64,000 nt of DNA from Fimbriimonadaceae bacterium. Lineage in GTDB: Bacteria > Armatimonadota > Fimbriimonadia > Fimbriimonadales > Fimbriimonadaceae. Below the pieces are notes generated by a model. That model did no database searches, had not been told where the DNA came from, and saw nothing but the letters and a program-made list of their open reading frames with translations. The translations under genes and the position numbers were made by a program. Below, in pieces: positions 1 through 64,000 of the stretch; the stretch's first letter is position 1, and the number at the start of each line of letters is the position of its first letter. The stretch covers positions 2,138,734-2,202,733 of the forward strand of contig JABAQM010000001.1 of NCBI GenBank assembly GCA_019187105.1, in the 5' to 3' direction.

Positions 1-2
1 GC

Positions 3-2891
3 GGTGAGGCATTGGACGATCTGTTGCCGGAGACGTTTGCCATCGTTCGCGAGGTGAGCCGCCGTACCCTCGGGATGCGGCAGTTCGACGTCCAGTTGCT
101 GGGCAGCATGGTTCTGCACCAGGGACGGATCTCCGAAATGAAGACTGGCGAAGGCAAGACGCTTGTCGCCGTTGCAGCGATGGTCCTCAATGCCTTAAGC
201 GGCCACGGCGCCCACCTCGTGACGGTCAATGACTACCTGGCCCGTCGCGACGCGGTCTGGATGGGACCGATCTACCACTTCATGGGCCTTACCGTTGGCA
301 TCATCCAAGGCCAGGGCGCCGATTCGGATGAGCTCGGTGGCAGTTACCGATATGCACCAGGTGCTCTCCACGACGACCCGCGCTACCTGAACCTCGTACC
401 CTGCAGTCGGCGCGAGGCATACGAGTGCGACATCACCTACGGCACCAACCACGAGTTCGGGTTCGACTATCTGCGAGACAACATGGCGTTCGACAAGGAC
501 GACCTCGTGATGACCGAGCTGCACTACGCCATCATCGACGAGGTCGACTCGATTCTGATCGACGAAGCTCGTACGCCTCACATCATCAGCGGCCCTTCGA
601 TGGAGGATGTTTCGGTTTACAAGGAAGTCGACAAGGTCGTGCGCACCATGAAGGAGGAGATCCACTACACCTCCGACAAGAAGAACCACCAAGCAAGCCT
701 TACCGAAGAAGGCATGGACTATGTGGAGCAGCAGATGTCGATCGACAACATCGCGAGCGACCCCAAGATCTTTCACCACGTGAACGCCTCGGTCAAGGCG
801 TATGCGATCTTCCAGAAGGACGTCGACTACGTCGTTCGCAACAACGAAGTCGTGATCGTCGACGAGAACACGGGCCGGATGATGTTCGGTCGCCGATACT
901 CGGACGGCCTTCACCAGGCGCTTGAGGCAAAGGAAGGGGTACCCGTCCAACGCGAAAGCCAAACGGTGGCGGTCATCACGTTCCAGAACCTCTTCCGCCT
1001 CTACGAAAAGCTTGCGGGAATGACCGGTACGGCCAAGACCGAGGAAGACGAATTCAGAAAGATCTATGGCCTGGACGTCGTCACGATTCCGACCCATCGG
1101 CCGATGATCCGAACGGACAACGAGGACACGGTCTACAAATCGATGGATGCCAAGTTCCGTGGCATCGCGCGCGAGATCATGCGCCTGTACACCAAGCAGC
1201 AGCCGGTGCTGGTTGGAACGAGATCGATCGAAATGTCGGAGATGGTCTCCCACCAGCTGTCGGCCGATATGCTGCAGCGATTGCTCCTGGCCGATCGCCT
1301 ATTCGAGATCAAGGAGACGGGCAAGGACTTCTCAAAAGACATCCGGAAGGAGATCGATGCGATCGTCACCCAGCCGCTGACCGAGATCAATCGCCAGGCG
1401 CTCTCCCAACTTCTTTCCCAGTGCGATTTGCCCGGCGACCCCTTCGCCAAGGTCCACTATGATTGGTACCTGTCGAAGTATCAAATCCCGGCCGAGAACG
1501 AGACTTACCTGGATGAGGCGCTCCGGCACGGCATCCCGCACAACATTCTCAACGCGAAATTCCACGAGCGGGAAGCTCTGATCATTGCCGAAGCCGGTAG
1601 AAAGGGCGCGGTGACGATCGCCACCAACATGGCCGGCCGCGGCGTCGACATCTTGCTCGGTGGCCGTGTGGCAGACGAGCAAGTTGAGCGGTCTCGCGAC
1701 AGCTCCGGCGACGAGGCGTTTGAGAACTACCACGATTCCACCTTTGCGAGCTTCCGCCGTGGAGGGAAGGAGCGCGCTGCTCCGCCACTCCCCCTCGATA
1801 ACCAGGAGCGGGCGGGTCTGGCTGAGCAAGTACGCGCGCTTGGCGGCCTCTATATCTTGGGCACCGAGCGGCACGAGAGCCGCCGAATCGACAACCAGCT
1901 TCGCGGTCGCGCAGGCCGACAAGGAGATCCGGGCGAATCGAAGTTCTTTGTCTCACTGGAAGATCAGCTCTGGAAGATCTTCAACGCGAAGATGCTCGAG
2001 AATCCGTTGCTGAAGGGTTGGCCGCCGCTCGAAGAAGTCAAAGCGGGCTTTCTCACAAAGATGATCCTGAAGACGCAGGAGCGTATCGAAAACCACTTCT
2101 TCGAGGCTAGAAAGCACGTTCTGGAGTACGACGACGTTCTCAACAGCCAGCGCGAGCACATTTATGGGATGCGTCGGGACCTGCTGCTCGGGATCGCGAA
2201 CCCTCGCCAGTATCTGATCCAGGGCATCGATGAAGTCATCGAGGAGGCCGTCAACACGTCATGGGGCCACGATGAGGGCGGAGCGCCGATCTTCGAAGAT
2301 ACCGAGCTTTACAACTCGGTCAACGAGATCTTCCCGCTGATCGACTACGCGACCATTCAGGATCTGGAGAAGTTCGATCCAGGTCCCGAGCTCATCGAGG
2401 AGCTGCAGCGGCTCGCGCACCAGGCTTACAAGGACAAGACTGAGTCACTCGGGGAGGACCTGATGACCAAGGTCGAGCAGCAGGTCATGCTCCGCGCCGT
2501 CAACGACCAGTGGATGGACCACCTCCAGGTCGTGGAGTACATCCGTGAAGGCATTGGCTTACGCGGCTACGGGCAAGTCGACCCACTGGTGGCCTACAAG
2601 CGTGAAACGTTCGAGCTGTTTGAGCAGACGCAGCGCCGGATTCGCGACCAAGCCGTCCGAATGATCTTCCGAGCACAGGTGCGCGCCGATGCGCCGCAGG
2701 CTGAAGAGGAGCCTGAAGTGCAGATGATGCGGATGGATGAGGCGCCTGCTTCGAACGGATCGGCAAACGGTGAGTTTCCTTCCGGGATCGACCCAACCCG
2801 GGTCGGCCGCAACGATCCGTGTCCTTGTGGCAGCGGCAAGAAGTTCAAGTCCTGCCACTATCCACTGCTTCGCGCCCAGGGCGTGATCTAG
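3..2891 (+). CDS. secA: SecA preprotein translocase ATPase (5' end outside window)
   Basis: SecA is the cytoplasmic motor that drives preproteins through SecYEG. The reading frame is open to the left edge, and the first residues (GEALDDLLPETFAIVREVS) already match the internal SecA N-domain, so the true start lies upstream; the TTG at 12 is not the start. Visible: helicase motif I EMKTGEGKT (near 135-160), DEVDSILIDEARTP (near 540-580), the motif-VI region with QLRGRAGRQGDPGES (near 1900-1940), and a C-terminal zinc-binding SEC-C motif DPCPCGSGKKFKSCH (2810-2862). Two inserts stand out relative to the E. coli protein: about 25 residues near 320-400 and about 85 residues near 1260-1530, the latter between VSHQLS and GIPHNILNAKF in the second nucleotide-binding domain. 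Confidence 0.97.
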   Translation, partial: GEALDDLLPETFAIVREVSRRTLGMRQFDVQLLGSMVLHQGRISEMKTGEGKTLVAVAAMVLNALSGHGAHLVTVNDYLARRDAVWMGPIYHFMGLTVGIIQGQGADSDELGGSYRYAPGALHDDPRYLNLVPCSRREAYECDITYGTNHEFGFDYLRDNMAFDKDDLVMTELHYAIIDEVDSILIDEARTPHIISGPSMEDVSVYKEVDKVVRTMKEEIHYTSDKKNHQASLTEEGMDYVEQQMSIDNIASDPKIFHHVNASVKAYAIFQKDVDYVVRNNEVVIVDENTGRMMFGRRYSDGLHQALEAKEGVPVQRESQTVAVITFQNLFRLYEKLAGMTGTAKTEEDEFRKIYGLDVVTIPTHRPMIRTDNEDTVYKSMDAKFRGIAREIMRLYTKQQPVLVGTRSIEMSEMVSHQLSADMLQRLLLADRLFEIKETGKDFSKDIRKEIDAIVTQPLTEINRQALSQLLSQCDLPGDPFAKVHYDWYLSKYQIPAENETYLDEALRHGIPHNILNAKFHEREALIIAEAGRKGAVTIATNMAGRGVDILLGGRVADEQVERSRDSSGDEAFENYHDSTFASFRRGGKERAAPPLPLDNQERAGLAEQVRALGGLYILGTERHESRRIDNQLRGRAGRQGDPGESKFFVSLEDQLWKIFNAKMLENPLLKGWPPLEEVKAGFLTKMILKTQERIENHFFEARKHVLEYDDVLNSQREHIYGMRRDLLLGIANPRQYLIQGIDEVIEEAVNTSWGHDEGGAPIFEDTELYNSVNEIFPLIDYATIQDLEKFDPGPELIEELQRLAHQAYKDKTESLGEDLMTKVEQQVMLRAVNDQWMDHLQVVEYIREGIGLRGYGQVDPLVAYKRETFELFEQTQRRIRDQAVRMIFRAQVRADAPQAEEEPEVQMMRMDEAPASNGSANGEFPSGIDPTRVGRNDPCPCGSGKKFKSCHYPLLRAQGVI

Positions 2892-2908
2892 AGCGAAGGC
2901 TTCCTCGG

Positions 2909-2934
2909 GAACAGGGCTCCCCCGAGCCCTGTTC
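2909..2934. terminator. Hairpin between convergent secA and rfbB
   Basis: A perfect 10-bp stem GAACAGGGCT / AGCCCTGTTC with a 6-base loop lies between the two converging genes. No T-tract follows on either strand, so intrinsic termination is plausible but not certain; it could serve both directions. Confidence 0.5.
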
Positions 2935-2967
2935 TCCAGGTTCCAGAGTGTCGATCTCTGACCGCCC

Positions 2968-3996
2968 TTAGAGGTCTTCTCCCAGGGAAGGGCCGTAGAA
3001 GGCGCGGATGAACTCCTGGTAGTCGGGACGGTCAACGATCGGCCGCCACCAGGATTCGTTGTCTCTGTACCAACGGATGGTCTCGCGCAGCCCGGCTTCG
3101 AAGGGAACGGATGGCGACCAGCCGAGCGATCGCAGCTTTGAGGTGGTCATCGAATAACGCTGGTCGTGCGCACCCTTGCGGGGATCCGGGATGAATCTAA
3201 CGAAGCTGTCGTCCCTGCCCAATTCATCCAACAAAATGGCGACAACCTCACGATTGCGCCGTTCGTTGTCGTCGCCGACGTTGTAAACCTCGCCGTCGGT
3301 TCCGCGGAGCAGAGCGGTCCAAACTCCAGCGGCATGGTCGCTAGCGTGCATCCACTCTCTCACCTGGTTCCCCTCGCCATAGACGGGCACCTTCTTGCTA
3401 TCGATGAGCCGTGTGATGAAGAAGGGAATCAGCTTTTCCGGAAACTGGTACGGCCCGTACGTGTTGCCACCCCGGGTTACCACCGACGGGGATCGAAAGG
3501 CCTTGACATAGGCCCGCACCATCAGATCGCCGCCGGCCTTGCTTGCGCTATACGGTGTGTTTGGCTCAAGCGGACTGCTTTCTGAAAACTCGCCCTCCGA
3601 AATGGATCCGTAGACCTCATCGGTGGAAACATGTACGAACCGCTCAAGCCCATGTTTCTTCGTGGCTTCGAGCAGCACCTGCACACCGAGCACGTTGCTG
3701 GCGATAAACCCACCTGATTCCAGGAGGGAGCGGTCGTTATGGGTTTCCGCCGCAAAGTTAACGATATGGGTGGTCCGGTGCTCCCTAACGACGCGATCTA
3801 CGGTGGTGTGGTCCTGGATGCGACCCTCCACAAACTGGATGCGACCGCTCTCGATCAAGTCTTGGATCGTGGAGATGTGGCCGGCATAGGTCAGCGCGTC
3901 CAGCACGCAGATCTCAGCTGCTGAATCCTTTTCGAGGGCCAAGCGAACAAAGTTGGAGCCGATAAAACCAGCCGCGCCGGTAACCAGGAGCCTCAT
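2968..3996 (-). CDS. rfbB: dTDP-glucose 4,6-dehydratase
   Basis: Short-chain dehydrogenase/reductase of the RmlB type that converts dTDP-glucose to dTDP-4-keto-6-deoxyglucose for deoxysugar synthesis. Visible: N-terminal NAD loop TGAAGFIG (residues 6-13), FAAETHNDRS (81-90, family FAAESHVDRS), the TDE triad (125-127) and the catalytic Y149xxxK153 in YSASK. Length 342 is normal. Its ATG overlaps the stop of the upstream epimerase-like gene as ATGA (3993-3996), so the two are translationally coupled. The location beside the exosortase/EpsI pair suggests a role in surface polysaccharide or glycan synthesis. No rmlA or rmlD is seen here. Confidence 0.93.
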   Translation of the reverse strand: MRLLVTGAAGFIGSNFVRLALEKDSAAEICVLDALTYAGHISTIQDLIESGRIQFVEGRIQDHTTVDRVVREHRTTHIVNFAAETHNDRSLLESGGFIASNVLGVQVLLEATKKHGLERFVHVSTDEVYGSISEGEFSESSPLEPNTPYSASKAGGDLMVRAYVKAFRSPSVVTRGGNTYGPYQFPEKLIPFFITRLIDSKKVPVYGEGNQVREWMHASDHAAGVWTALLRGTDGEVYNVGDDNERRNREVVAILLDELGRDDSFVRFIPDPRKGAHDQRYSMTTSKLRSLGWSPSVPFEAGLRETIRWYRDNESWWRPIVDRPDYQEFIRAFYGPSLGEDL

Positions 3997-4454
3997 AGCT
4001 TAAATGGGGAGTTGTCGTCGGATTCGTGGCGGATTTCGTCGACTTCTTCCTTCTTTCCCCAGCCGGCATAGAGCCGGTCGGGAAAATTCACCACGAAGGC
4101 GTCGCTCTCCCCTACATTCCGATACGCATGGACCACACCGGGCGGCACGAAAACCACCGCCGGATTCGTTTCTCCCACCTCCAAAACCAACTTCCTGGCT
4201 TCTTGCCCGGGCCGGTTCTCCCAGAGGTGCAGCTCAAAGCGCCCAGAAAGGAAGGCAAATCCATCGGTCTGGTGGCGATGTTCGTGGGGACCTCGGGCAA
4301 CACCCGGCTTGGTCATGCTGATATAGGCCATCGTCGGTTCAAAACCGGGCGGCAGTTCGTCGTCCCGGAAGAGCTCGATCAGCCAGCCGCGGGGGTCCTC
4401 ATGGCGCCTAAGAGGTACGACGATAACGCCTTCGATCACGGCTGCGGAATTCAC
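3993..4454 (-). CDS. Cupin protein of the dTDP-4-dehydrorhamnose 3,5-epimerase family
   Basis: 153-residue RmlC-fold protein. It shows DPRGWLIELF (20-29) and the cupin histidine cluster ARGPHEHRHQTDGF (53-66), where true RmlC has RGLHxQ, followed by PPGVVHAYRN. The short length and altered motif fit the broader RmlC/WxcM-like group, so either an epimerase or a ketoisomerase acting on the rfbB product is likely. The start is GTG at 4454; no Shine-Dalgarno is seen but a TAGACT hexamer ends 12 nt upstream. It forms an operon with rfbB through a 4-nt overlap. Confidence 0.8.
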   Translation of the reverse strand: MNSAAVIEGVIVVPLRRHEDPRGWLIELFRDDELPPGFEPTMAYISMTKPGVARGPHEHRHQTDGFAFLSGRFELHLWENRPGQEARKLVLEVGETNPAVVFVPPGVVHAYRNVGESDAFVVNFPDRLYAGWGKKEEVDEIRHESDDNSPFKL

Positions 4455-4466
4455 GGGAGCCCGGTG

Positions 4467-4472
4467 AGTCTA
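4467..4472 (-). promoter_or_regulatory. Candidate -10 element of the epimerase-rfbB operon
   Basis: TAGACT on the minus strand, ending 12 nt before the GTG start. The same hexamer at the same spacing precedes the MFS gene (10272-10277). No clear -35 box. Confidence 0.35.
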
Positions 4473-4561
4473 CCTGCCGATTTTGGGAATCAAATCGGGA
4501 ATTTAGGCGTTGAAAAGGAAGGCATCCGCAGCTGGTTTGGGCTGTGAGGGCCTTTGGGCGT

Positions 4562-4567
4562 TAAAAT
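4562..4567 (+). promoter_or_regulatory. Candidate -10 element of the exosortase gene
   Basis: TAAAAT ends 8 nt before the ATG at 4576, the arrangement expected for a leaderless transcript. The spacer also holds GGAG (4568-4571), so a conventional ribosome binding site cannot be excluded. Confidence 0.4.
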
Positions 4568-4575
4568 GGAGCGAT

Positions 4576-5469
4576 ATGGAAACGACGACTAGCGTTGCGC
4601 AACCCACCAGGGGCATTGACGCCATTCTGGACGGTTTGCGGAATGCGACCAAGTCCCCGGCATTCATTCCTGGCGTCGTCGTTGCGGTGGCTATCGCCGT
4701 AACGTTCCAATCGCTGTTCAAGCTACTTCCCAATATTTATAACAGCCCGGACGGCTATTACTCGCACGGATGGCTGGTACCGCTGATTTCGGCGTTCATC
4801 GTCTACAAGCGCTGGGACAAGCTCAGAGAGATTCCGGTCAAGCCGGGCTATCTCGCGGCAATACCCCTCATTGGCGTGTTGTGGGTCATGCGTCCGGCCC
4901 ATGTCATCGAGTTCCAAATTGCCTTATCCCTCGGGCTGATCCTCGTTTTGCTGTTCGGGGCGTGGTTCGTGGCGGGCTTCCGGTGGATGCTTGGGCTGTC
5001 GCCGGCGATCCTGTATCTGGCGTTCGGATTGCCGCTTTGGACGATGGCGATCGACAATTACACGAATCCGCTGCAGATTTATTCGACCAAGGTTGCCTTC
5101 AAGATCCTTCAGCTCACCGGTTTCGAGCCGATGTACGAAGGCAACACGATCATCAATCTGAATCACTTTACGCTGGACGTCGGCGTACCATGCAGCGGCC
5201 TCAAACTGCTGCTTGCGGTTACGGCGTTCACGTTCCTGTTCGTGCTCATCGCTCGACTTCGCTGGTGGGGGAACGCGCTCATGATCGTTCTCGTGCTCCC
5301 GCTCTGCCTGGCCATTAACGGTCTTCGTATTGCGATGATCGGCATGGTCGGCGACATTTGGGGCAGCGACGCCGGCAATACGTTCCACGACTACAGCGGA
5401 TATATCACGCTGATCATCTGTTTCTTGATTCTGTTTAGAATCGCAAAGTGGCTAGGATGGAAGGACTAA
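4576..5469 (+). CDS. Exosortase (transmembrane transpeptidase)
   Basis: Exosortases are inner-membrane cysteine proteases that process proteins carrying PEP-CTERM-like C-terminal signals, usually in exopolysaccharide-producing diderms. From the ATG at 4576 the protein has 297 residues with about eight hydrophobic segments. The family signature is clear: YYSHGWLVPLISAF (61-74), catalytic Cys206 in GVPCSGLK, Arg251 in NGLRI and His271 in FHDYSGY. A TTG start at 4510 would add a non-hydrophobic 22-residue leader with no family counterpart, so the ATG is preferred. The 3' end overlaps epsI. No substrate with a recognisable PEP-CTERM tail occurs in this window. Confidence 0.93.
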   Translation: METTTSVAQPTRGIDAILDGLRNATKSPAFIPGVVVAVAIAVTFQSLFKLLPNIYNSPDGYYSHGWLVPLISAFIVYKRWDKLREIPVKPGYLAAIPLIGVLWVMRPAHVIEFQIALSLGLILVLLFGAWFVAGFRWMLGLSPAILYLAFGLPLWTMAIDNYTNPLQIYSTKVAFKILQLTGFEPMYEGNTIINLNHFTLDVGVPCSGLKLLLAVTAFTFLFVLIARLRWWGNALMIVLVLPLCLAINGLRIAMIGMVGDIWGSDAGNTFHDYSGYITLIICFLILFRIAKWLGWKD

Positions 5470-6113
5470 CTCTTCGTTCATACATTTTCGGCGGCATCGT
5501 CTTGGTCGCCGGTCTCGCAATCACGCTGACGCCGAAACCTGCGCCAGACAAAAAGGACGAGCCTTGGATGGAGCAGCACTTGCCCATTCAGTTCGGCACG
5601 TATTCCTTCATGCCGGCAAACCAGGGTGCGATGCAAAGCTATCGAATGGAGCAGCGAACGTACGACATTCTGCAGCCGTTCGGCATCGTTTGCCGCCGGT
5701 ATGCGAGCGGGCGCTTCGTTTATGACGCAACCGTGATCGCAAGCCAGAGCGACGACAGCTTCCACGATCCGCGGGTTTGCTTCAGCGCCCAGGGTTGGGA
5801 GCTCGGCCCGATGGAAGAGGTTCAGATTCCAACGAAGACTCGCGGCACTGTGCGGGCGACGATGACCACCATGACGGGCAAGGAACGCAACAAGGTTGCC
5901 GCCTTCGTGTACAAGACCGACAAAGGCTTCTATGCGAGCACCTCTGAGATCAAATGGGCGATGCTGCTCGAATCGATGAAAGGTGGCAAGAAGCTGAACG
6001 GCGTTTTCTATCGCTTCATTCCGGAATACTCCGGCGCCACCAAGGAGCAACTCGCCAAGTTCATCGGCGAGTATCTCGATGCCGCAGCTTCAACGAGCAA
6101 CAACTACTTCTAG
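5457..6113 (+). CDS. epsI: EpsI-family exosortase-associated protein (DUF3485)
   Basis: About 218 residues with one N-terminal hydrophobic segment (roughly residues 7-25) followed by a soluble extracytoplasmic domain. The stretch FHDPRVCFSAQGWEL matches the EpsI/DUF3485 signature, in which a conserved Cys sits in an HxPxxCxxxxGW context. EpsI domains are found fused to or beside exosortases and are thought to act in the same sorting or EPS pathway. The start is ATG 5457 or GTG 5448; both overlap the exosortase 3' end, so the genes form an operon. Confidence 0.85.
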   Translation: MEGLTLRSYIFGGIVLVAGLAITLTPKPAPDKKDEPWMEQHLPIQFGTYSFMPANQGAMQSYRMEQRTYDILQPFGIVCRRYASGRFVYDATVIASQSDDSFHDPRVCFSAQGWELGPMEEVQIPTKTRGTVRATMTTMTGKERNKVAAFVYKTDKGFYASTSEIKWAMLLESMKGGKKLNGVFYRFIPEYSGATKEQLAKFIGEYLDAAASTSNNYF

Positions 6114-6162
6114 TCCGAGAACCGAAGGTCCCTCATAAAATTCAAACGGGCGACCGGTAACG

Positions 6163-6168
6163 TATAGC
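6163..6168 (+). promoter_or_regulatory. Candidate -10 element of the two-component operon
   Basis: TATAGC ends 6 nt before the GTG at 6175. It deviates at the last base from TANNNT. No Shine-Dalgarno is visible before this start. Confidence 0.3.
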
Positions 6169-6174
6169 CGTACC

Positions 6175-6849
6175 GTGCGGATATTGGTTGTCGAAGACGA
6201 TGCGGTGCTCGGCGAGCAGCTTGTCAAGTCTCTCACCAGGGAGGGCTTTCGCGTGGATTGGGCCAAGGACGGGGAGGAGGGCGTTGATCGTGCCATCCTC
6301 CATCCGTACTCGCTTGTCCTGCTCGACGTCATGTTGCCGAAGCTGAACGGGTTCGAGGTCTGCCGCTCCTTGCGCCAAGTCCAGGTCGACATGCCGATTC
6401 TCATGCTGACGGCCCGGGATGAGGTCAGCGACAAGGTCACAGGGCTTGACGCCGGCGCGGACGATTATCTGGCGAAGCCTTTCGCCTTCCCTGAGCTCAT
6501 GGCGCGCATTCGGGCGCTGACCCGGCGTTCCAGCGTCAGCAAATCGGCGGTGTTGCAGGTTGCCGACCTCGAGATCAGCACTATCGATCAGTCGGTCAAG
6601 CGGGCCGGAGAGCTCGTGCACCTGACCCCGCGCGAATACTCGCTGCTGGTGGCGCTGGCCCAGAACCGAGGACGGGTTCTCTCTCGCGAGGTCATCTTGG
6701 AGCGCGTCTGGGGCGACGACCAAAGCCTGTCAAACACGGTGAACTTCCACGTGACCAGCCTGCGCAAGAAGATCGATAGCGACCGTGCGGGCAGCCTGAT
6801 CGAGACCGTCCACGGCTTTGGCTACCGCATACCGGAGGCCGGGCCTTGA
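6175..6849 (+). CDS. OmpR-family DNA-binding response regulator
   Basis: 224 residues. The receiver domain (1-115) has the acidic pair in VVEDDA, phosphoacceptor Asp51 in LLDVMLP and Lys101 in LAKPF. The C-terminal winged helix (about 130-222) ends with HGFGYRI, typical of OmpR/PhoB proteins. It is coupled to the histidine kinase through a TTGA overlap (6846-6849). The following gene encodes a Spy/CpxP-like periplasmic protein, so the system may sense envelope stress or metals; that link is inference from gene order. Confidence 0.94.
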   Translation: MRILVVEDDAVLGEQLVKSLTREGFRVDWAKDGEEGVDRAILHPYSLVLLDVMLPKLNGFEVCRSLRQVQVDMPILMLTARDEVSDKVTGLDAGADDYLAKPFAFPELMARIRALTRRSSVSKSAVLQVADLEISTIDQSVKRAGELVHLTPREYSLLVALAQNRGRVLSREVILERVWGDDQSLSNTVNFHVTSLRKKIDSDRAGSLIETVHGFGYRIPEAGP

Positions 6850-8231
6850 CGTGGAACTATCGAACCCGGCTAACGGTGGTCAATGCGGCCACCATGGCTG
6901 CGGTGCTGCTTACCGGAGGCGGCTTGCTGCACCTGGTTACCCACCGTCTGGGAATGGAATCCATCGACCGGGATCTCTTGCAGCGGGCCCGCCGTCCACC
7001 CGGGCCAGGGCATGCAGGCCCCGGTGATCACCGGCAGCCTATCTTTCCGCCCCCTGGCGATCGCCTGCGTCCGCGGCTGTTTCATCCCGATGGGCGTCCT
7101 CTTCTCAGCCCGGAAGATCGTCCACTCGATCCCGCTGCGCTGCATCGAGGAAGTCTTCCGGCTTGGACCACGCCGGTTGTCGACGGCGAACAGATCCGGG
7201 TGATGACCTTTAGGGCCGAGAGCCCGCAGGGGCCGGCCGTCGGTCAGGTCGGGCGCCCATTGGCGGACTTCAACCACCTGCAACATGCTCAAGCGGTCAT
7301 CTTGCTCTGGATGATGCCGTTCGGCATCCTCGTCTCGGCCCTGGCCGGCGCGTACCTGGCTCGTCGGGCTACCGAACCGATCAAGGCAATGGCGGACGCG
7401 GCTCAGGCGATCGACGATGCCCATCTCGATCAGCGGCTACCGGTCGTTGGCGACGATGAGATGGCGCACCTTGGCAAAACGTTCAACGGCATGGTGGCAA
7501 GATTGGAACGCAGCTTCGCAGATCTCACCAGGTCGCTGGAAGACCAGAAGCGGTTCGTGGCCGACGCCTCCCATGAGTTGAAAACACCGCTGGCTCGCGC
7601 ACGCCTGGCAACCACGGCGGCCCTATCGCAAAGCGTTTCTGAGGCGGAGCTCCTGGAAGCGCTGCGTACCGCCGATGCCGGGATCGGATCCGTTACCCAG
7701 CTCGTTCATCAATTGCTCGACTTGGCGCGCTCGGAGCGGCCTGCGGATCAGTTCCGCGTGGCAGCAGACATTGGCGATGTGATCCGTGAAGTCCGTCGCG
7801 CTTATGGGGACGCGTGTGAGATCGAGATAGCCATTTCAGCAGCGCCGGCCACCGTACGGGCATCACGGGACGACCTCTCCCGGGCAGTTTCGAACCTTAT
7901 CGACAACGCGATGCGGTACGGGGATCCACCGGTGGAGATTTCGACCGTGCAGCGAAACGGCCAGATCGGCATTCGCGTTCGAGACCACGGCCCCGGCGTT
8001 GACCCAATCGATCTGCCGAACCTCGGCAAGCGGTTCTTCCGGCCCGATCAGGCGCGCAGCAGGTCATCCGGCGGCGCGGGACTGGGGCTTGCGATCGTCA
8101 AAGCGACGGCGGAGAAGTGGGGCGGCAATTTCGAAATCGGTCTCGCTTCGGGCGGAGGGCTCGAGGCCACCATCTTTCTTCCGATCGCAGCGTCGTCCTC
8201 ATCAAATCCAAATAGCGGCCCCATATCCTAA
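6846..8231 (+). CDS. Sensor histidine kinase (HAMP-HisKA-HATPase)
   Basis: 461-residue membrane kinase, the cognate sensor of the upstream regulator. Visible: transmembrane helix 1 (about 13-33), a proline- and arginine-rich periplasmic region (about 35-147), helix 2 (about 148-171), HAMP linker (172-225), H-box with His243 in ASHELKTPLAR, N-box NLIDNAMRYG, G1 RDHGPGVD and G2 GGAGLGLAIVKATAEKWGG. The start is a TTG overlapping the regulator stop; no better in-frame start is near. The short proline-rich sensor loop gives no clear ligand. Confidence 0.92.
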   Translation: MTWNYRTRLTVVNAATMAAVLLTGGGLLHLVTHRLGMESIDRDLLQRARRPPGPGHAGPGDHRQPIFPPPGDRLRPRLFHPDGRPLLSPEDRPLDPAALHRGSLPAWTTPVVDGEQIRVMTFRAESPQGPAVGQVGRPLADFNHLQHAQAVILLWMMPFGILVSALAGAYLARRATEPIKAMADAAQAIDDAHLDQRLPVVGDDEMAHLGKTFNGMVARLERSFADLTRSLEDQKRFVADASHELKTPLARARLATTAALSQSVSEAELLEALRTADAGIGSVTQLVHQLLDLARSERPADQFRVAADIGDVIREVRRAYGDACEIEIAISAAPATVRASRDDLSRAVSNLIDNAMRYGDPPVEISTVQRNGQIGIRVRDHGPGVDPIDLPNLGKRFFRPDQARSRSSGGAGLGLAIVKATAEKWGGNFEIGLASGGGLEATIFLPIAASSSSNPNSGPIS

Positions 8232-8273
8232 GTTCACGAAAGCCCTTTTTTGGCATTTCGAAGCGAGGAAAAG

Positions 8274-8987
8274 ATGATCACGATGAAGAACATCAGCAGA
8301 GTCGGAGCCGCATTCGCGCTTGGCGCCATCGTCACCAGTGCCTTCGCCCAAGGCGGACCACCGCAGGGTGGGCCTCCCCACGGTGGACCACCGCCTGGCG
8401 GACCCGGTCGAGGGATGCGCGGCCCGATGGGTGGCCCGGCCATCCTGCACCTGAAGGAGGTCCAGGCCGAGCTCAAGCTTAGTCAGGACCAGATGGAGCG
8501 GATTCACGAAGCGCTTCAGTCCCTTCGACCTCCGCAGGGTGATCGCCCACCGGTAGGCGACCGGCCGCCGCAAGGCAACCCTCCACCCCGGGGCGAGGGC
8601 AATCGGCACCAAGGACCGCCTCCGGGCGACATGGGTCAGCACGTGGCGAAGGTCAACGAGGCTCTTCGTGGCGTGATGAGCCAAGCTCAGTTCAAGCGCT
8701 ATACGGAGCTGGATCTTCAGGCGTCGGGTCCGATGGCGTTCCATCGCGACGACGTCATCAAGAAGCTTGGGCTGTCTGAGAATCAGCTTCAGCAGATGCA
8801 CGAGCTCATGATGGCGGGCCGACCTGGACGCCCTGGCGAAGGCGCTCCTCCGCGAGAAGGCGACCATGAGCAGCATCGGCAAAAGATGATGGACCAGATC
8901 CTGGGCCTCCTGTCCTCTCAACAGCGCCAAACCTGGAACGGTATGGTCGGAAAGAAGTTCGACTTCCCCAAGCCACCCCGACGTTAA
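8274..8987 (+). CDS. Spy/CpxP-like periplasmic protein, Gly-Pro-rich
   Basis: Secreted protein of 237 residues. ATG 8274 has a good ribosome site (GAGG 8265-8268) and gives a signal peptide ending near AFA-Q. A GGPPxGGPP-type low-complexity stretch follows (about residues 27-55). Two segments resemble the LTxxQ repeats of Spy/CpxP chaperones: LKLSQDQMERIHEAL and LGLSENQLQQMHELM, separated by another Pro/Gly-rich linker. It lies 42 nt after the kinase gene and before a strong terminator, so it probably belongs to the same regulon. Assignment rests on motif spacing and amphipathic helices, not close identity. Confidence 0.65.
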   Translation: MITMKNISRVGAAFALGAIVTSAFAQGGPPQGGPPHGGPPPGGPGRGMRGPMGGPAILHLKEVQAELKLSQDQMERIHEALQSLRPPQGDRPPVGDRPPQGNPPPRGEGNRHQGPPPGDMGQHVAKVNEALRGVMSQAQFKRYTELDLQASGPMAFHRDDVIKKLGLSENQLQQMHELMMAGRPGRPGEGAPPREGDHEQHRQKMMDQILGLLSSQQRQTWNGMVGKKFDFPKPPRR

Positions 8988-9003
8988 CCTGGTACCCACC
9001 CCC

Positions 9004-9028
9004 GGGCCCCCGAAATGGGGGCCCTTTT
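9004..9028 (+). terminator. Rho-independent terminator after the Spy-like gene
   Basis: Stem GGGCCCCC (9004-9011) and GGGGGCCC (9017-9024) with loop GAAAT, followed by TTTT. It overlaps the final codons of the convergent MFS gene. Confidence 0.85.
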
Positions 9029-10259
9029 AGTCCGTTTCGACGAAGTCCATATCGCGATGGAACGTCTCCGGCAGCATCGCCACGGCAAAGAAGGCGAGCA
9101 CGATCACGATGCCGCCGATTGCCGCGACCGAACCCACCGCACCGAGCGAGGGTTCGAGCAGGCGACGAACCATGGTCATCGGAATCACCATTCCGCGTAC
9201 AAAACTGGGAGCGGTTATGGCTACCGTGCCCCGCAAATTGGTGCCAAATATCTCCCCCGAGGTAGTTACGAACACGGCCCAGTAGCCTGCGCCGACGCCA
9301 CCAATAAACATCATCCAGAAGAAGCCGTCCGCCGTACGCGTTGACAGAAAGATCGACCCGACCGCGATCGTGATCCAAAGGAAGGCGACATAAAAGGCTC
9401 GCTTTCGGCTGCGAAGGATTTGGCTGATGCCGCCAAAGATCAGGTCTCCGATGCAGAGTCCCAAAGCGGCAATGGCGATAATGTCGGGGGCGGCTTTCGG
9501 ATCCGGAATATTCAGCGCCTTTTGGATTTCCGGTGAAAAGGTCATCATCTGCCCGGCGAAGAACCACACCGGAAGTCCGGCAAGGATGATGGCCAGATAG
9601 CGCGTCAGGCGGTCCCGCGTTTTGAAAATGCCCCAGAAGTCACCTTTGCGGATGTCGGTTCGCTCTTTGACCTGCTCGAACATGCCGGATTCGTAAACGC
9701 CGATTCGCATGACCAAGAGAGCGAGTCCCATACCGCCGCCGATGAAATAAGCGACGCGCCAGTCGACCGCCTTTGCAACGAGGGGCGCGGCCACGGATCC
9801 GGTCACCCCAACTGTAGCGACGAAGGTCGTCGCCCATCCTCTTTTCGCCGTTGAAACCAATTCGCTGACGAGGGCGATACCGGCGCCGAGCTCGCCGGCA
9901 AGGCCGACCCCGGCAACGAGGCGGCAGACGGCGTAGGCGCTGATGCTGTCGACAAAGCCGTTAGCGAGGTTGGCCAAGGAGTAGGTGATGATCGATGCGA
10001 ACAGTACCGTCAGGCGGCCCTTTCGGTCGGCGATGACGCCGAAGATGATCGCGCCTATGATGAACCCGGCCATCTGCCAGTTCAGTAGATTCTCGCCGAC
10101 TCGCATGAGGTCGGCTTCGGGCACGCCGAGCGATAGGAGGCTCTGCTTCCGAACGGACGAGTAGAGCCAGATGTCGAACACGTCGACGAAGTATCCAAGG
10201 GCCGCGACCAGAATCGCCAGCGTCTTTGCCGTCGAAGAGGGTAGTTTCCCCGCCCGCAT
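9027..10259 (-). CDS. MFS transporter (sugar/metabolite:proton symporter-like)
   Basis: 410 residues with about 12 hydrophobic helices, consistent with the major facilitator superfamily. The loop 2-3 signature is FGVIADRKGRLTVL (near residues 75-88); RLVAGVGLAGELGAG resembles the NanT/ProP-type subgroup. The substrate cannot be inferred. The ATG at 10259 has no Shine-Dalgarno but a TAGACT hexamer lies 12 nt upstream. It is monocistronic between convergent and same-strand neighbours. Confidence 0.88.
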   Translation of the reverse strand: MRAGKLPSSTAKTLAILVAALGYFVDVFDIWLYSSVRKQSLLSLGVPEADLMRVGENLLNWQMAGFIIGAIIFGVIADRKGRLTVLFASIITYSLANLANGFVDSISAYAVCRLVAGVGLAGELGAGIALVSELVSTAKRGWATTFVATVGVTGSVAAPLVAKAVDWRVAYFIGGGMGLALLVMRIGVYESGMFEQVKERTDIRKGDFWGIFKTRDRLTRYLAIILAGLPVWFFAGQMMTFSPEIQKALNIPDPKAAPDIIAIAALGLCIGDLIFGGISQILRSRKRAFYVAFLWITIAVGSIFLSTRTADGFFWMMFIGGVGAGYWAVFVTTSGEIFGTNLRGTVAITAPSFVRGMVIPMTMVRRLLEPSLGAVGSVAAIGGIVIVLAFFAVAMLPETFHRDMDFVETD

Positions 10260-10271
10260 GATGAGCAGACG

Positions 10272-10277
10272 AGTCTA
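10272..10277 (-). promoter_or_regulatory. Candidate -10 element of the MFS gene
   Basis: TAGACT on the minus strand, 12 nt before the ATG; identical hexamer and spacing to the epimerase-rfbB operon. Confidence 0.35.
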
Positions 10278-10351
10278 CACCGGCGAAAGCGGCTTGGATG
10301 GAGGGCGACCGTTCCGCGAAGCTCAAAGCGCTACGCAGTTCAATTCGGCAA

Positions 10352-12295
10352 TCACGTTCGGACTTCGAGCGGGATCGTTGCCTTAAGGATCAGGCTGCGC
10401 CGGAATTTTCTTGCGTTCGGATCCCCGAGGATAAGGAAGTACTCGACCCCGCGAACGCCGCTGCGCCGATACGCAAAGTAGACGTTCCAGTCATTGTCGA
10501 TCCGAACGGCGCGACCACTGATGGTGTCGTACTGTCCGATGTCGTAAGCCCATGACAGGATGCTTTGCTGCTGCTCGCGACCGTGCCTTACGACCTGGTG
10601 CGATGCGGTGACCTGCATCTTGGGGATCGGGCGGTACGCGACCACGACACTCCAGGTCTTGTAGTTCTTGCCCGCGACCCGACCAAAGCCGTAGCCGGCG
10701 CCAATCTGCCGTTGTGGACTGCCGGACGGGTAGCGGAGACCAATGCTATGGATTTCGTCCTTGTTCGCAAAGAAGCGGTCCCGGCTGTATTCGTAGCCGA
10801 TCGACAGCCGATTCGAGAAACCGACGTCAGCTTCAAAGAAATTTGACCGGCGATAGACGTTGCCGGCGTGGTTCTTGTAATCGGCATGGTAGAGGAATAC
10901 GTTTGTGCTTTGGAAAGTGCCGCGATGGGTTTTTTCGAATCCGACGCCGCCGCTGAAGCCACGAACATCCCGTTCCGGTGAAAACCCGATTCTCGGAAAG
11001 AACCGCGGACTGATGTCCAGCCATTCCAGGAATACGTTCCATCCGGTTCCGTCCCGAAGCTCGAAGCCACCGTTGTTTCGCCACCCCACGCCCCGGACTT
11101 TGTCACGTGAAACCATGGAGCCGGCGAAGAGCGAGAGCTTGCCAATGTCGTGACCGGTGGAGAGGTTGGTGGTGAAGTTGTCCTCCCCAGGCTTGCGCCA
11201 GTCAGCCCAAGAGAAGGTGAAGCGGTGCCTTCCCTTTGGAACGTAGTTAAAAGATCCGACGTTGGCGTTCTCTTCACCGAATCGAATGGTGTCGAGCAGT
11301 CCAACCGTTAGATCGTCGGTGAGCTTGCCGTGGATCTTCAAGCCGGCGTCGAGGTCGCGAATGCGCTGGGGTGCAAAGATCCGCTGGTCAAATCCCACTT
11401 GGAAAGCGTTGGCGCCCTCAAGAAAGAAGGGGCGGGTTTCCGAAGCAAGCCGCTCGAAGTAGCTGAAATCCAGGCTGAGAATCTGCCCTTCGATGTTTCT
11501 GAAATCGGGATTGATCGTGCCGACGAGCTCGAGGCGATCAACAATCTTCGTCTTGAGGTCCAAGCCGGAGTTGAAGATCCCACCCGTGTCCTCGTCGTAA
11601 CCTGCATAGGCGTAGGGAAGAAGCTTGATCGTATGCGGCTCGACGATCCTGGGGACGTCGACGTTATCCCAATATCCGATCGTCTGGAGATTGTTGGGGC
11701 TGAACTGCCAGAGATAGGCTCGCTGGGTTCGGGGGCAGGCCTGGCCGACATTGATACGGAGGTTCCTCTTGCCCGGACCCGGGAGCCTCATGACCTTCCA
11801 TGGAATCTTGGCTTCGACTTCGTATCCGGTTTCGGTAATGCGGGCCGCTGCAACGAATTCGCCAAGCCACTCGCGTTTGGTGGCGCGGCCGCCGGCGAGG
11901 TTTATCTGGGTCGCCCCGCGAGGATTCACCCAGAACTCGTTGAACTCGTTCAACGCGCCTGTCGGGTCGATACCGAGCGCCACGCGGTCATCACCTTCTA
12001 GATTGCTGTTCACGCGGTACTGCGTGGCCTGAATCAGCTTGGGGTCGACGGTGACGCGGGCCGCGAAGTAGATAAAGCTTGCATCGTAGCCAAGCCAGAA
12101 CACTGTGGTTTCTGGCGCTGCTGAACCGGTTTCCTCCTCCACGAAGTGGGTTCCGGACGGTACTTCGCCCCATTCAGCATCGTTGATGACACCATCGAGC
12201 GTGGGTGGCGTCGCCAACACGTGACCCGGTAGTCGCCCGGTTTCACCCAATGCCCAGGCCGGAACCGCCAGCAACAAACCCAAAACCCATCGCAC
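10352..12295 (-). CDS. DUF5916 family outer-membrane protein with N-terminal CBM9-like domain
   Basis: From the GTG at 12295 the product has 647 residues: signal peptide (MRWVLGLLLAVPAWALG), then a carbohydrate-binding-family-9-like beta-sandwich that starts PPTLDGVINDAEW and continues to about residue 180, then a long C-terminal region of alternating amphipathic strands typical of the DUF5916 beta-barrel. Its role is unknown; an outer-membrane location is inferred. A TTG start at 12442 would put about 49 charged residues before the signal peptide and is rejected. TAGAAG sits 7 nt before the chosen GTG. Confidence 0.8.
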   Translation of the reverse strand: MRWVLGLLLAVPAWALGETGRLPGHVLATPPTLDGVINDAEWGEVPSGTHFVEEETGSAAPETTVFWLGYDASFIYFAARVTVDPKLIQATQYRVNSNLEGDDRVALGIDPTGALNEFNEFWVNPRGATQINLAGGRATKREWLGEFVAAARITETGYEVEAKIPWKVMRLPGPGKRNLRINVGQACPRTQRAYLWQFSPNNLQTIGYWDNVDVPRIVEPHTIKLLPYAYAGYDEDTGGIFNSGLDLKTKIVDRLELVGTINPDFRNIEGQILSLDFSYFERLASETRPFFLEGANAFQVGFDQRIFAPQRIRDLDAGLKIHGKLTDDLTVGLLDTIRFGEENANVGSFNYVPKGRHRFTFSWADWRKPGEDNFTTNLSTGHDIGKLSLFAGSMVSRDKVRGVGWRNNGGFELRDGTGWNVFLEWLDISPRFFPRIGFSPERDVRGFSGGVGFEKTHRGTFQSTNVFLYHADYKNHAGNVYRRSNFFEADVGFSNRLSIGYEYSRDRFFANKDEIHSIGLRYPSGSPQRQIGAGYGFGRVAGKNYKTWSVVVAYRPIPKMQVTASHQVVRHGREQQQSILSWAYDIGQYDTISGRAVRIDNDWNVYFAYRRSGVRGVEYFLILGDPNARKFRRSLILKATIPLEVRT

Positions 12296-12302
12296 CGAGG
12301 AA

Positions 12303-12308
12303 CTTCTA
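12303..12308 (-). promoter_or_regulatory. Candidate -10 element of the DUF5916 gene
   Basis: TAGAAG on the minus strand, 7 nt before the GTG start that opens the signal peptide. One mismatch from TANNNT. Confidence 0.3.
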
Positions 12309-12504
12309 CTGTGCGATGCCGGTGCCGGGTTGCGCGATCGCTGCCTTTTGCGACCCGTTGGACTATGCTTCACTTGGCGTTTGCGATTTGGAATAGTTGA
12401 TGACAGCCAATGTGCTGTGCAAGGAGCGGACTGCACAAACAAGGCACCGAAGCGGCAGACGCAACCGTCCTTGTTGATAACTCAGCATCGCAAGTAGGTG
12501 GCGG

Positions 12505-13149
12505 ATGAAGGTTCTTACAGAGTTTGTCGGCACGTTCTTCTTTCTTTTCGCGATCAGCTTGGCAGCGAACAGCGGTTCTGTTCTCACGCCTATCGCGATC
12601 GGCTGCGCGCTCATGGTGATGGTGTACATGGGTGGCCATATCTCCGGCGCCCACTACAACCCCGCGGTATCGACGGCGGCGGTGATTCAGAAGAAGATGC
12701 CGGCTTCGGATTTCATCCCATACGTCATTGCGCAGGTGGCGGCTGGGATTGTCGCCTTCTTCGTCGGGTGGTGGATTACCGGCCGTACCGTCGCGATTGC
12801 CCCAGGTAGCGGCGTCGACCCGGCAAAGGCACTCATCGTGGAAATCCTCTTCACCGCGATGCTTGCGCTGGTGGTCCTCAACGTCGCCACTCATCGAAAG
12901 ACGGAGGGGAGGGGCTTTTATGGGCTCGCCATCGGCTTCACCATCGTGGTTGCGGCCATTGCGGGAGGTGGAATTTCAGGTGGCGCTTTTAACCCGGCGG
13001 TGGGAATTGGCGCAGCCGTAGTCGACGCTACGCAGGGCGGAGGCACCTTTGGCAACATCTGGATCTATATCGTCGGTCCGATCGTCGGCGGCATTCTTGG
13101 TGCGCTGATTTTCGGAATGCAGGAACGCGAATCCGTTCCGCCCGGGTAA
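12505..13149 (+). CDS. MIP-family channel (aquaporin/glycerol facilitator)
   Basis: 214 residues with six predicted membrane helices. Both NPA half-helix motifs are intact: SGAHYNPAV (near 47-55) and SGGAFNPAV (near 158-166). In most aquaporins the second NPA is followed by Arg, which forms part of the selectivity filter; here it is Val (NPAVGIG), so filter chemistry is altered. AGGTGG precedes the ATG. The gene is isolated and ends at a terminator shared with the convergent PepSY gene. Confidence 0.92.
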   Translation: MKVLTEFVGTFFFLFAISLAANSGSVLTPIAIGCALMVMVYMGGHISGAHYNPAVSTAAVIQKKMPASDFIPYVIAQVAAGIVAFFVGWWITGRTVAIAPGSGVDPAKALIVEILFTAMLALVVLNVATHRKTEGRGFYGLAIGFTIVVAAIAGGGISGGAFNPAVGIGAAVVDATQGGGTFGNIWIYIVGPIVGGILGALIFGMQERESVPPG

Positions 13150-13177
13150 CGAAGTAGGTATCGGTCGCATGCGCAAG

Positions 13178-13201
13178 GCCCGGCATTAGCCGGGCTTTTT
13201 T
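13178..13201. terminator. Terminator between aquaporin and PepSY genes
   Basis: GCCCGGC (13178-13184), loop ATTA, GCCGGGC (13189-13195), then six T on the plus strand. It overlaps the stop of the PepSY gene. Confidence 0.88.
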
Positions 13202-13719
13202 GTGCGTTCGTAGTGCCGTCGCCGAAGGATCGGAACGACGTACATCGAAAAGCCGGTGCAAGCCAGCGTGGCGAGGGCGATCGCGACGAGGGGCAGCACC
13301 CAGTCATGGGCCCAGTCTCCCAAGTAGCTGAGGTCGTGGATGTCTTCCGAGAGCTGGTCGTTGCGGAAGCTCGCCGATAGCACCTCGGCCGTCGTTCCGT
13401 CGACCTGCACCTCGAGATATCCCTCCTTGCTGATGACTTTGAAAATGTTGGACTTCGGCCGATAGTCGATGCGGTCGATATCCTCCATCGTCTGGAGGCG
13501 CGAGTCTCCCAACGCAAAGGCTGCCTCGGCCGCTTGCTGGAGGCTCGCGGTTTCGGCGAGAGTGGTGATCTTCCCACCCTCTCGTTCGGGCGGCCGCATC
13601 CACGCGAACCGAGATTTGTTGGCGAGAAGAAAACCGGTTACGGCAAGGGACAGCAAGAATACGGCGGCTAGCACTCCAAACCACTTGTGCAGCGACCGCA
13701 GGCGACGAAACCCCGACAT
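13186..13719 (-). CDS. PepSY-associated membrane protein
   Basis: 177 residues: an N-terminal helix starting RRLRSLHKWFGVLAAVFLLS (residues 5-24), a periplasmic region with one PepSY-like repeat (about 55-115) and a C-terminal membrane helix (about 140-163). The LHKWFG start is typical of PepSY_TM proteins, which often accompany iron uptake or flavin-dependent reductases, but this is a short version with one periplasmic loop. No iron-uptake gene lies nearby. TAGTAT ends 8 nt before its ATG. Confidence 0.8.
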   Translation of the reverse strand: MSGFRRLRSLHKWFGVLAAVFLLSLAVTGFLLANKSRFAWMRPPEREGGKITTLAETASLQQAAEAAFALGDSRLQTMEDIDRIDYRPKSNIFKVISKEGYLEVQVDGTTAEVLSASFRNDQLSEDIHDLSYLGDWAHDWVLPLVAIALATLACTGFSMYVVPILRRRHYERTKKPG

Positions 13720-13727
13720 TAGAACAA

Positions 13728-13733
13728 ATACTA
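13728..13733 (-). promoter_or_regulatory. Candidate -10 element of the PepSY gene
   Basis: TAGTAT on the minus strand, 8 nt before the ATG, with no Shine-Dalgarno in the gap; fits leaderless transcription. Confidence 0.45.
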
Positions 13734-13798
13734 CGCCCTTTGCGAAGTTGGTGCCAGCGGCCGAACCGATGGCGCGGCGTGGATGCCATCATCGCCAG

Positions 13799-15586
13799 AT
13801 GAGCGCCGTTCCGAACGCACCGCTTGTCCGCCTGTGGCAATACGCTCGGTCCTATCGACGCCGGGTGGTTCTGGCCTCGGTTTACACGACGCTTGGCAAA
13901 GTCATGGATGTCGTACCAGAGATCCTGATTGGCGCCGTCGTCGACGTTGTGGTGCGCGGTCAGAACTCCTTCGTCGCAGTGGCCTTCGGGATTCCCGATC
14001 GATGGACGCAGCTTCTGGTTTTGGCTGCCGCCAATCTCGTGGTATGGATCCTTGAGAGTGTATTCGGGTACCTCGCGGCGGTCACCTGGCGCAATCTCGC
14101 CCAGTCGATGGAGCACGAGGTCCGGCTTGACCTTTACGGGCATGTCCAATCCCTCGAAGTCGCCTGGTTCGAAGACCGCCAGACGGGTGGACTGCTCAGC
14201 GTCCTGAACGACGATATCAACCAGCTCGAACGGTTCTTGGATGGCGGCGCGCATACGATCCTGAACATCGTCTGGAACGTTATTCTGACGGGCGCGGTTT
14301 TCTTTGCGAGTTCCCCGCTCTTGACCCTTCTGGCGTTTCTGCCCATCCCCCTGATCGTTCTCGGTTCGATTCGCTACCAACGCCGGCTCGAGCCGCTTTA
14401 TGCCCGCGTCCGCGAGGCGGTCGCCGAGCTTAGTGCCACGATCAGCACGAATCTCGGGGGGATCACGACGATCAAGGCATTTGCTGCCGAGGACCGTGAG
14501 CGTGAACGGATCGCCAAGGTATCCGACGCCTACCGGATCGCCAACCGAGATGCGATCCAATACTCGTCCGCGTTCGTGCCGCTCATCCGAATGGTCATCC
14601 TCGCTGGGTTCACCTGCACGCTGGTCGTGGGAGGCTGGATGGTCCTCCAGAATCAGATGGAGGTCGGCATCTACTCCGTGCTGATTTTCATGACCCAGCG
14701 CCTGCTATGGCCGCTTACCGCCCTAGGTGAGACCCTTGACATGTATCAGCGGGCGATGGCATCGACGCGGCGCATCTTCGGATTGCTCGACGTGAAGCCG
14801 ACCATGCCAGAGGGAGCCAACCTGCTGCCCGCTCCCGTGCGCGGCGACATCGAGTTTCGGGATGTATCGTTCGCCTACGGAGAGGGCCCGACCGTCCTCA
14901 GAGACCTCAACCTTAAGATTCCGGCGGGCGAGACGCATGCCGTTGTTGGCGCGACCGGCGCGGGGAAATCGACGGTCATACGATTGCTGTTGCGCTTTCA
15001 CGATCCCCAGGAGGGGCAGGTTCTCGTGGATGGCCAAGCGCTGTCCGAAACTTCGTATCGGAGCCTGCGGGAAGCGATCGGATATGTCAGCCAGGATGTG
15101 TTCTTGTTCCACGGTTCTGTTCGAGACAACATCGCCTATGGCCGAGCCGGCGCATCCGACGCCGAGATCGAGGACGCGGCCAAGCTCGCCGAGGCGCACG
15201 ACTTCGTGCTTGAGCTTCCCAACGGCTATGACACCATCGTCGGAGAGCGTGGGCAGAAGCTATCCGGTGGTCAGCGGCAGCGGATCTCGCTCGCGCGGGC
15301 CATCCTTCGCGATCCCGCGATTCTGGTGCTCGATGAGGCGACGTCGGCCGTCGATAATGAGACCGAGGCGGCAATCCAGCGTTCGATGGCCAAGGTGACC
15401 CAGAACCGCACATCCTTGGTAATTGCCCATCGGCTTTCCACGGTTCGTGATGCCGACCGGATCTGGGTTCTAGAAAAGGGCGCGGTGGCGGAGTTTGGCT
15501 CGCACGACGAGCTGGTCGCTCGGGGCGGACTTTATGCAGCATTGTGGCGGGTGCAGACGGGCGAGCGTCTCGCTGTCGCCGGCTGA
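13799..15586 (+). CDS. ABC exporter half-transporter (fused membrane and ATPase domains)
   Basis: 595 residues from ATG 13799. Six-helix membrane domain (about 20-320), then the ATPase: Walker A GATGAGKS (384-391), signature LSGGQRQR (about 487), Walker B ILVLDEATS (about 508-516), switch His in IAHRLST. This is the MsbA/multidrug/lipid exporter type and would work as a homodimer, or as a heterodimer with a partner not present here. Longer upstream reading is only antisense to the PepSY gene. The formiminotransferase-like gene starts 17 nt after its stop. Confidence 0.93.
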   Translation: MSAVPNAPLVRLWQYARSYRRRVVLASVYTTLGKVMDVVPEILIGAVVDVVVRGQNSFVAVAFGIPDRWTQLLVLAAANLVVWILESVFGYLAAVTWRNLAQSMEHEVRLDLYGHVQSLEVAWFEDRQTGGLLSVLNDDINQLERFLDGGAHTILNIVWNVILTGAVFFASSPLLTLLAFLPIPLIVLGSIRYQRRLEPLYARVREAVAELSATISTNLGGITTIKAFAAEDRERERIAKVSDAYRIANRDAIQYSSAFVPLIRMVILAGFTCTLVVGGWMVLQNQMEVGIYSVLIFMTQRLLWPLTALGETLDMYQRAMASTRRIFGLLDVKPTMPEGANLLPAPVRGDIEFRDVSFAYGEGPTVLRDLNLKIPAGETHAVVGATGAGKSTVIRLLLRFHDPQEGQVLVDGQALSETSYRSLREAIGYVSQDVFLFHGSVRDNIAYGRAGASDAEIEDAAKLAEAHDFVLELPNGYDTIVGERGQKLSGGQRQRISLARAILRDPAILVLDEATSAVDNETEAAIQRSMAKVTQNRTSLVIAHRLSTVRDADRIWVLEKGAVAEFGSHDELVARGGLYAALWRVQTGERLAVAG

Positions 15587-15591
15587 CCGGA

Positions 15592-15597
15592 TATCCT
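15592..15597 (+). promoter_or_regulatory. Candidate -10 element of the formiminotransferase gene
   Basis: TATCCT ends 6 nt before the ATG at 15604 in the short gap after the ABC exporter; the gap (GTGGGC) has no purine-rich ribosome site. Confidence 0.45.
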
Positions 15598-15603
15598 GTG
15601 GGC

Positions 15604-16461
15604 ATGCGCGTCCTGACCGTGCCGAACTGGTCTTTCGGTCGGGACAACGCCCTCTTGCGGGCATGTCGCGACATCTTGGAATCCAGCGGAGTCGTCACGC
15701 ACTTCTGCGCCTCGGACATCGACCACAACCGGACGGTGACCGCGTTCAGTGGCGCTGCCGACGAGGTCGAGAGGGTGCTCTTCACGCTCGCGGACGTTAT
15801 CCTGGATCGTATTGATCTAAACCGCCATGTCGGGGTCCATCCTCGCGTTGGGGCCCTCGACGTATGTCCGTTCGTGGTCGCGGAAGCAGACGAGGTCGAT
15901 GCGATCGCCTTCGCTGATCGGATTGGCGCAGAACTTGCCAAACGGTACGACCTTCCGGTCTATCTCTACGAAAAGTCGGAGCGGGGTCGGCACGAGAGCG
16001 ATCTTCCCGCGCTACGAAAGGGCGGCTTCGGCGGTCTTATCGATCGCGAGCTCAACCCCGACTTTGGCCCCAGGCGGTATCACCCCCACCTCGGCGTTAC
16101 TGTGCTGGGAGTTCGCGGGTTCTTGATCGCCCTGAACGTGAATATCGCCTCAGTCGATGCTTCTCTCGCGCAAGCGCTGGGACGCACGATTCGCGAAATG
16201 CGCCAGATCGGCGACCACCGGTTCTTAGGTGTTCGAGCGCTTGGGTTTCAACTTGCGAGCCGCGAGATGAGCCAAGTCAGCATGAACCTCACGCTTCCCG
16301 ATCGTACGCCGATCGACCCGATCGTGGAGTGGATCGCCTCCGAAGTTGCGGATGCCGGCGAGAGTGTCGCCGGCACCGAGCTCATTGGCGTGATTCGGCC
16401 TCGCGACCAGGAATTTGCCACGACCATTCACCCTAGGCCTGAGCAAGTCATCGAGCTATAG
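15604..16461 (+). CDS. Glutamate formimidoyltransferase-like protein
   Basis: 285 residues covering the two formiminotransferase subdomains. Family marks: VPNWSFGRD near the N terminus (family VPNFSEGR), DIDHNRTVTAFSG, and HVGVHPRVGALDVCPFV with the histidine region used in catalysis. The C-terminal half carries MSQVSMNLT. The enzyme moves a formimino group from formiminoglutamate to tetrahydrofolate in histidine degradation. There is no cyclodeaminase fusion and no hut gene nearby, so substrate and pathway are uncertain. It converges with the beta-helix gene with no spacing. Confidence 0.85.
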   Translation: MRVLTVPNWSFGRDNALLRACRDILESSGVVTHFCASDIDHNRTVTAFSGAADEVERVLFTLADVILDRIDLNRHVGVHPRVGALDVCPFVVAEADEVDAIAFADRIGAELAKRYDLPVYLYEKSERGRHESDLPALRKGGFGGLIDRELNPDFGPRRYHPHLGVTVLGVRGFLIALNVNIASVDASLAQALGRTIREMRQIGDHRFLGVRALGFQLASREMSQVSMNLTLPDRTPIDPIVEWIASEVADAGESVAGTELIGVIRPRDQEFATTIHPRPEQVIEL

Positions 16462-18096
16462 CCAGTTCACGGTTAGCGTGCCGTTGGTCTCGTTCAGCAC
16501 CGGGTTGATTTCTCCCTCGCCGATGAACTGGCAATCGAAGAGGTTGAGCTCTCCGGTGATGCCGGGTTTGAAGCGAGTAATGTTGCTACCCTTGCGCTCG
16601 AATGTGCACCGGGTGGCATTGATCGTCACGTGGCAAAGCTGGCTTCCACTAAATTCGAAGCAGGTTCCGCTTTCGGGAGCGCCTTGAGTCGTCCGGAACA
16701 ACGTATCGGTCAGAGTAAGCACGCCGAGATCACCTCGCAACGCTTCGAACAACGCGGCTCGCCATGGGGCTCCTTTCAGCTCGTGGAATTCCGAGTTGAT
16801 GATCGAGAGGTTATGGATCGAGATGTAGGGTCCGCCACTGAACATGAGGGGCATGCCAATCGATTCGTTGTTGCGAAACACGCACCCCTCGATGAGGATT
16901 TCTTTCGGAAAGTACCGCTCGAAGGCTGATCCCCATGTTTGGAAGTTGATCCAGTTCGCGCGGCTATCCTTGATCTTGACTCTTCGTTCGTCGCCCACGA
17001 CATAGATCGCTTTGACGTTGCAGTCTTCGACTTCGCAATCACGGTCGCCGGTGAGGAAGGACCCGTTTCCAATCTGCAGGGTGGACTTGCCGCTGCAGCG
17101 CAGAAACTTGACCCGATAGGACCGCTGGCCATGGACGTCGAACGAATGGCCAATCGTGTCATCGCCAACGGAATCCCTCACCAAAACGTCGCTGCTGCTG
17201 GCCACCATGGCCACTCCGTGCCGCATGTTGGCGCTGTGGCAGTTTTGAATCGTGACGTCCTTGCACCAGAAGAGCGCGCAACCGCGTCCCATGCCGCCGT
17301 CATCGTTGCCGCGATAGTCGTATTGCCGGCAGTTGTCGACGACGATATCTCTACAGGAATTGAACCGAATGTTGTCGGTGGCAAAGTACCGCGTGACGAC
17401 GTTTTCGACGCGCCCGCCCCCGACAATGTCGAATAAGACGCCACCGGTGATGTCCCCTTGCGGTGCGTTTCCATAGATCACCAGGTTCTTCACGGTTACG
17501 TTTCGTCCGACACATTCGTCGACGAACCGCATGGCCGGCTTCTTGGTGTAGGGCCTGCCCAGTGGCCGGTCGAGCGTCACGTTCCGAGCAAACTGGTCGA
17601 CGGCTGCCACCCGAACCAGTTCGGCGTTGGTCGGATTGCCCGCGTTGTCTTTCGATTGATCGACGATAACAACGTACTGGCCAGGTCCGGGCAGGATGCC
17701 GTTGGATCGAACCTGCACGGTTCGAGCACCCATCAGGGCCTTGTCAATCGTCGCGCTCAGCAAGCCGTCGCCGCTGAAGATTCGCGTCGACGCGCCGTTG
17801 CGGTTGCCGACCCTAACCATCCAGTCGAACTTGCGCAAGGGCCGAATCGTCGTTCCCAGAGCGCTACCTCGTAACTCGAACTGCGGGACGGGAACACCGT
17901 CCACGCTATCCGGAACCACGATCGGGTTCGCCAGCCAGACTTCCTCGGCTAGTTCGTAGTAATAGCGACCAATGCGAATCGCCTGAACGATGTCGTCGTT
18001 GATCTCTTGTGATTCATCGTATTGCGCGTGTACCGCGCTGGTAAGCAGGCAAATTGCCCCCAACAACAGGGGCTTTGCCCCCTTCCATAGCTCCAT
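16456..18096 (-). CDS. Secreted right-handed parallel beta-helix protein
   Basis: 546 residues with a signal peptide (LLLGAICLLTSAVHAQ). From about residue 190 onward short repeats of the type NVTVKNLVIYGN, VENVVTRYF, DIVVDNCRQY, DVTIQNCHSAN, DVLVRDSVGDD recur at about 22-residue spacing, typical of pectate-lyase-like beta-helices. Such folds occur in polysaccharide lyases, hydrolases and adhesins; no catalytic set is recognisable. The stop codon abuts the stop of the converging upstream gene exactly. Confidence 0.8.
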   Translation of the reverse strand: MELWKGAKPLLLGAICLLTSAVHAQYDESQEINDDIVQAIRIGRYYYELAEEVWLANPIVVPDSVDGVPVPQFELRGSALGTTIRPLRKFDWMVRVGNRNGASTRIFSGDGLLSATIDKALMGARTVQVRSNGILPGPGQYVVIVDQSKDNAGNPTNAELVRVAAVDQFARNVTLDRPLGRPYTKKPAMRFVDECVGRNVTVKNLVIYGNAPQGDITGGVLFDIVGGGRVENVVTRYFATDNIRFNSCRDIVVDNCRQYDYRGNDDGGMGRGCALFWCKDVTIQNCHSANMRHGVAMVASSSDVLVRDSVGDDTIGHSFDVHGQRSYRVKFLRCSGKSTLQIGNGSFLTGDRDCEVEDCNVKAIYVVGDERRVKIKDSRANWINFQTWGSAFERYFPKEILIEGCVFRNNESIGMPLMFSGGPYISIHNLSIINSEFHELKGAPWRAALFEALRGDLGVLTLTDTLFRTTQGAPESGTCFEFSGSQLCHVTINATRCTFERKGSNITRFKPGITGELNLFDCQFIGEGEINPVLNETNGTLTVNWL

Positions 18097-18127
18097 TTAA
18101 TCCCACACTCCATTCTGCAATCAGCAG

Positions 18128-19510
18128 TTATTTGGGTGGCTTCGGAGTGCGATGGCGACCCTCTCTCTGGGTTGCCTGTCCCCTTGTTCTCCTATCGCCG
18201 CTCAAGCGGCCATAGAGATCGTATTCCGCTGCCTCCTCAATCTCCACCTCGACGAATGACCCTGGTGCAGCCTCTCCGGCCGCGTAGACCCATCCGTCGA
18301 TTTCAGGCGCATCCCGATAGGAGCGCCCGACAGCCCATCCGTCCCGCTGTTCGTCAACAAGGACGGTGATCTGCCTGGTAACCCACTCAGTGTTTATGGC
18401 GAGGGAAATGGCTTGCTGGTTCCGCATCAGGCGGTCAAATCGCTGTCTTTTTATGCGGGATGGCACCTGATCCGGCATTTCTGAGGCGGGTGTGCCGGGT
18501 TCCCGGCTATAGAGGAAGGCCCCAACCCGATCAAGGCGGGCCAATCGCACGAACTCAAGCATATGATCGAATTCAGCTTCCGTCTCACCAGGGAATCCGA
18601 CAATGAAGGTTGTTCGGATGGCGACGTTCGGCATAGTCCGCCTGACTTTCGCAAAAACGTCGAGATACCGGTCGCCATCCCAAGGACGCTTCATGCGGCG
18701 GAGCACATCGCCGTGGGTGTGCTGGAGGGGAATGTCGATGTAGGGCAACACCTTGTCACAGGTCGCCATGGCCTCGATGACCTCATCGGTGAGGCGATTG
18801 GGATAGAAGTAGAGGAGCCTAATCCACTCCACTCCCTCGATCTGGTTCAGCTCGCGCAAGAGCTTGGGCAGCGTGAAGGTTCTGTATAGATCGTAGCCGT
18901 ACTGCGTAACGTCCTGGGCGATGAGGTTCAGTTCCTTCGCGCCTGTAGCGGCAAGGTGGCGGGCTTCGTCGAGCACGCGCTCGATCGGCTTGCTTTGGTG
19001 TGCGCCACGGAAGCTCGGAATCGTACAGAACGTGCACCGGTGGTCGCATCCCTCGCTGATCTTCAGATAGGCTGACCAGGGTCGGCCGGTCCGGGTGCGG
19101 GTGGTGACGTCGGCCCAGCGGTGGTGCGGAGGCTGCAGGTCGACAAACTGGTGGTTGCCGCCGAGTGTCGTGCCCACGATATCGCCAAAGCGCCCCATCT
19201 GTCCGACCCCGACATACGCGTCGGCGCCGGGGGCCAGCCGCACCAGCTCTTGTCCCAGCCTCTGGGCCAGGCAGCCGGCGACGATGACCTTGCCATGGCC
19301 TTTGGTGCGAACGGCCTTGCGGATGGCGTCGATGGACTCCTGCTTGCTGGATTCAAGAAAGCCGCACGTGTTGATGACGGTCACGTCGGGACGAGCCGTT
19401 CCGTCGACCCCGTAGCCTGCTTCGGCCAAAACCCCCGCGATCTCTTCGGAGTCAACCTCGTTCTTGGCGCAGCCAAGGGTGACGATTTTGACGTTCTTTG
19501 GCCCCGGCAT
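18128..19510 (-). CDS. rimO: Ribosomal protein S12 methylthiotransferase RimO
   Basis: Radical-SAM enzyme that methylthiolates Asp of ribosomal protein S12. The three-domain layout is visible: N-terminal UPF0004 domain with cluster cysteines Cys14 (TLGCAKNEVD), Cys49 and Cys80; radical-SAM core with Cys155, Cys159 and Cys162 in SEGCDHRCTFCTIPSFRG; C-terminal TRAM domain (about 370-437). CAKNEVDSE and IPSFRGAH favour RimO over MiaB. Length 460 includes about 20 extra basic residues at the C terminus. CATACT lies 7 nt upstream of the ATG. Confidence 0.93.
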   Translation of the reverse strand: MPGPKNVKIVTLGCAKNEVDSEEIAGVLAEAGYGVDGTARPDVTVINTCGFLESSKQESIDAIRKAVRTKGHGKVIVAGCLAQRLGQELVRLAPGADAYVGVGQMGRFGDIVGTTLGGNHQFVDLQPPHHRWADVTTRTRTGRPWSAYLKISEGCDHRCTFCTIPSFRGAHQSKPIERVLDEARHLAATGAKELNLIAQDVTQYGYDLYRTFTLPKLLRELNQIEGVEWIRLLYFYPNRLTDEVIEAMATCDKVLPYIDIPLQHTHGDVLRRMKRPWDGDRYLDVFAKVRRTMPNVAIRTTFIVGFPGETEAEFDHMLEFVRLARLDRVGAFLYSREPGTPASEMPDQVPSRIKRQRFDRLMRNQQAISLAINTEWVTRQITVLVDEQRDGWAVGRSYRDAPEIDGWVYAAGEAAPGSFVEVEIEEAAEYDLYGRLSGDRRTRGQATQREGRHRTPKPPK

Positions 19511-19517
19511 CAGGTTC

Positions 19518-19523
19518 AGTATG
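19518..19523 (-). promoter_or_regulatory. Candidate -10 element of rimO
   Basis: CATACT on the minus strand, 7 nt before the ATG; no Shine-Dalgarno between. Divergent from the pyr operon, leaving 78 nt for both promoters. Confidence 0.35.
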
Positions 19524-19575
19524 GCAGGCAGGATAGGGTGTCACGAACGCCAAGCCAGCGGTTGCCATGAAAGGC

Positions 19576-19581
19576 CATAAT
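19576..19581 (+). promoter_or_regulatory. Candidate -10 element of the pyrRBC operon
   Basis: CATAAT (5 of 6 matches to TATAAT) ends 7 nt before the pyrR ATG. The gap CGGCTAA has no ribosome site. If used, the mRNA would begin at the start codon and leave no leader for PyrR attenuation. Confidence 0.45.
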
Positions 19582-19588
19582 CGGCTAA

Positions 19589-20134
19589 ATGAGTACGGTC
19601 GTGCTGGATGCAGGCGATATGAGGCGAACCCTCGGACGCATGGCTCACGCGATCCTCGAGGCGAATCAGGGAGCGGAGAATTTAGCCGTCGTCGGCGTTC
19701 TCAAGGGAGGATGGCCCGTTGCCAAGCGGCTTGCTTGGCTGATGACCCAAGCTGAGGGGATCACGGTCCCATGCGGCAAGCTGGATATCCGGGGCCACCG
19801 GGACGATGTCCGCGCGACTCTGGAATCGGATGACAGCGAGATTCCGTTCGGGGTCAACGACAAGCGGGTGATCCTCGTCGATGAGGTGATTTTCACGGGC
19901 CGGACGGTGCGAGCCGCTCTGGATGCCCTCATGCGTTTTGGCCGGCCCCAAGTGGTTCAGCTCGCGGTTTTGATCGATCGCGGCAATCGCGAACTGCCTA
20001 TTCAGCCTGACTACTGTGGCAAGGTAGTGATTTCCGACCCTGGTGACCATGTCGTTGTCGAAATGCGCGAGTCCGACGGCGAAGACCGTGCCGTGCTCTT
20101 TTTAGCGAACGAGAGGGAGGCAATTGCCCGATGA
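19589..20134 (+). CDS. pyrR: PyrR: pyrimidine operon regulator / uracil phosphoribosyltransferase
   Basis: 181 residues. The phosphoribosyltransferase PRPP-binding motif VILVDEVIFTGRT (94-106) is intact, preceded by GVLKGGWPVAKRLA and the flexible loop region. In Bacillus PyrR binds pyr mRNA leaders in response to UMP; it also has weak uracil phosphoribosyltransferase activity. It is the first gene of pyrR-pyrB-pyrC, each joined to the next by a 4-nt ATGA overlap. No antiterminator/terminator leader is visible in the 78 nt upstream, so regulation here must differ from the Bacillus mode or act elsewhere. Confidence 0.93.
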   Translation: MSTVVLDAGDMRRTLGRMAHAILEANQGAENLAVVGVLKGGWPVAKRLAWLMTQAEGITVPCGKLDIRGHRDDVRATLESDDSEIPFGVNDKRVILVDEVIFTGRTVRAALDALMRFGRPQVVQLAVLIDRGNRELPIQPDYCGKVVISDPGDHVVVEMRESDGEDRAVLFLANEREAIAR

Positions 20135-21123
20135 GTAGGCATTTAATATCCATTCGAGAACTTAGAAAGGACCAGATTGAAGAGCTATTGGAGTTGGCCA
20201 GTGTTTATAAACGCGGCGTGAAAGAAGGCAAAGCCATGCCGACGATGGATAAAAAGTCGATTGGCCTCCTCTTCTTCGAGAATTCCACACGCACTCGAGT
20301 CTCCTTCGAACAAGCCTGCTACTATTTGGGCCTTCGAACGTCCAGCTTCGCCGCCGGCGGAAGCAGCATGAGTAAGGGCGAGACGCTAAAAGACACCATC
20401 TTGACGTTGCGCTACGAACGGCTCGATGGACTCGTCATGCGCCACCGCGCCTCAGGGGCATCCACCTTGGCGACCCGTTATTTCGGTGGGCCGGTCCTGA
20501 ATGCGGGTGACGGCCAGCACGAGCACCCGACCCAGGCACTGGGCGACGCCCTGACGATCGCCGAGCGCAAGGGAAAGATCAAGGGCCTGCGGGTCGCGAT
20601 CGTCGGCGACGTCGAGCACTCCCGTGTCGCTCGCTCCAACGCGTGGCTGCTCAGCAAGCTCGGCGCGGAAGTAAGGTTCATCGGTCCCAAGATGCTCCTG
20701 CCCAGCAACTGCGCAAAGCTGCCCGGCATTCCCCATACCGATCTTGCAACCGGCCTTGAGGACGCGGACGTCGTCATCTGCCTTCGCCTTCAAAAGGAAC
20801 GCATGACGGATGGCATGATCACGAGCGTCGGCGAGTACACCCGGCTCTATCAGGTCAACAAGGAGGCACTGCTCTTCGCCTCCAAGGATTGCCTTGTGAT
20901 GCACCCAGGTCCGCTCAATCGGGGAATAGAAGTGGACGACGTGGCGGCGGATGGCGACGCCAGTGCGATCCATCAGCAGGTGGAGAACGGGATCTTCGTT
21001 CGAATGGCAGCGCTTACGTGGTGCTTTGGCGACGAGCCGGCGAGGCCCAGGGCCAAGTCGGTGCCGGCGGCAAAGGCGCCGGCCAAATCCAAGCCTCGTG
21101 CGAAGTCGAAGGTGAAGGCATGA
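20131..21123 (+). CDS. pyrB: Aspartate carbamoyltransferase catalytic chain
   Basis: Second step of pyrimidine synthesis: carbamoyl phosphate plus aspartate. Carbamoyl-phosphate loop FENSTRTRVSFE (49-60), HEHPTQALGD (near 130-139) and HPGPLNRGIEVDD near residue 257 are all present. The catalytic core ends near residue 305; a 24-residue Lys/Ala/Pro-rich tail (RPRAKSVPAAKAPAKSKP, then more basic residues) follows, absent from typical ~305-residue enzymes. Start and stop both overlap neighbours as ATGA. No pyrI regulatory chain is present. Confidence 0.95.
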   Translation: MSRHLISIRELRKDQIEELLELASVYKRGVKEGKAMPTMDKKSIGLLFFENSTRTRVSFEQACYYLGLRTSSFAAGGSSMSKGETLKDTILTLRYERLDGLVMRHRASGASTLATRYFGGPVLNAGDGQHEHPTQALGDALTIAERKGKIKGLRVAIVGDVEHSRVARSNAWLLSKLGAEVRFIGPKMLLPSNCAKLPGIPHTDLATGLEDADVVICLRLQKERMTDGMITSVGEYTRLYQVNKEALLFASKDCLVMHPGPLNRGIEVDDVAADGDASAIHQQVENGIFVRMAALTWCFGDEPARPRAKSVPAAKAPAKSKPRAKSKVKA

Positions 21124-22442
21124 AGATCGTTTTGCGTAACGGTCGAATTCTCGACCCATCCCAAAACATCGACATGGAAGGGTCGCTCGTCATCGAGGAC
21201 GAGCAGGTTATCGAATATGGATTGGACGTCGACGACGAAGGCGCCGAGGACATTTACGATTGCGCTGGAATGTGGATCTGTCCCGGCCTCGTCGATCCCC
21301 ATGTGCATCTGCGAGAGCCCGGGGAGGAGCAGAAGGAGACGATCCTAACCGGAACGCAGGCGGCTGCGGCAGGTGGATTCACCACGATCTGCTGCATGCC
21401 AAACACGCGGCCGGCACTCGATACGCCATATCTTATCGACTTCATTCTCGACCGGGCGGCATCGCCGGAGGCAGGCGGTGTGTTTGTGGCGCCCGTCGGT
21501 GCGCTCACTGTGGGTCAGAAGGGCGAGCAGCTCTCGGACCTGGCTGCACTCAAGAATGCGGGAATCGTTGCCGCCAGCGACGAGGGCGGGCCGATTCAAA
21601 GCGCTCTCATGATGAGCCGCGCCATGGAGTTCTGCCGGCAGCTCAACCTGCCGATCATGGCCCATTGCGAGGACACGAGCTTGACCCATGGGGCGAGCAT
21701 GAACGAGGGCGCGACATGCGGCATGCTCGGCCTGAAAGGCATGCCCCGCTCGGCAGAGGAGATCATGGTCATGCGCAACTGCCTGCTCTCCCTGCATACC
21801 GGATGCCCCGTCCATATCCTTCGCGTCAGCACGTGGGGAGCCGTCGAGATGATTCGGCAGGCGAAGTATCTGGGTGCACCCGTAACGTGCGAAATCTGTC
21901 CGCACCACTTCAGCCTGACCGAAGAGGCGGTCGGGGAGTTCAATCCAAATCTGAAGACCACTCCGCCGCTCCGCACCCAGATCGATATCGATATCCTGAT
22001 GCAGGCAATCAACGATGGAACGATCGACTGCATCGCCAGCGACCATTCTCCGCACGCTCGACATGAGGTCGAGGTTCCGTTCGAGGAGGCGCCGTTTGGC
22101 ATGGCCGGGCTCGAATCGGTGGTTGGGGCGACGGTCACCCATCTCACTCACAAGGGCATCATGAGCCCGCTTGAGACGATTAGGAAGCTATCGACGGCTC
22201 CAGCTCAGATCCTGGGCCTTGACGCAGGAACCCTCGTGCCTTACGAAACGCCGGTCGCCCAGGTGACCGTTATCGATCCCAACTGCGAATGGACCTTCGA
22301 TGTGAAGAAAACCTTCTCGAAAGGTAAGAACAGTGCCTTCCACGGCCACAAGTTCAAAGGCAAGGTGATGGTGACGTTCAGCGGCAGTGAAATCTACCGC
22401 GACGCCATGTTCGAGCCGAGCCGCTTCGCCCTGGTTCGATAA
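21120..22442 (+). CDS. pyrC: Dihydroorotase, class I
   Basis: Zinc amidohydrolase that cyclises carbamoyl aspartate. Metal ligands: HVH (His61, His63) in DPHVHLREPG; AASDEGG, the Asp used instead of a carboxylated lysine in Aquifex-type enzymes; a histidine in MAHCED; and a catalytic Asp in ASDHSPHARHEVE. 440 residues from the ATG at 21120, which overlaps the pyrB stop. Class I enzymes of this type are often complexed with aspartate carbamoyltransferase, consistent with gene coupling. Transcription likely ends at the hairpin 22447-22478. Confidence 0.95.
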   Translation: MKIVLRNGRILDPSQNIDMEGSLVIEDEQVIEYGLDVDDEGAEDIYDCAGMWICPGLVDPHVHLREPGEEQKETILTGTQAAAAGGFTTICCMPNTRPALDTPYLIDFILDRAASPEAGGVFVAPVGALTVGQKGEQLSDLAALKNAGIVAASDEGGPIQSALMMSRAMEFCRQLNLPIMAHCEDTSLTHGASMNEGATCGMLGLKGMPRSAEEIMVMRNCLLSLHTGCPVHILRVSTWGAVEMIRQAKYLGAPVTCEICPHHFSLTEEAVGEFNPNLKTTPPLRTQIDIDILMQAINDGTIDCIASDHSPHARHEVEVPFEEAPFGMAGLESVVGATVTHLTHKGIMSPLETIRKLSTAPAQILGLDAGTLVPYETPVAQVTVIDPNCEWTFDVKKTFSKGKNSAFHGHKFKGKVMVTFSGSEIYRDAMFEPSRFALVR

Positions 22443-22446
22443 AAAA

Positions 22447-22478
22447 GGGGGCCCATAGGCTTTGATCCTATGGGCCCC
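22447..22478 (-). terminator. Terminator of rpsO-pnp (probably bidirectional)
   Basis: 12-bp stem GGGGCCCATAGG / CCTATGGGCCCC with loop CTTTGAT. On the minus strand it is followed by six T (22441-22446 as A), placed 13 nt past the pnp stop; the plus strand has only a weak T-rich tail, so it serves pnp best and may also end pyrC. Confidence 0.88.
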
Positions 22479-22490
22479 GGTCGTTTGGTT

Positions 22491-24923
22491 TTAGCGGCGC
22501 GGACGGAACCGGGCGTTCACCTGATCGCCATCATCGCTAGATTTTCTCTCCGGAAACTCGTCGGGCACCGAGGGTGCCCGCGGTTCACGCGAACGCGACT
22601 CCGTTTCCACCACAGCCTGCCCACCTTGCGGTGCTCGGCCGCGATCGCCACGGTCGCCCCTGTCGCCACGGTCCCCGCCGCGGTCGCCGCGATCGCGGTC
22701 ACGTCCGCCGCGGTCTCGATCACGGTCCCGGCCTCCGCGGCCACGATCTCGGTCGCGACCACCACGACCACCACCGCCGCCGTTCATCGAACCCGTGCTC
22801 GGGGTCGCATTCTCATTTCCGGCCAGGGACGGCAGGTCCTGGGCGAGGCCAAGCGCGGTCAGGTTGACGCGGCCCATGCCATCGATCTCGTTGATCTTCA
22901 CGTTGATCACGTCGCCAAGGTTGACGACGTCGTCCGGCCGGCGAATCTCGTTGGCGCTTAGCTGATCTGTCGGCACAAGGCCTTCCTTGCCCGGCATATA
23001 TTCCACCATGGCGCCGCGGCCCATCAAGCGGGTCACCGGTCCGCGGAACTCCATTCCGACTTCCGCCGAGGCGGTCAACGCACGAATCTGGTCGATCGCG
23101 TTTTGAACCTCATGGCCCTCGCTGCCGGCAACCAGAACTCGACCATCCTGCTGGACGTCGATCTGGGTTCCGGTTTCCGCGGTGAGCTTCCGAATCGTGG
23201 CGCCGCCCGGGCCGATAAGCGCACCGATCTTTTCGGGGTTGATGTTGATCGTGGTGACGCGTGGGGCGTTCGGGTTGATATCCGTCCGCGGAGCGGCGAT
23301 CGCCTGCTCGATCACATCAAGGATCTCCATTCGGGCGTCCTTCGCCTGATTGAGCGCATTGGCAAGAACCTGGTCAGGAATGCCTTCGAGCTTGGTGTCG
23401 AGTTGGAGCGCGGTAATACCTTCCCGGGTTCCCGCGACCTTGAAGTCCATATCCCCGCCGAAGTCCTCCATGCCCTGAATATCGGTGAGGACCTTGAAGA
23501 CCTTCCCGTCCGACATGAGTCCCATGGCGATGCCGGCAACCGGCGCCTTGATGGGGACACCGGCGTCCATCAGCGCGAGAGTGGAGCCGCACACCGAAGC
23601 CATCGACGTCGAGCCGTTTGACTCAAGCACTTCGGAAATGAGCAGACAGGTGTAGGGGAAGTTGGGATCGTCGAGCGGCACGACCGATCGTAGGGCTCGC
23701 TCGGCAAGCGCGCCGTGGCCGACTTCGCGTCGTCCCGGACCGCGCATGGGCCGCACCTCTCCCACACTATAGGGCGGGAAGTTGTAGAAGTGCATATAGC
23801 GCTTGTCCGCTTCTTCCTCCAGCCCGTCCATGACCTGGGCGTCACTCGGCATGCCGAGCGTCACCACGGTCATGACCTGGGTTTGGCCGCGGGTAAAGAG
23901 ACCGCTTCCATGAACCTTCGGCAGAAGGCCCGCGATCGCATCGAGCGGGCGGATGTCCTTGAGGCCGCGACCGTCGGGCCGCTTCTCGTCCTTGAGGATC
24001 ATCTCCCGAAGGATGCCTTTGTTGACGTAGTCGACGGCTTCGGGAAGCTGGGCCAGCTTCACCGGGTCATCGGCAAACTTGTCTTGGTACTTGGCGATGA
24101 TTTCGGCAGCGAGTTCGCCCTGTGCCGATTCGCGCGAGGCCTTGTCAGGGTCGGTCATCGCGGCCTTGATCGCCTTGCCCTGCTCCTTCTTGATAAGGGC
24201 GATGAGGTCGTCGTCGACCTTCGACAGCTCCGGCATCCGCTTGGGCTTGCTTACCTTCTTGCCGAACTTCTCGAATTCCGCGCAGATCTTCTTGATCGCT
24301 TCGTGGCCGAATTTCAGGGCCTTCGCCATGGTCTCTTCGGAGACCTGATTGGCGCCGGCTTCAACCATCGAGATCGCGCCTTTGTGACCGGCGACGATCA
24401 GATCGAGATCGGATTCGTTGATTTGCGATTGGCTGGGGAAGAGAATGAACTCTCCGTCGATGAGGCCGACGCGAACGCCGGCGATCGGGCCATTGAAGGG
24501 GATATCAGAAACGGTGAGTGCGGCACCGGCGGCGCATATCGCCAATACGTCAGGCGGGCACTCCTGGTCCACCGCAAACGGCATGGTGATGACCTGAATG
24601 TCGTTGCGCATGCCCTTTGGAAAGAGCGGCCGGATGGGGCGGTCGATTAGCCTGCTCGTCAAGACGGCCCGCTCACTGGGGCGGCCGCCGCGCTTCATGA
24701 AGCCGCCAGGAATCTTGCCGACGGCGTATTTTCGCTCCTCGTAGTCGCAGACGAGCGGGAGGAAGTCGATGCCCTCTCGCGCTTTGGTCGACATCGTAGC
24801 GACGCCGAGAATTACCGTGTCGCCGACGCCGAGGAGAACAGAGCCGCCGGCTTGCTTAGCCACGCGGCCAGTTTCGAGGCTGAGGGTCTTGCCCCCAACT
24901 TCGAATGTATGGGATTGAATCAT
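22491..24923 (-). CDS. pnp: Polyribonucleotide nucleotidyltransferase (PNPase)
   Basis: 3'-5' phosphorolytic exoribonuclease of RNA turnover. 810 residues: two RNase PH-like domains joined by an alpha-helical linker, KH domain with GALIGPGGATIRKL (near 572-585), S1 domain (about 640-705). A tail of about 100 residues follows, including 49 residues built from GRD/RDR/DRG repeats (22635-22781) and a charged end. The core is conventional (FMKRGGRPSERAVLTSRLIDRP, SPSAVCG-like region SMASVCGS). It follows rpsO by 12 nt, the classical rpsO-pnp order. Confidence 0.97.
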   Translation of the reverse strand: MIQSHTFEVGGKTLSLETGRVAKQAGGSVLLGVGDTVILGVATMSTKAREGIDFLPLVCDYEERKYAVGKIPGGFMKRGGRPSERAVLTSRLIDRPIRPLFPKGMRNDIQVITMPFAVDQECPPDVLAICAAGAALTVSDIPFNGPIAGVRVGLIDGEFILFPSQSQINESDLDLIVAGHKGAISMVEAGANQVSEETMAKALKFGHEAIKKICAEFEKFGKKVSKPKRMPELSKVDDDLIALIKKEQGKAIKAAMTDPDKASRESAQGELAAEIIAKYQDKFADDPVKLAQLPEAVDYVNKGILREMILKDEKRPDGRGLKDIRPLDAIAGLLPKVHGSGLFTRGQTQVMTVVTLGMPSDAQVMDGLEEEADKRYMHFYNFPPYSVGEVRPMRGPGRREVGHGALAERALRSVVPLDDPNFPYTCLLISEVLESNGSTSMASVCGSTLALMDAGVPIKAPVAGIAMGLMSDGKVFKVLTDIQGMEDFGGDMDFKVAGTREGITALQLDTKLEGIPDQVLANALNQAKDARMEILDVIEQAIAAPRTDINPNAPRVTTININPEKIGALIGPGGATIRKLTAETGTQIDVQQDGRVLVAGSEGHEVQNAIDQIRALTASAEVGMEFRGPVTRLMGRGAMVEYMPGKEGLVPTDQLSANEIRRPDDVVNLGDVINVKINEIDGMGRVNLTALGLAQDLPSLAGNENATPSTGSMNGGGGGRGGRDRDRGRGGRDRDRDRGGRDRDRGDRGGDRGDRGDRGDRGRAPQGGQAVVETESRSREPRAPSVPDEFPERKSSDDGDQVNARFRPRR
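22635..22781 (-). repeat. Arg/Gly/Asp-rich repeat tract in the PNPase tail
   Basis: 49 codons encode runs such as GGRDRDRGRGG and four consecutive DRG units. The DNA is correspondingly repetitive (CGGTCGCC/CGATCGC units). The composition resembles RGG-type RNA-binding tails. Confidence 0.85.
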
Positions 24924-24935
24924 TGAGCCTCCGTG

Positions 24936-25217
24936 TTAACGAGGCTTGACTTCGCGGATGCCGAGTTTGCTGATGAGTTCGCGGTACTTGACGATGTCCT
25001 TTCGGCGGAGATAGCCTTCGAGGCGTCGCCGCTTACCGACGAGCAGCATGAGCCCTCGGCGGGAGTGGAAGTCCTTGCGATTCACTTTCAAGTGTTCGGT
25101 GATTTGCTGGATTCTTGATTGCAGGATAGCAATCTGCACCTCGGTCGAACCCGTGTCGCCGGGTTTTACGGCGTACGATTCGATGACCGACGATTTCACC
25201 TGCTTATCTAACGGCAT
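24936..25217 (-). CDS. rpsO: 30S ribosomal protein S15
   Basis: 93 residues, close to the usual 88-89. Family features: [17 protein letters not shown] (20-36), [20 protein letters not shown] (42-61) and [10 protein letters not shown]. It binds 16S rRNA in the small-subunit platform. Promoter and leader lie in the 180-base gap up to the divergent tdh gene; GGAGG is present but about 17 nt before the ATG, so the ribosome site is weak or auto-regulated, as known for S15 in other bacteria. Confidence 0.97.
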
Positions 25218-25382
25218 GTTGTTAAGTCAGAAGCCTCCAATGTGGTTCCGCTAGGACCATGCCTTTGTGTGCCGCTCTTCGCAGATTCCCTCAAGAAGCT
25301 CCGAACAACGGCGCACCACGCAGCGCCCTAACCGCTCGAAGATACCTGATCCTCCATCAAAATGCAAGCTTCTCCCAGCCAG

Positions 25383-25388
25383 TACACT
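25383..25388 (+). promoter_or_regulatory. Candidate -10 element of tdh
   Basis: TACACT ends 8 nt before the GTG start at 25397; GGAG (25390-25393) lies in the gap but only 3 nt from the start. Confidence 0.4.
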
Positions 25389-25396
25389 CGGAGCCA

Positions 25397-26431
25397 GTGA
25401 AGGCGATAGCCAAGACACGGCCTGCCCCGGGGATCGAGATTATCGATGTGGAGGAGCCCCAGATCAGGCCCGGTTGCGTGAAAATCAGGATCGAGCGAGG
25501 CTCGGTTTGCGGCACAGATCTCCACATCTACAATTGGGACTCCTGGTCCAGCAATCGGATCAAGCCGCCCCGCGTCATCGGCCACGAGTTCTGCGGGACC
25601 GTCGTCGAGGTTGGTGAGGGCGTTCAGGAGCGCAAGGTCGGCGACTTTATCAGCAGCGAGTCCCATATCGTGTGCGGCAAGTGCGTCCAATGTCTCCACG
25701 GCCAGGCCCATGTCTGTGTGAATACGGTGTTGCTTGGCGTCGACGTCGACGGGGGCTTCAGCCGATTCGCGGTCATTCCGGAGGCTAACGCTCGATTGAA
25801 CGATGAGGTGGTGCCGCGGAACGTGGCAAGCATGCAAGACGCGCTCGGCAATGCGGTCCACACGGTTATGGCCGGTCCCGTCGAGGGCAGAACCATCCTG
25901 ATAACCGGGCTTGGGCCGATCGGCCTTTTTGCCATCCCGATTTGCAAGATTCTCGGCGCAAAGCGCGTTATCGGCACCGAGATCAGCCCGTATCGAATTT
26001 GTCTGGCCGAAGCGTGCGGCATCGATATCGTCATCAACCCGAACAAAGAGGACGTTGGCGTCGCCCTCGCTCGGCTGGCTCCAGGCGGAGTCGATGCAAC
26101 CCTGGAGATGTCCGGCCATCCCAGCTCGTTCCAGCTTGCCGTGGACCATACGCGGCCCGGTGGGCGGGTTAGCCTCCTGGGTGTCTATGCCGACGCGCTG
26201 AAGGCGGTCGATGTCAACAAAATCATCTTCAAGGGCCTCGATATCCAGGGCATCATCGGTCGTCGACTGCCAGAGACGTGGGACCAGATGCATTGGCTGC
26301 TGACCGAGAAGAAGCTGGACGTCTCACCGGTTATCACCCACGAGATGCCGTTCTGGAACGTGCGCGAGGTGATGGACCTGATGAAGCGTGGGGAAGCGGG
26401 CAAGATCGTATTGAATTTCGAGGAAGCCTGA
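25397..26431 (+). CDS. tdh: L-threonine 3-dehydrogenase
   Basis: Zinc-dependent medium-chain dehydrogenase that oxidises threonine to 2-amino-3-ketobutyrate. Starting at GTG 25397 gives 344 residues (E. coli Tdh has 341) and puts the ligands at Cys38 (CGTDLHIYNWD), His63 and Glu64 (IGHEFCG), with structural zinc cysteines 93, 96, 99 and 107. NAD fold: GLGPIGLFAIPICKILG. C-terminal ETWDQMHWLL and SPVITHEM match Tdh. An ATG at 25259 would add 46 unrelated residues. The usual partner kbl is not adjacent. Confidence 0.92.
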   Translation: MKAIAKTRPAPGIEIIDVEEPQIRPGCVKIRIERGSVCGTDLHIYNWDSWSSNRIKPPRVIGHEFCGTVVEVGEGVQERKVGDFISSESHIVCGKCVQCLHGQAHVCVNTVLLGVDVDGGFSRFAVIPEANARLNDEVVPRNVASMQDALGNAVHTVMAGPVEGRTILITGLGPIGLFAIPICKILGAKRVIGTEISPYRICLAEACGIDIVINPNKEDVGVALARLAPGGVDATLEMSGHPSSFQLAVDHTRPGGRVSLLGVYADALKAVDVNKIIFKGLDIQGIIGRRLPETWDQMHWLLTEKKLDVSPVITHEMPFWNVREVMDLMKRGEAGKIVLNFEEA

Positions 26432-26515
26432 GCGTCGAGTTCGGCGCGCCACTCACGGCCACCTCCAGAAGTCGGGCCGTGGTACCCGAGTTCCGGTCTC
26501 CAAATACCCCGCAGG

Positions 26516-26521
26516 TACACT
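26516..26521 (+). promoter_or_regulatory. Candidate -10 element of the TPR gene
   Basis: TACACT ends 9 nt before the ATG at 26531, the same hexamer as upstream of tdh; GCAGG in the gap is a poor ribosome site. Confidence 0.4.
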
Positions 26522-26530
26522 GCAGGCCCT

Positions 26531-28384
26531 ATGACCATTGCCGTGCTGCCCTTTAACGCTGGGCCAAAGACCAATCCCGCGCTCGCGCGACAGTTCACGA
26601 ATTTCGCGTGCGAGATCGTGCGGCAGCACACCGATGCCGAGCTTCAGCAAGTTGCCTACCTAGCTCAGCTTGAGAATGCGCCTGGACGAATGGTGTTCGT
26701 CAATCCTTCCGAGCAGATTAACGAGAATCAGCTCATCGAGGAGATGTTCCGGCAATCCAATGCGCAGCATGCTATCGATGGCTTGCTGGTGGCTCATGAA
26801 GATGGTCGCCTCAATATGACGGTGCGGACGTTCAAAGACCAGGAGGCCACGCCCGCCCAGGACGTTCAGCAGGAATTCACGTCCGGCGAACTGTTTGCGG
26901 GATTGCGGAACGTCGTCAAAATCCTGGCCGACTTGGCCGGCGCCAAGCTGCCGGATGACTATAACGAAGACATCAATCTCTTTGGAACCACCGATCCACA
27001 GGCGATGTCGCATTTTCTGCAAGGGTACGACACGCTGCAATACATCGAGAAGACCCAAGGCCAGGTTGCCCCGGATTTCAACCCGCACATTGGAATGGCT
27101 TCGTTGTTGCAGGCCATTCGTTCCGATGCCGAATGGGAGGGGCCGTATCTGGCCCTCGTGAATCTGTGCCGTCTCTGCGTTACTTCACGAATTGGTAATG
27201 CGGACGAGATCGACAAGATTCTCACCGAGCTCAACACGATCGTTCCGGACGATTGGCGGGGCATCTACTCCCAGGCCGAGCTTCAGGCGGCGATGGGCAA
27301 TAACGCCAAGGCAGCCGATCTATTCGAGAAGTGCCTTCAGTACGAGGTGAACGAGTCTGGAATCTACACCCGGCTGGGCCTCGCTCAGATGGCGGCCGGG
27401 ATGCCGGTCAATGCCGAGCGCAACTTGCGAAAGGCGATCGAGCTCGAAGCGGAGGACAAGCCGTCCCTTGACATCCTGGGCCAGGTCCTTGCGCAAACCG
27501 GTCGAATTCACGAGCTTCCGCCGATGTGGAAAGAGATCGTCGACAAGTTTCCGCAAAACGCCTCGGCAAGAGCAAAATACGCAATTGCCCTCGTGCATGC
27601 CGGAAAGTTCGACGAAGGAGTCAAGGAATTCGAGCGAGGAATTGCCGAGGTACCCGAGCACCTTGAGATCAAACGGGCCTACGCACCGATCCTGGCTGGT
27701 CGCGACGAGGCCACTCGGGAGGACCTGGATAAGGCGCTTGACTTTTACGAGGATTCTCTCGACGAGTCGCCGGCTGACGTGCAGCTGCTGCTCGAATACG
27801 CCCAGACCTTGCAGCGAGCGGAGCGGACTTTCGAGGTTCCAAAGGTTCTCAACGATGTGCTTTCCGCAAACCCCGATCCAAACACTCGCGCCAACGTCCA
27901 GGCGTGGAAGCTGGAGATCGAGCAGGAGAAACGGGTTGAAGCCGTTAAGGTCGCCAACGACAAGCTTGTGGACGGAGATCCGGCCGGAGCCCTCGATGCC
28001 CTCAAGCCGGTCAAGAACTGGCTCGTGGATTACTGGAAGATGTGGGCGATCATGGCCACAGCCCAGAACCAGCTTGGCCAACACAAGGAAGCCGAGGAGA
28101 CCAGCAACCGGCTGATTCAGCTGTTCCCTGGATGCGAGCCGGCTTACGCCGAGCTTTCGGACGCCCTGCTGGGACAAGGCAGAGCGGAAGAGGCCTACAA
28201 CGTGCTTCGCTATGCGATCGAGAACGTGGGCCGCACGGTCCCGCTCGGCTTGAAGCTGGCGTTTGCGGCAAAGAACCTCGGCAAGGCAGACGAAGCAAAG
28301 ATGATTGGACGCCAGATCCGCGAGTCGATCGGCGGCGATATCGATCCGAATCTCGACCAAGTGCTGCGTCAGCTGGAAGCCTAA
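26531..28384 (+). CDS. Large TPR-repeat protein
   Basis: 617 residues. The first 150 resemble the TolB-like alpha/beta domain found before TPR arrays (MTIAVLPFN, IDGLLVAHEDGRLNMTVRTF); the rest is a tetratricopeptide solenoid, for example AAMGNNAKAADLFEKCLQYE, ALVHAGKFDEGVKEFERGI and LGQHKEAEETSNRLIQLFP. There is no signal peptide or membrane helix, so it is probably cytoplasmic. The function is unknown; protein-protein scaffolding is likely. It is followed after 33 nt by the DUF4139 gene, which has its own promoter-like hexamer. Confidence 0.75.
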   Translation: MTIAVLPFNAGPKTNPALARQFTNFACEIVRQHTDAELQQVAYLAQLENAPGRMVFVNPSEQINENQLIEEMFRQSNAQHAIDGLLVAHEDGRLNMTVRTFKDQEATPAQDVQQEFTSGELFAGLRNVVKILADLAGAKLPDDYNEDINLFGTTDPQAMSHFLQGYDTLQYIEKTQGQVAPDFNPHIGMASLLQAIRSDAEWEGPYLALVNLCRLCVTSRIGNADEIDKILTELNTIVPDDWRGIYSQAELQAAMGNNAKAADLFEKCLQYEVNESGIYTRLGLAQMAAGMPVNAERNLRKAIELEAEDKPSLDILGQVLAQTGRIHELPPMWKEIVDKFPQNASARAKYAIALVHAGKFDEGVKEFERGIAEVPEHLEIKRAYAPILAGRDEATREDLDKALDFYEDSLDESPADVQLLLEYAQTLQRAERTFEVPKVLNDVLSANPDPNTRANVQAWKLEIEQEKRVEAVKVANDKLVDGDPAGALDALKPVKNWLVDYWKMWAIMATAQNQLGQHKEAEETSNRLIQLFPGCEPAYAELSDALLGQGRAEEAYNVLRYAIENVGRTVPLGLKLAFAAKNLGKADEAKMIGRQIRESIGGDIDPNLDQVLRQLEA

Positions 28385-28405
28385 CCGAGCCAGAACCCTT
28401 TCTGA

Positions 28406-28411
28406 TAAGCT
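28406..28411 (+). promoter_or_regulatory. Candidate -10 element of the DUF4139 gene
   Basis: TAAGCT ends 6 nt before the ATG at 28418; the gap CGTTTC is pyrimidine-rich and cannot act as a ribosome site. Confidence 0.45.
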
Positions 28412-28417
28412 CGTTTC

Positions 28418-29881
28418 ATGGTGTTGCTTGCGGTTCTGACTTCGCTCGCCATCCAGCAGCGCAGCCTTACCTTTGAGACCTCGCTGAAGAGCGTGGCCAT
28501 TTTTCGCGATGGCTTTGGATACTACGTCCGCGAAGGACAGGTCAAGCTGGAAAACGGCTGGGCGACAACCAATTTCGTCCCCGCAGCCGTTCGTGGAACG
28601 ATTTACTTTTATACGCTCGACAAGGGCGATCGGATCGACACGGTCATCACAACAAAGGACAATCGGCTTGAATTCGGCAGTCCAGCGGAGTTAAGAACCA
28701 AGCTTAGCGACAAGATCGGGCTGCGGCTCGTCGTGACCACCAGCAGCGGTCAGCGTTTCGAGGGAGAACTGGCCAAGCTGCTGGACGATATGCTTCTCCT
28801 GCAGGTCGGACAAGGCTATAGCGCGGTTCCGTACGCCCAGATCGCAGCGATCAGCCTGCCCGGATTTCCCGTCAAATTGAAGATCGATGGCAAAGATCCC
28901 AATAAGCTAACGCGATTGGGTGTCGCATATTTGCAGGACGGCATTCGCTGGGAGCCGAGCTACGTTCTCAACGTCAGTGGATCGACCGCCAACTTGCAGT
29001 TACGGGCAACCCTTCACAACACCACCGAAAGCCTGAGCAAGAGTGAGGTGCTTTTCGTCGTCGGTTCGCCGTTTGTTTCGAACCGTGGCATTCCGGACAT
29101 CTTTGGCACGAGCGCTGTGCCCGTCGACGCGAACAAGGGCGTCGAAGCTCCTGCCGCAAAGTCTCCTGAGCGGCCGGGAACGGCGGAGTCCGGTGGCAGC
29201 GCGGCCCCGCCACCAATGGCAGCGATCGCCGGTGAAGAGGCGGGCGAGCTTTATTTCTATCGAAAGCCCAACCTGTCGCTGGCCACGAACGATATCGCGA
29301 TGGTTTCGATCTTCCAGCAGGACGTGCCGATTTCTCCTTCGTTCGACTGGAATGCAGACGGTGAAGAGGTGATCTATCTTCTTAATATCAAGAACGTGAC
29401 GAAGCAGCCGCTCACCACGGGGCCTGTTTTCGTCATCGAGGACGGCAAAGCGGTCGGACAGGAAACCATACGATATACGCCTGCCGAGGGCTCTGCCGAG
29501 CTGCGCCTGTCGAGGGGTATCGGGCTTCGAGTGGAGAAAACGGAAGCCGAGCAGAAGCGGGGATCCGCCGTTCGCATCGGCCGGTCCGACTTCGTGCCGG
29601 TGACGCTAAAGGGGACCCTGTCGATAACCAACTTTCGGACGACTGCCGCCGAGGTTCGCGTGACCAAGACGGTGCGCGGCAAGGTGGTTTCGCAGTCACA
29701 TGGCGGGACCATTCGCAACACCCAGACCTTGTCCGGCGAAGTGAATCCGATCAACGACCTCCTTTGGAAGGTGAAGCTCACACCGGGAGAAACGGTCTCG
29801 ATAACCTACAACTTCGAGACCTTGATGTTCAGCGATCGTTCGGGTACTCCGCCGGTGCCCGAGAAGCCGGACGGCGGATAA
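28418..29881 (+). CDS. DUF4139 domain protein, secreted or membrane-associated
   Basis: 487 residues. The N terminus (MVLLAVLTSLAIQQRSL) is a short signal-like segment. The central and C-terminal parts match DUF4139 architecture: VAYLQDGIRWEPSYVLNVSGS, then LRATLHNTTESLSKSEVLFVVGSP, then long beta-rich stretches ending VSITYNFETLMFS. A Pro/Ala/Gly-rich linker sits near residues 240-270. Biochemical function of the family is unknown. The next gene starts 1 nt after the stop, so they form an operon with the BNR-repeat protein. Confidence 0.75.
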   Translation: MVLLAVLTSLAIQQRSLTFETSLKSVAIFRDGFGYYVREGQVKLENGWATTNFVPAAVRGTIYFYTLDKGDRIDTVITTKDNRLEFGSPAELRTKLSDKIGLRLVVTTSSGQRFEGELAKLLDDMLLLQVGQGYSAVPYAQIAAISLPGFPVKLKIDGKDPNKLTRLGVAYLQDGIRWEPSYVLNVSGSTANLQLRATLHNTTESLSKSEVLFVVGSPFVSNRGIPDIFGTSAVPVDANKGVEAPAAKSPERPGTAESGGSAAPPPMAAIAGEEAGELYFYRKPNLSLATNDIAMVSIFQQDVPISPSFDWNADGEEVIYLLNIKNVTKQPLTTGPVFVIEDGKAVGQETIRYTPAEGSAELRLSRGIGLRVEKTEAEQKRGSAVRIGRSDFVPVTLKGTLSITNFRTTAAEVRVTKTVRGKVVSQSHGGTIRNTQTLSGEVNPINDLLWKVKLTPGETVSITYNFETLMFSDRSGTPPVPEKPDGG

Positions 29882-29882
29882 C

Positions 29883-32060
29883 TTGAGGTGGGTCGGTCAT
29901 TGCCTGCGAGCCGGCGTTTGCGCTGGCCTCCTACTGGTTGCTGGTGCTTTGCCTGCCGGCTCGGAGAGCCTACGAAAGACAGGGCTTGTCAGCCGTGATC
30001 TTTATAACCAGCGGCAGTCCCAGTTCTCAGATTCGGGCAAGGCCGAGAATCATCTAAGTGCCTTTCAAAGGCTTCAGCGAATGCCGTTGTACCGAGTAGA
30101 GGGCGGAAATGGCCCGCAATGGGTGGAGATCGGGCCAAGAACCATTCGGTCGGGTTGGGGCGGTATGGACAATGCGGGTCGGATGACGGCCATCGTCGTA
30201 CATCCGCATAGCCGGCAGATCGTTTATGCGGCGGCGGCATCTGGCGGCATCTGGAAATCGGAAGACTTTTGCCGAACGTGGCGTCCAATCGCCGACGATC
30301 TGGCGAGCTTGTCTTACGGTGCGTTGGCCATCGATCCCACCAACCCCCAGGTCATGTACGCCGGCACCGGCGAGCCACACTACTCGTTCGACAGCTTTCC
30401 GGGCGTTGGCATCCACCGCACGCGGAACGGTGGCGAGACGTGGGAGCTGATCGGGTCTGAGACCTTCGCGGGGCATTGCTTCACGCGGCTTATCTGCCAT
30501 CCCAGCCGACCGGGGTTCATTTACGCCAGCACCACCGGTGGCGTTTATCGGAGCACCGATGGCGGAGCCCGTTGGGTTAGGTTGCTCTCGGGCGCTGCCA
30601 GTGACCTCATCATCGATCCACGGTCACCCGACACGCTTATAGCCGCACTGGGCGTTCCGTGGGGGAGCCCTGTCAACGGGTTGTACAAGACGCGCGACGC
30701 CGGCCAGCAGTGGACACGGTTGACCAAAGAATTGCCGGCTAACGGCTGGCAGATGGGACGAATCCAGATGGACCTTTGCCGAGCATATCCGAACGTGGTT
30801 TATGCCTCGGTCTATGGGTCGTTTGGAGCCCTAATCGGTATTTACAGGTCATCGGATTTCGGCGAATCATGGCTGCGGCTCCCGAACGCCCTCGACTACG
30901 GAGGAGGACAGGCTTGGTACGACAACTATCTAACGGTTAGCCCGACGAACCCCAATGTCGTTTTCGCGGGCGGAACGAGCACCTTTCGAACGGTCGACGG
31001 TGGCGCGAGTTGGGAGGACAACACGCGTTCCTACGCAGGTGGCCCCGTTCATCCTGACCATCATACGATGACCTTCGATCCACACGACACCCAGACCGTC
31101 TATATGGGCGGCGACGGGGGCATCTTCCGGTCGCGCGACCTGGGTGGAACGTGGGAATCCGTTTCTGCCGGCCTCGGTACCGTTCAGTTCCAGTACGTGG
31201 ATGTCCATCCTACGGATAGTTCGATAGCTTACGGTGGAACTCAGGATAACGGGACCAACAAGTTCACCGGTTCGCAGGACTGGAACCACATTTTTAGCGG
31301 TGATGGCGGCGTCACGCGGGTCAATTGGAAGCAGCCAGAGGTGGTCTATACGGAATACGTCAACCTCAGCATCTTCAAATCAAACGATGGCGGCAGGAGC
31401 TGGCGCTATGCGGTGAATGGGATCGATCTCGGGGAGGGGGCGCTCTTCTATGCCCCCTATAATCTGGACCCGAGCAATCCGGACATCCTCGTTGCCGGTA
31501 CGCAAAGCGTTTGGCGGTCAACGGATGGCGCCGATTCATGGAAGCGCGCAAGCCCTCCGTTGGGCGGGTTGGTATCGGCGATCTCCATCGCCCCTAACAA
31601 CAGCGCCGTCATTTACGCTGGTACCACGAGCGGCGCGGTTTGGGTCACCGCCGATACCGGAAAGACCTGGTTCGATATCACTGCGCGCTTGCCACGCGCT
31701 TACATCGGCGACTTCGCAATCGACCCGCGGAACGCTCGCCACGTTTATATGACTCAGGTCGGTTGGGGTGGCAACCGGATTTGGGAAACAACCGACGCGG
31801 GCGCCACATGGACGGCGATGGGGGATGGACTTCCAGGGGTACCCATTAGAGCCGCCGCCCTCCATCCCCGAAATCCGGAAACTATCTTCCTGGGTACCGA
31901 AATGGGGGTCTATATTTCAACAGAGGGCGGCAGGAACTGGCGCCGCTTTGGTTCCGGACTCCCGAACGCCCCGGTTTTCTCGCTCGTCGTCAACGGTGTG
32001 ACCGGCTACGTTACCGTCGGTACTCACGGTCGAGGCGCTTGGCGCGCTCGCCTGCCGTAG
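29883..32060 (+). CDS. Secreted BNR/Asp-box repeat beta-propeller protein
   Basis: 725 residues. The start is TTG 29883 directly after the DUF4139 stop, giving a signal peptide (LRAGVCAGLLLVAGALPAGS). Twelve Asp-box-like motifs of form S/T-x-D-x-G-x-T-W are visible, e.g. TRNGGETWELI, STDGGARWVRL, SSDFGESWLRL, SNDGGRSWRYA, TTDAGATWTAM, spaced 45-70 residues, each followed by NPxxVYAG-type strands. This is the sortilin/xyloglucanase-like propeller fold (GH74/VPS10 type). Catalytic Asp pairs of GH74 cannot be assigned by eye; an enzymatic or adhesive role is open. Confidence 0.82.
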   Translation: MRWVGHCLRAGVCAGLLLVAGALPAGSESLRKTGLVSRDLYNQRQSQFSDSGKAENHLSAFQRLQRMPLYRVEGGNGPQWVEIGPRTIRSGWGGMDNAGRMTAIVVHPHSRQIVYAAAASGGIWKSEDFCRTWRPIADDLASLSYGALAIDPTNPQVMYAGTGEPHYSFDSFPGVGIHRTRNGGETWELIGSETFAGHCFTRLICHPSRPGFIYASTTGGVYRSTDGGARWVRLLSGAASDLIIDPRSPDTLIAALGVPWGSPVNGLYKTRDAGQQWTRLTKELPANGWQMGRIQMDLCRAYPNVVYASVYGSFGALIGIYRSSDFGESWLRLPNALDYGGGQAWYDNYLTVSPTNPNVVFAGGTSTFRTVDGGASWEDNTRSYAGGPVHPDHHTMTFDPHDTQTVYMGGDGGIFRSRDLGGTWESVSAGLGTVQFQYVDVHPTDSSIAYGGTQDNGTNKFTGSQDWNHIFSGDGGVTRVNWKQPEVVYTEYVNLSIFKSNDGGRSWRYAVNGIDLGEGALFYAPYNLDPSNPDILVAGTQSVWRSTDGADSWKRASPPLGGLVSAISIAPNNSAVIYAGTTSGAVWVTADTGKTWFDITARLPRAYIGDFAIDPRNARHVYMTQVGWGGNRIWETTDAGATWTAMGDGLPGVPIRAAALHPRNPETIFLGTEMGVYISTEGGRNWRRFGSGLPNAPVFSLVVNGVTGYVTVGTHGRGAWRARLP

Positions 32061-32211
32061 ACCGCCTCAATGGGATGGCCGATGCCAGATTCTTCAGCAG
32101 TCGGCGTCTTTATCGAAAGGAACTTTGCGGCTGGGGCTAGGCGGGAAGGTAAGGAAGTCGTTAGAGTGATGTTAAGAAGGTGCCGAGGCTACCGGCCATA
32201 CTGGAGGTCCA

Positions 32212-33303
32212 ATGTCGTCCGGTGAACCGACGACAGTTTCCGCCGATGGTCAGCCGATAACCCACGATCCGGATGACCAGTCGATGGTCGAACGCAAACC
32301 CGCGCTGCCCTTCTATGTCGCTGGCATTGGAGCTTCAGCCGGGGGCCTCGAAGCGATGACCGAGCTGTTCGGCAATCTGCCGAACGTCACCGGCATGGCG
32401 TTCGTCGTGGTTTCCCATCTTTCGCCTAAGCATCCAAGTCTGCTGTCGGAGATTTTGGGACGGGCCACGAACATGACCGTCGTTGAAGTTCAGGACGAGC
32501 CTGAGGTTCAGCCAAACACCGTGTATGTCATTCCGCCTGGCCGGGTGATGGTGATGGATCAAGGCAAGCTTTGGCTAACCGACCGGCTGGGCGCCCAGGC
32601 CAACCATAGGCCCATCGACAAGTTCCTGCGCTCCCTTGCCGAGGAGCAACGAAACCACTCGATCGGAGTCATCCTGAGCGGCTCGGCTTCAGACGGGACG
32701 CTCGGTTGCGAAGAGATCAAGGCAATGGGTGGACTCGTTTTTGCCCACGAAGACCGCTCACCGTCCCGCTCGGAGGGAGGCTTGGGTATCGGCCTGACGT
32801 TGGTAAAGAAACTGACCGAAATGCATGGCGGCCGAGTCACCGTTGAAAGCGACGGCGCCGAAAAGGGAAGCACGTTTTCAATCGACCTGCCCGCCGTGCA
32901 ATATGCCCAGAACGCCGTACCCCAAACGGCAGCGGAGGTAACGATGGTTATCCCAAGGAAGATCGTCATCATCGATGACAATCTCGACGCGGCGAACGTG
33001 ATGTCGCGTCTTTTGGAGGTCTCGGGCCACCATGTCACGACGATTCACGACAGCGCCTCGGTCCAGGAGGCCATCCGGACCAGCGGCGCGGACATCGCCA
33101 TTCTCGATATTGGGTTGCCTGAAATCGATGGCTTTGTGCTGGCGAAGATGATCCGCAAGGAATTCGGTGACAAGATCCGACTCATTGCCCTAACGGGCTA
33201 CGGCGACGACGCCGACCGGCGTCGGGGTACCGAAGCTGGGTTCGATTACTACTTCACCAAGCCTGTCGACTTCATCGAACTGCGTCGGGCTCTTTTGCCG
33301 TAA
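32212..33303 (+). CDS. CheB methylesterase domain joined to histidine-kinase remnant and receiver domain
   Basis: 363 residues with a good ribosome site (GGAGG before ATG). Residues 34-180 are a CheB-type methylesterase with all three catalytic residues: Ser42 (GIGASAGG), His69 (SHLSPKH) and Asp161 (GSASDGTLG). At about residue 180 the sequence switches directly into the last third of a kinase ATPase domain (SRSEGGLGIGLTLVKKLTEM, 185-204, then ESDGAEKGSTFSIDLP). H-box, N-box and G1 box are missing. Residues 250-363 are a receiver domain with Asp299 in AILDIGLP. This looks like a large CheB/CheR/PAS/kinase/receiver protein that lost its middle in frame. Confidence 0.85.
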   Translation: MSSGEPTTVSADGQPITHDPDDQSMVERKPALPFYVAGIGASAGGLEAMTELFGNLPNVTGMAFVVVSHLSPKHPSLLSEILGRATNMTVVEVQDEPEVQPNTVYVIPPGRVMVMDQGKLWLTDRLGAQANHRPIDKFLRSLAEEQRNHSIGVILSGSASDGTLGCEEIKAMGGLVFAHEDRSPSRSEGGLGIGLTLVKKLTEMHGGRVTVESDGAEKGSTFSIDLPAVQYAQNAVPQTAAEVTMVIPRKIVIIDDNLDAANVMSRLLEVSGHHVTTIHDSASVQEAIRTSGADIAILDIGLPEIDGFVLAKMIRKEFGDKIRLIALTGYGDDADRRRGTEAGFDYYFTKPVDFIELRRALLP

Positions 33304-33327
33304 TAGGTATTATCTTGGTCCCAGCGT

Positions 33328-33403
33328 GGGGATGTAGCTCAGTTGGGAGAGCGGTTCGTTCGCAATGAACAGGTCGTGGGTTCGAATCCCATCATCTCCA
33401 CCA
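33328..33403 (+). tRNA. tRNA-Ala (anticodon CGC)
   Basis: 76 nt folds as a full cloverleaf: acceptor GGGGATG / CATCTCC with the alanine identity pair G3-U70, D-arm GCTC..GAGC, anticodon stem GTTCG / TGAAC with loop TTCGCAA (anticodon CGC at 33361-33363 within the loop), T-arm GTGGG-TTCGAAT-CCCAT. The CCA end is encoded (33401-33403). Confidence 0.97.
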
Positions 33404-33422
33404 TTCCACAGATTTCTCTTTT

Positions 33423-33447
33423 CAGGCCGTTTTCAACGGCCTGTTTT
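33423..33447 (+). terminator. Terminator of the tRNA-Ala gene
   Basis: Stem CAGGCCGTT / AACGGCCTG with loop TTC and trailing TTTT, 20 nt after the tRNA. Confidence 0.9.
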
Positions 33448-33486
33448 GCGGGAGCAAGTCTCCCATGGGACGTGACCGAACTGCCT

Positions 33487-34089
33487 TCAAGTGGACGGCT
33501 CGTCGATATCGGCGAGGACGCCTTCCACGGGGATGGGCATGACTCTGGATAGGTGGTCGCCAATGATAGAGCGTGCGCCCTCGTCGCCGGCCAGTCCAAG
33601 CAGCCGGGTTCGATGGGCGGCGCCGAACAGAATAGGATGCCCGAGGCGATCCGGTTCGGCGGAATAGACGGGGGCGAGGATTGAGTCGGGCGGTGCGGTC
33701 TCAAAGGCGCCAAGCATTTTCTCGATGACTTCGGGTCGGATGCCGGGCATATCGCCCAGTGCGATCAGGTAGCCGTCTGCCGTTCCTGCGGCACGCACTC
33801 CCCAGGCGATCGAGGCACCGAGACCCTTGGCGAAGTCCGGGTTGTGGGCAACTTTGACCCTAGCCCCCCAGTCCCCTGCCTCGGCTTCGCCGGCACCGGG
33901 GGAGACGGCGGCCACGATGAGGTCCGACTGGTGGCCGCTGACAACCATGACTTCGAGGTCGCACGAGACGAGCGCTTCCACCGTCCATCTGACGATAGGT
34001 TTGCCGTGCCAGTCGGCAAGGAGCTTGTTGGCGGCGCCATAGCGGGTCGAGAGGCCGGCGGCGGGAACGATAGCCTTAACGATTCGCAC
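33487..34089 (-). CDS. MobA-like nucleotidyltransferase, probably molybdenum cofactor cytidylyltransferase
   Basis: 200 residues. N-terminal nucleotide loop VPAAGLSTRYGAANKLLADW (8-27) and LGDMPGIRPEVI, where MocA/CoxC-type enzymes carry GDQP or GDMP. Enzymes of this group add CMP to molybdopterin for the xanthine-dehydrogenase family. It is the last gene of the operon 2Fe-2S subunit, Mo subunit, XdhC, this gene, and overlaps xdhC by 14 nt, which supports the cofactor role over other sugar-nucleotide activities. Confidence 0.83.
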   Translation of the reverse strand: MRIVKAIVPAAGLSTRYGAANKLLADWHGKPIVRWTVEALVSCDLEVMVVSGHQSDLIVAAVSPGAGEAEAGDWGARVKVAHNPDFAKGLGASIAWGVRAAGTADGYLIALGDMPGIRPEVIEKMLGAFETAPPDSILAPVYSAEPDRLGHPILFGAAHRTRLLGLAGDEGARSIIGDHLSRVMPIPVEGVLADIDEPST

Positions 34090-35029
34090 GCCCCACCTGG
34101 ACGATCTCGGCCATGATGCTCAGGGCGATTTCTTCCGGGGACCGAGCGCCGATATCGAGGCCGATAGGGCCGTGAATGCGCTCGAGATCCGACTCAGAGA
34201 AGCCCTGCGAATCAAGGTAGCGGCGGCGCTTCTCTTGGGTTACCCGGCTGCCGAGGGCGCCGATATAAGCAACCTTCGAGCGAAGGAGAACGGTCAAGGC
34301 GACGTCGTCGATTTTGGGATCGTGGGTGAGGACAGCGGCATAGATCCGCCCGTTCAGATCGACCTGGCTCAGGGCTTCCTCGGGCCATGCGACGATCGTG
34401 TGATCGGCGGGGACGGGGAACCGTTCAGGCGCAGATAAAGCTAGTCGCGGATCGATCAAAACGGTTTCGAAACCAAGTTCCCGAGCGAATTTGATCAGCG
34501 GCACGGCGATGTGGACAGCGCCGATGATAACGAGCCGATTTCGCGGACCGAAAACCTGGACGAACAGTTCGCGCCCCTCCCGCTCGATGGCGACCGACTC
34601 CGTGAACTCTCCGGGTTCCGCAATCCACGATCCGCCGCCGCTCAAGTCGGTGACGAGACTGACGGGTTCATCCCGGTCGATCCGCTCTGCAAAATCCTGC
34701 CAAGCTTCCGAGTGGTAGGGCTCAGGCTGGACAAAGATGCGGATGCGACCGCCGCAGGATAAGCCCACCTCCCACACGCTTTCGTCGGACAGCGATCCGA
34801 AGTCAAGGAGTGTCGAGCTTTTTGAGGCCAGGGAATCGATCGCGGCCTGCATGACGGCTGGTTCGACGCATCCCCCAGAGACGGATCCGACGACGACTCC
34901 GTCCTCTCGGACTCCCATGACAGCACCGAGGGGTCGAGGGGATGAGCCCCAGGTTTGTACGACCGTCGCAATCGCGTAGCGCCGCCCGTCGCCTTGCCAC
35001 TTCTGCAAGGTTGGCAAGACGTCGCGCAA
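34076..35029 (-). CDS. xdhC: XdhC/CoxI family molybdenum hydroxylase maturation factor
   Basis: 317 residues. Both XdhC domains are seen: N-terminal (TVVQTWGSSPRPLGAVMGV near 23-41, SVSGGCVEPAV near 49-59 and GLSCGGRIRIF) and C-terminal Rossmann-like (VIIGAVHIAVPLIKFARELG near 170). XdhC proteins deliver sulfurated molybdenum cofactor to hydroxylases. The start is TTG at 35029, 3 nt past the Mo-subunit stop. The order between the Mo subunit and MocA matches a maturation cassette. Confidence 0.88.
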   Translation of the reverse strand: MRDVLPTLQKWQGDGRRYAIATVVQTWGSSPRPLGAVMGVREDGVVVGSVSGGCVEPAVMQAAIDSLASKSSTLLDFGSLSDESVWEVGLSCGGRIRIFVQPEPYHSEAWQDFAERIDRDEPVSLVTDLSGGGSWIAEPGEFTESVAIEREGRELFVQVFGPRNRLVIIGAVHIAVPLIKFARELGFETVLIDPRLALSAPERFPVPADHTIVAWPEEALSQVDLNGRIYAAVLTHDPKIDDVALTVLLRSKVAYIGALGSRVTQEKRRRYLDSQGFSESDLERIHGPIGLDIGARSPEEIALSIMAEIVQVGRANR

Positions 35030-35032
35030 GGA

Positions 35033-37072
35033 TTACACCAGATCCTCGATTCGGATCGGGAACTTGCGCGCGCGTTTGCGGGTGGCGGCAAAGACCGCGT
35101 TGGCGATGGCGGCAGGAGACGAGGGATATCCGACCTCGCCCATGCCCCCGAAGTTGCCGCCGCTTTCCTCGACGAACACCTCCATTCTAGGCGGAGCATC
35201 GAGCATCCGCGCCCATTCGTAGGCGTGCCAGTTGTCCTCCACTACACCTCCGGCTTCGACGGAGATCTTGGCTTTCAGTGCGGTGGAGATACCGTCCATG
35301 AATGCGCCCTGGACCTGGGCTTCAATGGAGAGCGGATTTACGGCAAGGCCGGGATCGACGACGGCAACCATCCGGGTCACTTGAATCTCCGAGCCTTTGA
35401 CGGTGACATCGACCACATGGGCGATGCATGAGCCGTAGCCCTCGAAGCAGGCGACGCCACGGCCTGATCCCTTAGGTACTGGGGCTCCCCAATCAGCGTG
35501 CTTGGCCACGGAATCGAGCACCTTGCGCAGCCGATCGCTCTTCATGAGCTTGAGCCGGAACGCAAGCGGGTCGGCTCCGGCGGCGTGGGCCAGCTCGTCG
35601 ATGAAGCACTCGTTGGCAACGACGATCTGGGTGTGTTCAACCGACCGCCAGGGGCCTGTTGGGACGGGAGAAGGGACCTCCGCGGCCCGCATAGCGGCGC
35701 CCGGAATGTTGTAGGGAAGGTAAGCCCCGTCGCGATAGTCGCCGCTTCTGGCACCCGCGGCCTGCAGGTACTGATGGCTCCATCCGGTGGGGTTGCCCGC
35801 CTCGTCGAGCGCCGCCTTCATCGCATGCTCGCTCATGGGCCGATAGGCATCGTGCTGCATGTCGCACTCTCGCGTCCAAAGGAGCTTGACCGGCTTCTTG
35901 ACCCTGCGGGAGAGATCGACTGCTTCCATGATCCACTCGTTGGAAAACTTGCGTCCGAATCCACCTCCAAGAAGGGTGTTGTTGACCTTGACCTTCTCCT
36001 TGGCAAGGTCGAGGGCTCGGGCGATTTGGCCCTGGGCGCTATCGGGCGATTGGGTACCGGTCCAAACCTCACAGGCATCGGCACGAACATCGGCAACCGC
36101 GTTAGGCGGCTCCATGGTCGCGTGGGCGAGATAAGGAAGTTCGAAGCTGGCCTCGATCACCTTTGCCCCGGCCATCTCCTTATGGGAGACGGCGGCGGCT
36201 TTCAGATCCTTTCGGAGCTTGCTGGTGGTGACGTCGGGTTGGCCGCCACTCCATATCACATTGAGAAGGCTACGGCCTTTCAGGGCAGCCCATGTGGTCT
36301 TGGCGATCACGGCGATGCCGCTCGGGATGGTGATGATGTCGGTGACGCCAGTGACCGCCCGGGCCTTCTTATCATCGATGGTCTCAGGTTTTGCGCCAAA
36401 GGCTGGAGGGCGCAGGCAGCAGGCGAACACCATTCCGGGCACGGAAACATCGCCGGCGAAGATCGCCTTTCCGGTTACCACGTCGGAGTTGTCAACGCGC
36501 TTCGTCGGCTTGCCGAGGATCTTGAATGCAGACTTGTCCTTGAGCTGAACGTTTTCGGGAACCGGCATCCCCTGGGCTGCTTCGGCGAGCTCGCCATAGC
36601 CTATAGACTTGCCTTCCGGGCCAAGAACGCGGCCGCTCTCTGTTCGGCAGGCGGCAGCATCGACCCCCCACTTCTTGGCCGCGGCGGCGACCAGCATGAG
36701 ACGGGCGCTTGCACCGATGGTGCGCAGCTGGCGATTCATTCCTCGGGTGCTGCTGGAGCCCCCCGTTCCTTGACGACCGTACTTCGCATCGTCGCCAGGA
36801 GCGTTGACCGCCTTGACCTTTGCCCAGTCGGCATCGAGTTCTTCGGCCACGAGCATCGCAAACCCCGTTCGCACACCCTGGCCCATATCTGAGCGGGTGA
36901 TCATCACCGTGACGGTGCCATCGGGGTCGATCTTCAGGAACGCGTTGGGAGCGAAGGGAGTGGAACTCGCACGAGCTCCGCAGGCTGCTCCCGCAAAGCC
37001 TCCCAGAACGAAGGTCGCGCCGGTGCCGGCAATCACCTTCAGTAAGGTCCTTCGAGTGAGCGTAGGGTTCAT
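35033..37072 (-). CDS. Molybdopterin-binding subunit of an aldehyde/isoquinoline-type oxidoreductase, Tat-exported
   Basis: 679 residues from ATG 37072, which has AAGGAG 5 nt upstream. A twin-arginine signal (TRRTLLKVIAGTGATFVLGG) leads into a xanthine-oxidase-family Mo subunit resembling isoquinoline 1-oxidoreductase beta (IorB): TVTVMITRSDMGQGVRTG, TVGGSSSTR-like GTGGSSSTRGMNRQLR, LGGGFGRKFSNEWI, VPTGPWRSVEHTQ, and a C-terminal GMGEVGYPSSPAAIANAVF. With the [2Fe-2S] partner it would hydroxylate an N-heterocycle or oxidise an aldehyde in the periplasm. No FAD subunit is encoded. It overlaps the upstream 2Fe-2S gene as ATGA. Confidence 0.9.
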   Translation of the reverse strand: MNPTLTRRTLLKVIAGTGATFVLGGFAGAACGARASSTPFAPNAFLKIDPDGTVTVMITRSDMGQGVRTGFAMLVAEELDADWAKVKAVNAPGDDAKYGRQGTGGSSSTRGMNRQLRTIGASARLMLVAAAAKKWGVDAAACRTESGRVLGPEGKSIGYGELAEAAQGMPVPENVQLKDKSAFKILGKPTKRVDNSDVVTGKAIFAGDVSVPGMVFACCLRPPAFGAKPETIDDKKARAVTGVTDIITIPSGIAVIAKTTWAALKGRSLLNVIWSGGQPDVTTSKLRKDLKAAAVSHKEMAGAKVIEASFELPYLAHATMEPPNAVADVRADACEVWTGTQSPDSAQGQIARALDLAKEKVKVNNTLLGGGFGRKFSNEWIMEAVDLSRRVKKPVKLLWTRECDMQHDAYRPMSEHAMKAALDEAGNPTGWSHQYLQAAGARSGDYRDGAYLPYNIPGAAMRAAEVPSPVPTGPWRSVEHTQIVVANECFIDELAHAAGADPLAFRLKLMKSDRLRKVLDSVAKHADWGAPVPKGSGRGVACFEGYGSCIAHVVDVTVKGSEIQVTRMVAVVDPGLAVNPLSIEAQVQGAFMDGISTALKAKISVEAGGVVEDNWHAYEWARMLDAPPRMEVFVEESGGNFGGMGEVGYPSSPAAIANAVFAATRKRARKFPIRIEDLV

Positions 37073-37530
37073 CGGGACTCCTTGGCCACCGCTTTCACTG
37101 CCTGTAAAACGCGATAGTAGGTTCCGCAACGGCAGATGTTGCCGTTCATTGCTTCACGGATCTGCTCGTCCGTCGCTTTCGGATTGCTCCGCAGGAGAGC
37201 GGCTGCGGCCATGATCTGGCCGGTCTGGCAGTACCCGCATTGGGGAACGTCGTGCTCGATAAAGGCCTTCTGCAAGGGGTGATCGCCGTTGCGGCTGAGG
37301 CCCTCGATCGTGACGATTTTGCTCCTGCCCACCTCAGCAAGGGTCATTTGGCAGCTTGTCGCCGCCTTGCCGTCAATGAGGACGGTGCATGCGCCGCAAC
37401 TGCCCACCCCGCACCCATATTTGGTTCCGTTCAGGTTGAGAAGATCACGCAGGGCCCAAAGGAGAGGCATATCGCCTTCGGCTTCGAGGGAGTGCTCCTT
37501 GCCGTTCACCTGGATCTTGAAGAGTGGCAT
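37069..37530 (-). CDS. [2Fe-2S] subunit of the molybdenum hydroxylase (IorA-like)
   Basis: 153 residues. The N-terminal plant-type ferredoxin cluster is CGVGSCGACTVLIDGKAATSC (four Cys, about residues 40-60); the C-terminal cluster is CGYCQTGQIM and NGNICRCGTYYRV (about 99-140). ATG 37530 gives the normal start (PLFKIQVNGKEHSL) with GGAGG upstream; the frame is open further upstream only as a shadow of other genes. First gene of the hydroxylase operon. It has no Tat signal, so it is presumably carried across the membrane with the Mo subunit. Confidence 0.94.
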   Translation of the reverse strand: MPLFKIQVNGKEHSLEAEGDMPLLWALRDLLNLNGTKYGCGVGSCGACTVLIDGKAATSCQMTLAEVGRSKIVTIEGLSRNGDHPLQKAFIEHDVPQCGYCQTGQIMAAAALLRSNPKATDEQIREAMNGNICRCGTYYRVLQAVKAVAKESR

Positions 37531-37695
37531 TCGAATCGGTACCTCCCGATGTCGCAATGCTACCGTAGTTTGATTGGGACACCCCTTGCATCCTTCAATG
37601 GTGTGCGTTCCCAATTGAACTGCATACGACCTAGAAAATGGTGACTTGCCTTGGTTCCCCTTTGGCAATATCATGCGGCATAGGGGGAGGCGCGG

Positions 37696-38121
37696 ATGGA
37701 CCTTGACCAGTTCGTCAGAATCGTTCACTTTTTGGGTATCGCAATGGGCTTCTCGGTCTCGTTTTCGGGGATCATGCTCGGACCGTTGATGGCCCGGGCG
37801 ACGCCAGAAGAAGCACGAGTCCTCAGCGCCGTTCCGGCCCGCATGTCCAAGCTCGGGTCGGTCGGTTTGGTCTTGATCTGGCTGTCGGGCATTTACCTGA
37901 TCAGGCCGATATGGACGGACATCGGCGAGATGGAGTGGCAGCTTCAGGCGAAGCTTGCTTCCGTCGTTCTGCTGACGGCAGCGGTGGGAACCATCCACAT
38001 CCTGGAAAGGGGCGCCGCAAAGGGAAGCGACAGGGCCCGGCGCCGGCTGCCGATCTTCGGGAAGATCGCCACGGTTTGCGCGCTCTCGGCGCTCGTCTTC
38101 GCCGTCCTCGCCTTCCGGTAG
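37696..38121 (+). CDS. Small four-helix membrane protein (DUF2269-like)
   Basis: 141 residues with four hydrophobic helices (about 10-30, 50-72, 83-100, 118-138). The opening VRIVHFLGIAMGFSVSFSG and IWLSGIYLIRP resemble DUF2269/CopD-like integral membrane proteins. GGGGGAGG precedes the ATG by 6 nt. It is divergent from the molybdenum hydroxylase operon. Function unknown; a heme- or electron-transfer role is only speculation from the HFLG histidine in helix 1. Confidence 0.7.
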   Translation: MDLDQFVRIVHFLGIAMGFSVSFSGIMLGPLMARATPEEARVLSAVPARMSKLGSVGLVLIWLSGIYLIRPIWTDIGEMEWQLQAKLASVVLLTAAVGTIHILERGAAKGSDRARRRLPIFGKIATVCALSALVFAVLAFR

Positions 38122-38221
38122 CAGGCCTGGAGCCAAGCTTGAACGAGTGGAACGCTGCCGATCCGAGCAGCGGTAGACTCGATTCAGTGCTGTCTGCCAG
38201 TACATTTCGGGATGGTGGCGG

Positions 38222-38665
38222 ATGAATCCGGCATGGACGGTGCGCGTCAGTTCGACGCGCGACGGATCGGCCGGCGTCCGCGCGCGCAAGCACGGCTTTG
38301 CAATAGGCCAACCCCTCGATTTTGGTGGTGACGCAGCGGGCCCCTCTGCCTTGGAAGCCTTGCTCGGCGCATTGGGCGCTGATCTCTTGCTGAGGTTTCG
38401 GGACCTTTGCGATCGGCGTCGGCTCCCCCTCGATCAGTGCGAGGCGCGCGTTGATGGCCGGTTGGGCAACGCCATGGTGGCCCTCGGCGTCATCGGTGAG
38501 GAAGGCGATCCGGCCCTTACTCAAGCTTCCGTAACCCTGTCCATTGCCAGCCCCGCCGCTGAAAGCGCCCTCCAAAGCGTTTGGCAGCAGGTCCTGGCCG
38601 CCTCTCCCCTCGTCGCCACGCTTCGCAAGAGCACCGACCTCGATCTCGACCTGCAACTGCTATGA
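38222..38665 (+). CDS. OsmC-fold protein lacking the redox cysteines
   Basis: 147 residues. The fold signature GPSALEALLGALGAD (near 41-55) corresponds to OsmC/YhfA GPSALELLLAALGAC, and a C-terminal SPLVATLRKS matches SPV..tL. OsmC peroxidases use two cysteines; the one in ALGAC is Asp here, and the single Cys elsewhere (DLCDRR, QCEAR) does not fall at the usual place, so peroxidase activity is unlikely. It opens a four-gene operon: its TGA overlaps the next ATG (38662-38665). Confidence 0.75.
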   Translation: MNPAWTVRVSSTRDGSAGVRARKHGFAIGQPLDFGGDAAGPSALEALLGALGADLLLRFRDLCDRRRLPLDQCEARVDGRLGNAMVALGVIGEEGDPALTQASVTLSIASPAAESALQSVWQQVLAASPLVATLRKSTDLDLDLQLL

Positions 38666-39819
38666 ATTCCTATCGCCTCAATCCAGACCAGATCGCCCTT
38701 GTCGATCGGCTGAGCATGCTCGCCGACGCCCAAATCGCTCCCCATGCCGCTGCCGTGGATGAGTCAGGTCGGTTTCCGACCGAATCGATGCAAGCGCTTG
38801 CCGATGGCGGTTTCTGGGGGCTCAACATCGCGCCGGAGTTTGGCGGGATGGGCCAAGGCCTTCGGGTCGTTGCCGCGGCCCTCGATGCCGTCGCCCAACG
38901 GTGTGCGTCCACGTCGATGGTCTACTTGATGCATCTTTGCGGGATTGCCGCTTATAACTCCGTGCCTGACCGCACGAGCGCCCAGCTTCGGGCGGCAGCC
39001 TCCGGGAAGCACCTCAGCACGCTTGCCTGGAGCGAGCGGGGCAGCCGTAGCCATTTCTGGGCGCCCATCAGCCAAGCCGCCAACGATGGGGACTTCGTCG
39101 TCCTCGAAGGGATCAAATCGTGGGTCACGAGCGCTGGTCACGCGAATGGCTATGTCGCGACAACGCGTGCCGCCGGCTCGGACCACCCGATGGCTATCAC
39201 CCTCTATCTCGTCGAGAACGACGACCAGGGCTTTCGCGTCGAGTCGCCCTGGAACGCTCTTGGCATGCGCGGGAACGCAAGCGCGCCGATGGTCATGGAA
39301 AAGCTTCGCCTGTCTAATGACCGAGCCTTGAGCGAGCCAGGAAAGGGCATGGATACGATGATGGGGGCGGTGTTGCCCACGTTCGCGATCGGCAACAGCG
39401 CGGTGGCTGTGGGATGCTCGGAAGCAGCCGTCACGGCAACGCAGTCCCATCTTGTGGGGCAGAAGCTCCAGCACCTCGGTCAGTCGCTGGCCGACCTTCC
39501 CAATCTCCGCGACCGGCTCGCACGCATGCGCCTCAGGACCGACCAGTCCCGTTCCTACTTGGCTGCCACGCTGGATGCCCTCGATGCGGGCGATCCCGGA
39601 GCGATGCTGTGGGTGCTCGGCACGAAGGCTCAGGCGGCGGAGGCTGCTCTTGAAGTCACCGATCTTGGAATGCGGACCTGCGGCGGCGCGGCTTTCAGCA
39701 AGCACCTTGGCCTCGAGCGCGTCTTCCGCGATGCGCGCGCGATGTCGGTCATGGCCCCCACAAGCGACGTCCTCCACGATTTCGTCGGCAAGGCTCTGTG
39801 CGGCATGGAGCTGTTCTAA
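38662..39819 (+). CDS. Acyl-CoA dehydrogenase-fold flavoprotein, catalytic Glu missing
   Basis: 385 residues with all three acyl-CoA dehydrogenase domains: N-terminal helical (GFWGLNIAPEFGGMGQGLR), beta domain (TLAWSERGSRSHFWAPI, KSWVTSAGHANGYVATTRA), C-terminal helical (DLGMRTCGGAAFSKHLGLER, VFRDARAMSVMAPTSDVL). In classical dehydrogenases the last stretch is xEGTxxI with the catalytic Glu; here Ala takes that place, so a monooxygenase-like role as in DszC/SfnB, or another oxidation, is more likely than beta-oxidation. ATGA overlap upstream and TAATG overlap downstream. Confidence 0.85.
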   Translation: MNSYRLNPDQIALVDRLSMLADAQIAPHAAAVDESGRFPTESMQALADGGFWGLNIAPEFGGMGQGLRVVAAALDAVAQRCASTSMVYLMHLCGIAAYNSVPDRTSAQLRAAASGKHLSTLAWSERGSRSHFWAPISQAANDGDFVVLEGIKSWVTSAGHANGYVATTRAAGSDHPMAITLYLVENDDQGFRVESPWNALGMRGNASAPMVMEKLRLSNDRALSEPGKGMDTMMGAVLPTFAIGNSAVAVGCSEAAVTATQSHLVGQKLQHLGQSLADLPNLRDRLARMRLRTDQSRSYLAATLDALDAGDPGAMLWVLGTKAQAAEAALEVTDLGMRTCGGAAFSKHLGLERVFRDARAMSVMAPTSDVLHDFVGKALCGMELF

Positions 39820-40634
39820 TGGCGGAGAAGCCGATCTTGGTAGGCGCGGTCGTCTATGATCCCAAAGTCACCGTCATTTGGGACATCATTCGCCGCTTTT
39901 TTGAAGATCGTGGGTGTCCAATGGACACGGTGTACTACACCAACTACGAGATCCAAACCCGCGCGCTGATCGACGGACACATCGACGTTGCGTGGCAAAG
40001 TCCTTTGGCTTGGCTCGATTGTCAGCGGCAATCGGGCTCGACATGCCGGGCGATTGCGATGCGCGATACCGACCGAGACCGCGTTTCCCACATGCTCGTG
40101 CGGACCGACTCTCCGTTCCAATCCCCAGCCGACCTTAAGGGGAGGACGATCGCCTTCGGGGCGCAGGACTCGCCCCAGGCGACGCTCATTCCGCAAGGGT
40201 TTCTCGTCAAGCACGGCCTTGCACCGGATGCCGATTACCGGGCTCTTCGCTTCGATGTCGCGGTCGGCAAGCATGGCGACCACATTGGGGGCGAGAAGCA
40301 AGCGCTGGAGGCGCTTCTGGCCGGTGAGGCCGAGGCCAGCTGGTGCCTGGACCTTAACTGGCAGCTCTGGTCTTCCGATGGGACGGCCGACCCCGGCAAG
40401 GTGCGCGTGCTCGCAACCACCGAGCCCTTCGACCACTGCGTCTTCGCCGTACGAGAGGATTTCTCTGCAAGCGATCAAACTCGGTTCCTTTCGACTCTGG
40501 TCGGGATGTCCTATGACAACCCCGAGCACCGGGAGATGATGGACATGGAGGGGCTCAAGAAATGGGAGCCAGGGCGCACTACCGGCTTCGGACCCCTCAC
40601 GCATGCCGTCGAGTCGCTCGGGTTCTGGTCGTGA
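39819..40634 (+). CDS. PhnD-like periplasmic-binding-fold protein without signal peptide
   Basis: 271 residues. The fold is that of phosphate/phosphonate/sulfonate binding proteins: ILVGAVVYDPKVTVIWDIIR, IDVAWQSPLAWLD (family DVawlgP), DLKGRTIAFGAQDSPQATLIP (family DLKGKtvafg..sStSG) and VGKHGDHIGG. It starts MAEKPILVG with no signal peptide or lipobox, so it should be cytoplasmic. No ABC permease or ATPase is adjacent. Binding-protein folds can be enzymes (MqnA/MqnD, THI5), and that is my preferred reading. Start overlaps the preceding stop by one base. Confidence 0.82.
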   Translation: MAEKPILVGAVVYDPKVTVIWDIIRRFFEDRGCPMDTVYYTNYEIQTRALIDGHIDVAWQSPLAWLDCQRQSGSTCRAIAMRDTDRDRVSHMLVRTDSPFQSPADLKGRTIAFGAQDSPQATLIPQGFLVKHGLAPDADYRALRFDVAVGKHGDHIGGEKQALEALLAGEAEASWCLDLNWQLWSSDGTADPGKVRVLATTEPFDHCVFAVREDFSASDQTRFLSTLVGMSYDNPEHREMMDMEGLKKWEPGRTTGFGPLTHAVESLGFWS

Positions 40635-41770
40635 ATTTACCCGTCACGATGGTCGGCTCTTGGCCGCGCAGCCGGGAGCTGATTCAGGCCCAGCGCGCGA
40701 AGCAATCGGGACGGTCCCCGCGATCGGTCTTCGACAAACTGGCCGATCAGGAAGTCGAACGAGTGGTGCGTTTGCAGGAGGAACTAGGCGTCGACATCCT
40801 GACCGACGGGGAACTTCGCCGCGACAACTTCTACTCCTTTGTCGCTGAAAAACTGGGAGGGGTTCAGCTGATGACCCTTTCCGAAATGATGGAGCACGTA
40901 GAAGACAAGGAGGGCTTCGAGGAGCTCCTCCAAAGGCTTGATGTTCCCGCATTTGCGATTCGCAACCCTACTTGTGTCGGACCGATATCGGTTCTCGAGC
41001 CCCTCGTCCTCGACGACTATCGCTTCGTGCGGAACCTGACTGATCGACCGATCAAGGTGACCCTGCCAGGGCCCTACATCCTGACCCGGGCGCTCTGGGT
41101 ACCGGAGGTTAGCCAAAAGGCGTATCCCGACAAGGAATCGCTTGGCCAAACGGTTGTGGACATTCTGAGCCAGGAACTTCGAGCCCTGGCTGACCTTGGC
41201 GTTGCCTTCATCCAGTTTGACGAGCCGGTGCTTACCGAGCTTGTCTTTACCCAGGGCAAAACCCGGACCTTCATGTGCGCGGCGCTCGCCTCGCGAAACG
41301 ATCCTGCAGAAGAGCTCGAGTGGGCTGTCTCAATGATCAACCAGGTAGCCGACTCCATAGCCGACCGTCCGTCTCGGCCGCGACTTGGCGTGCACGTGTG
41401 CCGCGGCAACTGGAGCACACGCGAGGAGACCTTGCTGGTCGGCAACTACGCCCCGTTGGCGCCCTGGTTCGAGCGGTTACGGGTCGATCAGCTCGTACTC
41501 GAGTACGCCACGCCGCGTGCCGGCGATCTCATGCCATTCGGCAACAAGGAGCTTGGGCTGGGAGCGGTCAATCCGCGCATTCCCGAGGTGGAATCCGTCG
41601 AGGCGGTTCGACATCGGATCGACGAAGCCCTGCAATTTTGGGATCGAGATCGCCTCTTTCTGAATCCGGACTGCGGCTTCGCGACCTTTAGCGAGCGCGA
41701 GATGAATTCTGAAGCGGTAGCGGCCGAGAAAATGCGCGCCCTTGCTGAAGCCGCGTCTCACTACCGGTGA
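40631..41770 (+). CDS. MetE C-terminal-domain-like methyltransferase (core-MetE)
   Basis: 379 residues, the single barrel of cobalamin-independent methionine synthase without the N-terminal half. Zinc ligands are conserved: His255 and Cys257 (GVHVCRGNW), Glu291 (LVLEYATPR) and Cys348 (LNPDCGFAT). VTMVGSWPRSRELIQAQ is the typical opening and FIQFDEPVLTE the substrate aspartate region. The acceptor and methyl donor are unknown; core-MetE proteins can use donors other than folates. GTG start overlaps the binding-protein gene stop (GTGA), so all four genes are translationally coupled. Confidence 0.88.
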   Translation: MNLPVTMVGSWPRSRELIQAQRAKQSGRSPRSVFDKLADQEVERVVRLQEELGVDILTDGELRRDNFYSFVAEKLGGVQLMTLSEMMEHVEDKEGFEELLQRLDVPAFAIRNPTCVGPISVLEPLVLDDYRFVRNLTDRPIKVTLPGPYILTRALWVPEVSQKAYPDKESLGQTVVDILSQELRALADLGVAFIQFDEPVLTELVFTQGKTRTFMCAALASRNDPAEELEWAVSMINQVADSIADRPSRPRLGVHVCRGNWSTREETLLVGNYAPLAPWFERLRVDQLVLEYATPRAGDLMPFGNKELGLGAVNPRIPEVESVEAVRHRIDEALQFWDRDRLFLNPDCGFATFSEREMNSEAVAAEKMRALAEAASHYR

Positions 41771-41786
41771 TCTACGCCGTCGGGAG

Positions 41787-41792
41787 TAGAAT
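41787..41792 (+). promoter_or_regulatory. Candidate -10 element of the DUF1080 gene
   Basis: TAGAAT ends 15 nt before the ATG at 41808; AAGG precedes the start, so a short leader with a ribosome site is possible. Confidence 0.35.
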
Positions 41793-41807
41793 GGCGGCGA
41801 AGGCACC

Positions 41808-42569
41808 ATGTTGCAGACCACCCTGCTCCTGAGTTCGATCGGTCTTGTTCTGGCCGCGTCACCGCTTGAGCAGGTTGCCAACCGCCTGACGGAAAGGGAA
41901 AGAGCGGACGGCTGGAGGTTGCTCTGGGACGGCGCCACGACGGCCGGATGGCGCGGCGCAAGATTGGAGACCTTCCCCACCAGGGGCTGGGAAATCCATG
42001 ACGGGGAGTTAACCGTGCTCGCGACCGAAGGGCAGGAGTCCGCCGGGGGAGGGGACATCGTCACCATCGAACGGTTCCGCTCCTTCGACTTGATGTTGGA
42101 ATTCAAGATCACTGAGGGCGCAAACAGCGGCATCAAGTACTTCTGCCAGCCGAATCTCGATCCCATCACCGGCACCGGCGCCAAGGCAGCGACCGGCTCC
42201 TCGATCGGGCTGGAGTTTCAGATTCTCGACGACGCCCGCCACCCCGACGGCAAGCTCGGTCGTGACGGCAACCGTACGGTCGCCTCGCTGTATGATCTGA
42301 TCCCAGCGGCGTCAACAAAAAAGGCCAGCCCCGTCGGCGGCTGGAATTTGGCTCGCGTTCTAAGCACAGGGCGGCGGGTCGAGCATTGGCTGAACGGCGA
42401 GAAGGTCCTGGAGTACGAACGAGGCTCTCCCGCATTCCGCGACCTTGTTGCCCAAAGCAAGTACAAGAACATCCCCGGGTTCGGTGAATGGGCGGACGGG
42501 CACATCCTGCTCCAGGACCACGGGAATCGGGTCTCGTTCAGGAACATCAAGATACGCGTGATCCGGTAG
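41808..42569 (+). CDS. DUF1080 (3-keto-disaccharide hydrolase) secreted protein
   Basis: 253 residues with a signal peptide (LLLSSIGLVLAASPL). DUF1080 features: GWRLLWDGATTAGWRG (family Lfng.dLsgW), FDLMLEFKITEGANSGIKYF, SSIGLEFQILDDARHPD, HWLNGEKVLEYE and ILLQDHGNRVSFRNIKIR. The concanavalin-like fold domain includes enzymes acting on 3-keto glycosides. It is directly followed (14 nt) by a Tat-exported Gfo/Idh oxidoreductase, the class of enzyme that makes 3-keto sugars, so the two may work in sequence in the periplasm. Confidence 0.88.
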   Translation: MLQTTLLLSSIGLVLAASPLEQVANRLTERERADGWRLLWDGATTAGWRGARLETFPTRGWEIHDGELTVLATEGQESAGGGDIVTIERFRSFDLMLEFKITEGANSGIKYFCQPNLDPITGTGAKAATGSSIGLEFQILDDARHPDGKLGRDGNRTVASLYDLIPAASTKKASPVGGWNLARVLSTGRRVEHWLNGEKVLEYERGSPAFRDLVAQSKYKNIPGFGEWADGHILLQDHGNRVSFRNIKIRVIR

Positions 42570-42583
42570 GTGCAGACCATCGC

Positions 42584-44023
42584 ATGAAATCCAGAAAGCC
42601 GCCAATTCCTCCCACTCCTCAGACGATGGACCGTCGGACCTTCCTTAAGGGCATCGTCGCGGCCGGCGCCTACGCAGCCCTACCACCGGGCGTGTTTGGT
42701 GCGGCCGAGACGCTCCGCCGCATGTCCGCCAATGCCAAGGTCAACGTTGCTTTTGTCGGCATCGGCAATCGTGGGGCCGATTTGGTCAGGGCCCTGAGCG
42801 GCACGGGACTGGTCAATGTTGTCGCGCTTTGCGATACCGAGCTTGGCGCCAAGCACACGGTGGGCTCGTTGTCAGCGTTTCCAAGCGCGGCTCAATTCCG
42901 CGACTTTCGCACCATGTTCGACAAGATGCATCGTGAGATCGATGCGGTTTGCGTCGGCACGCCGGACCACTCCCACTTTCCGGTGACGATGCAGGCGATG
43001 TCACTAGGGAAACACGTCTACGTCGAGAAACCGCTGGCCCACAGCTTCCGCCAAATCGAACTGCTGATGGCCGCCGAGAAGAAGTACAAGGTTGCCTGTC
43101 AAATGGGTAACCAGGGCCACTCGGAGGCGAACTACTTCCAGTTCAAGGCTTGGACCGAGGTCGGCATCATCAAGAACGTCACCAGAATCACCACCTTCAT
43201 GAACAATCCTCGCCGGTGGCATGGCAAGTCCTTTTCGGACTACTTGCCGAAGGAGTCGACGCCCGAACAGCTGGATTGGGAATGTTGGATCGCGACCGCA
43301 ACCGAGCACCCTTTCAACCCCGCCTACCTCAATGGGGAATGGCGGTCATGGTACGACTTCGGAAACGGCGCGCTCGGCGACTGGGGCGCCCACATTTTCG
43401 ACACGGCGCATGAGTTTTTGGAGCTCGGGCTGCCGGTTGAGGTCGACCCGATCCTTCTCGACGGACACAGTCGGTTTATCTTCCCGCAGGCTTCGACCAT
43501 CGCGTTCCGGTTTCCCGCTCGCGGTTCGATGCCGCCGGTCGAACTGACCTGGTACGACGGCGTCAAGAACCTGCCGCCGCTTCCCAAGGGTTTTGCCGGA
43601 GGCGTGGTCGATCCGAACATTCCACCGCCGTCTTCGGGAACGATCGACCCGAAGGGACTCCCCCCTGGAAAGGTGATCTACGGGGAAGGCATGACGTTCA
43701 AGGGCGGCTCCCACGCTTCGACGCTTGAGATCATTCCGGGTGAGAGGGCGAGAGATCTCAAGTTGCCGGACGTGCCCAAGACGCCGTCAGACCATTTCCT
43801 GAACTTCGTCCGTGCCTGCCAGGGCGAGGAAAGGACGCGTTCGCATTTCGGAGTGGCCGGGCCGCTCTGCCAGGCGATGGCGATCGGCATTATTGCCCAG
43901 CGCGTGAATGCCAGGCTGGCGTTCGACCGCGGTACCAAGCAGATCACCAATCACGAGCCGGCCAATGAGCTCCTTAAGGGGCCGCCGCCGAGGAAAGGCT
44001 GGGAGCAATACTACAAGGTTTGA
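42584..44023 (+). CDS. Tat-exported Gfo/Idh/MocA family oxidoreductase
   Basis: 479 residues. Twin-arginine signal DRRTFLKGIVAAGAYAALPPG, then an NAD(P) Rossmann fold (VNVAFVGIGNRGADLVRAL), GTPDHSHFPVTMQAMSLGKH and the EKPLAHS active-site lysine region, then the beta-sheet C-terminal domain. This subgroup (GMTFKGG, HFLNFVRACQGEERT) is abundant in Planctomycetes and Armatimonadota and usually holds its cofactor tightly. ATG 42584 or 42626 could start; both keep the Tat motif. The gene ends before a terminator that points the other way. Confidence 0.9.
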   Translation: MKSRKPPIPPTPQTMDRRTFLKGIVAAGAYAALPPGVFGAAETLRRMSANAKVNVAFVGIGNRGADLVRALSGTGLVNVVALCDTELGAKHTVGSLSAFPSAAQFRDFRTMFDKMHREIDAVCVGTPDHSHFPVTMQAMSLGKHVYVEKPLAHSFRQIELLMAAEKKYKVACQMGNQGHSEANYFQFKAWTEVGIIKNVTRITTFMNNPRRWHGKSFSDYLPKESTPEQLDWECWIATATEHPFNPAYLNGEWRSWYDFGNGALGDWGAHIFDTAHEFLELGLPVEVDPILLDGHSRFIFPQASTIAFRFPARGSMPPVELTWYDGVKNLPPLPKGFAGGVVDPNIPPPSSGTIDPKGLPPGKVIYGEGMTFKGGSHASTLEIIPGERARDLKLPDVPKTPSDHFLNFVRACQGEERTRSHFGVAGPLCQAMAIGIIAQRVNARLAFDRGTKQITNHEPANELLKGPPPRKGWEQYYKV

Positions 44024-44046
44024 ACTAGCGCTACTAAACGAAAAAA

Positions 44047-44068
44047 ACACCCCGGCCTAGGCCGGGGT
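44047..44068 (-). terminator. Terminator of the flagellin gene
   Basis: Perfect 10-bp stem CACCCCGGCC / GGCCGGGGTG with a 2-base loop, followed on the minus strand by seven T (A run at 44040-44046). It lies 26 nt past the flagellin stop. Confidence 0.88.
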
Positions 44069-44093
44069 GAAGTGCATTGAAGGACCGGTTCGC

Positions 44094-45530
44094 CTATCGT
44101 AGGAGGGACAAGACCGACTGCGGAGCGATGTTCGCCTGCGAGAGGATCGACATACCCGACTGCTGAAGGATCTGCAACTTGGTGAAGTTGGTCATCTCTT
44201 CGGCGACGTCCACGTCTCGGATCGACGACTCGGTGGCAGCCAGGTTTTCGCGAGCGATACCCAGCGACCGAACATTCGATTCGATAACGTTGCGGATGAA
44301 GTTGCCGACCTTGCCTCGTTGCTCGGCAACGTCGTTAATCGCCTTGTCGATAACGGTGAGGGCGTCGGTTGCGCCGCTCGCCGTCGTCAGGTCGAGATTG
44401 CTGAAGTTCTTACCAGAGACCACGCCGGTACCGAGGTTGCTGGAGACCATGTTCGACAGGGAGAGGCTCGTGGTTTCGCCCGAACCGCCACCGATCTGGA
44501 AGTTCGATGAGCCGACATATACCTGACCCCATGCGGCGCCGCCGGCGGTGGTGTCGAGGTTGCCGTTCTCGGTAAGCACAAGCGAGTTGCCGTACTTATC
44601 GCGCAAGTTGAGGCCCTTGCCCTGGTTGAACGAAACGGTAACCAGACCGCTGGACGTGTTGATGACGACGTCTGCGACGGCATCCACACCCGTGCTCGAC
44701 TGCGTGCCTGCGGCGGTGCGAAGGACTGCGTTCGAGTCGATGAGCTCGACCTTGGCATCCGAACCGTAGTTCTTGTTGCGAAGGACGACGCCGCTACCAC
44801 CCGACGTCCAGCTGGCGGTGACGCCGGTTTGGTCGCTCGAGTTGTTGATGCGGGCGACGACATCAAGAATGGTGTCGCTGCTCTGGGTGCTGAAGGTGAC
44901 GCCGTTAATGGTAAAGGAGCCGGCCTGAACGGTGTCCGTGGCGTTGGTAAAGAGTCGAGTGCCGGTGACGCTGGCTCGGGTTGCAGCCGTCGTCATATCG
45001 ACGGTTACAGTCGAGGCCGCCGTAATCGAGCTGCCGTTCCAAATTCCGCTAAACGACATCGACGCCACGTTCGTAGCGCTGACCGACGCCGCGTAAGTGC
45101 CCGCCGAACCGTCCAGCAGCTTTTTGCCGCCAAATGCGGTGTTTTGGGCGATACGCGTAATCGACGCCACGATCGAATTGAGCTGGCTCTGGTTTGCTTG
45201 TTTCTGCGCATCAGTGAGAGTTGCCGAGTTCGCCGATTGAACCGCCAGCGCACGGGCATCTCTCAGTAGCTTGTTCATTTCATCCATCGCGCCTTCCGCC
45301 GTCTTGGCGTAATTGCTGGCGTCCTGGTTATTGCGCATAGCCTGGTCGATGCCGCTGATTTGAGCTCGGAAGGTTTCCGAGGCGATGAGTCCAGCCGGAT
45401 CGTCAGACGCGCTGTTGATTCGAAGACCTGAAGAAAGGCGAGTAACCGACTTGGAATACTCCACTCCCGTCATCGACAGGTTTCGCAGCGCGTTCATCGC
45501 GCCAATATTTGTATTTACTCGAAATGACAT
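44094..45530 (-). CDS. Flagellin
   Basis: 478 residues. The N-terminal D0/D1 helix region is canonical: FRVNTNIGAMNALRNLSMTG, VTRLSSGLRINSASDDPAGL, QDASNYAKTAEGAMDEMNKL. The C-terminal D1/D0 matches too: ENLAATESSIRDVDVAEEM and ILQQSGMSILSQANIAPQSV. The variable centre (about 170-380) is Ser/Thr-rich. No other flagellar gene is in the window, so this is an isolated filament gene. GGAGG sits 8 nt before the ATG and a leader rich in inverted repeats lies upstream. Confidence 0.97.
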   Translation of the reverse strand: MSFRVNTNIGAMNALRNLSMTGVEYSKSVTRLSSGLRINSASDDPAGLIASETFRAQISGIDQAMRNNQDASNYAKTAEGAMDEMNKLLRDARALAVQSANSATLTDAQKQANQSQLNSIVASITRIAQNTAFGGKKLLDGSAGTYAASVSATNVASMSFSGIWNGSSITAASTVTVDMTTAATRASVTGTRLFTNATDTVQAGSFTINGVTFSTQSSDTILDVVARINNSSDQTGVTASWTSGGSGVVLRNKNYGSDAKVELIDSNAVLRTAAGTQSSTGVDAVADVVINTSSGLVTVSFNQGKGLNLRDKYGNSLVLTENGNLDTTAGGAAWGQVYVGSSNFQIGGGSGETTSLSLSNMVSSNLGTGVVSGKNFSNLDLTTASGATDALTVIDKAINDVAEQRGKVGNFIRNVIESNVRSLGIARENLAATESSIRDVDVAEEMTNFTKLQILQQSGMSILSQANIAPQSVLSLLR

Positions 45531-45550
45531 GTTGCGTTCCTCCGTGATCG

Positions 45551-45605
45551 GGCCCGAAATTCGGGCCGTCCTGGACGGAGCGTTCTCCGCAAGGTCATCC
45601 TGACC
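45551..45605 (-). promoter_or_regulatory. Three tandem inverted repeats in the flagellin leader
   Basis: GGCCCGAA-A-TTCGGGCC (45551-45567), CGGAG-CGTT-CTCCG (45576-45589) and GGTCA-TCC-TGACC (45593-45605) follow each other 20-75 nt before the flagellin start. They could form RNA hairpins that affect translation or stability; the last could also be an operator. Confidence 0.45.
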
Positions 45606-45727
45606 ATCCGTCCGTGAGAACCTTTCCGATTTCGGGGGGATTACCAGGCTAACAGAATTACCGGGGATATTCCGTTCCAGTTAAAATACGGGGATTGCCT
45701 TCGCTAGCAAGCGGATCGCCGAGCGCG

Positions 45728-45733
45728 TAGAAT
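45728..45733 (+). promoter_or_regulatory. Candidate -10 element of the VOC gene
   Basis: TAGAAT ends 6 nt before the ATG at 45740; gap GCGGCA. Best example of the start-proximal hexamer in this window. Confidence 0.5.
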
Positions 45734-45739
45734 GCGGCA

Positions 45740-46180
45740 ATGTTATCGTCGGTGCCGACCGATGCAGCGATCCAGCGAATCGTTCCGTTCATTCACGTTG
45801 CGGATGTTCAGCGGAGCATTGACTTTTATGCACTGCTCGGAATGGAGTGTTGCGCTCGATTCGGACCCGAAGGTCGGCCCTACTGGGCATCTATGCGATG
45901 CCCCGGCGGCGATCTCATGATCGGAGCTGCCGACGGACCGGTCGATCCTTCTACTCAGGCCGTTATGTTCTATGTCTACGCTTCAGACTTATCCGTTATG
46001 CGGCGCCATTTGCTCCTGAACGGGCTGGAGGATGGTGGGGACTATACCGGAGGGCCAAGGGGAGACCGAGTGGTCTTTAATCCGCGCTATCCGGACTACC
46101 TGCCCGACGGCGAAATGCGCGTGCACGATCCCGATGGCTATGTCGTTTTAGTTGCAACGGTCCGGGAAGCGGTTCCTTAG
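45740..46180 (+). CDS. VOC-superfamily (glyoxalase/bleomycin-resistance fold) protein
   Basis: 146 residues with the paired beta-alpha-beta modules of the vicinal-oxygen-chelate fold: VPFIHVADVQRSIDFYALLG (first metal His near 18) and the closing VHDPDGYVVLVA with DPDG. The mid part YVYASDLSVMRRHL begins the second module. The substrate is unknown; this sub-type is common as a stand-alone protein. Its stop overlaps that of the convergent gene by 4 nt. Confidence 0.88.
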   Translation: MLSSVPTDAAIQRIVPFIHVADVQRSIDFYALLGMECCARFGPEGRPYWASMRCPGGDLMIGAADGPVDPSTQAVMFYVYASDLSVMRRHLLLNGLEDGGDYTGGPRGDRVVFNPRYPDYLPDGEMRVHDPDGYVVLVATVREAVP

Positions 46181-46683
46181 TGCCGCTCTACGTCGACGCC
46201 TGATCGGGCGGCAAGCTCGTCGATCAGCAGGTCGTAGGGCACATCCATGCCGTTTCGGTTCCAGCCGACCGGAACTTTGATGCCGCCGGCATGCAGATGC
46301 GCGATCGGTTTGATCGTGACGCTGCCTTGGTCCAGTACAAGGGTCGCCCGGTCGCCTGACCGCCATTCGATTCGTTTGATCTTGGAATACAGAATTGAGC
46401 GCGTCCGGGCAGGATCGCGAATCTCAACCTGATCCTCGAGCAGGGTGTACTCGGTTGCCTGCACGGAGCGATGCATGACGTCGGCAAACGTGCCCTTTCC
46501 GAGATCGTAGAGAGCCTGGGCAGCCTGAACGACGTCCTTCTGGATCGTTCGTTCTCCCTCCCGTCGCACAACGCTCCGGCCGTGTCGAACCGCGTCCTGC
46601 TTCATATCCCGGGCGCCAAGCTCCAGCCAGTGCAGGACTTCGGGAGGTCGATAGCGTACGATTTCGGTGGTCACGGTTGGCAT
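46177..46683 (-). CDS. Conserved-looking hypothetical protein downstream of ribBA
   Basis: 168 residues, no signal peptide or membrane helix. I do not recognise the family. The N half is helical and charged (RPPEVLHWLELGARDMKQDA); the C half is beta-rich (YTLLEDQVEIRDPARTRSIL, IKRIEWRSGDRATLVLDQGS) and has the look of a small PH-like or SH3-like domain. Its ATG lies 6 nt after the ribBA stop, so it is probably translated from the same mRNA. Confidence 0.7.
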   Translation of the reverse strand: MPTVTTEIVRYRPPEVLHWLELGARDMKQDAVRHGRSVVRREGERTIQKDVVQAAQALYDLGKGTFADVMHRSVQATEYTLLEDQVEIRDPARTRSILYSKIKRIEWRSGDRATLVLDQGSVTIKPIAHLHAGGIKVPVGWNRNGMDVPYDLLIDELAARSGVDVERH

Positions 46684-46689
46684 TGGAGC

Positions 46690-47892
46690 TTAGTCGGTAA
46701 ACGAATGGCCGAGTTTTGTCGCCTTTGTTTCCAAGTAACGCTTGCTGTGCTCAGAGGGTTGCGTGACGAGCGGTACTCGCTCGACAATTTCGAGACCATA
46801 GCCCTGCAGCCCTGCTCTTTTGGACGGGTTGTTGGTCATCAGGCGCAGCTTATGGATTCCCAAATCGGCCAGCACTTGGGCGCCGAGCCCATAGTCACGG
46901 TAGTCCGCGCGAAATCCGAGCGCCTCATTGGCCTCGACGGTATCCAGTCCCTCGTCCTGCAGCGCGTAGGCCTTCAGCTTGTTGACGATGCCGATGCCGC
47001 GGCCTTCTTGCGCGATGTAGAGGACGACCCCCAGTCCGTCTCGCTCGATCATCTCCAGGGCGGCCTGCAGCTGGTCGCCGCAATCGCAGCGGAGCGAGCC
47101 GAGGATATCGCCGGTTAGGCAACTGGAGTGGACCCGCACCAGGACGGGCTCCTCGGTGCATACATTCCCCTTAACGATCGCTATATAAGGGTGGGATTCG
47201 ACGGTGGATTCGTATAGGAATAGCTGGAAACTACCAAACTTAGTGGGAAAGTCGATTGGTCCGGCGGTCCGCTCGACGAGTTTCTCGTTCCGTCGGCGAT
47301 AGGCGATCAGATCCGCGATGGTAATGATCTTCAGTTCAAACCGCTCGGCGTATTCGGTCAGGCCATCGAGACGCATCATGGTGCCGTCGTCGGCGACAAT
47401 TTCGCATCCCAGCATGACCGGTTCGTGCCCCGCCAGCAGGCAAAGGTCGACACCCGCTTCCGTGTGTCCGGCTCGGCGAAGGACGCCGCCCTTTTCGGCG
47501 CGCAGCGGAATGACATGGCCTGGGCGCATCAGATCGCTTGGCTTGGCATACGGATCGGTGAAGACCTGCACCGTTCGCCAGCGGTCCATGGCAGACACGC
47601 CGGTCGTGGTACCGACCGCCGCGTCGACGGTTTCATGCATGGCCGTACCCAACCGCGCTGTATTTTGCTTGGTCATCGCGGGAATGCCCAGCTCTTGAAG
47701 CCGTTCCACCGATGTGGCGATAAAGGGCACGCCGCGGCCATGGGTCATCATGAAGTTGACGGCTTCGGGCGTCGCCATTTCACCGCTCATCATGAGGTCG
47801 CCCTCATTTTCCCGGTCGGGATCGTCGACGACAATGATCACTCTGCCGGCCTTGAGGTCCTCAATTGCCTCTGGTATCGATGCGAACGCCAT
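46690..47892 (-). CDS. ribBA: Bifunctional 3,4-dihydroxy-2-butanone-4-phosphate synthase / GTP cyclohydrolase II
   Basis: 400 residues carrying both first enzymes of riboflavin synthesis. RibB domain: DDPDRENEGD (23-32), HGRG and GHTEAGVDL (142-150). RibA domain: zinc cysteines Cys258, Cys269 and Cys271 in HSSCLTGDILGSLRCDCGDQ, then YIAQEGRGIGIVNKLKAYAL and NNPSKRAGL. All key residues are present, so both activities are expected. No FMN riboswitch is seen upstream; TAAACT ends 7 nt before the ATG. No other rib genes are nearby. Confidence 0.97.
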   Translation of the reverse strand: MAFASIPEAIEDLKAGRVIIVVDDPDRENEGDLMMSGEMATPEAVNFMMTHGRGVPFIATSVERLQELGIPAMTKQNTARLGTAMHETVDAAVGTTTGVSAMDRWRTVQVFTDPYAKPSDLMRPGHVIPLRAEKGGVLRRAGHTEAGVDLCLLAGHEPVMLGCEIVADDGTMMRLDGLTEYAERFELKIITIADLIAYRRRNEKLVERTAGPIDFPTKFGSFQLFLYESTVESHPYIAIVKGNVCTEEPVLVRVHSSCLTGDILGSLRCDCGDQLQAALEMIERDGLGVVLYIAQEGRGIGIVNKLKAYALQDEGLDTVEANEALGFRADYRDYGLGAQVLADLGIHKLRLMTNNPSKRAGLQGYGLEIVERVPLVTQPSEHSKRYLETKATKLGHSFTD

Positions 47893-47899
47893 TCCCTAT

Positions 47900-47905
47900 A
47901 GTTTA
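47900..47905 (-). promoter_or_regulatory. Candidate -10 element of ribBA
   Basis: TAAACT on the minus strand, 7 nt before the ATG; suggests a leaderless mRNA, which would leave no room for a riboswitch. Confidence 0.45.
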
Positions 47906-48049
47906 CGTCGTGGATGCGAGATAAATACGGCGGGGAAGACAGGCTCGGACTTGTACAAATTAGAAGTGTGGCAGCGCCCAAGGGTGATTCCACCGTAAAC
48001 TTACTGAACCGGGTGAAGGTTGGCCTTCGTCCGAATGAACAAGGAATCG

Positions 48050-48067
48050 GCGGCCATGGATGGCCGC
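48050..48067 (+). promoter_or_regulatory. Strong inverted repeat in the leader of the outer-membrane protein gene
   Basis: GCGGCCAT-GG-ATGGCCGC, 24 nt before the ATG at 48091 and just before the ribosome site GGAGG. It could be an mRNA-stabilising hairpin or a protein-binding palindrome. Confidence 0.4.
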
Positions 48068-48090
48068 TTCCATGGAGGAACAATAAAACG

Positions 48091-48600
48091 ATGAAATTCG
48101 CAGCAATGGGTGTGGCCCTTCTCGGCATTTGCGCCCTATCCCAGGCCCAGGTATCGAAGCCGGCCGGCATCTCCGTTCGCGGCGGCCTCTTCTTCCCGTC
48201 AAACGGCGATGCGAAGGATGAGGCGAAGAACTGGATCGGGTTCGGCGTCGATTACAAGATTGGCAACCTCGCGTTTGGCCAGGATGCGGTCGGTTTGAGC
48301 ACTTACTATTCGATTTCGGTGGACTATTTCGGCAAAGGCGACTTTAGCAGCGTGCCCGTCATGCTGAACTTTGTCCAGCGGACCGACAGTCTCTATTACA
48401 TTGCCGGCGCCGGCGTCAGCTTTTCGAAAGCCAAGCTCAGTGCGACCCAGCGACGAACGGGAACCGACTTCGCTTACGTCCTCGGCCTCGGCTACGACAT
48501 TCAGAAAGGTATGACTCCGGTTTTCGTTGAACTGCGATACTGGGGTAACTCCGAAGCCCGGCTCGCCGGATTCGGTGTATATGCCGGCGTTCGCTTCTAG
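48091..48600 (+). CDS. Small outer-membrane beta-barrel-like protein
   Basis: 169 residues. ATG 48091 follows GGAGGAAC by a good distance and starts a signal peptide (MKFAAMGVALLGICALSQAQ). The mature part alternates hydrophobic and polar residues in about eight strands (VSIRGG-type GISVRGGLFFPSNG, STYYSISVDYFGKG, YYIAGAGVSFSKAKL, GFGVYAGVRF) and ends with an aromatic Phe, the classic barrel C-terminal signal. Function unknown. The sigma-factor gene follows after 53 nt. Confidence 0.75.
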   Translation: MKFAAMGVALLGICALSQAQVSKPAGISVRGGLFFPSNGDAKDEAKNWIGFGVDYKIGNLAFGQDAVGLSTYYSISVDYFGKGDFSSVPVMLNFVQRTDSLYYIAGAGVSFSKAKLSATQRRTGTDFAYVLGLGYDIQKGMTPVFVELRYWGNSEARLAGFGVYAGVRF

Positions 48601-48653
48601 GCGTCGCGGTAGGTGAACTTGATCACTCCGCTGACGTCCAAACCGTATTGCGA

Positions 48654-49286
48654 ATGGCCTATGTCAGCGGAGTGACCCATTTGTCGGCAAACCAGCGGCT
48701 CGATCCCATTACCGAAGAGGCGCTCATCGAGGCTTGCCGAAGGCAAAACATGGAGGCGTTTGGCCGTGTGGTCGATGCCTACCAAAACCGCGTCTATGGG
48801 TTCGTCAAGCGAATGGTTCGGGACGCCGAGGATGCGACCGACCTTACGCAGGACGTATTCATTCGGGCGTACCAGGGATTCACGCGATTTGATGGCCGCA
48901 GTTCGCTGAGGACGTGGCTGTTCCGGATCGCGTACAACCTCTGCATCGACCGCGTTCGAAAGCGGGACCGGCAACCGGAGGAATTCGCGATCGAGGCCAC
49001 CGTCGAGGACGGCGAGCCTTTGCAGCTCCCCGATCAGCGCTGGGATCCTGAGCGAGTCGCTTTGGACGACGAGCTTAGAGCGATCATCGAGCGTGGAATA
49101 GCTACCATGAGCGAGAAACTGCGGGCCGTGTTGCTCCTCCATGACCGGGAGGAGCTGCAGTACGACGAGATCGCCAGCCTATTGGAGATCCCCGTGGGAA
49201 CGGTCAAGAGCAGGCTGTTTTTAGCCAGAAACCACCTAAAAGATCACCTTCGAGAATATTGGAGAACGGAGGTGGCAAACAAATGA
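48654..49286 (+). CDS. ECF-type RNA polymerase sigma factor
   Basis: 210 residues. Region 2 includes VVDAYQNRVYGFVKRMVRDA and AEDATDLTQDVFIRAYQGF, with RSSLRTWLFRIAYNLCIDRV; region 4 includes LLLHDREELQYDEIASLLE and IPVGTVKSRLFLARNHL, all RpoE/SigW-like. ATG 48654 is preferred over the TTG two codons earlier. It starts an operon with an anti-sigma-like membrane protein (ATGA overlap) and a RseB/MucB-like protein, the order rpoE-rseA-rseB. Confidence 0.93.
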   Translation: MAYVSGVTHLSANQRLDPITEEALIEACRRQNMEAFGRVVDAYQNRVYGFVKRMVRDAEDATDLTQDVFIRAYQGFTRFDGRSSLRTWLFRIAYNLCIDRVRKRDRQPEEFAIEATVEDGEPLQLPDQRWDPERVALDDELRAIIERGIATMSEKLRAVLLLHDREELQYDEIASLLEIPVGTVKSRLFLARNHLKDHLREYWRTEVANK

Positions 49287-49705
49287 ACGACAAGCATTGG
49301 AACGAAATCGATGAGGGTCTGGAGCGCCTGGCCGGTGTCGGCGAGGTCGTTAAGGCATTGCCTGAAGACGTGCCGAGCATGGCATGGCGAAGCACCCTGA
49401 ATGAGCGCCTTCGGGACGCTGCGACACCGAACCGCAAGCCGAGGCGATTATTGGCGTGGCTGAGTGGCGCGAGCCTTGCCGGCGCTGCGGCGTTGGCCAT
49501 TTTCATCGTGAATCGTCCGGAAGCCATCGGCGACAAGCCAAACCTGTCGGGTGAGTCCGGTTTGGAAGCGGCCATCATCGCCGCTCACGAAGAATCGGTC
49601 GGCGCCTATGAGGTCACAACGGCCGGCATGTCGCTACGACCTACGCGAGATGAGGGACTCGATGAGGATGTTGACTGGAACGCAAACGACCTTGGCACCC
49701 TTTAA
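49283..49705 (+). CDS. Putative anti-sigma factor, single-pass membrane protein
   Basis: 140 residues: a soluble N-terminal part (1-52), one membrane helix (WLSGASLAGAAALAIFIV, about 60-77) and an acidic C-terminal part outside. No zinc anti-sigma motif (HxxxCxxC) is seen. Assignment rests on topology and on the ATGA overlap with the ECF sigma gene and following RseB-like gene. A GGAGGTGG ribosome site precedes the ATG. The protein is short for RseA (about 216 residues). Confidence 0.65.
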   Translation: MNDKHWNEIDEGLERLAGVGEVVKALPEDVPSMAWRSTLNERLRDAATPNRKPRRLLAWLSGASLAGAAALAIFIVNRPEAIGDKPNLSGESGLEAAIIAAHEESVGAYEVTTAGMSLRPTRDEGLDEDVDWNANDLGTL

Positions 49706-50669
49706 GCCGATTCGCTTCCTGATCGCGTTTGCGCTCGTCGGGGCCGCGTCGCTCGGCTCTGCCATTCAGGATGGCCACCGTGGACGTGCGAGGCTCCAGG
49801 ACCTTCCTCAGCCCCTCCAGCGGATGTTTCGGGCCCAAATGGCTCTGAAGTACACCGGGGTGCGTCTGGTTGAATTCAAGCGCGACGGCAAGCGCATTCA
49901 AACCGAGGAGATCATCAGCAAGGACGGCCCAAGGTATCGAATCGAGTATCCGCGAGGGTCGGCTTTCGCCGGACAGATCATCGTGGAAAATGGCCGCGAG
50001 CGGCTCCACTTCTTTCCCGACACCAACGAGATCAAGGTGCTACCTCGCCGCAAGGATGAGACCTTGATGCGGATCGGCCGGATGCTCGGTGGCCGTGACC
50101 GTCGAGGGAGCGTCGACGTCAAGGTCGGCGAGCGGGTCGCCAATCGGGCGACTCAGAAGGTCTCACTCAGCGATTCCAAGGGGAACGTCTTGATGAGGCT
50201 CTGGATCGATGAAGCCAACGGTATGTTGCTCAAGCGGGAAATGCTCGATCTCGTGGGTTCGCCGATCGCCTCATTCGAGTTCAGGCGCGTGGACTACAAC
50301 CCGGTGTTCCGGCCCGCCGACTTCGAGATTCAGCGCGCCGGCGCGCGCCGACTGACGCTCGTCGACGAGCTCAACTCGCTGACCGACAAGCTCGGTTTCC
50401 CGGCCAAGCGTCTGACGGACGTGCCGGACCTTCAACTCGATTCAGTCAGGCCTGTTTGGAAAGGCTCGGGAATCGAGCAGCTCTACGTCGGGAGCGGCAA
50501 GCGAATTTCCTTCTTCATGCTCAAGTCGCCGATCGACCCCGAGCGGCTGTCGAAGCGCTCTGGAGGCAAGACTGCGTCGGCGGCATGGCAGTCGGGCGGC
50601 GTGTCCTATGTCCTCATAGGGAATGTGGACCAAGCCGAAATCGATCGCCTCGCCAACCGCCTCAAGTAA
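49662..50669 (+). CDS. RseB/MucB-like (LolA-fold) sigma-regulatory protein
   Basis: About 335 residues from ATG 49662 (GAGGG 5 nt upstream). Signal peptide PIRFLIAFALVGAASLGSA, then a LolA-fold N-terminal domain: YTGVRLVEFKRDGKRIQTEE, RIEYPRGSAFAGQIIVENG, LHFFPDTNEIKVLP, and a second domain (FPAKRLTDVP to VLIGNVDQAE). RseB shields the anti-sigma from proteolysis and senses lipid or LPS intermediates, so a similar cell-envelope role is inferred. The gene overlaps the anti-sigma 3' end by 44 nt. Confidence 0.78.
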   Translation: MRMLTGTQTTLAPFKPIRFLIAFALVGAASLGSAIQDGHRGRARLQDLPQPLQRMFRAQMALKYTGVRLVEFKRDGKRIQTEEIISKDGPRYRIEYPRGSAFAGQIIVENGRERLHFFPDTNEIKVLPRRKDETLMRIGRMLGGRDRRGSVDVKVGERVANRATQKVSLSDSKGNVLMRLWIDEANGMLLKREMLDLVGSPIASFEFRRVDYNPVFRPADFEIQRAGARRLTLVDELNSLTDKLGFPAKRLTDVPDLQLDSVRPVWKGSGIEQLYVGSGKRISFFMLKSPIDPERLSKRSGGKTASAAWQSGGVSYVLIGNVDQAEIDRLANRLK

Positions 50670-50690
50670 GTCCGTGCCAAGATTTCTGGC

Positions 50691-52055
50691 ATGGCGCTCC
50701 GACTGAAGACCACGATCGGCCTTCTGGTTCTGGCCGGGATGGCCCTTGGTGCGCTGTGGTTTGCGAAGGAGCGGCCAGTGGCGCCGCAAGGTCCCGCCGA
50801 GGTTATGCTGCTGCGCCATCGGCAGCCGACTGAACAAGAAGTAGCTGCCAACTTCACAGGAGCGCTGTTCGAGCCGCCTTATGGCTGTTATCTGGGGGCG
50901 TACATCGACCTGGACCCAGCCCTGAAACAGACATACCACGATCAAAACGACAAGTACCGCCGAATCCCCGCTGAGTTCGAGTCCAAGGTCGGTCGCAAGC
51001 ACGCCAATTACTTCTTCTATCTGGGTTACGGCCGGCCGGTGCCGATGGACTGGCTGAAGAAGCTTGCCGGTTGGGGCTACGACGTCCACATCGCTCTCGA
51101 GCCGAACGACGGCCTCGATGCGGTCAAAGACGATGCCTTCCTCAACCAATTCGGCAAGGATCTTGCCGCAAGCGGGGCGCGCGTCTTTCTCCGTTTCGCA
51201 AGCGAAATGAATGGGCCGTGGGTGAAGTACAACGGGAATCCGCCGCTCTACGTGGAAAAGTGGCGGTTGCTGACGACGGTGATTCGCCGCCATGCGAAGA
51301 ACGTTGCGATGCTATGGTGCCCTTACACGACCCCCCGATCGACGATTCTGCCTTACTACCCTGGTGACGAGTGGGTCGATTGGGTCGGCATCAATCTCTA
51401 CAACGTGACCTACTACAGCATGAAGTGGTATCAGCCGGGCTATGACGACCATCCAATCGACCTGCTGACATGGATCTACCGGCGGTATGCCGAACGAAAG
51501 CCGATCATGATCTGCGAATACGGGGCGGCCAATTATTCCGCCCTCGAGGATGCGAACGTCGTGCCGTTCGCCGTAGAGTGCATTCGCACGCTTTACTCTG
51601 CCCTGCCGGCGAAGTTCCCCCGGGTCAAGTGCATTACCTACTTCAACACCAACAACCTGCAGCTAAAGCACCGTAGGAACAACGACTATACGGTGACGAA
51701 AGGGGATGCCGTGAATGAAGCCTACCGAGAGGCAGTGGCCGATCCGTATTTCATTGCCGAACCGCACGCGCCTTCCTTCGTTCCCGATGCGCCAATGCCG
51801 GTGCAGGAACGGGAAACCTGGTCTGGCAAGGTGGAGCTCCTGCTATGGGGGCGCAGTCCTGAGCGTCGGCCCGTCATGACGGCCTATCTCGATGAGCGGC
51901 CGCTTTACCGGACGGATCGCCTCGACCGATGGGCGTTTGACGTCGATACCAGGGGTCTATCAAATGGTGAACACCAGCTGAGGGTTGAGTGCGCACGGCC
52001 AAATGGCCAACTTACTGCGGTAGCTGAATACACCGTGGTCGTGGCCAACGAATAG
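50691..52055 (+). CDS. GH26-like glycoside hydrolase (beta-mannanase type)
   Basis: 454 residues with an N-terminal membrane anchor or signal (about 5-25). The TIM-barrel shows the clan-A acid/base and nucleophile: Glu172 in FRFASEMNGPW and Glu276 in PIMICEYGA, which match GH26 (R-x-x-HExN-G-x-W and EFGA types). WVDWVGINLYN is the strand-7 region. A C-terminal beta-sandwich (about 370-454) resembles a carbohydrate- or Ig-like module. The substrate is unknown. It starts 21 nt after the RseB-like gene, possibly in the same operon. Confidence 0.8.
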   Translation: MALRLKTTIGLLVLAGMALGALWFAKERPVAPQGPAEVMLLRHRQPTEQEVAANFTGALFEPPYGCYLGAYIDLDPALKQTYHDQNDKYRRIPAEFESKVGRKHANYFFYLGYGRPVPMDWLKKLAGWGYDVHIALEPNDGLDAVKDDAFLNQFGKDLAASGARVFLRFASEMNGPWVKYNGNPPLYVEKWRLLTTVIRRHAKNVAMLWCPYTTPRSTILPYYPGDEWVDWVGINLYNVTYYSMKWYQPGYDDHPIDLLTWIYRRYAERKPIMICEYGAANYSALEDANVVPFAVECIRTLYSALPAKFPRVKCITYFNTNNLQLKHRRNNDYTVTKGDAVNEAYREAVADPYFIAEPHAPSFVPDAPMPVQERETWSGKVELLLWGRSPERRPVMTAYLDERPLYRTDRLDRWAFDVDTRGLSNGEHQLRVECARPNGQLTAVAEYTVVVANE

Positions 52056-52076
52056 ACCTGTGCCACCATCATTCAG

Positions 52077-52406
52077 ATGCCGATCTACGAGTTCCGTTGC
52101 GTTGGCTGTGGGAAGAAGGTCGCCCTTCTGGTAGGCATGACGGCGGAGCCAGATGAGGAAGTTTGTCCGCACTGCGGCTCGCGGGAGTTGACTCGGTTGG
52201 TCTCGCGTTTCATTCGGGGCCGGGACGAGGACGCCCGGGTCGATGAAATGGCGGACCGGCTCGAGGCGATGGGCGAACCGGAATCCGAAGCCGGCATGCG
52301 CGAGGTGATGCGGGAAATGGGCAAGGCGATGGACGAGGACATGTCGGACGAAATGGAAGAGATGTTCGAGGCCGATATGGAAGGCAAACTTGAAGACGAC
52401 GATTAG
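52077..52406 (+). CDS. FmdB-type zinc-ribbon protein
   Basis: 109 residues. The N terminus is the FmdB signature MPIYEFRCVGCG, with CxxC at Cys8/Cys11 and CPHCGS later. The rest is a Glu/Met-rich helical tail (EMGKAMDEDMSDEMEEMFEA). Such proteins are small putative regulators of unknown target. Confidence 0.88.
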   Translation: MPIYEFRCVGCGKKVALLVGMTAEPDEEVCPHCGSRELTRLVSRFIRGRDEDARVDEMADRLEAMGEPESEAGMREVMREMGKAMDEDMSDEMEEMFEADMEGKLEDDD

Positions 52407-52418
52407 CCGCCCGTCGTC

Positions 52419-52424
52419 CATAAT
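52419..52424 (+). promoter_or_regulatory. Candidate -10 element of tdk
   Basis: CATAAT ends 6 nt before the ATG at 52431; same hexamer as upstream of pyrR. Confidence 0.4.
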
Positions 52425-52430
52425 TCGCCC

Positions 52431-53030
52431 ATGAATTCGGGACGGGGCAGCCGCAAGAATCCCAAGCCCCAGGGCAGTCTCGTCGTCATTTGCGGCAGCA
52501 TGTTTGCCGGCAAGAGCGAGGAGTTGATTCGCCGGGCGCGTCGGGCCCTTTACGCCAAACGGAAGGTTCAGGTCTTCAAACCAGCGATCGACACCCGGTA
52601 CGACGAGACGATGGTGGTGTCTCACGAAGGTCGCGCCTTCGACGCCTTGCCGGTCCGATCTGCCGCGGAGCTGAGGTCGGCCATAGCGGTCGATACCCAG
52701 GTCGTGTGCATCGAGGAAGCTCAGTTCTTCGATCCGACGCTCACGGCCTTGTGCGTGATGCTGGCCGACGAGGGAAAAGAGGTGATTGTCGCCGGCCTCG
52801 ACCAGGATTTTCGGCGGGAGCCGTTCGGGCCGATGCCGGCTCTGCTCGCCGCTGCGGACGAGGTCGTGAAACTTCGTGCGATCTGTATGGTTTGCGGCGC
52901 GCCGGCCAGCCATACTTACCGCAGCATCGATGGAAAGCCGGCGCGCTGGGACGATCCGACCGTCCTCATTGGCGCCACGGAGTCCTACGAAGCCCGCTGC
53001 CGACGCTGCCACAAAATCCGACGGCGATAG
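52431..53030 (+). CDS. tdk: Thymidine kinase
   Basis: 199 residues; type II thymidine kinase for pyrimidine salvage. P-loop [16 protein letters not shown] (20-35), [10 protein letters not shown], the EEAQFF motif (DEAQFF in most), the zinc cysteines CMVCGAP and CRRCHK, and the C-terminal lasso with [11 protein letters not shown]. The first 15 residues are a basic extension. The stop codon abuts the stop of the convergent GYF gene. Confidence 0.96.
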
Positions 53031-53735
53031 CTACCGAAAGAGCTGGAACAGATCCATCACGGCGAAGATAGGTGCGATGACCAGGCACGAGAAGAAGAAG
53101 ATTCCCATTCCCCAATACATCCACACCTTCTGAACGGCGAGACACTCTTCGGGTGTCGAAAAGCGGCCGCTTTCCCAAGCCCACTGATTTCCCTTCGTGC
53201 CGCAGTAAATCATAAAGCCGAGCTGGGCGATGCTGGCGATGCAGCCGATAGCGGGGATGAGGACGACCAGTCCCAGTACCAAAGCGATCAGGGTAACCGG
53301 TTGTTTGTGATTGAGCCCCCAGATCCAGGTCAGGACGAAGGCTCCAATATTGAATCCGCCCTGCAGCGCGAAGGGAAGGAGATTGTCGTCGGGGTCATCA
53401 AAGGTGCTTGCGGTAGGGTCCAACTCAGCGAGAGTCGGCTCCCGCTTTGTTCCGTACCCCTGATACAGCGGGGCGTCCGGGTCGGCTGTTTTCGGGGCTT
53501 GGATCGGAGTTCCAATGATGCCCGGCATCTGCGGAGCATCCGGCATACCCACGATCGCGCCTGATCCGGGAAACTGCATTCCGACGACAGCCGATGCCTG
53601 CAGCTTTTGCCCGGTTTGAAAGTCCTCGAGCAGAGTTGTCGGCAGGACGCGGCCCTCTTGGGCCCACGTGTTTAAAGTTGGCACATCGGCAGGTCCGTAC
53701 TTATTGCCGTCTGCCCCAAGAACGTAGTACTCCAC
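53031..53735 (-). CDS. Membrane protein with N-terminal GYF_2 domain
   Basis: 234 residues. The first 45 residues (YYVLGADGNKYGPADVPTLN, then WAQEGRVLPTTLL) are a GYF_2 domain, a protein-protein interaction module. A Pro/Gly/Ala linker with SPxx-like repeats follows, then three membrane helices (about 128-150, 150-175 and 205-228). No catalytic motif. GTG is the likely start. Function unknown. Confidence 0.8.
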   Translation of the reverse strand: MEYYVLGADGNKYGPADVPTLNTWAQEGRVLPTTLLEDFQTGQKLQASAVVGMQFPGSGAIVGMPDAPQMPGIIGTPIQAPKTADPDAPLYQGYGTKREPTLAELDPTASTFDDPDDNLLPFALQGGFNIGAFVLTWIWGLNHKQPVTLIALVLGLVVLIPAIGCIASIAQLGFMIYCGTKGNQWAWESGRFSTPEECLAVQKVWMYWGMGIFFFSCLVIAPIFAVMDLFQLFR

Positions 53736-53762
53736 CAGCCTTGCCCCCGTTGTCGTTACTTC

Positions 53763-54644
53763 TTATTGCTCGTTTCGCTTGTTCAAAACAAATGTGAAAG
53801 ACCACGCCATCTGGGCGATCCCTGGCACCTTGAGCATGTAGTTGTCGACCTTATCCAGCACAGATAGGATTCCATCAAAAGCCCGAGTCCGCCTAAATGG
53901 TGTGGCGAAAAGGTTGAAGAGGTTCCAGTAACGGATTTCCGACACATCGAAAAAGCGGCGGGCAAACTTCACATCCGCCAGAGAGAGAATGTGCTCCTTT
54001 TCCCACTCGGTTCGCAAGCCTGGCGTGAGCTTTCGGTACGCTTTGATGAGAGGGTTGTAATCCAATGCCTCGACGGCCAGAATTTTGCCCCCGGGCTTTA
54101 GGATGCGCCGCAATTCTGGAAAGGCATAGCTTAGATCGAGGTGATGGAGCATGCCTGAACACAGGACCACATCGATTGAATTGTCAGGAAGGCCAGTGTT
54201 TTCGCAATCTCCTTGGAGAAAGTAGGTCTTGTCGTCGACGCCCAGGCGTCTGGCATTGGTCTTGGAAAGCTCAATCGAGGTGCTGCTTATATCCAGCCCA
54301 ATCGCGAGCTTGGCGACCTTGGCACACTGGCACGCCGCATGGCCCTCACCGCACGCATAGTCGAGAAAAACCTTGCCATTCGTATGTGACAGCAGCCAAT
54401 CATTAACGTAGTCGCGCTGATTTTTGGTGACGCTGTAAAACTTACGATTGGAGGAAGTGGACTCGTTTTCCTCCAGGGTGGTTGCATGCTGGAGACGCTC
54501 GCGGTCGGCGTCATGGAATCTGATCTCTTCGAGCTTGCGCTGATTAAGCCTTGAGAGCCACTCGTCGTTCGTGGTCCTGGCTGCGGCATCGAGGGCTTCG
54601 ATGAGCTGGTCGAGGCTCGGGTCCGCTGACTCGGAGAGCACCAT
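53763..54644 (-). CDS. SAM-dependent methyltransferase, class I
   Basis: 293 residues from ATG 54644 (AGGGG 6 nt upstream). Motif I KVFLDYACGEGHAACQCAKV, GLDISSTSIEL, LPDNSIDVVLCSGMLHHL and ILKPGGKILAVEALD are a textbook Methyltransf_11 core (about 95-200). The C-terminal part (about 215-290) resembles small-molecule or sugar/quinone methyltransferases. The substrate is unknown. Longer starts at 54677 and 54698 lack a ribosome site. Confidence 0.85.
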   Translation of the reverse strand: MVLSESADPSLDQLIEALDAAARTTNDEWLSRLNQRKLEEIRFHDADRERLQHATTLEENESTSSNRKFYSVTKNQRDYVNDWLLSHTNGKVFLDYACGEGHAACQCAKVAKLAIGLDISSTSIELSKTNARRLGVDDKTYFLQGDCENTGLPDNSIDVVLCSGMLHHLDLSYAFPELRRILKPGGKILAVEALDYNPLIKAYRKLTPGLRTEWEKEHILSLADVKFARRFFDVSEIRYWNLFNLFATPFRRTRAFDGILSVLDKVDNYMLKVPGIAQMAWSFTFVLNKRNEQ

Positions 54645-54894
54645 TGCGACCCCTTTGGCTTGAGTCCCGGCGTCCATCTGCGGGAGATGATAGCACACCG
54701 GGAAATCAACCTGGTGACTTCACCGGAACCCATTCGAATCCGTTAGAAAAAGTTAAGAATCAGCCTCCAGACCATGGTATGGAGACCCCGGAGAGCGTTA
54801 TAGCACTTAGGTCCATTTGGAGAACTTCTTGGCAGACGAGGTTCGTCTTTGCCAGTGGAGGGCATATCCAATCCCGTAAGACAACGACGTCGAA

Positions 54895-55245
54895 ATGGTG
54901 AACGTAGCCGAACACACAACTGCCAGGGCAGGCCGACGAGCCGCCCTCGTTAAAGTCCAGGGCCCGGTACTCGAGATCACCCCTTCTCTCGATTCCATTC
55001 TTGCCCTAGCCCAAGAGACTCGCGACAAGGTCCTTGTCATCGACCTCAGCGACCTCGAGTCGATCCATGCCGATGGACTCGCGTGGCTGGAACGAGCCTC
55101 TGCCAAAGCTGACAGCTCGGGCATCCGCCTTCGCGTGGTTGCTCCAGGCGGCAGCAAGGTGCGGCGAATCCTCGAGCTTGTCCGATTCGACCGCTTCCTG
55201 TTGCTCGTGAACGGTCTTCGGGAAGCGCTTGCCTTCGGCCGGTAG
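54895..55245 (+). CDS. STAS-domain (anti-sigma-antagonist-like) protein
   Basis: 116 residues. STAS fold: VQGPVLEITPSLDSILALA, VLVIDLSDLESIHADGLAWLE and IRLRVVAPGGSKVRRILELV. The phospho-site segment is usually DSSGL or DSTGL; here HADGL, so the regulatory Ser/Thr is lost. It may therefore act constitutively or bind another ligand. No SpoIIAB-like kinase is adjacent. About 250 bases upstream hold no gene; I saw no clear promoter. Confidence 0.8.
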   Translation: MVNVAEHTTARAGRRAALVKVQGPVLEITPSLDSILALAQETRDKVLVIDLSDLESIHADGLAWLERASAKADSSGIRLRVVAPGGSKVRRILELVRFDRFLLLVNGLREALAFGR

Positions 55246-55251
55246 CAGGCT

Positions 55252-57255
55252 CTAGCCGATTTTCTTGAGCAGCAAGTAGTCCAGGCCGAACATGTGGCGC
55301 GGGATGGCCTTTTCATTCTTGCCCTTGACGGTCACCTTCAGCTGCACCGTGCCCTTCGAAAGGGTCGCCTCTCCGAGCGAGACTTTCTTCCAGCTGAGCG
55401 AGCCAAAGAAATCGATCTCTTGCTTAAGCCCGGCGAGCTGCACTTCGTGAATTCCGTAGTCGTTCGCAAAGCAGAAATTGCCGACGATCTCATACCTTCC
55501 AGATTCGGCGACGGGCACTTCAAGTACCAAGGTGTCCCCTGGTTTGGCGTCTCGCCACCAGAGCTGCTGCGAATTCGAACAGTCCTCAAAGGAACCCTGA
55601 GCTTCGACTACACCGGCGGGTGTCCCCACGGTTTTCAGTTTCTCGCCTTCGATTGCCCCCGGAATCGGGGCTGGAGCCTCGATGATGACGGGAATGGCGA
55701 GTTCGGCTCCCGAGGACTTCGGCGTGGAGGTCTTCGGCAGGGCGTACCAATAGATCGTTCTTGCCGCGGTCACCTCGACCTCTCGCCAGTGCCACAGCTC
55801 CATGTCGAATACCAGCGATTTCCGGTAGGGCATGGAATCAAGCACGTGCCACCTGGCGATAGATGTCTGACCGCGATTGCCGGGACCATCGCACCGCGAC
55901 TGGGCGTGATAGGCTCGAATGAACGGCGTGGGGTCACACCACGCGTAACCGTAATAGTCTTCGGTGCCGGTGCCGAACGTGCTTGGGAACTTCTCGCCAT
56001 CGATGTAGAACTTCTCGTCGCCCTCGCCCCACCACGCGCTCGTCGGATTCGCGATGTGCAGCATCGATCCGACGAAGCGGCCCTCGCCGTTCGCATGCAA
56101 GAACTCCATATCCCGCATCGGGCGTGAGGAGCCCCGTTCGATTAGCCACTGGGCCTTGAAGTGGTAGTTGTCCTTGGTGAATCTCGTGTTGGCGACCGTC
56201 ATTTGCGATTGGATGGCGACATCGCGGCGGCCGTCGTTTCGAAAGGCGAACTCGGCTGTCTGACCGAACGGCATCACAAAGCGGCATTCCATCCAGCCGT
56301 CGGCGGATACGGAAAACGGCATCGAATCAAACGGATTGATGCCGGGCGCACTTGAGAAGAAGTCGCCGACGGGCACGTCGATCGATTCGTCGCCGTCGAA
56401 CTTGGCCGTAAGCCGCACCAGCCGGAGGGCATTTTCAATGGCCCTTGTCTTTGCCGCTGCATCGGCGAAGGCTTCGACCGGAGAGACCTGCAGCCGTAGG
56501 CGAACGACGGCGCCCGGGCCCCTGATCACGGGAAGAGGCTGGGTTTGCCCGCCAGGAACGTTGAGGCGAATCGAGGTTTCCCGAGCGCCCTCCGGCAAAG
56601 CCGTGGGCTTTCGACCGAGCAATACCTCGCTGGCATCCAGGAGCTCTCGGTCGGCGGCCTCCCATTCCGACCGGCTGAAGGAAACCACCCGTGTTCCCGG
56701 CACATAGGTGCGGTAGTTAACGTGGTAGTACATACCCTTGGCGGAATTGTTGTCTTGGTCGTCGACCGTAATCTTGAGGGATCGGGAATAGGGAATGGGG
56801 AAATACAGGTTGCAGCCTCTCGCCGACATGTAGGCGAAGGGGTCGGGGAAGAGGCCGGTCTTGCCAGTGAGCAGGTCCTTGGTCTCGATCTCGAAGCTCG
56901 GCTTGGCTTCGCCATCGAAGTACCAGCGCATCACGGCGGTCGGGTTCGCGCTCCAAATGCGGACGACGGCGCCAGGTCCGCGCAGATCGGCCATCACATA
57001 CTCTTTGCGACCTTCTCGCTCTTCCACGCGGATGTATTGGCCGGCGTCGGCGTTTGCGAACCATTCCGGCGTGCCCGGCTCCTTCGATGCCCGGTCATAG
57101 CTGCTGGCCTGCCGAGTATCAAAGCTCGGGAAGGAACGCTTCGACAAAGCGGCGAGATCGGTCATCTCCGGCAGCAGGGTCTTGACCCGAACAACCTGCC
57201 CGCATGCGATTACGGGGACGACACACAGAACGCTAACGACAGCCCATCTTCTCAT
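55252..57255 (-). CDS. Glycoside hydrolase family 172 (DUF2961) protein
   Basis: 667 residues with a signal peptide whose VIAC is a possible lipobox (MRRWAVVSVLCVVPVIACGQ). DUF2961 features: RGPGAVVRIWSANPTAVMRW, GDFFSSAPGINPF, MPFGQTAEFAFRNDGRRDV, and GTGTEDYYGYAW, which contains a conserved Glu. GH172 enzymes act on fructose- or arabinose-based glycans through a beta-jelly-roll trimer. GATCAGGTGAGCACG precedes ATG 57255; the earlier start at 57288 is less good. The divergent sugar ABC permease begins 42 nt away. Confidence 0.88.
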   Translation of the reverse strand: MRRWAVVSVLCVVPVIACGQVVRVKTLLPEMTDLAALSKRSFPSFDTRQASSYDRASKEPGTPEWFANADAGQYIRVEEREGRKEYVMADLRGPGAVVRIWSANPTAVMRWYFDGEAKPSFEIETKDLLTGKTGLFPDPFAYMSARGCNLYFPIPYSRSLKITVDDQDNNSAKGMYYHVNYRTYVPGTRVVSFSRSEWEAADRELLDASEVLLGRKPTALPEGARETSIRLNVPGGQTQPLPVIRGPGAVVRLRLQVSPVEAFADAAAKTRAIENALRLVRLTAKFDGDESIDVPVGDFFSSAPGINPFDSMPFSVSADGWMECRFVMPFGQTAEFAFRNDGRRDVAIQSQMTVANTRFTKDNYHFKAQWLIERGSSRPMRDMEFLHANGEGRFVGSMLHIANPTSAWWGEGDEKFYIDGEKFPSTFGTGTEDYYGYAWCDPTPFIRAYHAQSRCDGPGNRGQTSIARWHVLDSMPYRKSLVFDMELWHWREVEVTAARTIYWYALPKTSTPKSSGAELAIPVIIEAPAPIPGAIEGEKLKTVGTPAGVVEAQGSFEDCSNSQQLWWRDAKPGDTLVLEVPVAESGRYEIVGNFCFANDYGIHEVQLAGLKQEIDFFGSLSWKKVSLGEATLSKGTVQLKVTVKGKNEKAIPRHMFGLDYLLLKKIG

Positions 57256-57297
57256 CGTGCTCACCTGATCCCGCCGGAACGGGAACAATAGGACTCA

Positions 57298-58227
57298 ATG
57301 TCCGCGAAGGCGCAGACGGTCCAACATCTGCAACGTTACCAGGGCCTAGCCGGCCTTGCTCTGCTGCTGGCGGTTGCGGCATGCCTCAACGCCACGTTCT
57401 TCACGACGCAAAACCTTGCCAACATCGTTAACCAGGTCGCCATACCGGGCACGCTCGCGTTGGGGATGACCCTCGTGATTCTCTCCGGCGGCATCGATCT
57501 GAGCGTGGGATCCCACACCGCCCTGATCGCCTGCGTGGTCGCCCTGATGACGAAGGCAGGCTACGGATTGCCGGCGATCATTCTGGCTGCGGTGGGGTTG
57601 GCTGCGGGTATCGGGTTCCTGATCGGCTGGCTGATCAGTGCGACCCGGATGCAGCCCTTTGTCGTGACGCTGGCGGCAATGGTCAGCTTAAGAGGCGTGG
57701 TCTTCCTTATCACGAAGAACAACGTGTCCGGACTAGGGGACACGTTGCGCCCTCTGCAGGAATCCTGGTTGGGGGTGCCGACGCCGGCATGGTTGCTCCT
57801 GGTTCTCACCGCTGTCCTAGCGCTGGCGATGCAGAACACGCCGTGGGGCAGGAGGATCTATGCCGTCGGCGGCAACGCGGAGGCCGCGCGGACATCGGGT
57901 GTGAACGTCCATCGCATCCGCATCAGCGTTTACGCCGCCAATGGGGTGTTCGTGGGCATCACCGGCATTCTCCTGGTCGCCAGAACCCGGATTGGCGAAC
58001 CTGGTGGGGCGATGGGCTATGAGCTCGACGCCATTGCTGCAGCCGTCGTTGGCGGGGCCTCCTTACTTGGCGGCGTGGGCAACGTTCTCGGCTCCCTCGT
58101 TGGAGCCTTGTTCATCGCGAGCATGAACGTCCTGATCGTTCTGCAAGGCATCGACGACAAGATCGGCATGGGGCTGAAGGGTCCGATCATTTTGCTGGCG
58201 GTTGCCCTCCAGCGGTGGGGGCGCTAG
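57298..58227 (+). CDS. Sugar ABC transporter permease (RbsC/AraH family)
   Basis: 309 residues, about ten hydrophobic helices. Signature parts: LALGMTLVILSGGIDLSVGS, NTPWGRRIYAVGGNAEAARTSGV and ELDAIAAAVVGGASLLGG. It would import pentoses or similar sugars with the binding protein at 58978. The ATPase (RbsA-type) normally placed before the permease is missing from this cluster. The gene is divergent from the GH172 gene. Confidence 0.92.
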   Translation: MSAKAQTVQHLQRYQGLAGLALLLAVAACLNATFFTTQNLANIVNQVAIPGTLALGMTLVILSGGIDLSVGSHTALIACVVALMTKAGYGLPAIILAAVGLAAGIGFLIGWLISATRMQPFVVTLAAMVSLRGVVFLITKNNVSGLGDTLRPLQESWLGVPTPAWLLLVLTAVLALAMQNTPWGRRIYAVGGNAEAARTSGVNVHRIRISVYAANGVFVGITGILLVARTRIGEPGGAMGYELDAIAAAVVGGASLLGGVGNVLGSLVGALFIASMNVLIVLQGIDDKIGMGLKGPIILLAVALQRWGR

Positions 58228-58257
58228 CGGCTAAACTCCCGTTGGAGGCAAAACGAC

Positions 58258-58974
58258 TTGAGAGCATGCTTCATCTTCATCGCGGTTATGGCTCTGACCG
58301 CAGGGACATTCGCCCAGAATTTTAAAGGCACCAATGTCAGCACCCGAGGGACGGGAACGCTGTCGCTGAGAAACGAGAGCTATGAGCTGACCGAGGCTAC
58401 GATGTGGCTCCAGCCGAAGGGCGATGCTATCTTAACGCTGCGAGGTCGGCAGACATGGCGCTTGGTCGGCAAGTGGACGGGTGCGAGCCAGAGCCAGGTT
58501 TCGATCTTCCTCAATCAGGGTGACATTCCCCGGCTGAATGTCACCGGCTACGTGTACCTGCGTAACGGCAACGCTTCGGGATTTCAGTTCAGCGGAACTT
58601 CGGAGTACGGGCGCACCACCGCAACCTTCAAGGATGCGGTCGGCGGTGGCGGTGGTGGAGGCGGCGAACTGAAGGAGACCTTTCGCGGTCGTGGAGTTTT
58701 TACCATGCGAGGTGACCGCACCAGCCTGAATTCCTGCACCGTCGAGTTTCGGGACAACCGGTTCACGATCAGCGCCAAGAGCGACGTTGCCAACGTCAAC
58801 TTCACGGGCACCTACACCTTTAACCGCTTCGGCAACTATGAGCTCAACTTAAGCCGCCCAACCGGCTACACTGGGTCGGGCGAAGCCACCATGGGGCGGG
58901 GACGGGTCGAAAAGGTTACGCTCACGGGCCGCCGTGGCCGGGAAGTTTGGGAATTTAGCTTTGATCGGAGATAA
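58258..58974 (+). CDS. Secreted hypothetical protein, possible internal duplication
   Basis: 238 residues. TTG 58258 after GGAGG begins a signal peptide (FIFIAVMALTAGTFAQ). Two beta-rich halves of about 100 residues are joined by a linker of eight glycines (near residues 128-135); both halves contain a GTLSL/GVFTM strand, a basic turn, and a G-K/G-TYTF-like strand. I do not recognise the fold. It sits between permease and binding protein of the sugar importer with short gaps (30 and 3 nt), so it is probably co-expressed. Confidence 0.7.
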   Translation: MRACFIFIAVMALTAGTFAQNFKGTNVSTRGTGTLSLRNESYELTEATMWLQPKGDAILTLRGRQTWRLVGKWTGASQSQVSIFLNQGDIPRLNVTGYVYLRNGNASGFQFSGTSEYGRTTATFKDAVGGGGGGGGELKETFRGRGVFTMRGDRTSLNSCTVEFRDNRFTISAKSDVANVNFTGTYTFNRFGNYELNLSRPTGYTGSGEATMGRGRVEKVTLTGRRGREVWEFSFDRR

Positions 58975-58977
58975 CGC

Positions 58978-59970
58978 ATGAAGAAACTCACTTTGCTTGC
59001 TTCGTTAGTGGTCATCGGACTGTCCGGATGTGGACCGAAGGAGGAAGCGACGACCGAGGGCACGACCGGCTCGACCGGTTCGTCAGCAGCTACGACCGGC
59101 TCCAGCAAACCGCTGGTCGTCTTTGCGCAGGCCAACAGCCAGGACCCCTGGCGGCAAGTGTTCGACCGGGACACCAAGGCGGCAGCCGACAAGCTTTCCG
59201 GGGAGATGGCCTTCGAGATGCAGGAGGCCAAGGACGATAGCGCCACGCAGATTTCCCAGATCGAAACCCTGCTGGTCAAAAAGCCCGCGGTGTTGCTCGT
59301 CAGTCCGGTTACCGAAAGCGTCCAAGCGGCTACCGACAAGGCGTTCGATGCAGGAGTGCCGGTGATTCTTCTCGATCGCAGTGTGCCTGGCGACAAGTAC
59401 ACGGCTTACATCGGTGGCGACAACGTCGAGATCGGCAAGGCGGCCGGCGAGTACATGGGTGAGCTTCTGAAGGGCAAGGGAACGGTCCTGATGATCCAGG
59501 GGACGGCGGGAGCCATCCCAACCCGGGACCGAGCCAACGGTTTTCTCGAAGCAGTAAAAAAGTTTCCCGGCATCAAGGTGATCCAAGGGGATGACTGTGG
59601 CTATCAGCGAGAGCGCGGCCGCAAGTTTATGGAGACGTACTTGGCCGGCGGCAAGGCGTTCGATGCTGTTTACGCCCACAACGACGAGATGGCGATCGGC
59701 GCGATGCTCGCGATGGAGGCGGCCGGGACGCCCCTGAAACCGATCATTGGTATCGACGCCTGCCAAAAGGAGGTCGTGCAATACATTCAAGAGGGCAAAA
59801 TTTCAGCCACGTTCAGCTATCCGCAGCCCGGTCCGCGTGGGGTGGAGCTGGCCGCCGAAATCATCAAGGGCACCAAGCCGGCAGAGAAGAAGATCCTCTT
59901 GCCCACCGAAAAGGTCACAAAGGAGAACGCCGCCGACTACTTGGCGAAGTATCCGAACCTCGTCGACTAG
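58978..59970 (+). CDS. Sugar ABC transporter substrate-binding lipoprotein
   Basis: 330 residues. Lipobox LSGC at residues 15-18 after MKKLTLLASLVVIG, then a Ser/Thr/Gly linker (EATTEGTTGSTGSSAATTGS). The domain is RbsB-like: VFAQANSQDPWRQVF, SPVTESVQAATDKAFDAGVP, GTAGAIPTRDRANGF and VYAHNDEMAIGAMLAMEAAG. It belongs with the RbsC-like permease at 57298; no ATPase gene is adjacent. The stop codon overlaps that of the convergent PilZ gene (CTAG). Confidence 0.94.
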   Translation: MKKLTLLASLVVIGLSGCGPKEEATTEGTTGSTGSSAATTGSSKPLVVFAQANSQDPWRQVFDRDTKAAADKLSGEMAFEMQEAKDDSATQISQIETLLVKKPAVLLVSPVTESVQAATDKAFDAGVPVILLDRSVPGDKYTAYIGGDNVEIGKAAGEYMGELLKGKGTVLMIQGTAGAIPTRDRANGFLEAVKKFPGIKVIQGDDCGYQRERGRKFMETYLAGGKAFDAVYAHNDEMAIGAMLAMEAAGTPLKPIIGIDACQKEVVQYIQEGKISATFSYPQPGPRGVELAAEIIKGTKPAEKKILLPTEKVTKENAADYLAKYPNLVD

Positions 59971-60335
59971 TTTAGGAGCTTCTCGCCCTGTTCCTGGAAG
60001 ATCGAGTGGACATAGTCCACCACCGCCATCCGTTCATCGAAGGAATTTGGGGCGAAGCGGAAGCCGGTTGAAAACAACCCGGATTTAGGCTCGCTGGAGC
60101 AGTAGCGGACCTCTGCCTGGACTAGAAAGTGGTCGCCACGGTCTCGTCCCAGCGTCAACTGGTACTTTTCGCCGACCGCGAAGGCTTGACGCGAACGCGT
60201 CTGGAGGCCGCCAAGGCTCACATCGACGATGACGCAGGTTGACCCGGGATCACTTGGGTACTGGTGAAGTAGGCCGTACTCCAGGATATCGAAGCGGGAA
60301 TGCCGCCTGGCGTCATTGGTATTACTCGGATGCAT
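59967..60335 (-). CDS. PilZ-domain protein (c-di-GMP receptor type)
   Basis: 122 residues. The c-di-GMP motifs are present: RRHSRF (10-15, RxxxR) and VDVSLGGLQ (38-46, [D/N]xSxxG). The sheet part follows (YQLTLGRDRGDHFLVQAEVR). Single-domain PilZ proteins link c-di-GMP to motility or polysaccharide output; a flagellin and an exosortase locus are in the same window but not adjacent. No diguanylate cyclase is nearby. Confidence 0.9.
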   Translation of the reverse strand: MHPSNTNDARRHSRFDILEYGLLHQYPSDPGSTCVIVDVSLGGLQTRSRQAFAVGEKYQLTLGRDRGDHFLVQAEVRYCSSEPKSGLFSTGFRFAPNSFDERMAVVDYVHSIFQEQGEKLLN

Positions 60336-60456
60336 AGTGGGCTCCGTTCTTGAATGTCGGCCCGACGGAATGGGAATCTTTAGGTTTGGAGCCGAGAAAC
60401 CGGCTTATATTGCGTTCAAGCCACACCTGCCCTCGCAAATTCGCTCCCAAACAAAA

Positions 60457-60486
60457 CAGCCCCCTCGCACCATCGCGAGGGGGCTG
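60457..60486 (-). terminator. Terminator of the copper-amine-oxidase-domain gene
   Basis: 12-bp stem CAGCCCCCTCGC / GCGAGGGGGCTG with loop ACCATC; on the minus strand followed by TTTTGT, 15 nt past the gene stop. Confidence 0.88.
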
Positions 60487-60500
60487 TTTGTTAAGAGGCC

Positions 60501-61997
60501 CTACTTCTTGTCGGCCGTGATCAGGACGTGGCCGGTCTTTTGGTCGACCTTTACGTCCACGTTCAGCGCCTGCTTGATGAAGCTGAGCGGAACCATGGTG
60601 CGGCCGCGCTCGATGAACGGTGAGACTTCGAAGCCGAGCTTCTTGCCGTTAACCGCCGCCTCGCTGGCTCCGATTGTGAAAATCACTTCGGTCGAGGTAT
60701 CGAAGGCGCGGACCTGCTTGATATCGTGTACCCACTCGACTTTGCCGCCGTTTTCTTCAAACAGGTGCCGGAACGGCGCGATCGGAATGCCGCCCATGAC
60801 TCGTGGGGCGACGTCCATGGCCACCAGCGCGGAGTTCCACATCACCGTCAGCTTGCTAAATTCGGGGATTCGTACGCCGGGCTCGATTGAAATCAGCTTT
60901 GGCGTCGCCTTGACGGGCGGCTCGATCGGCTTAAGGTTGATCGCCGCCGTTCCATCGACGGGAGGCAAGGTCGCCTTGGTCGGTTTGGCATTGCCGGCAG
61001 CGACCGGAGGCTTCACCGCAGTCTGGCGATTGCCGCTGGGCGTCATCAGCTTGCCCGTCATGTTGACGCCGGTACCGGGAACCATCGCCTTCGTACCGAC
61101 GGACCGACCGGTGTTGGCCACGAGAGGAGCCACGAGCGCCGCACCAGAGACGGCCGGGTTTGCCGGATTCAATTTGCTGCCCACGGCCGCGCCGCCTCCG
61201 GGATTCGTTGTCTTGATACCGGATGCCTTGCCGGTCGAACCCTTGATCGGGCTCGGTGTTGGGTTCAGGTGGATCGTCGACGGCGTAACGGTCGGGCTGA
61301 CGGGATTGGTCGTCTTTGGGAGGTTTGCGTTGGGATTAACCGGCCGTTCGGTTCGTCCACCCGGATTGTTCACAAAGACTCGAACGGGATTGGTCTTTAC
61401 CGTGGCGCCGGACTGGTCAACGATCGTTGCCGAGAGCTCGTGCCAGCCATTGTCGACGCGAGTGGTGTCCCACATATAGGCGTAGGGAGGATAGTTCCGG
61501 ATGGACTTGAAGTCGCCGTTCATGAAGAAGCTGGCGTAGATGTTCGACATCGCACTGGCGAAGCCGAGTTTGATTTCGATTGCACCTTGAACGGTCGCGC
61601 CGTTCTTGGGGCTCGAAATGTACACGGGTCCGTCCGCTGTCCGGTCCACATCCACAGTCGACTTCTGTTTGCCAAGGACCTTGCCGTTCTTGTCGATGAG
61701 AACGATCTCGATGAGGTTCTCGCCGTCGTTCAGCCAGGCGCCTTGCAGATCAAAGGACGTTTCGCCCTTGTCGGTATCGGACGAGAGGGCTCGAGTTGCC
61801 TTGCTGATCCCGTTGACCCGGAGCTCGGCGAGTTCGGCTTTTCCGCCGCTATACCGCACGTTCAGGGTCGAGCCGTTTGCCGACTTGTCAAGAAGAATCT
61901 TTATGTCGAAAACGCTGAGAAAGCTCGCTTGGGCGACAGCTCCCAGCGCGATTGCGCCCGCCAAGACGGCCAGCTTCAGGCCTTTTAGTCCGTTCAT
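60501..61997 (-). CDS. Secreted protein with Ig-like domain and copper amine oxidase N-terminal-like domain
   Basis: 498 residues from ATG 61997 (GGAGG upstream). Signal peptide LKLAVLAGAIALGAVAQA. Residues about 40-190 form one or two Ig-like/cadherin-like beta domains (FLSVFDIKILLDKSANGSTL, GPVYISSPKNGATVQGAIEI). A Pro/Thr/Asn/Ala-rich linker spans about 205-385. The last 110 residues are CuAO_N1-like: APRVMGGIPIAPFRHLFEE (typical form nGrvlVPlR.vfE), KKLGFEVSPFIERGRTMVPL and SFIKQALNVDVKV. Cell-wall or surface attachment is the usual context; no catalytic domain is present. Confidence 0.85.
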   Translation of the reverse strand: MNGLKGLKLAVLAGAIALGAVAQASFLSVFDIKILLDKSANGSTLNVRYSGGKAELAELRVNGISKATRALSSDTDKGETSFDLQGAWLNDGENLIEIVLIDKNGKVLGKQKSTVDVDRTADGPVYISSPKNGATVQGAIEIKLGFASAMSNIYASFFMNGDFKSIRNYPPYAYMWDTTRVDNGWHELSATIVDQSGATVKTNPVRVFVNNPGGRTERPVNPNANLPKTTNPVSPTVTPSTIHLNPTPSPIKGSTGKASGIKTTNPGGGAAVGSKLNPANPAVSGAALVAPLVANTGRSVGTKAMVPGTGVNMTGKLMTPSGNRQTAVKPPVAAGNAKPTKATLPPVDGTAAINLKPIEPPVKATPKLISIEPGVRIPEFSKLTVMWNSALVAMDVAPRVMGGIPIAPFRHLFEENGGKVEWVHDIKQVRAFDTSTEVIFTIGASEAAVNGKKLGFEVSPFIERGRTMVPLSFIKQALNVDVKVDQKTGHVLITADKK

Positions 61998-62184
61998 GAT
62001 CCTACAATCCTCCGGCCGATCCCCGATCGACGCTCGCTTAGGCTCCATTTTTGCATTTCCGAGGTCGAGTGTCAACCCGATACCCGGAGACCGGCCACAC
62101 CGCCGGTTGTTGAAAGACGCACTTTGAACCTCAAATCATTCGGAACCGACGAAATGTTTTCCGGCAAATTTGCGCGAGCGGGGC

Positions 62185-62190
62185 TATGCT
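62185..62190 (+). promoter_or_regulatory. Candidate -10 element of the PhoPQ-related gene
   Basis: TATGCT ends 25 nt before ATG 62216, leaving room for a short leader with GGAG (62201-62204). This placement supports 62216 over the ATG at 62186, which lies inside the hexamer. Confidence 0.3.
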
Positions 62191-62215
62191 GGTAGCTTCC
62201 GGAGCGTTGAATGAT

Positions 62216-63490
62216 ATGCCGATGCTTTCCGTTTGCCTTGGCCTCCTGATTGCCGCCGCCACCGATCGCTTGCCCTTGATGTCCTATATCGACCGAAAGG
62301 ATCCATCGATCAAGTGGTCGGAAGCTGCGCCCGAAGGAGACGTGCGGCGATTCAAATTGACCAGCCAGACCTGGCAAGGTGGCGACTGGAACCATGACAT
62401 CGCCCTGACGCAGCCGCCTAAGCCGGTGGGGAAGAACACGGCGGTTCTCGTTATCACAGGCGGATCGCCAAACACCCGGGACCTGGTGACGGCCGCCCTC
62501 ATTTCCGGCCAGACCGGCCTTCCGGCTGCCATCCTGTTTCAGATTCCGAACCAGCCGCTTTACGATAAGACCGAGGACGACTTGATCGCCCATACGTTCG
62601 AGCGCTTTCTGGCGACTGGAGACACCTCTTGGCCTCTGCTTTTCCCGATGACCAAGGCGGCGATCAAAGCGATGGACGCGATCGTGGATCTGACGAAGAA
62701 AGATGCGAACCCAATCCGAAAGTTCATCATCGCCGGCGCGAGCAAGCGCGGTTGGACCACGTGGCTGGCGGCAGCGACCCAAGACCCCCGCATTATAGGC
62801 ATCGCCCCGATGGTGATCGACACCCTCAACATGCCGGTGCAGCTTAAACACCAGGTGGAGCTCTGGGGAGAATTCAGCTCGGAGATTGCAGATTATACGA
62901 AGCGCAATCTGCAGAACCAGCTCAACCAGCCGCGCGGTAAAGAGCTCCTGGCCATGGTCGATCCCTATGCGTACCGCTCCCGGTACCGCGTTCCTACGCT
63001 GATCGTGAACGGGGCCAACGATGAGTACTGGTCCACGGACGCGCTCAACTTCTACTGGAACGATCTTCCGCAGCCCAAATGGGCTTGCATTATCCCCAAT
63101 GTCGGCCACAGTCTCGGCAACGGGATGACGGCGATTCAATCCGTCGCCTCGTTCGCACGGTCACTCTGCGGCGAATTCGAAATGCCCAAGTTCTCTTGGC
63201 AGCATGAAGGAACTGATGCGGAACCCGCGATCAAAATCGATTACATCGGGCCATTACCGGTGACGCTTCGCATTTACTCTGCCGAGAGCGACACGATGGA
63301 CTTTCGAAAGTCGAAGTGGGAGGTGGTGGCGGAGATGAGCCGACAAGCGGGCGATAGCCAAGCCTGGAAACCGAAGATCGTCATCCCCCCGGGCAAGAAG
63401 AACCAGGCCCTTCTCGCTCAGGTGGAATGCGGCGTCATGCCAAACCGGCTGTACCTGTCTTCGCAGGTGAGGCTCATCAAGCGCAAGTAG
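62216..63490 (+). CDS. PhoPQ-activated pathogenicity-related family protein (alpha/beta hydrolase)
   Basis: 424 residues with a signal peptide (MPMLSVCLGLLIAAATDRL). PhoPQ_related (AprA) domain: TSQTWQGGDWNHDIAL, LVITGGSPNT, nucleophile elbow GASKRGWTTW (GxSxxG), PMVIDTLNMPVQLKHQVELW, PTLIVNGANDEYWSTDA (Asp) and IPNVGHSLGNG (His), so a full Ser-Asp-His triad is present. The substrate is unknown. Despite the family name no PhoPQ system is implied. Confidence 0.87.
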   Translation: MPMLSVCLGLLIAAATDRLPLMSYIDRKDPSIKWSEAAPEGDVRRFKLTSQTWQGGDWNHDIALTQPPKPVGKNTAVLVITGGSPNTRDLVTAALISGQTGLPAAILFQIPNQPLYDKTEDDLIAHTFERFLATGDTSWPLLFPMTKAAIKAMDAIVDLTKKDANPIRKFIIAGASKRGWTTWLAAATQDPRIIGIAPMVIDTLNMPVQLKHQVELWGEFSSEIADYTKRNLQNQLNQPRGKELLAMVDPYAYRSRYRVPTLIVNGANDEYWSTDALNFYWNDLPQPKWACIIPNVGHSLGNGMTAIQSVASFARSLCGEFEMPKFSWQHEGTDAEPAIKIDYIGPLPVTLRIYSAESDTMDFRKSKWEVVAEMSRQAGDSQAWKPKIVIPPGKKNQALLAQVECGVMPNRLYLSSQVRLIKRK

Positions 63491-63499
63491 GCGCCGGAA

Positions 63500-64000
63500 C
63501 TATCCGCCGCCCTGATTGAGCCGCTGCTCAAGCTCGGCTTCAGCCTGACGGGAGAGCTGGAACTCCTTAAGCACCAAATCGATGCTGGAGACAGCGCCGG
63601 AGCCGGGAAGCGCAACCTTGCTGTGAACGATTTCGGAAGAGACCTTCTCAACCTCTTGGGCCAGCAGCTTTAGCCGTTCCGCGATATCGCGCACCGGATA
63701 AAACACCTGTTTGATGTTGGGGCTTTGGTGGGCGTATTCATGCGATTCCGCCTTGGCCACTCGACGAAAATTGTCAAGGGCATCCTCCCAGTCTAGGTCG
63801 AACAAGTCCTCGAAGGCCTCCTTGAGATCCTCCGACTTCTTCCGTTGAGGCTGCCCCACACATTGTGCGCATAAGAGTGTCGCCTCCAGCATCGCCTGGT
63901 CCGCCGCCTGGAGCGACTGCTGCCTGAGCATCGCATAATGTCCGCCCAAGTTCTCGTCACTGCCCCACGCCGGGCCGGTCAGCGACCGGTGAACCGCTGA
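63500..64000 (-). CDS. Hypothetical protein, cut by the right window edge
   Basis: The frame is open from the stop at 63500 to the window end, at least 166 residues. Beyond a possible TTG at 63949 coding continues (TGPAWGSDENLGGHYAM), so the start is likely outside. The visible part is helical: a CAQC pair, an acidic stretch SEDLKEAFEDLFDLDWEDAL and a C-terminal coiled-coil (QLSRQAEAELEQRL). No recognised family and no signal peptide in view. Confidence 0.6.
   Translation of the reverse strand, partial: SAVHRSLTGPAWGSDENLGGHYAMLRQQSLQAADQAMLEATLLCAQCVGQPQRKKSEDLKEAFEDLFDLDWEDALDNFRRVAKAESHEYAHQSPNIKQVFYPVRDIAERLKLLAQEVEKVSSEIVHSKVALPGSGAVSSIDLVLKEFQLSRQAEAELEQRLNQGGG

Follow-up and report, generated by a model that had tools for sequence, protein, structure and literature searches.

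With moderate confidence, we interpret the gene at positions 32212-33303 of the window (the whole 64,000-nucleotide stretch analysed here) as an in-frame deletion remnant of a giant CheB-CheR kinase, with its receiver still usable and its CheB domain crippled. The open reading frame lies on the forward strand, as do all its parts, exactly where the first-pass annotation had placed it, and encodes a protein of 363 aa. According to the reading frame and Pfam, this protein consists of a truncated CheB, a scrap of a kinase ATPase domain and a receiver. The CheB methylesterase-like part occupies residues 38-180 (32323-32751). Pfam matches CheB_methylest over residues 38-182 with an E-value of 3.4e-42, covering profile positions 2-144 of 174, and the PF01339 score of 144.6 bits exceeds the cut-off of 24. 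The catalytic triad is kept: Ser42 in GASAGG, His69 in SHLSPKH and Asp161 in SASDGT. The following C-terminal HATPase_c scrap (residues 181-229; 32752-32898) contains the G2 box GLGIGL. Its Pfam match, over residues 182-228 (5.2e-08), corresponds to profile positions 64-109 of 111, that is, to the last 46 positions. A variable linker of residues 230-249 (32899-32958), recognized from the alignment and its low pLDDT, leads to the receiver at residues 251-361 (32962-33294). The Response_reg profile (PF00072) matches residues 251-361 at 2.7e-20 over positions 1-110 of 111. The receiver is complete, with the acid pocket including D256, the phosphorylatable Asp299 in ILDIG, T328 and K350, and its pLDDT is about 90. 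The first-pass annotation had also called the receiver intact and had named the triad and Asp299, and all of this agrees with our data.

No Pfam match to CheR, PAS or HisKA was found in the 363 aa, nor anything else of substance. The protein has no H, N or G1 box, as had been claimed, since HisKA is missing and the HATPase_c match begins only at profile position 64 of 111. Thus, the product can no longer act as a kinase. The GC content is 0.59 across the gene, equal to that of its surroundings and without a seam, so that composition gives no sign of a recent transfer.

In order to locate the switch between the two parts, each residue was scored against two profiles, built from 23 CheB and 43 kinase sequences. 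The change from CheB-like to kinase-like is sharp and occurs after residue 175-181 (credible range; 32734-32754). The most likely breakpoint is 180|181 (E180|D181), or nucleotides 32751|32752, which falls inside the interval of 32740-32772 proposed in the first reading. MAFFT places a single gap here, which follows residue 182 and spans 1,094 columns; with more rows aligned, it follows residue 180 and spans 1,110. The junction is far beyond chance, because its CheB side and its kinase side are each independently significant. It had been supposed that the string EDRS is common to both parents and that the deletion used micro-homology at DRS. It turned out that CheB relatives read FAQD-P-x-S at this place, while kinases read F-x-Q-x-D-R-S. 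The D-R at the junction is therefore of the kinase type, and DRS was rejected as a shared string. The common ground is limited to F177, Q/H at 179 and, loosely, S183; the F-x-Q of residues 177-179 is an in-register motif of both parents. In 11 intact giant proteins, the CheB and kinase ends share no more than 5-6 bases, which does not exceed shuffled sequences. Micro-homology at the junction is possible, and the DRS version of it finds no support.

Full-length homologues do exist. CheB, CheR, PAS_10/PAS, HisKA, HATPase_c and REC were found by Pfam in this order in three intact giants of 1262-1445 aa: L080 from the same phylum (1382 aa, CheB-CheR-PAS-HisKA-HATPase-REC), L030 from Burkholderia sp. 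Leaf177 (1262 aa) and L033 from an Oligoflexia MAG (1445 aa). Their first and last ~180 residues match our protein in order and register, with 42-46% identity in CheB and 38-43% in the tail. What it lacks is their middle, namely the CheB tail, CheR, PAS, HisKA and the N and G1 boxes of HATPase. From the coordinates, the missing part amounts to about 1,012 residues relative to L080, 905 relative to L030 and 1,029 relative to L033. The ends are thus homologous to those of the giants and collinear with them across the single gap, which speaks for descent and not for function. Proteins of 1257-1571 aa that start with CheB and end with kinase and receiver were further found in many genomes of Bdellovibrionota, on plasmids of Paraburkholderia and Caballeronia (L101-L103) and in contigs from IMG/VR (L106-L111); for these, the comparison covers the ends. 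Five of the IMG/VR proteins (L106, L107, L108, L110 and L111; 1377-1384 aa) are on contigs filed as viral and may be either cargo genes or bacterial DNA that was binned as viral. In the literature searched, CheB-CheR hybrid kinases receive passing mentions only; for example, a "CheB-CheR hybrid" is mentioned for Rhodospirillum centenum (PMC2890560).

Two other shortened proteins were observed among the kinases. A 318-aa kinase of Burkholderia sp. Leaf177 (L139:2049-3005) starts at HATPase, seems to lack HisKA and has a receiver at its end; it is apparently another truncated hybrid kinase. In a hybrid kinase of the same family (L074; G177:C82:4668-5219), a TAA stop cuts the receiver off from the ATPase, possibly a second kind of decay in these proteins.

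The anatomy of the gene is observed directly, and from it we infer the following history. The ancestor would have been a giant hybrid sensor kinase with the architecture CheB-CheR-PAS-PAS-HisKA-HATPase-REC, most like L080. An in-frame loss of ~900-1,030 codons (2.7-3.1 kb) would then have joined the final strand of CheB ahead of the MPRSAI helix to the ATP-lid/G2 box. Such a loss from a CheB-CheR-PAS-kinase-receiver ancestor had been suggested in the first-pass annotation, and it is supported by the giants of the same order, by the single large gap and by the lack of a full-length copy in the readable genome. The parent itself is inferred, because the best relatives are 43-55% identical and a close full-length orthologue is not known. 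Within the family, no giant above E=1e-30 for the CheB part was found.

We also assessed whether the protein could have had two parents, CheB coming from a giant or a CheB gene and being fused in frame, through illegitimate recombination, to the tail of a different hybrid kinase. The two halves indeed differ in their best matches. For the CheB part, the highest similarity is to giants of Bdellovibrionota (50-55%), whose kinase-receiver tails are only 30-35% similar to ours; the tail is best matched by GAF or PAS hybrid kinases of the same phylum (45-46%). A clade of the tail with the six closest Bdellovibrionota giants was rejected with p-AU 0.0008, and with all ten at 4e-05, although the groups of the constraint tests were picked after the similarity table and the p-values are somewhat optimistic. 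A Bdellovibrionota-type giant is therefore ruled out as the single parent. Three kinase-less CheBR giants of the same phylum (L015, L067 and L068) were likewise rejected as a clade with the CheB part (p-AU 0.04). Giants of this kind (L085 and L086; ~1000 aa) have a CheB half 44-48% identical to ours, but they end in PAS domains and carry no kinase-receiver tail. Constraining our protein together with L080 gave p-AU 0.39 for CheB and 0.63 for the kinase-receiver part, the latter with an even higher likelihood. In free trees, neither half obtains a supported position, which leaves the constraint tests as the informative ones. Since L080 was not rejected for either half, a single L080-like parent is compatible with both, and an internal deletion in a giant of the same phylum survives the test. 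Moreover, the giants show exactly this domain order and frame, and the hybrid kinases of the genome itself are just 33-36% similar to the tail and thus were not its donors. We consider a fusion of two genes rather unlikely.

Reading the gene as a deletion remnant raises the question of what the CheB part can still do. The C-terminal ~35-40 residues of CheB (the MPRSAI helix, a strand and the last helix) are missing, and the full fold is not present, the profile match ending at position 144 of 174. AlphaFold2 (13 rows) gave a pLDDT of roughly 70-88 in the CheB core, about 90 in the receiver and 31-49 in the scrap and linker at 180-245. As a control, we modelled the intact CheB domain of L033 (8 rows). 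There, the lost region consists of a helix at 159-166, a strand at 172-174 and a helix at 176-192, with a pLDDT of 86-98 for the block. As this region is ordered in the control and its replacement scores below 50, the models suggest that an ordered piece of the CheB fold was lost with the deletion. Residues 32-178 fold like the CheB catalytic domain of T. maritima (3sft) and CheB of S. typhimurium (1chd/1a2o), but these structures keep the C-terminal helix-strand-helix where our protein has kinase-derived sequence. When residues 32-205 of the model were aligned to positions 156-344 of the 3sft chain (VIA; Z 20.4, rmsd 2.2, 162 aligned), the kinase-derived helix 193-204 overlay the C-terminal helix of CheB, with a pLDDT below about 50. 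A CheB fold patched by this helix may be taken as a low-confidence lead. Of the 36 strongly conserved CheB positions, 32 are kept; two conserved residues, Gln179 and Gly159, are replaced. With the helix-strand-helix missing, methylesterase activity is probably low or absent, even though the triad is present.

The first-pass annotation had instead proposed a working methylesterase in which phosphorylation of the receiver acts, by way of the ATPase scrap, on the core of CheB. The retained Ser-His-Asp and the 32 conserved positions are in its favour, and the MCP and CheR encoded in the genome mean that substrates are possible. This proposal nevertheless appears doubtful given the lost helix-strand-helix, the low confidence of the modelled replacement and the changes at Gln179 and Gly159. 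The genome already has two canonical REC-CheB proteins (L141:2259-3368 and L142:1761-2783), one of them in the che cluster. They share the Ser-His-Asp core and a receiver with our protein, but in the latter the order of receiver and CheB is reversed: the receiver is C-terminal and of the hybrid-kinase type, the CheB tail is missing, and the gene is outside the che cluster. Taken together, we hold receiver-controlled methylesterase activity to be improbable. The che cluster is located at C1:332-340 kb and our gene at C1:2,170,945. Because two REC-CheB, one CheR, one MCP and a CheW are encoded in or near that cluster, chemotaxis does not obviously seem to need the gene.

The surroundings of the gene were also compared with those in relatives. 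Directly downstream is a neighbour that is not part of it, a tRNA-Ala (CGC) at 33328-33403 on the same strand. Upstream, at 28418-32060, a 487-aa protein is paired with a 725-aa Vps10/sortilin-like beta-propeller (by eye); the pair is conserved in several related genera, where the beta-propeller has 51-66% identity. At 33487-37129 on the reverse strand are a MobA-like nucleotidyltransferase, an XdhC-like protein and a xanthine-dehydrogenase-type large subunit (by eye); relatives (L134-L136) share the MobA-Xdh arrangement. The flanks are thus two separately conserved blocks that do not stand together in relatives, which places the gene at a lineage-specific boundary next to the tRNA-Ala. Synteny revealed no CheB-REC gene beside either block in relatives, and no promoter or terminator signals were found at the locus.

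The genus is represented by one genome. Matches covering both halves of the protein were found neither in 100 relatives nor in 291 genomes of the phylum, 398 of the Burkholderia phylum and 369 of the Bdellovibrionota phylum, with the best 5-6 candidates per genome scored in the latter three sets. A second example of the short architecture, which the first reading had proposed to seek in relatives, was found neither among about 1,060 genomes nor among 72,556 plasmids. Four plasmid matches (H1-H4) reached 71-98% coverage when their parts were joined, but these parts proved to be separate genes lying side by side.

This uniqueness could be explained if the gene were really full length and its middle had been dropped in assembly. 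The second contig of the genome (G000:C2, L140; 2,528 bases), which reads all N, would allow for this as well. However, a collapse needs a repeat, and the ends of the giants share bases at chance level only, as described above; around the locus there is no direct repeat of at least 14 bases. Furthermore, the two parts are joined exactly in frame, the readable contig comprises 3.30 Mb, the genome is 99.55% complete, and no full-length copy or leftover giant-type CheR or PAS_10 occurs elsewhere in the readable genome. There is only a slim chance that the gene is an assembly artefact. The idea that the deletion made a newborn, functional two-domain response regulator with enzyme output, the kinase-derived helix replacing the C-terminal helix of CheB and the former hybrid-kinase receiver controlling the methylesterase, is very improbable.

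For the deletion remnant, the state of its parts bears on its age. In the kinase scrap, 14 of 16 strongly conserved positions are retained, and its leave-one-out profile score exceeds that of 35 of 43 intact kinases. The CheB core ranks 5 of 23 and the receiver 14 of 43 from the bottom, which is ordinary for divergent members. The undrifted ATP-binding G2 box suggests that the event is recent, on the time scale of this lineage, or that the scrap is still under constraint. Since the receiver is complete, the remaining function of the protein is presumably that of a stand-alone receiver or a phosphate sink; the receiver could still be phosphorylated by another kinase or by small phosphodonors.

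Apparently, we are dealing with gene decay or with domain shuffling, in a form that is rare but mechanically ordinary; the gene is most likely a decay intermediate known from one genome. The 363-aa protein should not be annotated as a chemotaxis CheB. It illustrates neatly how a single in-frame event might convert a giant sensor with many domains into a small protein resembling a response regulator. Were it functional, it would demonstrate how new pairings of receivers and enzymes arise.
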